IMG/VR virus record: IMGVR_UViG_3300030107_000167
Coordinates: 1-32,429 of that record
Direction: 5' to 3' (one strand)
DNA length: 32,429 nt
Source of the DNA: a virus
The translations under genes were made by a program, and so were the position numbers. Under the pieces are notes generated by a model. That model was not told the DNA's origin. It did no database searches and saw nothing but the letters and a program-made list of their open reading frames with translations. How positions within the stretch are numbered: the first letter of the stretch is position 1; each line of letters starts with the position of its first letter. This document shows, in pieces, positions 1 through 32,429 of the stretch.

Positions 1-32
1 AATATATCGGATTAGAAATTAGAAAGTTTACT

Positions 33-1475
33 ATGAAATATAAGTTTAAAACGGAGCCGTACGAGCATCAGCTTGAGGCGTTGAAAAGATCATGGGATAA
101 GAAAGAATATGCTTATTTCATGGAAATGGGAACAGGTAAATCTAAAGTACTTGTTGATAATATAGCTGTACTCTACGACAGAGGAGCTATCAACGCGGCT
201 GTAATAATTGCACCGAAAGGCGTATATAAGAACTGGTCGGAACGTGAGATACCAACCCATATGCCCGAACATATAATAAGGCGTATAGGCGTATGGAATC
301 CCGCACCAACTAAAAAGGAAAAATTACAGCTTACAAAGTTATTCGAAGTTACAGACGATTTAAAGATATTAGTTATTAACGTAGAAGCCTTTAGTACTAA
401 GAAGGGTGTGGCGTTTGTAGAAAAGTTTTTACTAACTCATAACGCTATGATGGCGGTTGATGAATCTACCACAATAAAGAACCCGAAAGCACAACGGACA
501 AAGAACCTCGTTAAGTTGGCATTACAAAGCAAATACAGGCGTATTTTAACAGGTTTTCCTGTTACCCAATCACCACTAGACCTATACAGTCAATCAGAGT
601 TCCTATGCGCTCAGTTGCTCGGCTATTCGTCATTCTATACGTTTCAAAATCATTACGCGAAAGTAATTAATAGAAGTATGGGGCAGAGAACTTTTAGACA
701 AGTAGTCGGTTATCAAAACTTAGACGAACTATCTGATAAAGTATCTACGTTCTCGTATCGCGTCCTTAAGAAAGAATGTTTAGATTTACCCGATAAGGTA
801 TATCAAAAAAGAGAAGTAGAACTTACGCCTGAACAAAAGAAGGTATATAACCAAATAAAAGACTATGCCATCGCGGAACTTGAATCGAATGAAATAGTTA
901 GCGTTAGCTCGGTTCTAACTCAGATATTAAGGCTACACCAAGTTACTTGTGGTTTTGTAAAACATGACCAAGGTGAAGAAATAGAAATTAAAAACAATCG
1001 ATTAGAAGAATTATTAAAAGTATTGGAAGAAATACAGGGTAAAACAATTATATGGGCTAATTACCAGTACGATATAAAACGGATTTTAAATACTCTTAAC
1101 GATATTGTAGGAACTGATGCGGTAGCTACCTATTACGGAGGTACACCAGAAGAAGAACGACAACCTATTATTGATAGGTTTCAAGATCCCAACTCTAGCT
1201 TACAGTATCTAATAAGTAATACCCAAACAGGTGGTTACGGAATCACCTTACACCAAGCTAGTAACGTTGTTTATTACAGTAATAATTACGATTTAGAAAA
1301 AAGATTACAATCAGAAGATAGGGCGCACCGTATCGGACAGGTTAATAAAGTAACTTATATTGATTTGATATCGAAAGATACAGTCGATGAAAAAATTGTG
1401 AAAGCTTTACGAAACAAGCTCAACCTAGCACAAGAAGTACTAGGTGATGATAAATGGAAAGATTGGATCGGTTAA
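33..1475 (+). CDS. SNF2/SWI2-type DEAD-like helicase (ATPase)
   Basis: A superfamily 2 ATPase of the SNF2 type, 480 residues, about the size of the bare two-lobe engine. Visible motifs: a Q-like HQLEAL near residue 13, Walker A MGTGKS at 32-37, motif Ia IIAPKGVYKNW at about 58-68, motif II DEST at 143-146, motif III LTGFP at 172-176, and in the second lobe YYGGTPEEER, TGGYGITLHQAS (motif V) and QSEDRAHRIGQ (motif VI, 426-436). The last is a hallmark of SNF2 proteins. No accessory nuclease or chromatin-binding domain is present. Phages often carry such stand-alone helicases among replication or recombination genes; remodelling or displacing proteins on DNA is inferred. It is the only plus-strand gene and converges on the late operon, its stop overlapping the next gene's stop. 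Only 32 bases lie upstream, with no clear ribosome site, so its promoter is unseen. Confidence 0.93.
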   Translation: MKYKFKTEPYEHQLEALKRSWDKKEYAYFMEMGTGKSKVLVDNIAVLYDRGAINAAVIIAPKGVYKNWSEREIPTHMPEHIIRRIGVWNPAPTKKEKLQLTKLFEVTDDLKILVINVEAFSTKKGVAFVEKFLLTHNAMMAVDESTTIKNPKAQRTKNLVKLALQSKYRRILTGFPVTQSPLDLYSQSEFLCAQLLGYSSFYTFQNHYAKVINRSMGQRTFRQVVGYQNLDELSDKVSTFSYRVLKKECLDLPDKVYQKREVELTPEQKKVYNQIKDYAIAELESNEIVSVSSVLTQILRLHQVTCGFVKHDQGEEIEIKNNRLEELLKVLEEIQGKTIIWANYQYDIKRILNTLNDIVGTDAVATYYGGTPEEERQPIIDRFQDPNSSLQYLISNTQTGGYGITLHQASNVVYYSNNYDLEKRLQSEDRAHRIGQVNKVTYIDLISKDTVDEKIVKALRNKLNLAQEVLGDDKWKDWIG

Positions 1476-1957
1476 GACCTGTATTGCTCTAGCTGTTTCA
1501 TGGCTTCTTCCGCGCTCATAATACCGCCGCCATCAGCCATAAAGCCCATTTTCTTTCTTACGTCTTTATCAAGTTTAGGTAATCCTTTATTATTTTCAGG
1601 AATAGGTTTTAACGCTTTTCCTTCTGCTGCTCTTTGAGGCACACGAGCAGCTGCTTCTAACATAGCTTTAGCGTCATCTAACAACATTAACGCTTGTTGT
1701 ACATCACCGCCTGTTCTACCAACTACAGCTTCTGCTAAAGCTCCTGCGTCTTGTTTTAACATCTCACCACTGTCCGCAGGCATCTGTCTATCCATCTCTG
1801 AACCTAAACTTGTTTCGTTACCCATAAGTGCCGCCATAGCTTCCATAGCTTCTGGTGGGGGTGTTCCAGCTCCTTTAGCAGGTGCATTAGGATTACCCAT
1901 AGGTACGTCTGCTCTTTTGCCCATCATCATTATTTCTTCTGTTGGTGTCATCGCCAT
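1472..1957 (-). CDS. Small Met/Ala-rich phage protein, last gene of the late operon
   Basis: Function not recognised. It encodes 161 residues, rich in Met, Ala and Gly, beginning MAMTPTEEIMMMGKRADVP and ending with a segment containing FMADGGGIMSAEEAMKQL. The FMADGGGI piece resembles short aromatic-x-x-GG motifs in the 276-residue protein encoded at 9267-10097, suggesting a shared virion-assembly or processing role, which is inference. The start ATG has a good ribosome site (AAGGAG, about 6 bases upstream) and follows the 402-residue gene by 2 bases. Its TAA stop (1472-1474) overlaps the helicase TAA stop (1473-1475) on the other strand, leaving no intergenic space for a terminator. No signal peptide or membrane segment is visible. 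Confidence 0.75.
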   Translation of the reverse strand: MAMTPTEEIMMMGKRADVPMGNPNAPAKGAGTPPPEAMEAMAALMGNETSLGSEMDRQMPADSGEMLKQDAGALAEAVVGRTGGDVQQALMLLDDAKAMLEAAARVPQRAAEGKALKPIPENNKGLPKLDKDVRKKMGFMADGGGIMSAEEAMKQLEQYRS

Positions 1958-1959
1958 AT

Positions 1960-3168
1960 TTATCTCCTTGGTCTAAACGACTGTGCGAATAGTTGTGTTA
2001 GTTTATCGTTTTGTTGCATCGGTGGCAACCCACCTAATCCTGAATTAAGTGCTCCTCCTCTGCTTCTTCTTACATACTCTAGTTCAGGAGGAGGATAACC
2101 TAAATTAGGAGAAGGATAACCTAGATCAGTAGAAGGATCTGGTGTACCCATATTTGGGTTTGGTGTGCCCATGGTTGTGACAGGCTCTTGTCCTGGTCTG
2201 CTTCCAAACTCTGCAGCAGACATTGGTCTAACGTATGCTTGTTGTTGTTGAGGTTGTGGGTTATATACTGCATTTTGTAATGCTGAATTATACGCGGCTC
2301 TTTGTTGTTGTATTAAATTACTGACGGGGGATTGAACTATTCTTGTAAAGTTTGGATCCATTTCTGGCAGTCTTATTGGATCACCTTCAATTATAGTTCC
2401 AGCTGGCATTGGTATTCCTTCTCCCATTGGCAAACCTAAGTCTTCTCCTGTTATTGGAAATGATCTTGGTGGGTCGTCTTCTGCTAAAATTACTTCAGAA
2501 TCAGGTCTGTATGGTGCTTCGTTTTGTATGGCTATAAACCTTTCATCTTCGCCGCTCATATAATTTGGATTATAAGTGTCTATAGATGAGGAAGGCTCTG
2601 TGAATGTAGGAAAATTTATATCAGAGACAGATTCTATAACTGGGTCGACTATCGATGTGCTTGGACCTGGATCAACCATGCTGGGAATACCTGACTCAGA
2701 TTCAGGTACAATCTGGGCTGGTGGAAGTGAGTTTTCTATTATTTGTTCTATGGTTGTTTCTATGCTAGGAGGTAGAGGTGCTGAAGGCTCTACGAATGTA
2801 GGAAAATCTCTATCAGAAATAGCTTCTATGGTATCAAATTGATTGGGGGATGCAGGAAAATCTTCGAAAGGTACTTTATCATCTACAACTGTATTCCTTA
2901 TATCATCATATCTATCAGGTTCCATAATGAATGTTTGCATTATTTCTTCTACAACAGGAGGCAACGAACCAAGTCCTGTTTGAAATTCATTAACTTGTTC
3001 TATTTTTGTTTCAGCCGCGTCTTTTTCGTATTCGTTAGTCGCCTCTGCTAATTCTTGTTCTGCAAGATATTGAGCGACTTGCGATGCAATGCCCGCATTG
3101 ATCTCGTCCATGTTTAAGTCTGGTAACGCAAACCCACCTAAGTTTATTCCGCCAAATCCTGGACCCAT
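1960..3168 (-). CDS. Pro/Glu-rich structural or ejection-type protein
   Basis: Not recognised at family level. It has 402 residues, is acidic, and is mostly low-complexity Pro/Glu/Ser sequence, as in an extended or disordered protein. An Ala/Glu-rich predicted helix at about residues 20-70 is followed by a duplicated segment (consensus SDxxFPTFxEPS at about residues 115 and 180), then a Gln/Asn/Pro-rich tail with short repeats of the type GTPNPNMGTPDP and GYPSPNLGYPPP. The C-terminus (FRPRR) is basic. The ATG overlaps the stop of the 1102-residue gene (TAATG), so translation is probably coupled. Position among the large Gly-rich virion proteins suggests an internal virion or ejection component. 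No enzymatic motif is visible. Confidence 0.72.
   Translation of the reverse strand: MGPGFGGINLGGFALPDLNMDEINAGIASQVAQYLAEQELAEATNEYEKDAAETKIEQVNEFQTGLGSLPPVVEEIMQTFIMEPDRYDDIRNTVVDDKVPFEDFPASPNQFDTIEAISDRDFPTFVEPSAPLPPSIETTIEQIIENSLPPAQIVPESESGIPSMVDPGPSTSIVDPVIESVSDINFPTFTEPSSSIDTYNPNYMSGEDERFIAIQNEAPYRPDSEVILAEDDPPRSFPITGEDLGLPMGEGIPMPAGTIIEGDPIRLPEMDPNFTRIVQSPVSNLIQQQRAAYNSALQNAVYNPQPQQQQAYVRPMSAAEFGSRPGQEPVTTMGTPNPNMGTPDPSTDLGYPSPNLGYPPPELEYVRRSRGGALNSGLGGLPPMQQNDKLTQLFAQSFRPRR
2591..2830 (-). repeat. Imperfect direct repeat pair of about 48 bp inside the 402-residue gene
   Basis: Two imperfect copies, 2591-2638 and 2783-2830, share most bases and encode the duplicated block IEx(I/V)SDxxFPTFxEPS. 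They are in the same orientation and 144 bases apart, consistent with an internal gene duplication. Confidence 0.7.
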
Positions 3169-6100
3169 TAGTTAAACCCTCCTCCAAATGTTCCCGTTGC
3201 TGTCTCTACTATTGTATCACCTAAGTTACCCTTGGGTTGTCTTTTTTCTTGGGTATCGTAATACCTTAATTCATTACCTAAATCAACAGCTTCTACAATA
3301 CCGTAGGAAGTTAAAAATCTTCCAAACGCATCCATAGTTATCTGTCCTTGATATGCTTTCATTGTTTGTTTAAATAATTCGTCATCTAACAACATTTGTC
3401 CAAGAAAGGCTCTACTTTTTTCGCCTGATAAAACTTCTGCGGCGGTTAACCTTCGACCTGTTTGTGTTAATGGCGGTATTAAAAATCTACGCAAATACTC
3501 TGTTTGTGGAATTGCACTTTCTTTTATAACACGTTCAATCGCAGGATCTCTACCTAATACGCCTCTTTCTCTTTGAACTAGGTTATTAAATATTTTTAAA
3601 TTTTTAGTGTATTTTTTACCTTCTGTCCCTAGTAAAGGTGCGACAAAATCATCAAAGCTCAGCCCTGTTATTTCTTCAGGTCCGAAACCTCCATATATTA
3701 ATCTGTTTAAAGCTTTTTCATCTACTACGGTTCCCTGACCTACAGGCGATGGTTTGAATATTTTATTGTTAATCCATGCTTTAGTAGCTTGCGCTACTTG
3801 TTTTTTCAATATCGGATTTCTATTTATTATATTGAGCATGTATTCTTGATCTACAAATACTTGTCCTGACATTTTTGCGTCTTCTGATACATTTAAAAGA
3901 CGTGTAACTATATTAGTCACACTTGGATCAGGATTTGCTAAATCCCCAAAACGAGCTTGTAGTGCATTTATATCGTCTTCTGCTTTTTGTAGTGGTTTTA
4001 AAATATTCTTTTCAAAAGCTGTAGGTGATCCATAGTATTTAAAATCACCACCAAAAACAGTTTCTAAAGTTCCTTTGTGGTCATCTAAAAACGCCCTATA
4101 TTCACGAGCTATTTGTAACGGGGTTTTATCAGGTTGATCTAAGATATCTTGTCTAATTCTTTGTGAAAGTGCTCTACGTACTTCTAGTAATTCATCACCA
4201 CCCGATTTTCCAACTACCTCTACAAAGTCTGACATTTTTGAATTAAATTTACTTCCAGGAGTGCTGGTACTTAAGATGTAGTCAACAACTGTTTCAGGTT
4301 CTCTTTGTAAAATACTTTGTATCGCTGCAGAGTTTGATCTTTTTATAGCTTTTGCCTGCTGTGTCCATGCAGAAGCTATATCTAACCCATAACCTGTGTC
4401 TTGCATATACTCTTTTAATTGTTTAGAACCAATCTTGAAACCAGATTCTTTAGCTGCTCCTCCTTCAAGGTATCTATACATTTGTTGTTCTATCCCTCTT
4501 TCTAAATCTCTAGCAAGTTTAAAAGCTGTGGGATTTTTGTCTTGTATTCTACTTGCAAAATCATTTAACACTGTTCGTGCTTGATTGAGTTCTTGTAAAC
4601 TAAACTCAGGAGAAGCTAATTTACCTTTTGGATCTCTACCTTGTAGTCTTTTTAAAACAGTGCCACCTTCTGTTCCTAAAAGTTCGTTTAACAATCCTCT
4701 CGCTTCTGCGCTATCTGCAGACCTAAATAATTGATCTGTTTGTCGTTTAGACACTTTATCCCAATTTGTTGCTGGACCTCTTGTAAATCCAGCGCCTGTC
4801 GGAGGGGCATCTGCATATCTAGGATTATTAATAGCGTCATCAAAAGCTCTAGCAAACGGCTCAACGTATTGTTGTTTAATTTCGCCTAAACGTGTTGTTG
4901 TTCTTTCAAATAAAGGAGTGGATATTCTTTCGTCTGGTACTTCTTTTAATAAAACCTGACCACCTGTTGCAATATCTTCTGTTTCTAATAAATTGTTTCT
5001 TAAACTATCTATCGCTTCTCTTGCATTTTGCTCTATTGTGGCAACGTCTTGACGAATTAAAGCACTAACACCTTCCCCAACTTCCGCACCTGTAACACCT
5101 GTAAATGGTTCGCCTATTCCTTCATTTAAAGCTTTAATAAATTGGTTGATAACTTCTTCATTACCTGTTTTTAATGCTGAATATAAAGCGGCAACTTCTG
5201 GGTTATCGGCGTTTTTAAGAAAAACTTGTTCGAAATTTTCTGCAGTAGGTAGTCCTGTTCTACTTGCTATAGTAGGGTTGTATTCAGAAAATTCTCTACC
5301 CGTTATTTCAGCTAGTTCTCTAATCGCATCTCTAATTGCTTTTACAGAAATTTCATCACCGTAAGTTACTGAAGGGAATATAGCCTCTCCTCTTTCACTG
5401 GCTTGAGCTTTTTGTAAAAGTTCGTCCATTTGATTAAAGAAAGATTGAGGAACATCTTCTCCTGTAATTTTTCTATATATGGAGGGTATGCCTTTCATAG
5501 CGGCTGTTACTGCAAGAGTTCCTCCGAAAGTAAGTGCGCCTATCATCCCTGATTCTTTTAGCATCTCACTAAAATCTCTATCGTGCGCTCCTAACTCACT
5601 ACCTATAAGTAGTCTTAGAAAATCTCCGCCAGCCGCTCCAGTAGCAGATAGTCCACTGAGTTTCGCTAACTCAGTAAAACGACCCATAGGAGTTTTGCTT
5701 ATGCCTGTTGCTAAAGGTTCAAACTTTTTACTGCCGTAAATAGTTAAAGCTATATCTCCTGCAATCGCAGGAAATTCTTGTACTAAAAATTCAGGGATAT
5801 CTGAGCCTGTAAATTGAGGTAAATCAAATATTTCGTAATCTTCTGCTCCTTTTTCTTTTATTAATACACCTAGTTCTGGTTTACTAGGGTTTATATATCG
5901 AGGAGCTTCTTCTAATTCGATGTCTTGATTTTCGAATAAATATGCTAAGTCTTGCGTGGTTAGATTTCTAGGACCGAAACTCCCTAACGTTCTTAATTTA
6001 GCGTCTTTACCAAAATCACCTGTTGTATATTGTTTTTGTGGATCAAACCCTAACGCGGCTAATTCTTTTTGTACGGCTAACCCAACAGGCTCTGGTGGTG

Positions 6101-6476
6101 GTGCGGGAGCCACGTTCCCTGGAAAATCTCTAAACTGTCCTCTTTCTTTATAGTTTTTTAATGCTTCAACATAAGCTGGTTGACGTTCTTCCATGTCATA
6201 AACTATGGGAGCTCTGCGGTACGGAGATACTCTTTTTTCAATTATCTGGTCTACAAAAGGTAATCTTTTATTTAGCCAATCTTCCCCGTATGTTTGTTTA
6301 GCTAATTCAGCAACTTCTGGATCTTTTAAAACTAACGTATTAAGTTCAACGGGAGACACATAATTTTTGTAAAGAAGATTTTGGTTATCAGCAAAAATTG
6401 GAGCATTTGCTAATGCCGCCGCTTTTTTATCTCGAAGTTCCTCGAAAGTAGTGGTGTCGGGTAAAACAGCTGACAT
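3168..6476 (-). CDS. Large internal virion / ejection-type protein, 1102 residues
   Basis: Large phage protein of 1102 residues without a motif I can assign confidently. It is mostly predicted alpha-helical with long charged, Gln- and Leu-rich stretches. A Gly/Ala-rich partly hydrophobic stretch lies at about residues 270-330, such as GLSATGAAGGDFLRLLIGS and a nearby segment around GALTFGGTLAVTAAMKGIP, which could be membrane-active. Length, composition and place in a row of large late proteins after the lysis genes match the internal core or ejection proteins of short-tailed phages (the role filled by T7 gp15/gp16 or P22 gp16/gp20); that match is inference from context. I see no clear lytic transglycosylase signature. 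The stop TAA overlaps the next gene's ATG. Confidence 0.75.
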   Translation of the reverse strand: MSAVLPDTTTFEELRDKKAAALANAPIFADNQNLLYKNYVSPVELNTLVLKDPEVAELAKQTYGEDWLNKRLPFVDQIIEKRVSPYRRAPIVYDMEERQPAYVEALKNYKERGQFRDFPGNVAPAPPPEPVGLAVQKELAALGFDPQKQYTTGDFGKDAKLRTLGSFGPRNLTTQDLAYLFENQDIELEEAPRYINPSKPELGVLIKEKGAEDYEIFDLPQFTGSDIPEFLVQEFPAIAGDIALTIYGSKKFEPLATGISKTPMGRFTELAKLSGLSATGAAGGDFLRLLIGSELGAHDRDFSEMLKESGMIGALTFGGTLAVTAAMKGIPSIYRKITGEDVPQSFFNQMDELLQKAQASERGEAIFPSVTYGDEISVKAIRDAIRELAEITGREFSEYNPTIASRTGLPTAENFEQVFLKNADNPEVAALYSALKTGNEEVINQFIKALNEGIGEPFTGVTGAEVGEGVSALIRQDVATIEQNAREAIDSLRNNLLETEDIATGGQVLLKEVPDERISTPLFERTTTRLGEIKQQYVEPFARAFDDAINNPRYADAPPTGAGFTRGPATNWDKVSKRQTDQLFRSADSAEARGLLNELLGTEGGTVLKRLQGRDPKGKLASPEFSLQELNQARTVLNDFASRIQDKNPTAFKLARDLERGIEQQMYRYLEGGAAKESGFKIGSKQLKEYMQDTGYGLDIASAWTQQAKAIKRSNSAAIQSILQREPETVVDYILSTSTPGSKFNSKMSDFVEVVGKSGGDELLEVRRALSQRIRQDILDQPDKTPLQIAREYRAFLDDHKGTLETVFGGDFKYYGSPTAFEKNILKPLQKAEDDINALQARFGDLANPDPSVTNIVTRLLNVSEDAKMSGQVFVDQEYMLNIINRNPILKKQVAQATKAWINNKIFKPSPVGQGTVVDEKALNRLIYGGFGPEEITGLSFDDFVAPLLGTEGKKYTKNLKIFNNLVQRERGVLGRDPAIERVIKESAIPQTEYLRRFLIPPLTQTGRRLTAAEVLSGEKSRAFLGQMLLDDELFKQTMKAYQGQITMDAFGRFLTSYGIVEAVDLGNELRYYDTQEKRQPKGNLGDTIVETATGTFGGGFN

Positions 6477-6477
6477 A

Positions 6478-8109
6478 TTATCCTTGTAATATAGTTTCTA
6501 ATTCTGAAATATCCGTATCATCTGTGGTGCCTGTACCGCCACCTGTTGCAACATTAGAAGGTCTTTGGTGTTGTTTAAATATTTTATATTCAGGATTATC
6601 TTTATAACGAGTAGAAAAAGGTCTAAAGGTATATCCTAAATAATTTTCCCATTGTTTATTTCCATCTTCTCCCGTAATAGGATCATAGTACATACCTATA
6701 ATGGATTGTGCTTGTTTTTCTTGCATATTAAAACGACCCATTCCTTCTTTAGGTAAATACACCATAGTTTGCGTATCTGCTCCTTTTTCTAACGAATCGA
6801 TAAAAGCGAGTAAATTTGCTTTTAATACTCTAGGATCTTGAGAAGCACCGAAACCTACAATTTCTAAGTGGTATTGTAAATCTTTATCTGACAATGTTCG
6901 ACCTGTTTGTCCGTTAGCAGCCGCCGCCATATACGCAAGTTGTAGTAATGTTGCTCTAGTTCTTACATTACGGTAAGAGGCGTCACCCATAATACCTTTA
7001 AGGTCAATACCCATAGCTTCTCCGAAAGCATCACTGGCTAAACGTATTTGATCTTCGTCGCCTGATCTTAATGCGTTATATAAGTTTTGAGCATTAACCC
7101 CTGTTCCTGCGAGTGTGCCTCCGTTTTGACTTTTACTAAAGAAACTGTCCACGGATCGCGTACCGTTAAGACTAGCTATTTGATCGAAATTAGCAAAAAG
7201 ATCATTACCAAAATTTAAGAAAGAATTTGTAATCGTCGTTGGATTTTTAGATGGATCTTTTATTGCTTCATCTAAAAACTCTATCGTACCGTTTGCTATT
7301 GTGACAGTATCTAAAATAGCTTTATCTTTAGACATCTGTTCTTGTTGGGCTTTTAATAATTCTTTATATGTCGGATCTTTAAAGAAATCACTAAGTCCCG
7401 CGCCACCTGTATCAAAATCTCCTACATCGATCCAACGAGTTCCTTTTAAAGCTTCGTCAGATGTTTCGACATACCCTTGTTTATTTGCCCTAGGATTTTT
7501 TGGATCGTGTACTAATGTTGTTTGAGATTTAGGTAAGAAAATTGCAGGTCGCGTATCGATAACACCTGTTTTAGCTTTATTAACGTCTATTACAGTTAGA
7601 TCTTGTGCTGTTTCAGGAGCTAACTGTTCTTTTATAAATTGTCTTTTTGCGGCGTCTACGTTACGTTTTGCGTCTCTATTAGCTATCGATCTGTTAATAG
7701 CTGTTTGTGCATATTGTGCTCCGCCTTCATCTCCAAATCCCGCAGCTACTAACGCATTGATACCCATAGGTAGGAGCTCTTGGAATAATGTAGGATCTTC
7801 TCTTTCCGCTCCATATATTAAATCAGCTTGCATTCTGGCTCTGTCAATCGCAGGGTCGCCTGTAGGTTGTCTTTCTTTAATTGCGGGTTGAGGTAAAAAT
7901 CTATCACTTAATAAACTAACGAGTCCAGGAGCAAAATATGCGGCAGGGTTTATCTCTTTTCTACCGCCGCCGCCTCCGCCGCCTGCTTGAGGAAACCTAA
8001 TCGGTGCAGGTCTAAGTTGTAATTGCGGTATTACGCCGCCCTGTCCGCCCGCATTAAACGTTGGGAATGGTAGTGTTCCTAATCCTCTTCTTTGTCTTCC
8101 GTTTGCCAT
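6478..8109 (-). CDS. Gly-rich putative internal virion protein, 543 residues
   Basis: Not recognised by family. The first 50 residues are Gly/Pro/Arg-rich with a run of Gly (QAGGGGGGGRKE). The central part is helical and charged (for example LLKAQQEQMSKDKAIL at about residues 245-260). The C-terminal half contains LLQLAYMAAAANGQTGRTLSDKDLQYHLEI in two overlapping helices and then IIGMYYDPITGEDGNKQWENY. The final 25 residues are Gly/Thr/Asp-rich. A short hydrophobic stretch YFAPGLVSLLSDRFLP lies near residue 57. It sits 1 base from each neighbouring gene, both also large helical or Gly-rich proteins, so an internal or ejection role is likely but not proven. Confidence 0.72.
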   Translation of the reverse strand: MANGRQRRGLGTLPFPTFNAGGQGGVIPQLQLRPAPIRFPQAGGGGGGGRKEINPAAYFAPGLVSLLSDRFLPQPAIKERQPTGDPAIDRARMQADLIYGAEREDPTLFQELLPMGINALVAAGFGDEGGAQYAQTAINRSIANRDAKRNVDAAKRQFIKEQLAPETAQDLTVIDVNKAKTGVIDTRPAIFLPKSQTTLVHDPKNPRANKQGYVETSDEALKGTRWIDVGDFDTGGAGLSDFFKDPTYKELLKAQQEQMSKDKAILDTVTIANGTIEFLDEAIKDPSKNPTTITNSFLNFGNDLFANFDQIASLNGTRSVDSFFSKSQNGGTLAGTGVNAQNLYNALRSGDEDQIRLASDAFGEAMGIDLKGIMGDASYRNVRTRATLLQLAYMAAAANGQTGRTLSDKDLQYHLEIVGFGASQDPRVLKANLLAFIDSLEKGADTQTMVYLPKEGMGRFNMQEKQAQSIIGMYYDPITGEDGNKQWENYLGYTFRPFSTRYKDNPEYKIFKQHQRPSNVATGGGTGTTDDTDISELETILQG

Positions 8110-8110
8110 A

Positions 8111-9274
8111 TTATGCTACTGGCATATTCATGCCGTATGTTTGTGTTCCTACAGTTGATCCGTATATACCGCCAAGATAAGGATTCACTCCACCTGTCAT
8201 AAGATTCGTTCCCCCGCCATAAGGATTAGCGCCTACTGTGCCCATTGGTCCCGTGTTTGGATAAAAAAGACTACCTGCATTTGCACCCGTATAATTAGTG
8301 TCAGCATCAAAATTAGATCCTGCGTATCCAAAACCACCTGCCATCGGTCCGAGAGCCCCTAATACAGAACCAACGTTACTTAATGTAGTCATTGGTAAAT
8401 TATAAGTTCCTACGAAATCAGAATAAGCTCTATCTAATTCAGATTGAGCTCTTCCCCTACCTAATGAACCTATACCCATAGTACGATTAATATCTCCTTG
8501 CTGTAATCCCGCTAATTGTGAGCCTAATCCTGCCATACCTGCTCCAAAACGCGACATACCTGTCGCGCCTACGTTACCTAAAGAACCTAAACCAGTACCT
8601 ATACCTGTAAATAACTGTCCTGCTCCTTGGTCTCTGCGTCGAGCACCCTCAAAACCTGTCATAGCATTTTGAAGAGATGATTGAAAACCCTTACTACGTA
8701 AAGCTCCTACTTGTTCTGCTGCTCCTCTACCTACTGTTTCTGCTAATTCTTCTTGTGTTAATCTACCTCTAGAACCTCCGAAAGCTCCCGCGTCAACAGC
8801 TCTGTCTCTAAGCGCCATATCGCTTTTAGCTAATCCTTCACTAATATCAGATAAAGTTTGTTGAACTACTTGATCTTCATATGGATCAAAATATCTACTA
8901 GCGGAAGCTGGATCAAATTCACCTCTTCCTGCTTCTGCTGCTGCTCCTGCTTCTCCAAAAGCACCTAAACCTGCGCCTTGTATATTTCTTAAATCTTGTG
9001 CGCCTGTCGATAAAATATCTGAAGCATCTGCTACAAACGGTCTATACGAACCGATAGCCGCATCGGATAAATCCATAGCATATTGTTCTCTAGGATCGAA
9101 TTGCGCTATCCTTTCACCTGTATACGTAAACGGAGTTGCGTCAGGTCTTCCTATATTTGTAAATTGGTCTTGTAAAAAAGCACCTAAATAAGGGAATATA
9201 CCTTGTTGTAAAAAATCCCCTATATACCCTGCAGGGGCTTGAGCAGTATATTCTCGTTGCGTTCTATCAGCCAT
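8111..9274 (-). CDS. Gly/Ala-rich putative internal virion protein, 387 residues
   Basis: A 387-residue protein very rich in Gly, Ala, Ser and Thr. The N-terminal third is helical (GDFLQQGIFPYLGAFLQDQF). A central block has RYFDPYEDQVVQQTLSDI followed by AVDAGAFGGSRGRLTQEELAE, a combination I recall from proteins beside the tail/ejection genes of marine podoviruses; I could not check this. The remainder is a long Gly-rich stretch with repeating LGxLG and MGxG units ending TYGMNMPVA. No signal peptide or catalytic motif. The start overlaps the stop of the 276-residue gene by 8 bases. A virion structural or ejection role is inferred. Confidence 0.75.
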   Translation of the reverse strand: MADRTQREYTAQAPAGYIGDFLQQGIFPYLGAFLQDQFTNIGRPDATPFTYTGERIAQFDPREQYAMDLSDAAIGSYRPFVADASDILSTGAQDLRNIQGAGLGAFGEAGAAAEAGRGEFDPASASRYFDPYEDQVVQQTLSDISEGLAKSDMALRDRAVDAGAFGGSRGRLTQEELAETVGRGAAEQVGALRSKGFQSSLQNAMTGFEGARRRDQGAGQLFTGIGTGLGSLGNVGATGMSRFGAGMAGLGSQLAGLQQGDINRTMGIGSLGRGRAQSELDRAYSDFVGTYNLPMTTLSNVGSVLGALGPMAGGFGYAGSNFDADTNYTGANAGSLFYPNTGPMGTVGANPYGGGTNLMTGGVNPYLGGIYGSTVGTQTYGMNMPVA

Positions 9275-10097
9275 ATCTCTGGTTTCCTAATTCATTAAAA
9301 GCTTCTAATCTAGCAATACCTTTAGAGTGGTTTCCACCGCCCGCTTGGTCTACCGCCGCTTTAGAAAGCATAAACTCACCGTTACTTGCCATTACTGGTA
9401 TTAAATCATCTTTCGGACCACCTGGACCTCTAACATCCCCACCATGAAACATTGGGTTAGCGGCGAACATTCTTCTATCCAATACCGCATCAACTTCGCC
9501 ACCGTTTTTGTATTGTTTATATTCGAAAGGGTTAATAGTTGTGCCTCCGATTCTAAGGTCTTTATTTGATAACGCTCTTCCCCTTTGTCCTCTCGCTCCT
9601 GGAACTATATTACCTCGACCACGAACAGAAGAACGAGTTTCTGGGTCTAATAACTGTTTAGTTTCTGCTAATAAATCTATATAAGAAGCAACATCGGCTA
9701 ACGTATCAGTCATAAAATCTCTACGTCTTTGTCTATCTATTTTCTTATCTTCTTCAAAAAATTCTTCTGGGGTTGGAGCTGTAGGGACTTCCATAGAAAC
9801 TTCTATGTCTTCAAATAAATCACCAATACCTCCGCCATTTTCTGCATACAGCGGACCACCATAATACATTTGTTGTGGCTGTTCTTCTACCTGTTGTTTA
9901 TACACGTCTTCTAAAAGAGCGTATTCGAAAGGAGTTATTTCTAAAGATTCTAAACCTACAGGAGTATAATTTAAATCGCTGCTGCCTGATTGCGTTTCTG
10001 CCGACACACCACCGCCACCGCCTGAAGATTCAGGATCGAAGGCAGATTTAGCCGAAGATAAGGCACTTACTACTGCAGCAAAAACTTCTAAACTCAC
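9267..10097 (-). CDS. Virion protein with tape-measure-like GPG...IPxMxSxGEF motif
   Basis: A 276-residue protein beginning at a GTG with an upstream AAGGA. After a Ser/Gly-rich N-terminus it has several short aromatic-GG units: YYGGPLYAENGGGI, YKNGGEVD and FHGGDVRGPGGP. The C-terminal block GPGGPKDDLIPVMASNGEF is the GPGxxxSDxIPAxLSxGEFV-type motif often found in tape-measure and other tail-associated phage proteins. The middle (about residues 120-165) is charged and helical. It is the first large gene after the curli/cyclase module and starts the ejection-protein block. The role is inferred as a tail or internal virion component. Confidence 0.78.
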   Translation of the reverse strand: MSLEVFAAVVSALSSAKSAFDPESSGGGGGVSAETQSGSSDLNYTPVGLESLEITPFEYALLEDVYKQQVEEQPQQMYYGGPLYAENGGGIGDLFEDIEVSMEVPTAPTPEEFFEEDKKIDRQRRRDFMTDTLADVASYIDLLAETKQLLDPETRSSVRGRGNIVPGARGQRGRALSNKDLRIGGTTINPFEYKQYKNGGEVDAVLDRRMFAANPMFHGGDVRGPGGPKDDLIPVMASNGEFMLSKAAVDQAGGGNHSKGIARLEAFNELGNQRYG

Positions 10098-10112
10098 GGC
10101 AGTATCCTTTCT

Positions 10113-10223
10113 TTATTTGATATGTTCTTTATTATTTGCATAGTGTTCCCAGTATGGTTTATTAGCGGATAAAGCCGTTCCCGAAGGCTGCAGTAAAGAA
10201 CTGATGAGTTGATTATACTTCAT
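10113..10223 (-). CDS. Possible 36-residue protein translationally coupled to the cyclase
   Basis: An ORF of 36 codons starting MKYNQLISSLLQPSG and ending ANNKEHIK. Its ATG lies inside the end of the cyclase gene, so the reading frames overlap by 11 bases, and the ORF fills the only gap of more than 100 bases in this part of the operon. No ribosome site is apparent, so it would depend on translational coupling. No membrane segment or known motif. It is either a true small protein accompanying the cyclase or an accidental ORF. Confidence 0.4.
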   Translation of the reverse strand: MKYNQLISSLLQPSGTALSANKPYWEHYANNKEHIK

Positions 10224-11967
10224 GATTATTGACTGTGTATATATTTATTGGTTTTTCTTTTCCCTTTACTTTTATCGGTTTTAGTTGTTTAAGTTTTATT
10301 TGTGTTTCTAAAGCTGTATTTTCTGTAATAACTATATCTTCTCCGACTTCTTTACAGCTACTTTCCATTCTAGCGGCTGTATTTACAGCATCACCTATGG
10401 CTGTATAATCGAAGCGCGTATCACTGCCCATATTACCAATTACAGCTTCTCCTGTATTTAATCCAACTCCAATCTCTATACCAATACCTTCTTCTTTTAT
10501 AAGTTGTTGCATTTCTATAGCGGCAAGAACAGCTTTATGTGCGTGGTTTTCTAAATCTAGTGGTGCATTAAATATCGCCATCATTGCATCACCAATATAT
10601 TTATCCACCATACCCCCATGTTTTTGTACTATTTTTTGTTGTATAGTAAGTGCTTTATTCATAACTATAGTAACTTCTTCTGGAGACATAGTTTCGCTCA
10701 TAGCTGTGAACCCTCTTACGTCTGTAAATAAAAAAGTACAGTATCTTTTTTCTCCACCTAGTTTTAATAATTCAGGATTATCTTGTAATCGTTTGACCTG
10801 TCCAGGATCTAAATAATGTTCGAATTGTTTTTTAATTTGCTGACGGAGTTTAAATTGTGTACGGTAATTTATATAAAAAGCCGTCGTTCCTGTTAATATT
10901 TCAGATATTAAAGTCCATGTTACGTCTATTAATAACCCGTTTTTTATTAAATAAAGCCCAGAAAACGCAGTTACGCCCGATATAAAGGTCGCTAATACTA
11001 CTCCAGAGGTTATTCCGAATACGTTTAAAACTACCCATATAAGGCTTATCGCTACGGTAAATATAATAAGCTCTACAGCTAACGCATAATCAGGGACATA
11101 CGGGCTGTTTTCTATCAAAATACTTTCAGCTAAAGCTGTTTGTATTTTATGAGGCTCTAGCAAACCTACAGGTGTAGCAAGCTGAGGCATAATACCTTTA
11201 GCTGTGAATCCTACAAATACAAATTTGTTTTCTACATTCATTTCTTTAAGGTCTGTTTGCGGTGTATCTACCCAACTAACCCATTTTCTACCAAAAGAAT
11301 CTACAGGAACAGGTGGTATACCTTTTACTCGTATTTCTTCTAAACCGTTTTGATTTGTTTTAATAACATAAGTATCTGCCCCCGCTAATATTTTCAATAC
11401 CTCAGTTCCATAAGAAGGAACCCAACCGTCAGGAGTACGCATTAATAAGGGTAACCTACGTACTAATGAATCTACTTCTGGTCTAGCTATCGCTATACCT
11501 TGTGAAGCATTTTGTTTTAATACTTCAATGTTTTGTACTACGCCTTGTGCCTCGATACCACCTATATCTTCACCTAAAATTACAGTTCCTGTTGTAGGTG
11601 GGTAATCGTCTGTATTATTTTCATACATAGCTAAAACACTAGGTGCAAAACGTAACGCTTCTGTAAATTCAAAGTCACCTCCGAATCTATCTGGTTGAGG
11701 GAAAGCTATAACCCAACCAACACCTATTGCCCCTTGCCTTAGTAAATTAATTTGTATTTGGGCTAATGTTTGCCTAGACAAAGGATAACCGCCTTCGTTA
11801 GCGATATCTTCCTCCGTAATATTTAATATAGTGAAATAACCAGAAGGTTGTTGTTCAGGTAAAAAGTAATCGAAAGTTTTAAGTTTTAAAGTTTCTAAAG
11901 GAGATATTTGTAATACTAATGGGACACCTAGCAGTATTATTAATACGGCGAATATGGCTTTTTTCAT
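10213..11967 (-). CDS. CHASE2-domain class III adenylate cyclase
   Basis: A membrane sensor cyclase of 584 residues. I start at ATG 11967 (MKKAIFAVLI), which overlaps the FecR stop as TGATG; an in-frame TTG is one codon earlier. Domain order: N-terminal TM (about 3-21), periplasmic CHASE2 sensor (about 25-290), three TMs (about 295-315, 318-342, 345-365), a short linker (KKQFEHYLDPG), then a class III catalytic domain (about 405-570). Catalytic residues are all present: metal-binding Asp416 (LFTDVRGF) and Asp460 (KYIGDAMMAIFNAP), transition-state Asn529 and Arg533 (NTAARME), and the Lys456/Thr522 pair seen in bacterial adenylate cyclases. The predicted product is therefore cAMP. FecR next to CHASE2-cyclase is, as I recall, a recurrent bacterial pairing. 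The unusual point is its presence in a phage late operon. Confidence 0.93.
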   Translation of the reverse strand: MKKAIFAVLIILLGVPLVLQISPLETLKLKTFDYFLPEQQPSGYFTILNITEEDIANEGGYPLSRQTLAQIQINLLRQGAIGVGWVIAFPQPDRFGGDFEFTEALRFAPSVLAMYENNTDDYPPTTGTVILGEDIGGIEAQGVVQNIEVLKQNASQGIAIARPEVDSLVRRLPLLMRTPDGWVPSYGTEVLKILAGADTYVIKTNQNGLEEIRVKGIPPVPVDSFGRKWVSWVDTPQTDLKEMNVENKFVFVGFTAKGIMPQLATPVGLLEPHKIQTALAESILIENSPYVPDYALAVELIIFTVAISLIWVVLNVFGITSGVVLATFISGVTAFSGLYLIKNGLLIDVTWTLISEILTGTTAFYINYRTQFKLRQQIKKQFEHYLDPGQVKRLQDNPELLKLGGEKRYCTFLFTDVRGFTAMSETMSPEEVTIVMNKALTIQQKIVQKHGGMVDKYIGDAMMAIFNAPLDLENHAHKAVLAAIEMQQLIKEEGIGIEIGVGLNTGEAVIGNMGSDTRFDYTAIGDAVNTAARMESSCKEVGEDIVITENTALETQIKLKQLKPIKVKGKEKPINIYTVNNHEV

Positions 11968-13082
11968 CAACTACCTTGTTTTATTGTTATTGTATTTGCT
12001 GAACCGCCATTAACTTTTACAACATTTTCTACGCCGTTTTGTAAAAGAATTAAAGTATAGGCACTCGATCCGTCTAAATCTAAACGTATACTAGAACCTA
12101 CCTCGCGTCTAAGACTAACTACTTGTCCTGTTATTATTGTAGTTATTTGTGTTTCTTTATCCTGACCTAAACTTGTTCCTGCAATTTTTATATCCGTTGC
12201 AACTCTTGTAAGTTGGTCATCATCCTCATCGATAGCTAATGCATCTATAATTTTTAATAAATCTTCTAAGAAATTTACGTCAAGATAATTTATATCTAGT
12301 TCGGTAAATTCTAAATCAGCGCTGTTTTCTAACAAATCTTCTGCTAAAAAATCTATATCTAAATCCGCAAAATCTAAATAATCTGTAGAAGTTTGTTGTC
12401 TTTCTTCTTCAAGTAATTCTTCTGACTTAGGAGGATTAACTATTAACATATTATCAATAAATTCAAGAGAAATATCTAAAATAACAGGAGCTGAAGGAGG
12501 TCGATTAAAGGTGATGGCTGTAGTTGCTTGATAAGCTTGATTTAATATTACTTGCCCCATGGCTGTTTCAACTAAAATTTCACCGCTAGGATTACCGTAT
12601 TCGTCAGGAAGCAAGATAATTAAAGAAGAACCTGTCTCTGGGGTTGTAGTAATTGTAAAATCAGTTCCTCTTACAAAAACATTAGCACTCGGAGTACTAA
12701 TATTAATCGCTTTTTTATTATTAAATTTACCAGTAACAAACCTAGCTGTACCACTAGCGAAACGTAAAGCCATTTCAGATTTATTAGGATCTGGGTCATA
12801 GATGTAAGTATCTATAACTAATTTGCTATGATCCATAACACGAACTATCGTGTCATCTTCGAATTTTATAGCTACGCGACCAGCTTCTGTTTTTACATTA
12901 TCCATTTGCTGAATTGGAAAAGCCAACTCAGCTCCGTATGGTTTATCTCGTACTACTTGTGCGTTACCACGTAACTCGCTAATACTGCCTATATCAACAG
13001 CTTGTGCTTGTGCCTTGGTCGTTTTGAATAACGCAAACGGTACTAGAAGTAGAACCAACACTAATAATTTTAAGCCAGTCAT
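11967..13082 (-). CDS. Exported FecR-domain protein with C-terminal curlin-like repeats
   Basis: A 371-residue secreted protein with a signal peptide (LLVLVLLLVPFALFKTTKAQAQA, cleavage near residue 28, written here as overlapping hydrophobic and AQAQA parts). A FecR-type beta domain follows (about 33-185), with GRVAIKFEDDTIVRV and the hallmark TPSANVFVRGTDF. The middle (about 225-285) is Asp/Leu-rich with short repeats of the type DLDIDFL, ELDINYLDVNFL. The last 32 residues look curlin-like: SAYTLILLQNGVENVV has QxGxxN (Gln348-Asn353), followed by NTITIKQGS. It could therefore dock to, or nucleate, the curlin-like fibre made by the upstream gene; that is inference. The 5' end overlaps the curlin gene by 89 bases in another frame. 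No anti-sigma N-terminal region is seen, so it is not a FecR of the iron-transport type. Confidence 0.85.
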   Translation of the reverse strand: MTGLKLLVLVLLLVPFALFKTTKAQAQAVDIGSISELRGNAQVVRDKPYGAELAFPIQQMDNVKTEAGRVAIKFEDDTIVRVMDHSKLVIDTYIYDPDPNKSEMALRFASGTARFVTGKFNNKKAINISTPSANVFVRGTDFTITTTPETGSSLIILLPDEYGNPSGEILVETAMGQVILNQAYQATTAITFNRPPSAPVILDISLEFIDNMLIVNPPKSEELLEEERQQTSTDYLDFADLDIDFLAEDLLENSADLEFTELDINYLDVNFLEDLLKIIDALAIDEDDDQLTRVATDIKIAGTSLGQDKETQITTIITGQVVSLRREVGSSIRLDLDGSSAYTLILLQNGVENVVKVNGGSANTITIKQGS

Positions 13083-13707
13083 TATCTAATGTACTTTGTT
13101 GTTGTATATTAAAATTCCTATTACTTCCTGTATGGTCTAAATAAAAATATCCGCCCGCATATCCATCGCCGTCATATGTAACAGAATTATCTGAACCGTC
13201 TATATCCATGTAATTAGTCGCTGCATCTATATCGATTGCTGAAGTAATAGTATTACTAGAACCGTTTATAATCCAGTCTAAATCTAATGTAGTTGCCTGT
13301 GCGACCATGGCGTGATTTAATGTAAAGGTATTAGTATTACCTGTTACATCAACATTTAAATTAGACGAGTCTGCTCCATAAGTATTTGTTTCATCGGTGC
13401 TCATATTGAACGTATTTGAATTACCGTCAAACTCAAAAAATCCTGTATAAGAATCTGCGGTTATATCGCCTAAGAACTTATTACTGTCCCCTATTTGATT
13501 TATATCAAGGGTCATAGCTGTGCCGTCTAAATCTAAGGCTGTCATTGTCCCTGCTACAGCGTCTGCCCCGCCGATTATGTTACCAGAGCCAAGTTGTTCT
13601 AAATCCATATTAGAATTAGAACTACCTGAACTTTGGTCAACAAAGATTTCGTTATCTGCTCCGTATAAAGGCGTCGATAACATAAGTATTAATAGAAATT
13701 TTTTCAT
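12994..13707 (-). CDS. Curlin-like secreted repeat protein
   Basis: A secreted repeat protein of 237 residues. I start at ATG 13707 (MKKFLLILMLSTPLYGADN), 8 bases after GGAGG, giving a signal peptide cleaved near residue 17; an in-frame TTG further up is less likely. The mature part is Asn/Ser/Gly/Thr/Asp-rich with recurrent GxxN units: LEQLGSGN and INQIGDSN match the curlin QxGxxN signature exactly, and FDGNSNTFNM, VTGNTNTFTL, INGSSNTITS, IDGSDNSVTY and HTGSNRNFNI are looser copies at roughly 20-45 residue spacing. It ends VCVIQNDQGTSTSC with two Cys. The gene directly follows CsgG (ATGA overlap) and is predicted to be exported through it. It is larger and more irregular than E. coli CsgA, and amyloid formation is inferred only. 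Confidence 0.8.
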   Translation of the reverse strand: MKKFLLILMLSTPLYGADNEIFVDQSSGSSNSNMDLEQLGSGNIIGGADAVAGTMTALDLDGTAMTLDINQIGDSNKFLGDITADSYTGFFEFDGNSNTFNMSTDETNTYGADSSNLNVDVTGNTNTFTLNHAMVAQATTLDLDWIINGSSNTITSAIDIDAATNYMDIDGSDNSVTYDGDGYAGGYFYLDHTGSNRNFNIQQQSTLDNDWLKIISVGSTSSTVCVIQNDQGTSTSC

Positions 13708-14543
13708 TCTTTTATCCTCCAATAGTTATTATTTACACCCTCATTTATTGTTTCTAATACAGCTGTTTCAATCGCCATTTGTAAGGCTATGCTGGTTGGC
13801 TCATTTTTCACAGCACCTCCTTCGATTTCAATCAACTCTGTATTATCTGAAACAAATCTAAATATATCGTTATCAAGCGAAGCTGATAAAACAGTTTTAG
13901 TAACTAAAACTTCTATCAAAACTCTACCCGTCATGACCGATACAGTTCTTAAACTAACTGTTATTATATCCTCTCTATACTGGCGCGATACCCCTATTCC
14001 AAGATTTCTAGCTCCCATACCACCACTTGTTATGTTAGCTTGATAAGATAGAACTCCTCCCGTCATAATCATGTCCCCGAACTTTAAGGGCATAAGTTTT
14101 TGTTTTTCGTCAAAAGTTTCTCTCGTCGAACGAATTAACTGTCTTTCTTTAGTTACTGAATCTAAAGAAACTCGCTCAACTACTTCGAAAAATCCAGAGT
14201 GTTTTAATGCTCTTATAAGGTATGCGTGTGGGGCTTGTGTAATCGCTGTACTAAAAGTAGCATATTGAGAATTTGATCTTCTTTGTCCTGTTTGATCTTT
14301 AAAGTTATCTGCATAAACTGCAACAACAGGTTTTCTTTCTGGTTCTGGTATTTCTGTAAAATCTGTATATAATGATTCTACCTTTGCTTTTTCTATATGT
14401 TTTACTTGAGGGATATTATTATCTAAAGGGTCTATCATCAAAGTACAACTAGAAAGTAAAACCGCCAACAGGAACAATAACTTCCGTAACTGTTCCGTCT
14501 TCGTCAGTAATAGTAACTTTGACTTCTTCATCGTTAATCTCAT
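13704..14543 (-). CDS. csgG: CsgG-like curli secretion channel lipoprotein
   Basis: Homologue of the outer-membrane curli export channel CsgG, 279 residues against 277 in E. coli. A lipoprotein signal ends in a lipobox, LLSSC, lipidated Cys33. By-eye alignment to E. coli CsgG matches throughout: DQTGQ, FSTAITQ, ALKHSGFF, VERxxLDSVTKERQLIR, GGVLSYQANITSGGMGAR, LGIGVSRQY, TVSLRTVSVMTGRVL, TKTVLS, IFRFVS, NEPTSIALQMAIETAVLETINEG. In the constriction loop Phe56 appears conserved (ATFSTA), but Tyr51 and Asn55 appear replaced (Ser and Thr), which could alter pore gating. The 5' end overlaps the csgF end by 95 bases in a different frame, or 83 if the second ATG (14531) is used; neither has a clear ribosome site. 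Acts with the CsgF-like protein to secrete the curlin-like protein. Confidence 0.93.
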   Translation of the reverse strand: MRLTMKKSKLLLLTKTEQLRKLLFLLAVLLSSCTLMIDPLDNNIPQVKHIEKAKVESLYTDFTEIPEPERKPVVAVYADNFKDQTGQRRSNSQYATFSTAITQAPHAYLIRALKHSGFFEVVERVSLDSVTKERQLIRSTRETFDEKQKLMPLKFGDMIMTGGVLSYQANITSGGMGARNLGIGVSRQYREDIITVSLRTVSVMTGRVLIEVLVTKTVLSASLDNDIFRFVSDNTELIEIEGGAVKNEPTSIALQMAIETAVLETINEGVNNNYWRIKE

Positions 14544-14919
14544 ATTCTATAGTGTTGCCATCAAGTTCCATAGAACCACTTTTATTTGTATCTTCTCCAA
14601 ATAATGAAGCCTCTACTTGTCTCGCTATGTTGGCATAGATTCTTGAAGTAAGGTTTCGCATAAACCTTGCTTCAACTGTGTTCGTTTCTTCTCTTTCTAA
14701 TTCGTCTCTTAAAGCTTCGATCTCATCTCTAATAGCTTGAGCTCGATTCGTTTCTTGATTCTCTATCGTAAGGTAATGAGAAGAAGTTCCTTCTCCTGAA
14801 AAACTTGGACTTTTAAATTTATGCACCATTTCGTCAGCACTAATAATTGTTGTAAGGACTATTAGAAATAAACCCATAAGACAGGTTATTAATACCCTAA
14901 TTTTATCTTGCCTACTCAT
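14449..14919 (-). CDS. csgF: CsgF-like curli assembly factor
   Basis: Likely CsgF, the exported chaperone that docks into the CsgG pore and couples secretion to surface fibre assembly. It has 156 residues from ATG 14919, which overlaps the preceding stop (TGATG). A signal peptide with hydrophobic core LITCLMGLFLIVLTTIISA ends near residue 30. The mature start, HKFKSPSFSGEGTSSHYL, matches the CsgF pattern FxFRNPxFGG that inserts into CsgG. A helical segment (about 50-95) and a beta-rich C-terminus ending VIVPVGGFTF follow, as in CsgF (138 residues in E. coli). Support is mainly the N-terminal motif and the adjacent csgG. Its 3' end overlaps the csgG signal-peptide region by about 70-95 bases. 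Confidence 0.82.
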   Translation of the reverse strand: MSRQDKIRVLITCLMGLFLIVLTTIISADEMVHKFKSPSFSGEGTSSHYLTIENQETNRAQAIRDEIEALRDELEREETNTVEARFMRNLTSRIYANIARQVEASLFGEDTNKSGSMELDGNTIEYEINDEEVKVTITDEDGTVTEVIVPVGGFTF

Positions 14920-15269
14920 CAATCTTTTCTTTGGTCGTCTCTATCTGCTTTTGCTATTTTATTACTATCTATTAACTGCGGCACACCGAGTATTGTTTTT
15001 ATAAGTGTGTCTTGTCTAATAATTTCATTATCTAAACTACGTACCCTGTCAATAAGTGCAACTAAAATGCCGTGTTGAGAGTCTAACTTTGTGCCAAGTC
15101 TTTGTTCCATTTGTTCTATCTGATCCGCCACTTTATCGTCTAATACATCTAATTTTGTTTCCATGCCATCAATAATTCTATTGATAAGTTTCCATATGAA
15201 GAAACCAAGACCTAATGCGGCGGCTATCGGAAAGCCAACTTCCGCTATAAATAGGGTTATATCTTCCAT
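14919..15269 (-). CDS. Single-TM coiled-coil protein, holin-like or lysis accessory
   Basis: A 116-residue protein with one N-terminal TM (about residues 5-27, FIAEVGFPIAAALGLGFFIW) and a long coiled-coil tail (about 35-92, DVLDDKVADQIEQMEQRLGT), then a charged C-terminus. This build, with N-terminal TM and cytoplasmic coil, is common among small phage holins and holin-associated proteins of the BhlA/XhlA kind. It lies directly downstream of the 3-TM holin gene and its start shares one base with that gene's stop. A lysis role is inferred from context; the family is not certain. The downstream neighbour is the csgF-like gene. Confidence 0.7.
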   Translation of the reverse strand: MEDITLFIAEVGFPIAAALGLGFFIWKLINRIIDGMETKLDVLDDKVADQIEQMEQRLGTKLDSQHGILVALIDRVRSLDNEIIRQDTLIKTILGVPQLIDSNKIAKADRDDQRKD

Positions 15270-15745
15270 TAATCTTGTTTCTGCGACGCTCCAAAATAAA
15301 AGCTAATTACTGCAGAAGCTAAACCACCTAAATAGCCAAGAACAAGGTTTATTAAAGCTTCGCTATTTTGTTCTGGGGGCTGAAGCGTAACTAAAAATAT
15401 ATAGGCTAAAAAACCACCCACAGTAGCTACACCCATTATTCTAGCTGTCCAGTCTTTGCCAAACTTACCTCTAGCATCTTGTTTATCAGCAGTTTCTAAT
15501 TTGAAAACATCTACGTCTAGTTCTTTCATCTGTAATTCAAACGCTTGTTCTGCTTTTTTAAGTTCTAGCATTTGTTCAGGAGTTGCTGATTCTATGGCTT
15601 TTTCTATCGATTTAGCGTCGTTTTTACAACCTAAGACTTCTGATATCATGTTTGCAGCCATTCCGCCCATTGGACCTCCAAGAGCAGTTCCTAATGTAGG
15701 AGCTACTGCTCCTACTACATTTTTTAATAATCCACCTATTTTCAT
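15269..15745 (-). CDS. Holin of the 3-TM (gene-transfer-agent release) type
   Basis: A 158-residue protein resembling the three-TM holin family linked to gene-transfer-agent release and many alphaproteobacterial phages. A hydrophobic Gly/Ala-rich N-terminus (about 10-38) precedes a charged helix (about 55-90, SATPEQMLELKKAEQAFEL), the conserved DKQDARGKFGKDWTARIMG block, and two TM segments (about 104-121 and 131-152, LINLVLGYLGGLASAVISFY). It is predicted to assemble in the inner membrane and release the lysozyme encoded at 17455-17898. ATG with GAGG 7 bases upstream; the first bases overlap the nuclease gene end. Confidence 0.85.
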   Translation of the reverse strand: MKIGGLLKNVVGAVAPTLGTALGGPMGGMAANMISEVLGCKNDAKSIEKAIESATPEQMLELKKAEQAFELQMKELDVDVFKLETADKQDARGKFGKDWTARIMGVATVGGFLAYIFLVTLQPPEQNSEALINLVLGYLGGLASAVISFYFGASQKQD

Positions 15746-16170
15746 TTTACTTCCTCTGGGTTAAATAAACCTTTTTCTATTAGAATATCCCTGTTACGCA
15801 TGTGTTCGGCTTCTACATTATCTTTCGATTGTCCATGATAAGCGACTGCTAGATGACATTTAACCATAAGTTGATTAATATTGACATCATCTACAACTAT
15901 ATCTCCCAATACTCTACCATACTTACCTTTAGAGTCTTTAAGTTTTGTTTGTATAACTACTTTTTCTCCGTCTTCTATAGCCTCTTTTAAGAAAGCCCCA
16001 GCCATTTTTCCTCTAACCTTTTCATCTTTGTTACGAGTGCGTGACTCGGGAGTATCAATGCCATATAGACGAACACGACACTTATGAAGAATGTCAAAGC
16101 CAAGATCCAAAGTAACATCGACAGTGTCTCCATCGACCACTCTTTCAACTGTGCAACTATATTCATACAT
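15742..16170 (-). CDS. Staphylococcal-nuclease-like (SNase/thermonuclease) protein
   Basis: A compact SNase-fold nuclease, 142 residues. All core catalytic features are visible: VVDGDTVDV (calcium-ligand Asp13 and Asp15), RLYGIDTPE (Arg34, Asp39, Glu42), KYGRVLGDI (Arg86, equivalent to Arg87 of the Staphylococcus enzyme), and the C-terminal helix pattern with AYHGQ. No signal peptide, so it would act in the cytoplasm during infection or after lysis. It could degrade host or competing DNA, but an anti-host role is inference. Located between basic proteins and holins; the end overlaps the holin start by 4 bases. Confidence 0.92.
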   Translation of the reverse strand: MYEYSCTVERVVDGDTVDVTLDLGFDILHKCRVRLYGIDTPESRTRNKDEKVRGKMAGAFLKEAIEDGEKVVIQTKLKDSKGKYGRVLGDIVVDDVNINQLMVKCHLAVAYHGQSKDNVEAEHMRNRDILIEKGLFNPEEVK

Positions 16171-16171
16171 A

Positions 16172-16471
16172 CTAACACTTCCATCTTTTACGAGCTTGCC
16201 GTAGTCTCGAGTTAGGGTTTTTTGCGGCTTTAGGAAACTTTTTCATCTGACCTGCAGAACGTGCGCAATAAGACTTACGTCTTTTTGCTGCTTTACTGCC
16301 TTTTTTAACTTTACCTGTAACAGCTGTTTTAAGTTTAGATCCAGGGTTTTTCTTTCTATAGGCTTTTACACCTTTTTTGGTCATACCTGCCCCGCTTTTC
16401 GTGGGTCGATAATTAGCGCCCTTTCCTTTTGTAGTGCGCCTTATAGGTTTTTCTTTACGCTTTTTTGCCAC
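16172..16471 (-). CDS. Very basic small phage protein (99 residues)
   Basis: Function not recognised. It has 99 residues with an extreme Lys/Arg content: starts AKKRKEKPIRRTTKGKG, ends in SCARSAGQ-like and RLRQARKRWKC segments. The C-terminus SRLRQARKRWKC resembles a tail I recall in small proteins of marine phages, unverified. The GTG start overlaps the stop of the 63-residue gene (TAGTG), so translation is coupled. The two Cys near the end might form a disulfide or bind metal. A nucleic-acid-binding or DNA-packaging role is an inference from charge only. Confidence 0.75.
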   Translation of the reverse strand: MAKKRKEKPIRRTTKGKGANYRPTKSGAGMTKKGVKAYRKKNPGSKLKTAVTGKVKKGSKAAKRRKSYCARSAGQMKKFPKAAKNPNSRLRQARKRWKC

Positions 16472-16662
16472 TATTTTTTCTTAGTTTTCTTTTTAAGCTT
16501 CTTAGCAGTTTTAGCAGAACGTCTAAAGTCAGCAGCTGTAGGTGCTCCTTTAGCTCCTTTTTTACGAGGTTTTCTGCCCTCTTTACGTTTTTTATTAATA
16601 TTATAATAAAGACCTTTTTTAGCTGTTCTGCCGTCTTTAGTTTTATGTGTCTTTTTTGCCAT
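16471..16662 (-). CDS. Very basic small phage protein (63 residues)
   Basis: A 63-residue, extremely Lys/Arg-rich protein beginning AKKTHKTKDGRTAKKGLYYNI and ending KKTAKKLKKKTKKK-like. The aromatic YYN in the middle is the only non-basic feature of note. It has a strong ribosome site (GGAGGAG upstream of ATG). It is the first of two adjacent basic genes; a third, of 37 residues, lies one gene upstream. Function not recognised; DNA or RNA binding is inferred from composition. Confidence 0.7.
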   Translation of the reverse strand: MAKKTHKTKDGRTAKKGLYYNINKKRKEGRKPRKKGAKGAPTAADFRRSAKTAKKLKKKTKKK

Positions 16663-17339
16663 TACTCCTCCTGATATAAGTTATTAAAAGTTATACTTGG
16701 ATCTAAATAACTTTCGTGACCTTCTGCAGAATGTAATGTTTGTGAAGGAGTAAAATCTGGTGCCCCTTCTCCAGTTACCCACAATGCAGGACTTGTTGCT
16801 CTTACTCTATTGTTAGGTAATGCAATTAAGTTACCTTTCCACTCACAATCTTCTGTAATGTACAATACATGCGATTGTTTGTGTTGTGCAGGACAGTCTG
16901 CTATTTCATTATTTGTATAATCCACGGTAAACATATATTTACCAGTATAAAACTTTCCATCTATTTTGCAAAGCCATGGACTAGAACTAACTCTATCCAT
17001 AACGATTACAGAATGATCTCTTGATTCACAATCCCAAGGTTGAGCTATATGGTCTTCCATAGGCTCTCCCCACTCTTCTAAAGGAATATCGGCTACTAAA
17101 CCTTGTATCGGCATTCTTGCCCACATAGCCCCACCATGAATATTACCTTCTTCCCAATCGTCATATTCTGTTTCACAACCTGTAAACACAACTTGAAAAC
17201 TTAACGAACGGTCAGGAATAGTATTAACAGCGAAAGCGATAGCATGCAAAAATTCTCCGTGGTAGTCACCATGATTAGCAGTAAATTCCCTTCTCACCCA
17301 ACATTTAAAATGTGGAATATTGCTAATTAGATGAGGCAC
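16662..17339 (-). CDS. Conserved-looking phage protein, Trp/Cys-rich (225 residues)
   Basis: A 225-residue protein, starting at a GTG directly after the 37-residue gene's stop. It is rich in Trp, His and Cys (HFKCWVRREFTANHGDYHGE, MWARMPIQGLVADIP, AQPWDCESRDHSVIVMDR) with no signal peptide or obvious catalytic set. I recall similar proteins in uncultured marine phages but know no function. The neat fold-like composition (balanced, not repetitive) suggests a globular, possibly metal-binding protein. Its neighbours are small basic proteins and a lysozyme. Stop overlaps the next ATG by one base. Confidence 0.72.
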   Translation of the reverse strand: MPHLISNIPHFKCWVRREFTANHGDYHGEFLHAIAFAVNTIPDRSLSFQVVFTGCETEYDDWEEGNIHGGAMWARMPIQGLVADIPLEEWGEPMEDHIAQPWDCESRDHSVIVMDRVSSSPWLCKIDGKFYTGKYMFTVDYTNNEIADCPAQHKQSHVLYITEDCEWKGNLIALPNNRVRATSPALWVTGEGAPDFTPSQTLHSAEGHESYLDPSITFNNLYQEE

Positions 17340-17453
17340 TTATTTTCTTTTACGCGTCATTTTTCTTTTCTTAGCGCCGCCTTTCTTTTTATATTTCGAA
17401 GACTTAAGAGCTCCTCCATTTTTTCTATATTTGGTTTTTCTCATTCCAGGCAT
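17340..17453 (-). CDS. Tiny very basic protein (37 residues)
   Basis: A 37-codon ORF beginning MPGMRKTKYRKNGGALKSSK and ending KRKMTRKRK. It is almost entirely Lys, Arg, Gly. AAAGGAG sits 7 bases before the ATG, and the stop is immediately followed by the GTG of the next gene, so the ORF fits the gap exactly. It is the third tiny basic protein in this operon segment. Nucleic-acid binding is inferred from charge only. Confidence 0.7.
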   Translation of the reverse strand: MPGMRKTKYRKNGGALKSSKYKKKGGAKKRKMTRKRK

Positions 17454-17454
17454 T

Positions 17455-17898
17455 TTATTCTCCTTTTAACATTTTTTCTTTTAACCTAACTGCTCGATTA
17501 CCTACTTGGGTAGCCCACTTAGAGTCCATCATCTCCTCAGCAGCTTTCTCCCAATCAGACGCTTGAACAGCGGTTAAAAATTTAACAAATTTGCTCAATC
17601 TAGGTAAACCTAAATTAAACGCCATATTAGCTAAGACACGTTGACGAACGCCATCTAGTTCTGTCCACCATGTCATGTTTTTATCTAATTCTTTACATAC
17701 AATGTCTATATCATTACGAAGACATTCTTTAATTCTTTGTTCTGAAACTGGTGTGCCTATTGGCTTACCGAATTCCTCATCGGTTTCTAATATTAGATGT
17801 CCTACTCCAAACGTTGGGTAGCCAAGATGATCTAAATAAATCTCATATTCATAGCCTTCATCTTGTATTAATTCTTTTTCTAACTCATCTATGTTCAT
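17455..17898 (-). CDS. T4-type lysozyme (GH24 endolysin)
   Basis: The phage endolysin, a muramidase of the T4 lysozyme type that cuts peptidoglycan. I start at ATG 17898 (MNIDELEKELIQDEGYE), 147 residues; a longer in-frame start gives 34 residues lacking any lysozyme feature. Catalytic Glu14, Asp23 and Thr29 keep T4 spacing (Glu11-Asp20-Thr26) within QDEGYEYEIYLDHLGYPTFG, followed by GVGHL. Further conserved pieces are ANMAFNLGLPRL and WATQVGNRAVRLKE. T4 lysozyme is 164 residues, so this is slightly short but complete. ATG overlaps the previous stop (ATGA). No signal peptide, so it needs the holin. Confidence 0.93.
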   Translation of the reverse strand: MNIDELEKELIQDEGYEYEIYLDHLGYPTFGVGHLILETDEEFGKPIGTPVSEQRIKECLRNDIDIVCKELDKNMTWWTELDGVRQRVLANMAFNLGLPRLSKFVKFLTAVQASDWEKAAEEMMDSKWATQVGNRAVRLKEKMLKGE

Positions 17899-18221
17899 AA
17901 TATCGATACCGTAGTTGATCCGTTTGTTGAAACAGAAATTTTTCCAAGAGAAGCCACACCCTCTACTCCATTTTCTGTTCCCGTATAAATATCTACCCAT
18001 TGCTCACCTGTCCATAATTGTAGTTGGTCAGTACTTAGGTTCCAAATAATATCGCCTTTCTGAAACTGATTTTCGTTACGTTGTGTCTCGTTTACAGAAA
18101 GCGTTGAGTCTATGTCTACTTTATTAAGACTAAGCTCTAAAACTCTAACCAACCTGTTAAAAGTTTCAGGAGATATTTCTCCTATAGCGACTGGTAATTT
18201 TGTCTCTAATATTTTAGCCAC
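17895..18221 (-). CDS. Small putative structural protein (108 residues)
   Basis: A 108-residue protein beginning AKILETKLPVAIGEISPETF with a GTG start that overlaps the stop of the 628-residue gene (TAGTG). The middle contains KGDIIWNLSTDQLQLWTGEQW, a small beta-hairpin-like pattern often seen in tail or baseplate accessory proteins, and the end is Thr/Ser-rich. No enzyme motif. Its place between the hub-like protein and lysozyme suggests a tail accessory role; inference. Confidence 0.68.
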   Translation of the reverse strand: MAKILETKLPVAIGEISPETFNRLVRVLELSLNKVDIDSTLSVNETQRNENQFQKGDIIWNLSTDQLQLWTGEQWVDIYTGTENGVEGVASLGKISVSTNGSTTVSIL

Positions 18222-20107
18222 TATCGCCTACCATTCGGCTGAACATCCATTCTAGTAACGCCCACTCTAAATCCAACCCCTAGATTATCTCCAGAAGTGT
18301 TATCATCATCAGACTCAACCCTTAACACAGCTTGTCTAGCTCGAATTCTAGTATCTATCTTAGATGTGCTACTTGTGCAAGTAGCTGTGGTAGCCGTTGA
18401 TAAACTTTCGGCAGGAAAATTTCTAGTTTTCACGACTACATTTACAGTTTGTCCTGTTCCCCCGTCTCCTGTAAATTTTATATCAGGAATGATTCTTCTA
18501 ATTGATTGAAAATCTTCTCCGTCAGCTAAGTTAAAGTCACTAGATTCTATGAAAACGTTATCCATCGCAGCACCGTCTGCATCATTACCTGTTTCATGAT
18601 TATATAAATATCCTACGTTGCTTGTGGTGTATGTCGCCATTGGATTATTAAATATGCCTTCATCTATCCATGCACTTCGGGTAAGTTCTCCGATTGTCCA
18701 AGTTCCGTCTTCATAATTAAATACAACATATTTATCTATAACGGTAGAAGTTTCTGAACAATAAAACCAACCTACTTCATCAAACTCTTTATTCACAAAA
18801 CCAAAAATTTGAAAAACTTGGCTTTCATTAAGATCGCTAAACACGTAGTTTTGTACCGTACAGGGTATGTCTTGAACAGAACCGTTATAAGTGTAAAAAC
18901 CTTTTTTATCCATCCAAAACACTCCTTTAGGAGTATTAATTGCACCATTCGGAGAAATAAGCCCCACACCTTCATTTACTAAATTTATACCGAACGTAAA
19001 AGGCTGACCTATAAAACTCATAGAATATAAAGCTGTGTCAGTCCAAATTAAAGTTTCTTGTCTGGCTCGCAAGGCTCCTATAATTTGAGACCCTGCGGAT
19101 AAACGCAAAGATCCTGCTGTATTTGTTGGTAAAGGCTCCCATTCAGTAACGTTTTCTTGATCGCTCCAAGCGACTAACAATGGATCAAGCGTTCCTGACC
19201 TAGAGCTTCCCGATATAGGATCAGCCCCTAAACATATAACGTGTCTGTCTATATCACTAACCAAAACCTGCAACGCTTTTGTTGGTGCTAGGTTTGCCCC
19301 CGCTAAATCCGATAAAGCCACAGCTCTAGTAGTTCCTAAAGTGGCTGCACTTACGTCATAGTAGAACACACCTCCCGATCTAACGTTTATAACCAAGTCT
19401 TCACCGAAATTGTCGTGTGACCATAATCTTAGTTGGTTAGCAGCTGTAATTGCCGTAGAAGATCCCCATGTGCCTGCTCCCCATGTACTTACTCCCCAAC
19501 CTGTGGATTCAACATAAACGTCTAAGCCTACATTAATTTGATAAGCACCGACAACAGAAGAACCTCCATTACCGCTGTCACTGGCGTTTGCTGTTACAGT
19601 TGCGTCTGAAGTATCTTTCGCTGTGATCGTATAACTATTAGCGTTAACAACCGTTGCTATTTGGTACTCTTGATTTAAGACAGCAGCAGTTATATTTCCA
19701 CCAAGCGTGGCTGCTCCAGAAAAAGTTACAAAATCATTTTGTTGTGCGCCGTGAGCTGTGTCGGTTACTGTAAGTGTAGAACTTCCGTTAGTAGCTGAAA
19801 ACGTGACGTCTCCTGCGGCGGTCGTTAGTCTTATCGGAGTGATGTCATAAAAGTTGTCTCCTTCCCTCACATAGTATTTCCAAGTAGCCCCTAAACCAAG
19901 ATATTTAGTTAAAGATAAATCTACCCAAGCATGTAACGCTCGAACAGTTGATTGATAAGTATTTAAAGTGGCTTTAGCCCAGCCACCTATTTTTTCTGGT
20001 AGTCCTTTACGAAATCTAACAAGGTTGGCATTAAACCAGCCACCTTCGTTAGAGTAATCTGTTCCCTCTCGATTGATCCCTGGACGAAAAATATACTTCG
20101 TTAACAT
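18221..20107 (-). CDS. P22 gp10-like tail hub / DNA-stabilisation protein
   Basis: A 628-residue structural protein of the phage-stabilisation type that closes the portal-tail channel in P22 (gp10, 472 residues). Supporting pattern: N-terminus FRPGINREGTDYSNEGGWFN followed by a long beta-rich body. A Trp-rich motif GWGVSTWGAGTWGSS lies near residue 205. Beta-propeller-like strands such as LIWTDTALYSMSFIGQPFTF, ISPNGAINTPKGVFWMDKKG and YNYEDGTWTIGEL-like pieces follow. The C-terminus is Asn/Arg-rich. An inserted immunoglobulin-like Ser/Thr-rich segment (about residues 100-190) may explain the added length. Assignment to gp10 is by pattern and neck-gene context, not alignment. Confidence 0.75.
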   Translation of the reverse strand: MLTKYIFRPGINREGTDYSNEGGWFNANLVRFRKGLPEKIGGWAKATLNTYQSTVRALHAWVDLSLTKYLGLGATWKYYVREGDNFYDITPIRLTTAAGDVTFSATNGSSTLTVTDTAHGAQQNDFVTFSGAATLGGNITAAVLNQEYQIATVVNANSYTITAKDTSDATVTANASDSGNGGSSVVGAYQINVGLDVYVESTGWGVSTWGAGTWGSSTAITAANQLRLWSHDNFGEDLVINVRSGGVFYYDVSAATLGTTRAVALSDLAGANLAPTKALQVLVSDIDRHVICLGADPISGSSRSGTLDPLLVAWSDQENVTEWEPLPTNTAGSLRLSAGSQIIGALRARQETLIWTDTALYSMSFIGQPFTFGINLVNEGVGLISPNGAINTPKGVFWMDKKGFYTYNGSVQDIPCTVQNYVFSDLNESQVFQIFGFVNKEFDEVGWFYCSETSTVIDKYVVFNYEDGTWTIGELTRSAWIDEGIFNNPMATYTTSNVGYLYNHETGNDADGAAMDNVFIESSDFNLADGEDFQSIRRIIPDIKFTGDGGTGQTVNVVVKTRNFPAESLSTATTATCTSSTSKIDTRIRARQAVLRVESDDDNTSGDNLGVGFRVGVTRMDVQPNGRR

Positions 20108-20115
20108 CTGTCATT

Positions 20116-20292
20116 TTAAAATAATTGTTCTGCTAAAATAGCACCAGCACTTAGTAATAAAGTAACTAAAGTAGCAATAACAAAAAGTTCAAGACGTTTT
20201 ATTCGATGAATAGTTTCTAACCAGCGTTCAGTACAAACTGCTTCGTGTCTTTCAATATGTGCCGCTACTTCCATTACGGTTTTTTTAGGCAT
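20116..20292 (-). CDS. Small coil-plus-TM protein (58 residues), XhlA/holin-like
   Basis: A 58-codon ORF: MPKKTVMEVAAHIERHEAVC, a charged helix through ETIHRIKRLE, then one TM (LFVIATLVTLLLSAGAILAE). This helix-then-TM build resembles XhlA-like lysis accessory proteins. Its ATG shares a base with the stop of the 53-residue gene (TAATG), and 8 bases separate it from the next gene, so it belongs to the operon. A role in lysis or membrane anchoring is inferred. Confidence 0.6.
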   Translation of the reverse strand: MPKKTVMEVAAHIERHEAVCTERWLETIHRIKRLELFVIATLVTLLLSAGAILAEQLF

Positions 20293-20453
20293 TATTTATC
20301 TTTAGCTTTGCCTATATTCAAAGCTAAAAAATCTATAATTTTATAAAGTTTTGCTAATAATTTATCTCCTTGAGGAGTTGGTGTAACCGCAGCTACAAGT
20401 GAAGCTATAGCTATAATTGCTGTTACCCACATAAATAAATTAATCCACATCAT
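20292..20453 (-). CDS. Small membrane protein (53 residues)
   Basis: A 53-codon ORF starting MMWINLFMWVTAIIAIASLV. I use the first of two adjacent ATGs because AAGGAG lies 6 bases upstream. One N-terminal TM (about residues 4-23), then TPTPQGDKLLAKLYKIIDFL and a basic end NIGKAKDK. I recall similar short proteins with a TPTP-D-KLYKIIDFLALNIGKAK tail in other phages, unverified. A small membrane or holin-like role is inferred. It overlaps the preceding gene. Confidence 0.62.
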   Translation of the reverse strand: MMWINLFMWVTAIIAIASLVAAVTPTPQGDKLLAKLYKIIDFLALNIGKAKDK

Positions 20454-20676
20454 CTTTTTCTCCTTTTCCGTTTGGTTTAGGTTCTTCTATAACTTCTAAA
20501 GTGCTTTGATAAGCAACTAAAGCAGTTACTCGTATGTCCAGTTGATATTGCAACTGTCCAATCTGTTCCTGAAGATTCTTAATTTCTGCTTGTAAAGTCT
20601 CTGTGTATGCAATCCTTTGTTGTAGTCTAGGGTCTACAGACTGTTCTTCAGTTTCTTGTGTTCTTTTTTCAGTCAT
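20440..20676 (-). CDS. Small coiled-coil protein (78 residues)
   Basis: A 78-residue acidic protein, largely one heptad-patterned helix (about residues 15-60, RLQQRIAYTETLQAEIKNLQ then EQIGQLQYQLDIRV). No membrane segment. Both ends are hydrophilic. It starts at the last base of the 99-residue gene and overlaps the 53-residue gene. Function not recognised; such coils often act as assembly or linker proteins. Confidence 0.65.
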   Translation of the reverse strand: MTEKRTQETEEQSVDPRLQQRIAYTETLQAEIKNLQEQIGQLQYQLDIRVTALVAYQSTLEVIEEPKPNGKGEKDDVD

Positions 20677-20975
20677 TACGAATTAGCTGAGATGTATGCT
20701 TTACCTGTAGTAATAGCTGTACTGCAATCATTCTTTTTACTTGAAGATGATCCTTTTACGTTAGGTGTGTCATTTTCGCCATCATAAGCTAATATAATTT
20801 CTAAGTGGTCAACATTACGTTGTACGCATGCGTTTATGTTCGCTTGTGACATATCTGTATCAGCTTCTGATGAACCACCAACATATACTGATTTCTTACC
20901 ATTAGTATTAATGTCGTTGATAAGCGTTACGCTGTCTGTTGCTGTTGTTAAACATTCTGCTACTGTTTGAGCCAT
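20676..20975 (-). CDS. Small phage protein of unknown function (99 residues)
   Basis: A 99-residue hydrophilic protein starting MAQTVAECLTTATDSVTLIN with a GGAG ribosome site. It contains four Cys, with CVQRNVDHLEIILAYDGEND as the most ordered stretch, and ends in Ser/Thr-rich KAYISANS. Found immediately after the fibre gene, so it may be a fibre chaperone or accessory; that is inferred from position only. I do not recognise the family. Confidence 0.65.
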   Translation of the reverse strand: MAQTVAECLTTATDSVTLINDINTNGKKSVYVGGSSEADTDMSQANINACVQRNVDHLEIILAYDGENDTPNVKGSSSSKKNDCSTAITTGKAYISANS

Positions 20976-20991
20976 ATTATTCTCCGTTTAA

Positions 20992-23900
20992 TTAACTTTC
21001 TAATGCGGCAACTCTAGTAGTCAACGCATCTATTTTATTATCAGCTTCCTGCAAAGCCTTAACTAGAATTGGTATAAGTTCTCCTTCTGATAAACCTTGT
21101 GTGCTGTCATCCATTTCCATCCAAAGATTAAAAGATTTTGAATCTAAACTATTACTATCTAATAAAGCTTTTACTTCTTGTGCAATAAAACCATGTTTTA
21201 AATCTGCTGTTTCTGAGTCTTGATTTACACGCTTATTTGAACCTTCTTTGTAATAATCTAAAGAATTGTCTACATCTTTTTCTTTTTTCCAGTTATAAGT
21301 AACTGGTCTTAAAGCATTTACAAAATTTAATCCTAAAGTGTGGTCTGCAATGTTTTCTTTCAACCTTGAGTCTGATGTACCAGTCCATGATGATCCCCCA
21401 GGTTGTATATATGTTCTATCAGAACCAAATCCTAGTGTTATATATATACTTGAAGAAGAAGCAGAAGATACACTTCCTCCGATAGTTATCGAACCATCAA
21501 TATTTTGTGAAGTAGTTTGATAACCTATAGATACTTGTCGGTCTGCTGTAGTACAGTTTTGTCCTGCTGCAGTCCCTACCATTACATTACCATAGCCTGT
21601 TGTTATTGCTCCACCAGAACTATCCCCTAGTCCTGTGTTGTAGTCTGCTGTAGTAACTGCTGCTAAAGCACCTTGACCGAATGCAACATTTTGGTCTCCA
21701 GTTGTAGCCACTGCTAGAGCATTTACACCCATAACCGTGTTGTAACTACCTGTAGTAACTGCATCTGCTGCGTTCATACCAACTGCTGTATTTTGAGTCC
21801 CTGTTGTATTCGCTGTTAAAGCATTATAACCAACTGCTGTATTGTTATCTGCTGTAGTGGCACTATCTAAAGCCCCCGCACCAACTGCTACATTATGGTC
21901 GCCTGTAGTAGTTAAAGCTAATGCTCTCCATCCAAACGATGTATTGTACTCACCTGATGTATTAGCTACCGAAGCTTGTTCACCCATAGCTGTGTTTGCA
22001 TCAGCAGTATTAAGTTTTAAAGCATCATACCCAACAGCAGTATTTTGTGCACCTGTTACTACAGTAGTTAAAGCTTGGTATCCTACCGCGGTATTTCTAT
22101 CTGCTGTGGTGTTTGCATCTAAAGCATAAGCTCCTAGAGCAGTATTTTGTGTTCCTGTTGTGTTTGCAAATAAAGCTGTATAACCTACAGCAGTATTATT
22201 TGAAGCTGTAGTTGCACTACCAAGAGCCGACCTACCGAAAGCTGTGTTGTAATTACCAGTAGTATTCGCATCCAAGGCATTATGACCTACAACTACGTTT
22301 TCTTGTCCTTCAGTATTAGCAGACATAGTATTCAAACCTACTGCTATATTTGTATGTCCTGTGGTGTTTGCTCCTAAAGCACCAACTCCAACAGCTAAAT
22401 TAACATAACCTGTAGTGTTCGCATCTAACGCATTCATACCAACTGCTACATTACTGTAGCCTGTAGTGTTTAATGCTAAAGCATCGTGACCAACTGCTGT
22501 GTTATTAGAAGCTGTAGTGTTTTCTTTCAAAGCATTTGTGCCAACAGCAACATTACTTGTTCCTGTTGTATTGTCTTGCAAGGCTAAATAACCCATTGCT
22601 ATGTTATTGTCTGCTGTAGTAGCTGCTGATAAAGCACCATATCCTACTGCTGTGTTTTCTGAACCTGTCGTATTTGCATCTAAAGCTAAACCACCGATAG
22701 CTACATTTTGGTCACCTGTAGTTGTAGCATATGCTGCATTGTACCCAACAGCTACGTTATATGTGTCAGAATCAGAAGATGGATTCATTAAGGCTAATGA
22801 TTGATAACCAACTGCAACATTTCTGTCACCTTCTGTGTTTGCTTGTAAAGACTTTTGACCTACAGCTACGTTTGTATTACCTGTAGTATTTGCCCTTAAA
22901 GCATCTACACCAATCGCAACACTATTACCACCAGTTGTTGACAAGCGTAATGCATCATGTCCAATTGCTACGTTGTCACTAGCAGTCGTAGAAGTTAGTA
23001 AAGCATCTTTTCCTACCGCAGTATTTTGTGAGCCTGTAGTGTTTGCACCTAAGGCAGAATAACCGACTGCTGTATTGTTATCTGCTGTTGTGTTTGCATC
23101 TAAAGCTAAACCACCGATAGCAACATTACCTGTTCCTGTAGTTATCAAAAGACCCGCATTAGCTCCTACTGCCACATTATAAGCATCAGTAGCCGAAGTA
23201 AAGTTTTGTGTAAATAAAGCTTGTCTACCTACAGCTACAGAATTTTGACCTAGAGTATCTGTTGTTAAAGCATTTGCTCCAACAGCCACGTTTGAAGAAC
23301 CTGTTGTTAAAGCATCTAAAGCACCAGAGCCTACTGCTGTGTTTTGAAGTCCTGTCGTGGTTGCTGCTAAAGAATTAAACCCAACTGCTACATTATTATC
23401 ACCAGTAGTTAAAGCTGCAAAGACATCAACACCTAACCCAACATTATAGTTAGCAGCATCTATAGTTCCTGTAGCATTATCACCAATCATAATTGATGAA
23501 GTTCCAAAAGTCTTACTGGTTATGCCGTTATAACTAGCTGCTGTAGAAGCTCCTGTTGTAGCTAAATCTCCACCTATTGAAACATCATCTGTAACTGTTA
23601 AATCGTCTTGTACTTTTAAGTCTACTGTTGAAAGACTAGCAAAAGCGTCTACTACTGCTGCTCCACTACCAGCACCATCTAAGTAGACTGCTTTTACATC
23701 ACCTGGAGGTATAGTTATGTTAGCTCCAGAACCTTGTGAAATAATAATGTTTTGAGATCCGCTTGTGCCGTTTTCTATAAACTGCACCCTACTTATAGTG
23801 TTTGGTGCAATCGTAATCGTACAGGCTGAATCTAGTGTACCTGTATATTTAAGGTACATAGCTCTACCAGGATCAGTTGCTCCATCAGCAACTGTAGTGG

Positions 23901-24054
23901 TGTGAGTATCAGCGTTAGTAGTGATAGCTTCAGTACCAAAACCTAAAGCTTCTCCAATCAATTCCAGGTTGGTGTTCGTACTTGTTCCCCAAGTACCTGA
24001 CTCATCGCCAGTAGAAATTTCTTTAAGTCTTAAATCATTTACATAAGTAGCCAT
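20992..24054 (-). CDS. Tail fibre with beta-roll repeats and S74 self-cleaving chaperone
   Basis: A 1020-residue fibre. The N-terminal 200 residues probably attach to the tail (LRLKEISTGDESGTWGTSTN, a Trp/Gly-type phage fibre start). Residues about 204-850 hold roughly 38 copies of a 17-residue unit, consensus NTAVGYDALDANTTGSQ, similar to trimeric autotransporter head repeats (NSVAIGxxA). The C-terminal part is a peptidase S74 intramolecular chaperone, with SDSRLKENI at 894-902, where the Ser-Lys dyad drives autocleavage after trimer folding, then LRPVTYNWKK, LKHGFIAQEV and a terminal coiled coil (ALQEADNKIDALTTRVAALE). A good promoter lies 20 bases upstream. Receptor binding at the host surface is inferred; trimeric assembly follows from the domain family. 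Confidence 0.93.
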   Translation of the reverse strand: MATYVNDLRLKEISTGDESGTWGTSTNTNLELIGEALGFGTEAITTNADTHTTTVADGATDPGRAMYLKYTGTLDSACTITIAPNTISRVQFIENGTSGSQNIIISQGSGANITIPPGDVKAVYLDGAGSGAAVVDAFASLSTVDLKVQDDLTVTDDVSIGGDLATTGASTAASYNGITSKTFGTSSIMIGDNATGTIDAANYNVGLGVDVFAALTTGDNNVAVGFNSLAATTTGLQNTAVGSGALDALTTGSSNVAVGANALTTDTLGQNSVAVGRQALFTQNFTSATDAYNVAVGANAGLLITTGTGNVAIGGLALDANTTADNNTAVGYSALGANTTGSQNTAVGKDALLTSTTASDNVAIGHDALRLSTTGGNSVAIGVDALRANTTGNTNVAVGQKSLQANTEGDRNVAVGYQSLALMNPSSDSDTYNVAVGYNAAYATTTGDQNVAIGGLALDANTTGSENTAVGYGALSAATTADNNIAMGYLALQDNTTGTSNVAVGTNALKENTTASNNTAVGHDALALNTTGYSNVAVGMNALDANTTGYVNLAVGVGALGANTTGHTNIAVGLNTMSANTEGQENVVVGHNALDANTTGNYNTAFGRSALGSATTASNNTAVGYTALFANTTGTQNTALGAYALDANTTADRNTAVGYQALTTVVTGAQNTAVGYDALKLNTADANTAMGEQASVANTSGEYNTSFGWRALALTTTGDHNVAVGAGALDSATTADNNTAVGYNALTANTTGTQNTAVGMNAADAVTTGSYNTVMGVNALAVATTGDQNVAFGQGALAAVTTADYNTGLGDSSGGAITTGYGNVMVGTAAGQNCTTADRQVSIGYQTTSQNIDGSITIGGSVSSASSSSIYITLGFGSDRTYIQPGGSSWTGTSDSRLKENIADHTLGLNFVNALRPVTYNWKKEKDVDNSLDYYKEGSNKRVNQDSETADLKHGFIAQEVKALLDSNSLDSKSFNLWMEMDDSTQGLSEGELIPILVKALQEADNKIDALTTRVAALES
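21505..23445 (-). repeat. About 38 degenerate tandem copies of a 51-bp unit in the fibre gene
   Basis: The coding region for fibre residues about 204-850 repeats every 51 bases (17 codons), with variable copies. A few units differ slightly in length; longer insertions such as ALMNPSSDSDTYN and FTQNFTSATDAYN occur twice, suggesting duplication of larger blocks. It could expand or contract by recombination. Confidence 0.8.
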
Positions 24055-24074
24055 TTATTTCTCCGTACATTTTG

Positions 24075-24103
24075 ATTATATTCTCTTTTTTCATAAGTGT
24101 TAA
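24075..24103 (-). promoter_or_regulatory. Sigma-70-like promoter for the tail fibre gene
   Basis: On the minus strand, a -35 box TTAACA (24098-24103, five of six consensus bases) and a perfect -10 box TATAAT (24075-24080) are separated by exactly 17 bases. Initiation is predicted near 24068, giving about a 13-base leader with GGAG before the fibre ATG at 24054. The -35 overlaps the stop codon of the upstream gene. This would boost fibre transcription inside the late operon using host RNA polymerase. Not experimentally supported. Confidence 0.6.
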
Positions 24104-24930
24104 GCAACTTCTTCCCATCCTGGGGTTTGAGAATCTGAAACACTTGTCCAATTAGGGGTTTGCGAGTCTGTTATTCCAGACCAATTAGGGGTTTGCGAGT
24201 CATCTACAGGTCCCCAAACCAGTATTTGACTAACAGCTCCTGTTGCTTGTACTCCTGTTAAAACTAAAATTGCTTGAGCATTTATAGTTAATGTACCTAC
24301 TTCTCCTGTTCCTGAAACACCTGTAATACTGATGTTATTTTCAGTAAGGATAGTAAGACTTGCTATCGCTCCTGTAGCTGTTACAGCTGTAGGAGATATG
24401 TTAGCATCGCCTGTTACTGTTTCATCGCCTAATGATATTGTAGAAGCCGTGCCTGAAACACCTGTTATTGCAGCCCCTGCGGTAATTACATTACCCAGTG
24501 CTGTTGTGCCCGCTAGACCTGTTACAGCTTGATTAGCTGTGCCTGTGGCTGTAAGGGAGCCTAAACCACTTGTGCCCGCTAGACCTGTTTCAGTTACGTT
24601 TGCTGCACCTGTAGCAACCAAAGAACCTAGACCGCTAGTGGCTGCTAGACCTGTTTCAGTTACAACTGCACTTGCAGAAACAGTAACTGAGCCTAGTGCA
24701 GAAGTTGCTGCTAGACCTGTTTCTGTAACATTAGCTTGTCCTGTAGCTGTAAGTGACCCAACCGAACCTGTACAAGTAACACCTGTTTCAGTTACGTTTG
24801 CGTCACAAGATACTGTTTCTGTACCTAACGCAGAAGTCCCTGCAACACCTGTAAGGTTTACAGTTACATTAACTATTGCGGGCTGACCCCAAGGACCTTC
24901 GCCCCAGCCAGCTCGACCCCAACCTGACAT
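24100..24930 (-). CDS. Repeat-rich tail protein with Trp-Gly start and 22-residue repeats
   Basis: A 276-residue virion-type protein. It begins MSGWGRAGWGEGPWGQPA, a Trp-Gly-rich start often seen in marine phage tail proteins and also echoed in the 628-residue protein. Residues about 19-240 contain ten 22-residue repeats of the type ANVTETGLAATSALGSVTVS, all beta-rich. Residues 243-275 have three 11-residue repeats with DSQTPNW. The repeats suggest a stalk or fibre-like structure. Located directly before the fibre gene, with its stop overlapping the fibre promoter. Role inferred. Confidence 0.8.
   Translation of the reverse strand: MSGWGRAGWGEGPWGQPAIVNVTVNLTGVAGTSALGTETVSCDANVTETGVTCTGSVGSLTATGQANVTETGLAATSALGSVTVSASAVVTETGLAATSGLGSLVATGAANVTETGLAGTSGLGSLTATGTANQAVTGLAGTTALGNVITAGAAITGVSGTASTISLGDETVTGDANISPTAVTATGAIASLTILTENNISITGVSGTGEVGTLTINAQAILVLTGVQATGAVSQILVWGPVDDSQTPNWSGITDSQTPNWTSVSDSQTPGWEEVA
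24106..24204 (-). repeat. Three 33-bp tandem repeats (DSQTPxW)
   Basis: Three adjacent 33-base units encode 11-residue copies with DSQTPNW or DSQTPGW at the C-terminus of the 276-residue protein. The first two are nearly identical in DNA. Confidence 0.8.
24211..24876 (-). repeat. Ten 66-bp (22-codon) tandem repeats
   Basis: The middle of the 276-residue gene is made of about ten degenerate copies of a 66-base unit encoding VTETGLAATSxLGSxxxxxA. Outer copies are more diverged than central ones. Confidence 0.75.
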
Positions 24931-24936
24931 TTAAAG

Positions 24937-25368
24937 TTACGCTATTCTTATAACTGCGTTACTTGCGTCAGCTGTTGGAAATTGAATAGTGAAGCTTCCC
25001 GCAGTTGATGTTTTATCACCGCCAAAATCAAACACAGCAACAGCTGGATCACCAGAAGCAGAGTCATTGTAGATCATACAACCTCTTGCTGTAACTGTAG
25101 CTGTTCCAAATGTAAGATCATTAAAATCTGTAAACCCTGTAGTTCCAGATGATGTTGGATTTACATTAGTTAAAGCTGCTCCACCTGATGTGTAATTAGT
25201 TCCACTTGCTTGGTTAGTTGTGGTAAACGCTGTAGTAGCTGCACTCATCGTAGCAGAGCTTGTGTATAATGCCAGCTTAAAGGTGTTGCCACCCGAAGCT
25301 TTAAAATTGTGTACACCTTCTAAAAGTTCTTTTTTAAAGGAAGTACACATTGCTTGTGTTATAGCCAT
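24937..25368 (-). CDS. Putative virion structural protein (143 residues)
   Basis: A 143-residue protein rich in Ala, Thr, Ser and Gly, with short beta strands: NTFKLALYTSSATMSAATTA, NFKASGG at the start and FTIQFPTADASNAVIRIA at the end. The start MAITQAMCTSFKKELLEGVH resembles proteins I recall next to marine phage neck genes. No catalytic motif. Six bases separate it from the next gene. A tail or head decoration role is inferred from composition and location. Confidence 0.72.
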   Translation of the reverse strand: MAITQAMCTSFKKELLEGVHNFKASGGNTFKLALYTSSATMSAATTAFTTTNQASGTNYTSGGAALTNVNPTSSGTTGFTDFNDLTFGTATVTARGCMIYNDSASGDPAVAVFDFGGDKTSTAGSFTIQFPTADASNAVIRIA

Positions 25369-25658
25369 TATAGTCTCCTTATAATATTTGCTAGGTCTTT
25401 CTGACCTTGTTTTTCTAACTCATTACATATTGTACAAACATGGTTTTTTACAGCCTCGTTCATGTAATAGGTAATAACGTGTTTGCATGCTTCTTTAAAA
25501 ACATGCGCCTGATCCCTAATGGGTGCAGGGGCAGTGTCGCTAATAGAAACTAATCTATCAGTTGCCATTTGTGCGACTTCTTCTACAGTATGCCCTCTGT
25601 GATTTGTCGTGACAACTCCAAGGTTGCCAACTTCTGTATCAGAATTAAGTGAAAACAT
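25368..25658 (-). CDS. Small helical phage protein (96 residues)
   Basis: A 96-residue mostly helical protein with N-terminal NHRGHTVEEVAQMATDRLVS and a Cys/His-containing end (HVCTICNELEKQGQKDLANI). The CTIC plus His residues could bind a metal, but the spacing does not match a standard zinc finger. Its ATG shares a base with the stop of the 243-residue gene. Not recognised by function; probably an assembly or regulatory small protein. Confidence 0.68.
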   Translation of the reverse strand: MFSLNSDTEVGNLGVVTTNHRGHTVEEVAQMATDRLVSISDTAPAPIRDQAHVFKEACKHVITYYMNEAVKNHVCTICNELEKQGQKDLANIIRRL

Positions 25659-26389
25659 TAATACTCCTCTGGTTCTGGTGGTAAATCATTTCTATCAATC
25701 ATCTGAGGTATTTTAGGAGTTTCCTCTTTTATTACCTCAGACCAATTACATACACTCATTGTACCATTTTTTGAATAAGCAACAACTGGATCTTTTAAAC
25801 GATGATAACCATACAATTTTTCTTTAGTATCTACGTTAGTTTCTAAAAGATTAGATCGAGGAGCTACAGAGACGTCTATTCCGTTTTCCATGCACTTAGC
25901 TAACCAAAACTCACAACAAGCCTTACCTGATTCAGCAAAATGCATATTAGTTTTATATGTGAAGTCTACGCCAAAAACTGTTAAATGACTTACCTTATTC
26001 CATAAAGCAAAAGCTATTGCATAGGCGACTGTATTATTAAAGTATGCACAGCCTAAGTCTTCAACTAAATTAGGTAAAGGATATTCTTCTGCATAAGGAA
26101 TTCTTTCATCTAGCTCGCAAGTATAAATAGGATATTTAGCTTGAGGAAGATATTTCCTCATCATTTGAGTCATGCTTCCTGCGTCTTCAGTATCTAAAAA
26201 CCTGGACATTGGATCTAAAATAAAAGCTCGATCTATTTCTGGAAGAACACCAATCATGGCATTTATAGCCCATATCTCATCAAAAGCTAGGCTATGTGTT
26301 CTTGATAAATGATAATCTATTTGACTTTGACCCATTGCCACCAAAGCAACGTTTGCATTTTCTAATTCGCGAATGGGTTCTTTTATCAT
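25658..26389 (-). CDS. Rossmann-like protein of the DUF115 / glycosyl-related kind
   Basis: A 243-residue protein unlike its structural neighbours. It begins with a nucleotide-binding-like strand, ANVALVAMGQSQIDYHLSR, followed by DEIWAINAMIGVL, FILDPMSRFL and VSHLTVFGVDFTYKTNMHF. This alternating strand-helix pattern resembles the DUF115-type proteins found near bacterial surface-glycan and flagellin-modification loci. It may modify or recognise sugars or a nucleotide cofactor, but no catalytic residues can be named. The tail is Pro/Glu-rich (DRNDLPPEPEEY). Genes overlap by one base on the downstream side. Confidence 0.6.
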   Translation of the reverse strand: MIKEPIRELENANVALVAMGQSQIDYHLSRTHSLAFDEIWAINAMIGVLPEIDRAFILDPMSRFLDTEDAGSMTQMMRKYLPQAKYPIYTCELDERIPYAEEYPLPNLVEDLGCAYFNNTVAYAIAFALWNKVSHLTVFGVDFTYKTNMHFAESGKACCEFWLAKCMENGIDVSVAPRSNLLETNVDTKEKLYGYHRLKDPVVAYSKNGTMSVCNWSEVIKEETPKIPQMIDRNDLPPEPEEY

Positions 26390-26391
26390 TT

Positions 26392-27048
26392 TTATTGAGG
26401 AGGTGTTCTAAGACTATCATATCTTGACTCGTCCCTCTCATCTTTTGACTCACCTAATAGTTTTAATCTTTGCAAACCTTCTTGATACTTAACATCATAA
26501 GTTTGTATTTCTGCAGGGGTTAGCTTCATAAAAATAGCTGCTTCAACTAAAGCGCCATATAACAAAGTATTAGAAGCATTAGTTGACAGCCATGTAGAAC
26601 CACTATCTCCAGAATCTACTAAAGAAGTTGGTCTATAGAAGTAATGTAATTCGAACGTAAAGTTACTATTTGGCGTCGGAGCTAAAATAAAAGTGTCGTC
26701 ATCGAATAAAGCATAAAACAAAGGCTCTCCTGTTGTAGCTGAAGCAGGTGTATAATCTCTAATCCAAGAAACGTGTTTTAATAATAAATAATTATAATTA
26801 CTGCTGCTATCTATAACTGCTAAACTATTAGGAGCTAAAAAATCGGTAGGAGTTGCCAAATACGTATTTCCTGACGAACCCGTTCCTGTAACGTTTTTTC
26901 TAAAAACAGGTAATTCTACAGATTTTAGAATCTTTTCCTCTGCTTGTTTTATAAACGTCGGTATTGTGTTGGTAAAGGTGGTTTCACTGTTATCCATATA
27001 ATTTTGGATAGCAGTTGTTAGTTCGCTATATGTAAATCCTGCTGCCAT
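26392..27048 (-). CDS. Head-tail adaptor-like neck protein (218 residues)
   Basis: A 218-residue neck protein: an N-terminal helix pair (TYSELTTAIQNYMDNSETTF, TIPTFIKQAEEKILKSVELP), a beta body (YLATPTDFLAPNSLAVID, DDDTFILAPTPNSNFTFELH), then C-terminal helices ending YDSLRTPPQ. The helical head plus beta insertion fits head-tail adaptor proteins of short-tailed marine phages (SU10-adaptor-like), my by-eye call. Located between the Zn-ribbon gene and the Rossmann-like gene. Expected to join portal and tail. Confidence 0.7.
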   Translation of the reverse strand: MAAGFTYSELTTAIQNYMDNSETTFTNTIPTFIKQAEEKILKSVELPVFRKNVTGTGSSGNTYLATPTDFLAPNSLAVIDSSSNYNYLLLKHVSWIRDYTPASATTGEPLFYALFDDDTFILAPTPNSNFTFELHYFYRPTSLVDSGDSGSTWLSTNASNTLLYGALVEAAIFMKLTPAEIQTYDVKYQEGLQRLKLLGESKDERDESRYDSLRTPPQ

Positions 27049-27416
27049 TAGTCTGTACTCACTGTTACATCACCCAAAGCTGTTTTTCCTTGTTCTCCAG
27101 AAAACGCACTTCCTATGTTTGGATCGTCTCTAAACCTCATCATATTTGTTCCTTTTTGACTAATAACTGCGTCAGAAGGATTTCTAGTGGTAACTCTACC
27201 CAGCTGTGCTTGAGGTAATGAAACATCGGGTCTTGGTTGCCATAATGATTCTGCATCGACAGGAGGATGCACGGGATCTAATTGTGGGTGTTTAGGTTCA
27301 TAACATTCAGGACAAACCCTAGTGTGATCCCATTCAGTTTTCATAGAAAGATATGGATATTTAAATCCACATCTATCACAGATTGCATTTGCATATTTAC
27401 CTGTTGCGTAAGCCAT
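27048..27416 (-). CDS. Zinc-ribbon phage protein (122 residues)
   Basis: A 122-residue protein with a four-Cys zinc-binding site: Cys13-x2-Cys16 and Cys35-x2-Cys38 (ICDRCGFKYPY, VCPECYEPKHP). The remainder is Pro/Asp-rich and likely extended (PQLDPVHPPVDAESLWQPRP). I recall this type between neck genes in marine phages; its function is unknown to me, and it may aid packaging or assembly. ATG overlaps the stop of the preceding gene, and its own stop overlaps the next ATG. Confidence 0.78.
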   Translation of the reverse strand: MAYATGKYANAICDRCGFKYPYLSMKTEWDHTRVCPECYEPKHPQLDPVHPPVDAESLWQPRPDVSLPQAQLGRVTTRNPSDAVISQKGTNMMRFRDDPNIGSAFSGEQGKTALGDVTVSTD

Positions 27417-28090
27417 TAAGGATATCCTCTCCTGTCAGGTACTAAATGAACGGATGATCTATCTTCATCATATTTAATAGCGTTTTCTAAATTTGTTTCG
27501 TATAAAGGCTGAATCACAGAAAGCTTTTGGGTGTTCTTTTTTAAACAAAGATAATATGCTAAACCTGAAACCAAACAAGGCATAAACCTATTTGGGATAT
27601 CTAAATCATTTACAGATGCCGTAGCATCTTGAATTCTTTGCCAAGAATAGTAAATGAGTTTGTCGGTTGAGTTCTCTGGTGTGGGATAAAGATGGATAAC
27701 AGGTGTTATTAATCTTTCTAGCCAAAACTGTGTTGGTCTAGCTTCCGTCGCCTTTACGGGAATATTTACATATTCATTACGATCAACACGACTTAATGAA
27801 AAATCAGTTACTGTAGTTCCGACTGTTCTTTGAATATACGCATCTAAAATATCGATATCGTATTGGTTTAAGGTATATGTTTCATCTCCTTTTGTCAAAG
27901 TTTGTTCAACTTTAACAACTTCCCACATCTGAATACCTCTGTTTGCCCAATCTGCAAACATAATATTTAAAGAACGCCTAGCAGTAACTGCGTCATATGA
28001 CGTGCGGGCTTCCAAGCCCGCAAGTTCATATGCCTCTTCTATTGCTGTCGCTACATCTAAACTAAATGTACGAGTTCCTGAGGTTGCCAT
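27416..28090 (-). CDS. P22 gp4-like tail accessory / head-closure protein
   Basis: A 224-residue neck protein of the P22 gp4 type, the first factor added to the portal after DNA packaging. Helices include ATAIEEAYELAGLEARTSYD, AVTARRSLNIMFADWANRGI and the later MPCLVSGLAYYLCLKK plus YETNLENAIKYDEDR, separated by a beta region with QFWLERLITPVIHLYPTP. This helix-sheet-helix order and the N-terminal AGLEART...ARRSLN block is what I recall for gp4-like proteins. Length is somewhat above P22 gp4 (166). It sits before the zinc-ribbon gene. Confidence 0.78.
   Translation of the reverse strand: MATSGTRTFSLDVATAIEEAYELAGLEARTSYDAVTARRSLNIMFADWANRGIQMWEVVKVEQTLTKGDETYTLNQYDIDILDAYIQRTVGTTVTDFSLSRVDRNEYVNIPVKATEARPTQFWLERLITPVIHLYPTPENSTDKLIYYSWQRIQDATASVNDLDIPNRFMPCLVSGLAYYLCLKKNTQKLSVIQPLYETNLENAIKYDEDRSSVHLVPDRRGYP
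27991..28021. repeat. Two adjacent perfect palindromes inside the gp4-like gene
   Basis: CGTCATATGACG (27991-28002) is a perfect 12-base palindrome. One base later, GCGGGCTT-CC-AAGCCCGC (28004-28021) is a perfect 8-base inverted repeat with a 2-base centre, GC-rich in AT-rich DNA. It codes the conserved LAGLEARTSYDA stretch, and no U-tract follows, so it may be coincidental. Confidence 0.6.
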
Positions 28091-28093
28091 ATT

Positions 28094-28420
28094 TTAACAA
28101 TGATAAGCAACGAAAAAGTCGCAATTAGCTAATACGACGTATGCTCCATTTTTAAAATAAACTCCATCGTTTGGTAAGTAATGGTCAAACGATTCGTTTG
28201 CCGCACTACCAAACTTAAATTCCATTAGAAGTTTAGTTCCAGAAGCACTTGTACCGTCGTACACCTTTATAGTAGCATCAGCATCGCTAGATTGAGCTTG
28301 TACAGATTGGATTCTCAATGGTCCCAAATTAGTTGCTGTACCCGCTCCACTTCCTATAGTACCTTGTAATTGACCAGTAGCGGTCAAAGGTACTGAGGCT
28401 TTTACATCTGATGAGCTCAT
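28094..28420 (-). CDS. Small putative capsid decoration protein (108 residues)
   Basis: A 108-residue beta-rich protein (SSDVKASVPLTATGQLQGTI, ATIKVYDGTSASGTKLLMEF, HYLPNDGVYFKNGAYVVLAN). Rich in Gly, Ser and Thr with no catalytic features and no signal. Lying between the capsid gene block and the neck genes, it most likely decorates the head or contributes a tail tip; inference only. It starts after the 168-residue gene with a 12-base gap. Confidence 0.68.
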   Translation of the reverse strand: MSSSDVKASVPLTATGQLQGTIGSGAGTATNLGPLRIQSVQAQSSDADATIKVYDGTSASGTKLLMEFKFGSAANESFDHYLPNDGVYFKNGAYVVLANCDFFVAYHC

Positions 28421-28432
28421 ATTAGTCTCCTA

Positions 28433-28939
28433 TTAAGCGTCGGCGAATGGTGTAACTATAGTTCCTGAACCTAAAATAATTCCTTCAACAGCATACTTTG
28501 CAGAAGCTATTGCAGTTACTTTTACAATACTGCCAGCGAGTCCGCCTTTTGTACTTCCGTTCATAGTAATTACATCATTTGACGCACCAGATATAAACAC
28601 TTTACCTGAAGCATCGTCTTTACCTGAATAAAGACCACCAACAAACTTATCAGTTCCGTCTGTTAGTATGTCCATATCTGTTGCAGCTGTTTCAACAACA
28701 AAGAAAAAACTTGCACCTAAATTGTTAGTTTGATTAGGATCATCGTCTCTTCCTGGTGCTGTAGCTACAATACTTGGTAAAGTAAATTTACCGTCTGCAT
28801 CGTTACAAGTTAGTATTTTACCTGCGTGTGCCGCTACCGTAAGTGAAGTGTCCGCCGTTAGGCTTACTACTACTGCATTACCTGCTGAAATAAAACCAGC
28901 TAAAGATTTAACTGGTCCTGAAAATGTCGATTTTGCCAT
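28433..28939 (-). CDS. Beta-rich putative structural protein (168 residues)
   Basis: A 168-residue protein beginning AKSTFSGPVKSLAGFISAGN, with beta strands such as AVVVSLTADTSLTVAAHAGK and GASFFFVVETAATDMDILTD. The repeating beta/Gly pattern fits a capsid decoration or virion surface protein. It is the first gene after the capsid terminator, so it may be transcribed from a promoter I cannot pin down in 28940-29044, or by read-through. GGAG lies upstream of the ATG. Confidence 0.7.
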   Translation of the reverse strand: MAKSTFSGPVKSLAGFISAGNAVVVSLTADTSLTVAAHAGKILTCNDADGKFTLPSIVATAPGRDDDPNQTNNLGASFFFVVETAATDMDILTDGTDKFVGGLYSGKDDASGKVFISGASNDVITMNGSTKGGLAGSIVKVTAIASAKYAVEGIILGSGTIVTPFADA

Positions 28940-28958
28940 AATTAAGTCTCCTTAATAC

Positions 28959-28996
28959 TCTATCGTCTTGGCGAGTCTGCTAGGTCAGTCGATAGA
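28959..28996. other. Weak inverted repeat in the capsid downstream intergenic region
   Basis: TCTATCG and CGATAGA (28959-28965 and 28990-28996) can form a 7-base stem with a 24-base loop, about 20 bases before the 168-residue gene. No U-tract follows. The 156-base gap (28940-29095) otherwise holds the terminator. It may be an operator, an RNA processing site, or chance. Confidence 0.35.
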
Positions 28997-29044
28997 TAAA
29001 TTATTTTTTCCCTAGATCTTTTGTCATTCTATCTTATAAATTTC

Positions 29045-29075
29045 AAAAAGAAAAGGGAAGCCGAAGCCTCCCTTT
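29045..29075 (-). terminator. Rho-independent terminator downstream of the major capsid gene
   Basis: In the minus-strand RNA, a 10-base-pair stem (arms 29066-29075 and 29052-29061, one G-U pair) closes a UUCG tetraloop within C(UUCG)G, an exceptionally stable form, and is followed by UUCUUUUU-like uridines at 29045-29051. It starts 20 bases after the capsid stop. The plus-strand transcript would have an A-C mismatch instead of G-U, so it is directional for the minus strand. It should uncouple the capsid from downstream genes. Confidence 0.8.
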
Positions 29076-29095
29076 CCATACGAACCAGATAGAAC

Positions 29096-30004
29096 TTACG
29101 CTCCTGGTGAACCGAAGATTCCTCTCCAGTCACTGAATCCGAAGCTGTAACGCTCTCTAGCCTTATATCTAACATTTCCAGTTTCGAAGTCGCCTTCCAT
29201 GCTTGTTGATACAGGTGTTCTAACGAAGTGCTTAAGACCATTAGGAACATCAGTTTTTAGGAAGAATGCGTCAGTATCTGTTAGATAGTGATTTACCGCA
29301 TATCCGCCTGAAACCATGCCCATATTTCTTATAGCATTGATATCGTTGTCAGAAGTGTTAACTCTTCCAGGACTTTCCATAAGTCTGTCAGCAGTAAATT
29401 GCAAAGCAGGTGGAATTATTAATTTCGTTGCTTGTGCGTTTATTTTTAAACCTCTTTCATCTTTGAAGTCAGCAATATCAATTAGTGCTTGTTCAAGTGA
29501 AGTTTCGTTTAAGTCTGCTGCTGTACTAAGCTCGTTTTTCTGGTCAATGTTAGCAACCGTTGGGTGATCAGTCGCGCAAAGTTCTTTACCATCACCACCA
29601 ACAAAGCTGGAGTTGAAGGCGTTATTAAGAACATTCGCTGCTTTCACTTGTTTAGTTGTTTGCATTGAACGTGCTAACGCTCTTGTGTACCTTGAAGCAA
29701 GAGTATCATAAAGATTATCTTCAATAGCTTCTTCAGTTAAAGCAAAAGCTAACGCTACAGTTTCATGTGAATAGCGGGCTGTCCAAGCTTCTTGCGCTGT
29801 GTCGTAAACGACTCCTGCGCCTTCACCTTTAACAGATGCTTCACCGAAACCAGTTAGCATTACTTCTTCCTCAAAAGCTCTTTCAGAAGTTTCTGTGTCG
29901 AAGATATCTTCATGTTCGTTGTCATAACGATCATACTCTAGTCCAAACAGTGCATGTAGTCCAGGAGTTAACTCTTTGACTAATTGTGCTCTATTAATTG
30001 CCAT
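29096..30004 (-). CDS. Major capsid protein (HK97-type fold likely)
   Basis: The major head protein, 302 residues. Features include the N-terminal helix (LVKELTPGLHALFGLEYDRY), a FETVALAFALTEEAIEDNLY-like central axis (YSHETVALAFALTEEAIEDN), TTKQVKAANVLNNAFNSSFV, LCATDHPTV, and the C-terminal RTPVSTSMEGDFETGNVRYK, RYSFGFSDWRGIFGS. These resemble major capsid proteins of marine podoviruses and Mu-like head subunits; HK97 fold is inferred. A strong ribosome site (AGGAGA) precedes ATG, and a stable terminator follows, consistent with very high expression. The scaffold gene lies two genes upstream. Confidence 0.92.
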   Translation of the reverse strand: MAINRAQLVKELTPGLHALFGLEYDRYDNEHEDIFDTETSERAFEEEVMLTGFGEASVKGEGAGVVYDTAQEAWTARYSHETVALAFALTEEAIEDNLYDTLASRYTRALARSMQTTKQVKAANVLNNAFNSSFVGGDGKELCATDHPTVANIDQKNELSTAADLNETSLEQALIDIADFKDERGLKINAQATKLIIPPALQFTADRLMESPGRVNTSDNDINAIRNMGMVSGGYAVNHYLTDTDAFFLKTDVPNGLKHFVRTPVSTSMEGDFETGNVRYKARERYSFGFSDWRGIFGSPGA

Positions 30005-30020
30005 TGTTTATTCTCCTAAA

Positions 30021-30560
30021 TTAGACCGCAAATGTATTGGTCGGGAATGTGAAGTAAGCTCTTGCATAAGCGCCAATCGAATTCGATGGAGCTAAGTTAA
30101 AACCTACGCATAACGCCACACCAGAGGAAGTAGTTGCAGTAACACCTTCTTTTGATCTACCGTTGGTTGTAGAACCAGCAGTTGTAGAAAGCGTGTACTT
30201 ATTGCCGATAAAACTTACAGCAGGTGTTCCCGCAGTAAATTGAGCTTCGTAAACGATTCCAGGATCGTTATAAACCAAAGCTTCGGCATCCGCACTTCCT
30301 TGAGTAGCAGTGGAGGCAGTCCATACTTTAGAAAAAGTAGGCTCGCCGTCAGTAGCTGTGTAAAATACGCCGTAAAACACACCTATAGGGGTGTCAGTAG
30401 CTCCCGCTTGTTGAACATAACCACTAGAAAGTGTAACTACGTCTCCACTAAAAATTGAAGTGCCGTAGCCACTAGCGATTCTCATACGAGCAGGTCTAAT
30501 AACTCCTCCATACATGTGGTAAGCTGGCGTGAACCCGTTAGGGGCATCAGTATTAGCCAT
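30021..30560 (-). CDS. Putative capsid decoration / structural protein (179 residues)
   Basis: A 179-residue protein starting MANTDAPNGFTPAYHMYGGV with IRPARMRIASGYGTSIFSGD, then beta-rich Ala/Thr/Gly sequence (PIGVFYGVFYTATDGEPTF, ATTSSGVALCVGFNLAPSNS). The PNGFTPAYHxYGG start is typical of small head proteins I recall next to phage capsid genes; I could not verify it. It lies directly upstream of the capsid gene, 16 bases away, and is expected to be co-assembled on the head. Confidence 0.78.
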   Translation of the reverse strand: MANTDAPNGFTPAYHMYGGVIRPARMRIASGYGTSIFSGDVVTLSSGYVQQAGATDTPIGVFYGVFYTATDGEPTFSKVWTASTATQGSADAEALVYNDPGIVYEAQFTAGTPAVSFIGNKYTLSTTAGSTTNGRSKEGVTATTSSGVALCVGFNLAPSNSIGAYARAYFTFPTNTFAV

Positions 30561-30587
30561 GTTATATACCTCTATATAAAATTATTA

Positions 30588-31073
30588 TTAATCAGACGAC
30601 TCATTATTGGGTCGACTACCAAATTGAACCTTTGACGACCTTTGGATATCACTATCTTTAATGGGCATCTTAGGATCGCTTTCTCGCATATAGTTATGGT
30701 CTACACCGTTAAGTTGATCCGCTGTTTGTGATTTAAAATAAGCGTCTCTTTCTTGTGCGGTTTCGACTGGAACTTTTGCGAGTATTAAACCTCCAACTCC
30801 TATGACTCCCGACCTGCTTCCGTCGTCTATTGTAGGGGCTTCGAAATCAGGATAGTCTTCTGCTCTCACAGGTTCATATCCCTCTCTAATACGTTTTGAC
30901 ATATTAGATTTATCATCTTGTCCTCTTATGGACTCACGGATCCAACGATGTTGGTATCCAGGAGGGGCTTCAGGGGCGTCTAACATAGACGGGGGTTGCC
31001 AAGGTTTTCTGCGAGTTTGAGTTTCTCGAGTCTCTGCAGACCTGGAGTTTCTTGTATTATTGTTATCTGTCAT
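30588..31073 (-). CDS. Hydrophilic phage protein upstream of capsid genes (161 residues)
   Basis: A 161-residue, strongly hydrophilic protein, Asn/Arg/Asp-rich, that starts TDNNNTRNSRSAETRETQTR and includes PPGYQHRWIRESIRGQDDKS, then a single ordered part (SRSGVIGVGGLILAKVPVET, AQERDAYFKSQTADQLN). I recall similar proteins between scaffold and capsid genes in marine podoviruses, with no known function. It may assist head assembly. It starts 2 bases before the scaffold-gene stop and is followed by a 27-base AT-rich gap. Confidence 0.7.
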   Translation of the reverse strand: MTDNNNTRNSRSAETRETQTRRKPWQPPSMLDAPEAPPGYQHRWIRESIRGQDDKSNMSKRIREGYEPVRAEDYPDFEAPTIDDGSRSGVIGVGGLILAKVPVETAQERDAYFKSQTADQLNGVDHNYMRESDPKMPIKDSDIQRSSKVQFGSRPNNESSD

Positions 31074-31075
31074 GT

Positions 31076-31960
31076 TTATACTCCTTGCTCAATATGTTTT
31101 GCATATTCTTCTAGTGGCACGTTAAGTCTTTTAGCTATTGCTACCTGACTTGGCGTGAGTTTTATTTTGCGCGCACTACTTTTCTTGCCTATAGCACCTC
31201 TGCTAGAAGCTGCAACTTGCTGCGCGGGTGCAGATTGCTCTTCCGAAAACTTTTGAGGAAAATACTGTCTAATTTTAGCATCTACTTGATCATAGTAACT
31301 GTCAGAATGAGGATCAACTCCTTCTTCTATAAGTTGTCTATGTATCCCAAAGGCTGCGTAAGTCATAGCTTGATCATTCCCAAACCATTCGTTTTTATTA
31401 GCCCATGCCTCTGCTTTTGGATCTGGTTGAGGCGCTGTAGATTGTTGAAAATTAGGAACCTGAACTTCTTCCTCAGTAGAAGTTTGTCTTGCTTGTTGTT
31501 GCGCAGAAAGTCTTTTAAGGTTTTCAGCTTCTGCTGCACTCCTTGAAAGTAATTCTGTTGCACTAGCAATATCATCAGGATCTCCCTTTTCTTGAGCCTC
31601 TCTTAAGTTGATTTTGGCTCTTTCAAGATCCGATTGTATCCTATTGTCGTACTCTTTGAAAAGGGAAGAATCGGAATTCTTTAATTTTTCTTTTAGCTGA
31701 GTATTATCTGTATGAACGCTTTGAGCGTAATTTACTGCCTCGTCGCGTTGTCTTTCAGCCTCTCTCATTTTATAAGTTAGCTTATCTATACGTTTTTGTA
31801 CGCTTTCGCTAACTTGATCTAATTCCTGTTCTCCAGAGTCAACAGCCTCTTGAACAGGAGCTTCTTCCACTTCCGTAATCGAATCGTCTACGTCAGCTTC
31901 TCTTATATCGACTTCCCCTTCAGGAAGTTCTAGTTCTATTTTTTGTGCTTCTTCTTGCAT
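31076..31960 (-). CDS. Scaffold-like capsid assembly protein
   Basis: A highly acidic, coiled-coil-rich protein, 294 residues from ATG 31960 (an upstream GTG at 31972 gives 298; GGAG precedes the ATG by 6 bases). The acidic head (ELELPEGEVDIREADVDDS) leads to a long charged coiled coil (about residues 50-170, KRIDKLTYKMREAERQRDEA then ERAKINLREAQEKGD), a Gln/Pro-rich linker, and a basic C-terminus (SARKIKLTPSQVAIAKRLNV). Length, charge profile and location ahead of the capsid gene are typical for internal scaffold proteins of tailed phages, which guide capsid assembly and leave. No protease motif is seen. Confidence 0.8.
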   Translation of the reverse strand: MQEEAQKIELELPEGEVDIREADVDDSITEVEEAPVQEAVDSGEQELDQVSESVQKRIDKLTYKMREAERQRDEAVNYAQSVHTDNTQLKEKLKNSDSSLFKEYDNRIQSDLERAKINLREAQEKGDPDDIASATELLSRSAAEAENLKRLSAQQQARQTSTEEEVQVPNFQQSTAPQPDPKAEAWANKNEWFGNDQAMTYAAFGIHRQLIEEGVDPHSDSYYDQVDAKIRQYFPQKFSEEQSAPAQQVAASSRGAIGKKSSARKIKLTPSQVAIAKRLNVPLEEYAKHIEQGV

Positions 31961-31974
31961 GGTATTCTCCACGT

Positions 31975-32409
31975 TTATGATAATATATCCTCAGGATTAT
32001 CGATTACAGCTAAAATCTCGTCATCGTTTAAAAGACGCATATCGCCTCCTTCAATCTTAAAACGAGCTCCAGCATATCTTCCGAATATAACCCAATCACC
32101 TTCTTGACACCAAGCTCCGTCTGGAAACTTATTTTCGTCTCCATACGCATCAGGTCCAAGCCTAACAACATAGCCAACAACAGTTGCTAGTGATTCTCTA
32201 TCAACAGTTTGTTTCGCTAAATGTATTCCACTTTTAGTTACTGATGGTGGTGTAAAGGGTAGAATTAATATTCTATATCCTGTGGGGTGCGGTAATTTTT
32301 CCGTGTGCGAGTCTAACGTCTCAACAGTAAGTCCAGCTTCCTGTTCTTCTACAGGTTTTGGGGTATCACTGCCAAAATTATCTACTCGATTTGGAACAGT
32401 TTCAGTCAT
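31975..32409 (-). CDS. Phage GroES-like co-chaperonin
   Basis: A 144-residue GroES-family co-chaperonin (host GroES is about 97; here an added N-terminal extension of about 35). Core pieces: LPHPTGYRILILPFTPP, the mobile loop TKSGIHLAKQTVDRE (residues 58-72, with the hydrophobic IHL contact to GroEL), VVGYVVRLGPDAYGD, WCQEGDWVIFGRYAGARFKI, LLNDDEILAVI. It would cap host GroEL to fold the large capsid protein, as T4 gp31 does. No GroEL is visible here. GGAGGA precedes the ATG. It precedes the scaffold gene, consistent with a head-assembly role. Confidence 0.92.
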   Translation of the reverse strand: MTETVPNRVDNFGSDTPKPVEEQEAGLTVETLDSHTEKLPHPTGYRILILPFTPPSVTKSGIHLAKQTVDRESLATVVGYVVRLGPDAYGDENKFPDGAWCQEGDWVIFGRYAGARFKIEGGDMRLLNDDEILAVIDNPEDILS

Positions 32410-32429
32410 CTATATCCTCCATATTTGAA
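32406..32429 (-). CDS. Possible 3' end of the next upstream gene
   Basis: In the last 24 bases an open frame reads FKYGGYR followed by TGA that overlaps the GroES ATG as ATGA, the arrangement used throughout this operon. The portal or another head gene is expected there. A second frame also remains open, so this is only suggestive. Confidence 0.3.
   Translation of the reverse strand, partial: FKYGGYR

Follow-up and report, generated by a model that had tools for sequence, protein, structure and literature searches.

This locus raises the question of why a marine phage should carry genes for a curli-type secretion pore together with genes for a FecR-domain protein and a CHASE2 adenylate cyclase, and whether these genes work as one unit. 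The window, i.e., the whole stretch of 32,429 bases analyzed here (an IMG/VR virus record), is a fragment of an HTVC023P-type podovirus, an assignment based on the identities of its capsid protein (75% to 023Pt_psg01 and 71% to HTVC023P) and of its helicase (57% and 46%, respectively). It matches the right-hand part of HTVC023P, a phage in which only small genes and a glycosyltransferase occupy the slot that separates the needle-type protein from the block after it. The GC content of the module was 35.1%, compared with 38.4% for the window and 34.2% for the HTVC023P stretch.

As proposed in the preliminary description, csgF, csgG, curlin-like, FecR-domain and CHASE2 adenylate cyclase genes were found in one orientation, arranged head to tail on the minus strand (10213–14919; Table 1). 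The Pfam curated cut-offs were passed by four of the five ORFs, which confirmed the identities suggested for them, while the curlin-like ORF remained below its cut-off. The predicted one-base overlap between csgF and a membrane protein gene was exact (TGATG at 14921–14917), and the start of csgF was therefore placed at the ATG at 14919. Overlapping stops and starts were also present within the module, but those between csgF and csgG (about 95 nt) and between the curlin-like and FecR genes (89 nt) were larger than had been implied; in both cases, the downstream protein has its signal peptide encoded within the overlap, across the end of the upstream gene. Beyond the cyclase, a gap of 115 bases separates its stop (10213) from the next start (10097), and the gene that follows matched the DNA-ejection family phrog_4287 (1.1e-8), in line with the ejection genes expected there. 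A holin-like gene adjoins the module, and the endolysin is located nearby. CsgE, CsgC and CsgD were absent from the phage module, as was, in the window, the optional second curlin.

Table 1. Position, strand and supporting evidence of the genes in the module
Feature	Coordinates	Strand	Evidence
CHASE2 adenylate cyclase, 585 aa	10213..11970	-	Pfam CHASE2 2.5e-24, Guanylate_cyc 3.3e-24
Periplasmic FecR-domain protein, 371 aa	11967..13082	-	Pfam FecR 2.1e-11
Curlin-like secreted protein, 242 aa, candidate type VIII secretion system (T8SS) substrate	12994..13722	-	Homology to HTVC008M and Melnitz curlins
csgG, T8SS outer-membrane lipoprotein pore	13704..14543	-	Pfam CsgG 2.7e-47; lipobox LSSC
csgF, 156 aa, pore-associated T8SS factor	14449..14919	-	Pfam CsgF 2.8e-19
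Small membrane protein, 116 aa, one transmembrane (TM) segment and coiled-coil-like region	14919..15269	-	Conserved position before csgF

With regard to novelty, the suggestion that this gene set with its cyclase had not been reported proved to be wrong, and a novel five-gene module is ruled out. In nine genomes of HTVC023P-type podoviruses and in pelagimyophages, a T8SS module that includes FecR and adenylate cyclase had been reported by Wittmers et al. 2022 (PMC9599517), who gave the order as HK, CsgF, CsgG, CsgA/B, FecR, often a second CsgA/B, and adenylate cyclase. Genes, order and phage group are the same as in the window; however, FecR was read there as iron regulation and the small gene as a histidine kinase, neither of which is supported here. 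The pore genes were also discussed by Zaragoza-Solas et al. 2020 (PMC7029224) and Buchholz et al. 2022 (PMC9004378). The gene set is carried by two cultured phages, HTVC008M (gp11–gp19) and the Methylophilales phage Melnitz, whose curli clusters follow the order of the window but have two copies of the small membrane protein; both are myoviruses with a second curlin, which the window lacks, and their CsgG proteins are 42% and 37% identical to that of the window, respectively. Since the module was already published and is present in both cultured phages, the window represents a new member and not a new kind.

With CsgG as the query, 42 viral loci were obtained; the cyclase as the query yielded at least 574 relatives, from which 80 loci were kept. 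The order 116-aa protein, csgF, csgG, curlin, fecR, (second curlin), cyclase was observed in nearly all of them, and it recurred in dozens of podo- and myovirus contigs as well as in the two cultured phages, so that the co-occurrence in independent phages on which the preliminary description relied was borne out. Pairwise dN/dS values of the module genes were around 0.05–0.2 in most close comparisons. This repetition of the order in dozens of contigs, together with these dN/dS values, excludes chance, and the module is under purifying selection.

Where a viral locus included upstream sequence, the 116-aa gene was nearly always present before csgF, in one or two copies, and it is therefore considered the sixth member of the module; its dN/dS among close relatives was 0.03–0.12. 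By position, it corresponds to the published 'histidine kinase', an identity that its length, its single TM segment and the lack of any kinase domain (HisKA/HATPase) in Pfam and NCBIfam searches do not support. This gene had also been taken for a membrane protein of the lysis block, whereas it is a constant module member, and it is the holin-like gene, next upstream of it, that moves: some phages have it ahead of the module, others behind the cyclase.

This arrangement bears on the possibility that CsgG, with or without CsgF, is a pore repurposed for lysis: as a pinholin or gated pore, it would depolarise the envelope and set the timing of lysis, with curlin, FecR and cyclase as modulators. 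Such a role was proposed for Melnitz with altered CsgG modelling (PMC9004378), and the location of the module beside a holin-like gene and near an endolysin is in line with it. Nevertheless, the holin-like gene switches sides while the module stays whole, curlin is always retained with csgG under purifying selection, and CsgG resides in the outer membrane, where no holin is needed; we consequently consider a lysis pore decidedly unlikely.

Regarding the secretion components, the csgG profile aligned over almost its full length with E. coli CsgG (1.6e-61), and the window contains both the CsgG lipoprotein pore and the CsgF that define a type VIII (curli) secretion system. CsgF had no sequence match to solved structures. 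The identity of the curlin-like protein, as initially proposed, was upheld only in part. On the one hand, it is homologous to phage curlins, among them the first Melnitz curlin, and the Curlin_rpt cut-off was passed by the Melnitz curlins (8.6e-6 and 1.9e-4) and by the second HTVC008M curlin (5.2e-8). On the other hand, its own repeats are degenerate, and its best Curlin_rpt match (E 0.035) was below the Pfam cut-off. An AlphaFold2 model showed a regular, many-stranded beta fold (pLDDT 85, pTM 0.80), and a fold search with this model returned weak beta-helix matches, none at E ≤ 0.001. We thus regard the protein as a candidate T8SS substrate.

An ungated CsgG through which cofactors, siderophores or larger nutrients would enter the infected cell has also been put forward (PMC7029224, PMC9599517), and it would agree with the lack of a gene for the CsgE gate in the module and of a T8SS in known Pelagibacter (PMC9599517). 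Uptake of this kind, which appears very improbable to us, would however require neither csgF nor curlin nor cyclase, and no transporter is linked to the module.

The FecR-domain protein comprises a signal peptide (1–28), a FecR domain (approximately 51–160), an acidic linker modelled with low confidence, and a curlin-like tail (approximately 301–371). Sequence matches to solved structures were not found; its predicted fold matched the cell-surface signalling domain of PupR (Z 15.5, rmsd 2.5, 133 aligned), with the match confined to the periplasmic domain. A likeness of the N-terminal part to the cell-surface anchoring domain 5ix9 (Z 7.0) was set aside, as it may reflect only a common arrangement. 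Although the FecR domain and a fold resembling that of PupR and other anti-sigma factors are what would be expected of an iron regulator of the ferric-citrate type, as FecR is named in PMC9599517, the ORF starts with a signal peptide and has no cytoplasmic anti-sigma part before a TM segment, the scanned proteins included no sigma factor that was noticed, and the type of FecR domain follows the cyclase (see below), all of which makes regulation of the module by iron barely credible.

Nearly every FecR protein ends with a strand of the form x-I-x-I-x-Q after a small or polar residue. Of 86 distinct FecR tails, 100% contained a relaxed half-repeat pattern compared to 28% in shuffled sequences, and 37% contained the strict curlin kernel, defined as N-x-hydrophobic-x-hydrophobic-x-Q (PMC10192328), compared to 9.5% in shuffles and 0.6% in windows of the FecR body; as the tails are related to one another, these percentages do not count independent cases. 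In the structural model, six short strands were placed in residues 313–368. Profile–profile comparison between FecR tails and curlins was suggestive only, with an E of 0.002 and a probability of 12–13%, and 0.12–0.16 in the reversed control. Taken together, these sequence patterns provide moderate, but not strong, support for the tail being a curlin-like half-repeat that resembles a secreted cargo.

The cyclase is composed of an N-terminal TM segment (5–23), a periplasmic CHASE2 domain, a hydrophobic C-terminal membrane part from approximately residue 297, and a class III domain. The latter contains the two metal-binding Asp residues, the Lys/Asp specificity pair and the Asn/Arg pair of class III adenylate cyclases (D417, K457, D461, D521, N530 and R534), such that the residues for metal, adenine and transition-state binding are intact. 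Its closest solved relatives are bacterial adenylate cyclases (3.6e-34), and its dN/dS was 0.07–0.12. With catalytic residues intact, the rise in cAMP in the infected cell suggested in the preliminary description is plausible. A Crp-type HTH was found above the cut-off in 1 of the 60 genomes searched from a SAR11-like family, which may not be the family of the phage's host.

Nine loci were cleanly devoid of the cyclase, and no remnant of it was detected by tblastn in the seven of these that were tested. The FecR domains (residues 51–150) of all nine shared 73–100% identity with that of locus L010, while none of the 97 cyclase-bearing loci exceeded 64%, and this association (9/9 vs. 0/97) extended to the distant backgrounds L043 and L047. 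The two types of FecR domain differ at positions that include H85, Y93, P131 and A186. Outside this domain, cyclase-less loci resembled their cyclase-bearing neighbours: the FecR tails of L003 and L008 shared 96% identity with that of L006, residues 1–50 of the L010 protein shared 96–100% with those of L015, and DNA identity dropped sharply at the border of the FecR domain (e.g., from 97% to 59% between L010 and L015). Accordingly, presence or absence of the cyclase changed once on the FecR-domain tree and four times on the tree of linker and tail. A single clade of the nine cyclase-less loci was rejected on the tail tree (AU p 5.9e-5), a value qualified by the fact that the test was devised after the pattern had been seen. 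Since one domain type occurs in the cyclase-less loci, yet their tails are polyphyletic, the FecR domain and the cyclase are coupled, which suggests that both form a functional pair.

Alternatively, the FecR-domain type and the loss of the cyclase might be joined through linkage only, with one block moved and the tails recombined later. Only about 0.6 kb separates the FecR domain from the cyclase gene, and recombination in marine phages is free. However, the tail is situated between the FecR domain and the cyclase, so that a single transferred block is insufficient without later recombination of the tail, which is polyphyletic; in addition, the association holds in distant backgrounds, and FecR and CHASE2 are also paired in cells. 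Linkage as the only cause is thus unlikely in our opinion. Linkage could nevertheless account for part of the coupling if there was later recombination in the tails. As far as our searches show, neither the coupling between FecR domain and cyclase nor the cargo-like FecR tail has been described. Literature searches for FecR with type XI secretion and cyclases returned nothing, and those for a FecR domain with an adhesin and CHASE2 returned nothing directly on the subject.

In cells, curli operons (csgBAC-csgDEFG and alphaproteobacterial forms) have CsgG and CsgF in common with the phage module, as well as curlin repeats, which are degenerate and below the Pfam cut-off in the window. CsgF was rare in the sampled alphaproteobacterial genomes (7 of 385), and neither FecR nor a CHASE2 cyclase was recognised beside csgF/csgG in five cellular alphaproteobacterial loci. 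A cellular origin of the whole module was considered and rejected, both because the five cellular curli operons do not have recognised FecR and cyclase neighbours and because, in 289 alphaproteobacterial genomes, full-length FecR relatives were confined, among the matches listed, to two contigs from a single MAG, and at least one of these contigs resembles phage.

The FecR/CHASE2 pairing itself does occur in cells, a finding that, like the coupling and the tail, adds to the literature located in our searches. Among the matches listed, at least 19 of 93 alphaproteobacterial CHASE2 genes were located within 6 kb of a FecR gene, where about 0.5 would be expected assuming uniform placement. In four of nine FecR/CHASE2 loci, a third gene encodes a protein with an aromatic residue at its C-terminus; three of these four proteins have TPR repeats, and two matched the SlipAM outer-membrane barrel family. 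In S. meliloti, the outer-membrane protein NsrA feeds the CHASE2 cyclases CyaK and CyaD1/D2 (PMC7529298, PMC13001267), and CyaD1 without CHASE2 is constitutively active (PMC5498481). These systems resemble the phage module in having FecR near a CHASE2 cyclase and an outer-membrane partner, which is a TPR/SlipAM-like barrel or NsrA in cells and CsgG-CsgF in the phage. Based on the cellular clustering and the NsrA precedent, the phage module may, by analogy, combine a T8SS pore with a FecR/CHASE2 reporter like those of cells.

In view of all this, the reading of the locus as a phage-borne secretion-plus-signalling module was right, while its interpretation in the preliminary description is partly supported overall. 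We put at about evens the proposal that the module is a phage-encoded type VIII (curli-type) secretion system with its own trans-envelope reporter. According to this proposal, CsgG and CsgF would form the outer-membrane pore through which the curlin-like protein is exported to the surface of the infected cell, with the small TM/coiled-coil protein as a presumably obligatory accessory. The FecR protein would wait in the periplasm, its curlin-like tail engaging the fibre, the curlin or the pore, and its FecR domain would contact CHASE2, the periplasmic part of the adenylate cyclase in the inner membrane, so that cAMP synthesis would track the state of export. The likely benefit would be a change of the cell surface late in infection, either aggregation or superinfection exclusion. 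Against this proposal, aggregation was not observed in infections with cultured Melnitz (PMC9004378), CsgE is lacking, the curlin repeats of the window are degenerate, and most of the SAR11-like genomes sampled have no Crp-type regulator.

More tentatively, and as a possibility that we hold to be somewhat short of probable, FecR may be a sensor of export, whose tail is treated as cargo by the CsgG-CsgF pore or by the growing fibre and whose periplasmic domain controls the CHASE2 cyclase, this being one case of a wider, undescribed class. If so, secretion across the outer membrane would be monitored by FecR/CHASE2 cyclase pairs, and CsgG would take the place of the cellular barrel. Phages with curli export genes are widespread in the ocean, and the coupling between FecR domain and cyclase offers a concrete candidate pair of interacting proteins with named residues, which ties the phage module to a bacterial signalling arrangement that appears to watch outer-membrane secretion.

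Within the module, which runs on the minus strand, two pairs of neighbouring genes share long overlaps, csgF with csgG and the curlin-like gene with the FecR-domain gene. In both cases, the end of the upstream gene encodes, out of frame, the signal peptide of the downstream protein. The curlin/FecR overlap was also present in podovirus relatives, in contrast to the cultured myovirus HTVC008M, which carries the same module without it.

Features and their coordinates in the window or in the compared loci
Feature	Location	Position	Remarks
csgF/csgG overlap	window	14449-14543	about 95 nt
Curlin/FecR overlap	window	12994-13082	89 nt
Holin-like gene	window	15269-15745	phrog_1544; two C-terminal TMs
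Two small proteins, side by side	window	16172-16662	99 and 63 aa; extreme lysine and arginine content
Protein matching PHROG named ferredoxin	window	16662-17339	phrog_3704, 1.5e-26
Repeat-rich protein	window	20992-24054	1020 aa; 7-9 stretches match tail spike and virion structural families
Large protein	window	3168-6476	1102 aa
Cellular FecR protein near CHASE2 cyclase	L141	1592-5854	secreted-type domain content
Cellular FecR protein near CHASE2 cyclase	L145	5503-8229	secreted-type domain content

With regard to the surroundings, the place of the holin-like gene varies among relatives: some have it upstream of the module, others after the cyclase. The phrog_3704-matching gene is flanked by an endolysin-like gene and by the small basic protein genes. 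The 1102-aa protein, for which neither a PHROG match nor a relative in the phage collection was found, is likely, judged by its position, a member of the ejection block.

Of the two cellular FecR proteins, one harbors Calx-beta, VWA and RTX domains and the other a weak TbpB-like barrel; both look as if they were fusions to cargo of the adjoining secretion system.

Module-bearing contigs (L134, L135, L046, L047, L050 and L051) are binned in bacterial MAGs, and at least some of them look like phage contigs. Such MAG-binned contigs could mislead curli surveys in SAR11 and Rhodobacteraceae.

Follow-up and report, generated by a model that had tools for sequence, protein, structure and literature searches.

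The window analysed here, a 32,429-nucleotide stretch forming positions 1 to 32,429 of the viral record IMGVR_UViG_3300030107_000167, stems from a marine phage and carries a gene that, judged from its sequence, is an intact, selected and membrane-anchored sensor cyclase adjoining the lysis genes, with presumed cyclase activity and ATP as its presumed substrate. On balance, we lean towards regarding this receptor-type cyclase as the output half of a phage envelope sensor, in which the FecR-domain protein encoded beside it is likely to be the partner of the CHASE2 domain. The core finding, a curli module with a cyclase in an HTVC023P-type phage, has already been published (Wittmers et al. 2022, PMC9599517). 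What is new is the FecR–CHASE2 pairing, its trace in relatives that have no cyclase, and the missing cAMP receptor. Many marine phages carry the module, and the role of the cyclase within it is unexplained.

The Cyclase Gene and Its Product

The cyclase gene lies on the minus strand at 10213–11967, from an ATG at 11967 to a stop at 10213, a strand that the earlier note on this DNA had not given, and encodes a protein of 584 aa; an in-frame TTG at 11970 stands one codon 5' of the ATG. Pfam matches identify a CHASE2 sensor domain (E 2.5e-24; about residues 12–304 in ATG numbering, 11056–11934, minus strand) and a class III catalytic domain (Guanylate_cyc, E 3.3e-24; about residues 409–579, 10231–10743, minus strand), both exceeding the curated cut-offs. 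Counted from the ATG, residues 416, 456, 460, 522, 529 and 533 are D, K, D, T, N and R, and all six had been named correctly in the earlier note. We take these to be the two metal-binding aspartates, the Asn/Arg pair and the base-selecting Lys/Thr pair, and Lys456/Thr522 is presumably of the ATP-type specificity. Together with the Guanylate_cyc fold, these residues place the enzyme in class III (IIIb-like).

The AlphaFold2 model of the cyclase (mean pLDDT 76.5, pTM 0.54) has an N-terminal helix at residues 2–19 followed by a periplasmic-type alpha/beta domain, a helix at 295–342 with room for two transmembrane segments, a transmembrane helix at 350–381 and then the cyclase core. The protein thus has the layout of a CHASE2 receptor cyclase, namely an N-terminal transmembrane segment, CHASE2, three transmembrane segments and the cyclase; the CHASE2 sensor and three transmembrane segments described earlier are borne out by Pfam and the model, and the N-terminal segment is an additional one. 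A PDB fold search and a sequence profile match the fold to CyaB (3r5g, 35% identity), Cya2 (2w01) and CyaC (1wc1).

Relatives of the cyclase occur in at least 597 viral stretches, which excludes chance, and 80 of them were fetched; a scan with the cyclase of phage HTVC008M gave 585 relatives (80 fetched) and a scan with CsgG gave 42, the fetched viral samples being biased to close relatives. All 193 full-length viral cyclases have D416, K456 and D460 (193/193), R533 is present in 192 (one gap, in a truncated row) and N529 in 191 (one S, one gap), while position 522 is T in 85, S in 106, D in one and a gap in one. Between the window and its relative L005, dN is 0.068 and dS 0.995 over the whole cyclase (dN/dS about 0.07), with dN 0.041 and dS 0.735 in the catalytic domain; in deeper pairs synonymous sites are near saturation. 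On this ratio and the unbroken residues, cyclase catalysis looks selected. Moreover, 82 relatives are on average 72% identical to the window in CHASE2 and 66% in the catalytic domain, so constraint on the sensor is at least as strong as on the enzyme.

The sampled viral cyclases and five MAG contigs form one clade (100/99) apart from 14 cellular CHASE2-cyclases, in a tree with long branches and a small cellular sample. The phage-type cyclase was also seen at eight loci in MAG bins (L085 to L092), all marine, in MAGs named Pelagibacter, Neomarinimicrobiota, Flavobacteriaceae, Saprospirales and Rickettsiales. These loci were considered as cellular ancestors and are instead read as binned phage contigs, L085, the one examined, having a capsid match and neighbouring structural matches; the cellular relatives were taken from genome searches and not from these bins.

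Gene Neighbourhood and Phage Type

On the minus strand, the gene order is a phage lysozyme (endolysin; 17455–18000, Pfam E 1.2e-10), an SNase-like nuclease (15742–16170, Pfam E 1.6e-14), a 158-aa protein with two hydrophobic segments (15269–15745, a holin-type guess), a holin-like 116-aa coiled-coil protein with a single transmembrane segment (14919–15269), CsgF (14449–14922, Pfam E 2.8e-19), the outer-membrane curli pore lipoprotein CsgG (13704–14543, Pfam E 2.7e-47, with a lipobox-like LSSC), a curlin-repeat-like secreted protein (12994–13722), a secreted FecR-domain protein (11967–13082), the cyclase, and two ejection- or tail-type PHROG genes. The curlin-repeat-like protein, which resembles CsgA/B, was recognised by an HMM built here and by its annotated equivalents in phages HTVC008M and Melnitz; no Pfam curlin match was found in it. 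The FecR-domain protein has 371 aa, a hydrophobic N-terminus ending in AQAQA and a Pfam FecR match (E 2.1e-11). The 3' end of csgF overlaps csgG by 95 nt (14449–14543), and that of the curlin-repeat gene runs 89 nt into the FecR gene (12994–13082), each pair on the same strand in different frames, so that the export signal of the downstream gene is encoded within the 3' end of the upstream one.

The cyclase is therefore the last gene of a contiguous, borrowed curli-secretion module of a small transmembrane protein, CsgF, CsgG, the curlin-repeat protein and FecR. It is not a new gene standing alone, as it closes a T8SS/curli module published for this phage type (PMC9599517) and annotated in the cultured phages HTVC008M and Melnitz. 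The late operon proposed in the earlier note fits the position of the module, on one strand between lysis-type genes and genes with ejection or virion matches, from which late expression may be predicted. The 158-aa protein flanks the module on either side in relatives. Two large proteins at 3168–6476 (1102 aa) and 6478–8109 (543 aa) occupy the place of ejection proteins and have no PHROG match at E 0.01.

The capsid protein is 75% identical to that of 023Pt_psg01, 73% to that of DSL-LC04 and 71% to that of HTVC023P, and matches were found for just some of the remaining structural genes. The capsid, the gene layout and an SNF2 helicase at the opposite-strand edge identify an HTVC023P-type podophage. 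The closest cultured kin infect Pelagibacter, but DSL-LC04 is listed with a gammaproteobacterial host, and we infer a Pelagibacter-type host for the window phage from these kin.

Comparison with the Published Module

Wittmers et al. (2022, PMC9599517) reported a T8SS in nine HTVC023P-type genomes together with FecR, a "histidine kinase" and an adenylate cyclase, and described its alphaproteobacterial kinship, its transfer between myo- and podophages and a metatranscriptome signal. The window has the same pelagiphage order of CsgF, CsgG, curlin repeat, FecR and cyclase in the same phage type, while CHASE2 is not named in the available text of that paper (0 occurrences). The myophages HTVC008M (Pelagibacter) and Melnitz (Methylophilales) carry CsgF, CsgG, a curlin repeat, FecR, a curlin repeat and the cyclase; they differ from the window in this second repeat gene between FecR and the cyclase and in their T4-like genomes, and their cyclases are 34% (HTVC008M) and 32% (Melnitz) identical to that of the window over 95%. 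Sibling capture has been proposed in the available text on pelagimyophages (PMC7029224). A literature search on cyclic AMP in pelagiphages gave Wittmers et al. 2022 alone, and among the matches listed no FecR–CHASE2 coupling was found for phages.

Where the text of PMC9599517 names a histidine kinase 5' of csgF, the window has the 116-aa single-transmembrane coiled-coil protein, in which no kinase domain was found. Under a strict distance rule, 78 of 99 loci with more than 500 nt upstream have a protein of this type immediately 5' of csgF, and among the 20 listed misses it is present among the genes in all but L200 and L203. None of 30 members of its family matches any kinase family in Pfam, and the PHROG holin families match nine and three of the 30, weakly. 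The protein goes with csgF in the modules of podo- and myophages, in one or two copies. From its position and copy number, it is probably the published "HK, sometimes two".

The FecR-Domain Protein as Candidate Partner of CHASE2

Among 144 genomes of the class that holds the Pelagibacter MAG, CHASE2 is present in 72 and FecR in 75. FecR lies within 4 kb of 34 of 149 alphaproteobacterial CHASE2 genes, 28 of these on the same strand, where both the 149 CHASE2 places, with one phage contig dropped, and the FecR places are those among the matches listed; the chance expectation is 1.44 under uniform placement with all 173 CHASE2 matches entered. This excess favours reading FecR as a partner for CHASE2 over giving it an iron-regulator role. 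The viral profile detected a cyclase in 14 of the 20 pairs fetched out of the 34. A SlipAM-type outer-membrane barrel adjoins FecR and the CHASE2-cyclase in clusters L110 and L115, and a TPR/barrel protein and a CRP-type regulator stand at the cluster in L114; clusters of these types hold some of the sampled cellular cyclases nearest to the viral clade. SlipAM was found in 17 of the 144 genomes and CsgF in three, one of them a phage contig; the two cellular CsgF places have no adjoining CHASE2 or FecR among the matches listed. It appears, then, that the phage has combined two sets of cellular genes, one for curli secretion and one for a FecR–CHASE2 receptor.

In a classical FecI/FecR iron-citrate regulator, the FecR domain stands behind a cytoplasmic anti-sigma region and a transmembrane segment and has an ECF sigma factor as its partner. 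The phage protein has instead a signal-peptide-like N-terminus and FecR as its sole Pfam domain, and no sigma factor match was found in the scanned set of window proteins. The possibility that FecR is an iron regulator was considered and ranked lower on account of this N-terminus, the proximity to CHASE2 and the absence of a sigma partner in that scan. The fold of the phage FecR domain resembles the PupR cell-surface signalling domain 6ovk and 4m0h in a modest model (mean pLDDT 68.8).

Association of FecR with CHASE2 has been published for Campylobacterota (PMC9239204) and for Burkholderia, where the CHASE2 protein is a histidine kinase (PMC5192318). As in the cellular clusters L110, L114 and L115, FecR in Campylobacterota adjoins a CHASE2-cyclase and an outer-membrane barrel (PMC9239204); these cellular clusters have a SlipAM-type or other barrel in place of the phage CsgG/F. 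The CHASE2 cyclases CyaD1, CyaD2 and CyaK of S. meliloti are likewise driven via an outer-membrane partner, the receptor NsrA, and free ribosomal protein uL2 is a signal in that system (PMC7529298, PMC13001267). In the available accounts of that system, the output is read by Clr, a CRP-family protein whose targets include the FecR-domain gene SMc02177; no counterpart of Clr was found for the phage module. A cellular FecR–CHASE2 pair with a different output was also seen, at L129 (G015:C1:321000-330000), where a CHASE2-SpoIIE phosphatase lies about 2.4 kb from FecR in a 1.2-Mb genome of the order of the Pelagibacter MAG.

Cyclase Loss and the Form of the FecR Domain

Downstream of CsgG, FecR is present in 29 of 29 loci and the cyclase in 23 of 29, these being the loci, out of 40 new ones in the CsgG-based set, with at least 4.2 kb of room downstream. 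Altogether, the cyclase is absent from eight related module loci (L211, L216, L217, L218, L219, L247, L223 and L249) and is thus dispensable for the module. L211, L216 and L217 have the synteny of the window minus the cyclase, with the last 11–13 cyclase codons and the same 3' flank behind the FecR stop; at L211:8989-9035, the in-frame C-terminal remnant lies directly 3' of FecR. The other five loci have no such scar and a different junction. L223 and L249, which had at first been classed as uncertain ("AC?") with an L211-type domain, were then found to have no cyclase, and L210 and L221, whose contigs end, are in neither class.

The FecR domain (residues 52–205; 12468–12929, minus strand) has a form that goes with the presence or absence of the cyclase. 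The eight cyclase-less domains, L211 included, have identities of 0.73–1.0 to L211, whereas the 129 cyclase-bearing ones have at most 0.65. A division of all viruses into two FecR-domain alleles was rejected, as cyclase-bearing FecRs beyond the clade of the window have other forms, and 69 of the 129 rows with a cyclase resemble L211 more closely than they do the window. The claim, on sequence comparison, is thus limited to eight cyclase-less loci sharing a form that is absent from 129 cyclase-bearing rows.

In trees of five distinct cyclase-less and 29 cyclase-bearing rows, the cyclase-less FecR domains form one clade (100/99; all 200 bootstraps). The number of changes in cyclase presence needed is three for the C-terminal half of FecR, four for CsgG, and five each for the curlin-repeat protein and CsgF, and a single cyclase-less clade is rejected for the FecR C-terminal half (p-AU 0.008) and for CsgG (p-AU 8e-56). 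Since the C-terminal half sits between the FecR domain and the cyclase, close linkage alone explains this pattern poorly, and a functional tie would be the simplest explanation. The CsgG tree gives three supported and independent contrasts, all agreeing but too few for significance (sign test p 0.25). The cyclase-less form of the FecR domain could have had a single origin, followed by spread of the haplotype.

cAMP Machinery in Likely Hosts and Phages

The host-order sample comprised 148 genomes of the order holding 'Ca. Pelagibacter' MED605, which we infer to be Pelagibacterales from the name of this MAG, genomes of about 1.2 Mb and a G+C content of about 28% in the loci sampled. No cellular class III cyclase (PF00211) was found in 147 of these genomes, the lone match of the 148 being a phage contig, and no CRP helix-turn-helix exceeded the cut-off in any of the 148, although 20 had weak sub-threshold matches; the RecA control exceeded its cut-off in 129 of the 148. 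The cNMP-binding domain PF00027 occurs in 13 of the 148 genomes, and the three proteins scanned were of acyltransferase type or ABC transporters. It was not found in any of 12 phage records, a set with whole genomes for HTVC008M and Melnitz and fragments for several of the rest. On these searches for class III cyclases and CRP-type proteins, the likely host order seems to have no known machinery to make or read cAMP. Of the mechanism in the earlier note, the sensor and the enzyme are borne out; the proposal that the phage could rewire cAMP signalling is doubtful for such a host, in which the product would have no known reader, and an existing cAMP circuit to rewire is probably not present. A protein with cNMP-binding and acyltransferase parts (L101:898-3264), mostly 870 aa, was found in 12 of the 148 genomes among the places listed, one of them Pfam-checked, and is the sole candidate cyclic-nucleotide binder seen in this order besides ABC transporters.

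With no known cAMP machinery in the likely hosts, any cAMP in infected cells there would be phage-made and might lead to a new receptor. A bolder version, which we put forward as speculation with little expectation that it is right, is that the phage brings a private input (pore, FecR ligand and CHASE2 cyclase) to make cAMP in a lineage without known cAMP use; the product might act on an unrecognised host or phage receptor, or leave through an ungated CsgG and pass between infected cells to coordinate lysis or exclusion.

Proposed Mechanism and Alternative Explanations

In the envelope sensor that we favour, the FecR-domain protein would be exported beside the CsgG/CsgF pore and would likely serve as the periplasmic partner of CHASE2. 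A change in the pore, the fibre or the surface state would lead CHASE2 to alter the dimer, and the cytoplasmic domain would then convert ATP to cAMP, late in infection near lysis; the enzymatic activity, the ATP substrate, the direct FecR–CHASE2 contact, the stimulus and the late expression are all presumed in this scheme. The invariant D416, K456 and D460, the low dN/dS, the FecR–CHASE2 pairing in bacteria and the tracking of the cyclase by the form of the FecR domain are consistent with it. Against it stand the S. meliloti gene SMc02177, which lies near cyaD1 and was unneeded for the plant signal in the available text of PMC5498481, the five distinct cyclase-less sequences with their three contrasts, and the failure to find a cNMP domain in the 12 phage records or a CRP-type protein in genomes of the likely host order. 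If the pair is true, FecR would be a candidate ligand for CHASE2.

Wittmers et al. (2022) read the cyclase, FecR and the histidine kinase as regulators of curli expression and iron use that together control the T8SS of the infected cell, as cAMP aids CsgD in enterobacteria. The conserved module order agrees with the reading of these authors (PMC9599517). We nevertheless find it unlikely, given their own statement that CsgD is absent, the same shortage of cNMP domains (0/12 phage records) and CRP-type proteins (0/148 genomes), the signal-peptide-like N-terminus of a protein with only a FecR domain by Pfam, and the lack of a kinase domain in all 30 members of the family 5' of csgF. A role in lysis timing appears similarly doubtful to us. 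Here the CsgG/CsgF pair, for which a pinholin-like role has been proposed with phage Melnitz (PMC9004378), would form the pore, and the cyclase would report or add to the collapse of the envelope, for example as an ATP sink. In the window and in relatives the module does adjoin holin-like genes, the nuclease and the lysozyme; however, the cyclase is missing from eight related loci, and an ATP sink would have no need of conserved catalytic and sensor domains together.

That the cyclase is a passenger carried along in module transfer, with no present function, would agree with its clean losses, both with a C-terminal scar (L211, L216, L217) and at another junction (L218, L219, L247, L223, L249). 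It is quite improbable in view of the dN/dS of about 0.07, the metal and base residues unbroken in 193/193 cyclases and the FecR-domain form that tracks cyclase presence. A Pycsar-type cyclase, or a counter-defence enzyme in antiviral cyclic-nucleotide signalling, is suggested by PADLOC PycC models matching the catalytic domain (best E 2.8e-29), and we regard it as very improbable indeed, for the fold behind this match is common to class III cyclases, no cNMP-binding effector was found in the 12 phage records or the scanned window neighbours, and the protein has CHASE2, transmembrane segments and an ATP-type Lys456/Thr522 pair, a specificity rule that we take as given.

The 3' Flank of the Cyclase

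A sigma-70-like promoter match lies over the 3' end of the cyclase (10212–10241, minus strand) and is kept in cyclase-less relatives, in a region where promoter-like matches (33) are not above those in shuffled sequences (29.0, sd 4.8). A structured RNA at this place was considered and rejected: Rfam gave no match over the whole window up to E 1, and the sub-region gave one chance-level microRNA match on the other strand, below the gathering score. A TATAATC followed by a stem-like leader is conserved 3' of the cyclase at 10150–10215 (minus strand), in 14 of 250 scanned sequences, and the conserved stretch looks like a promoter with its leader. The overlap of the scar with the promoter-like match may be the reason why the remnant has stayed.
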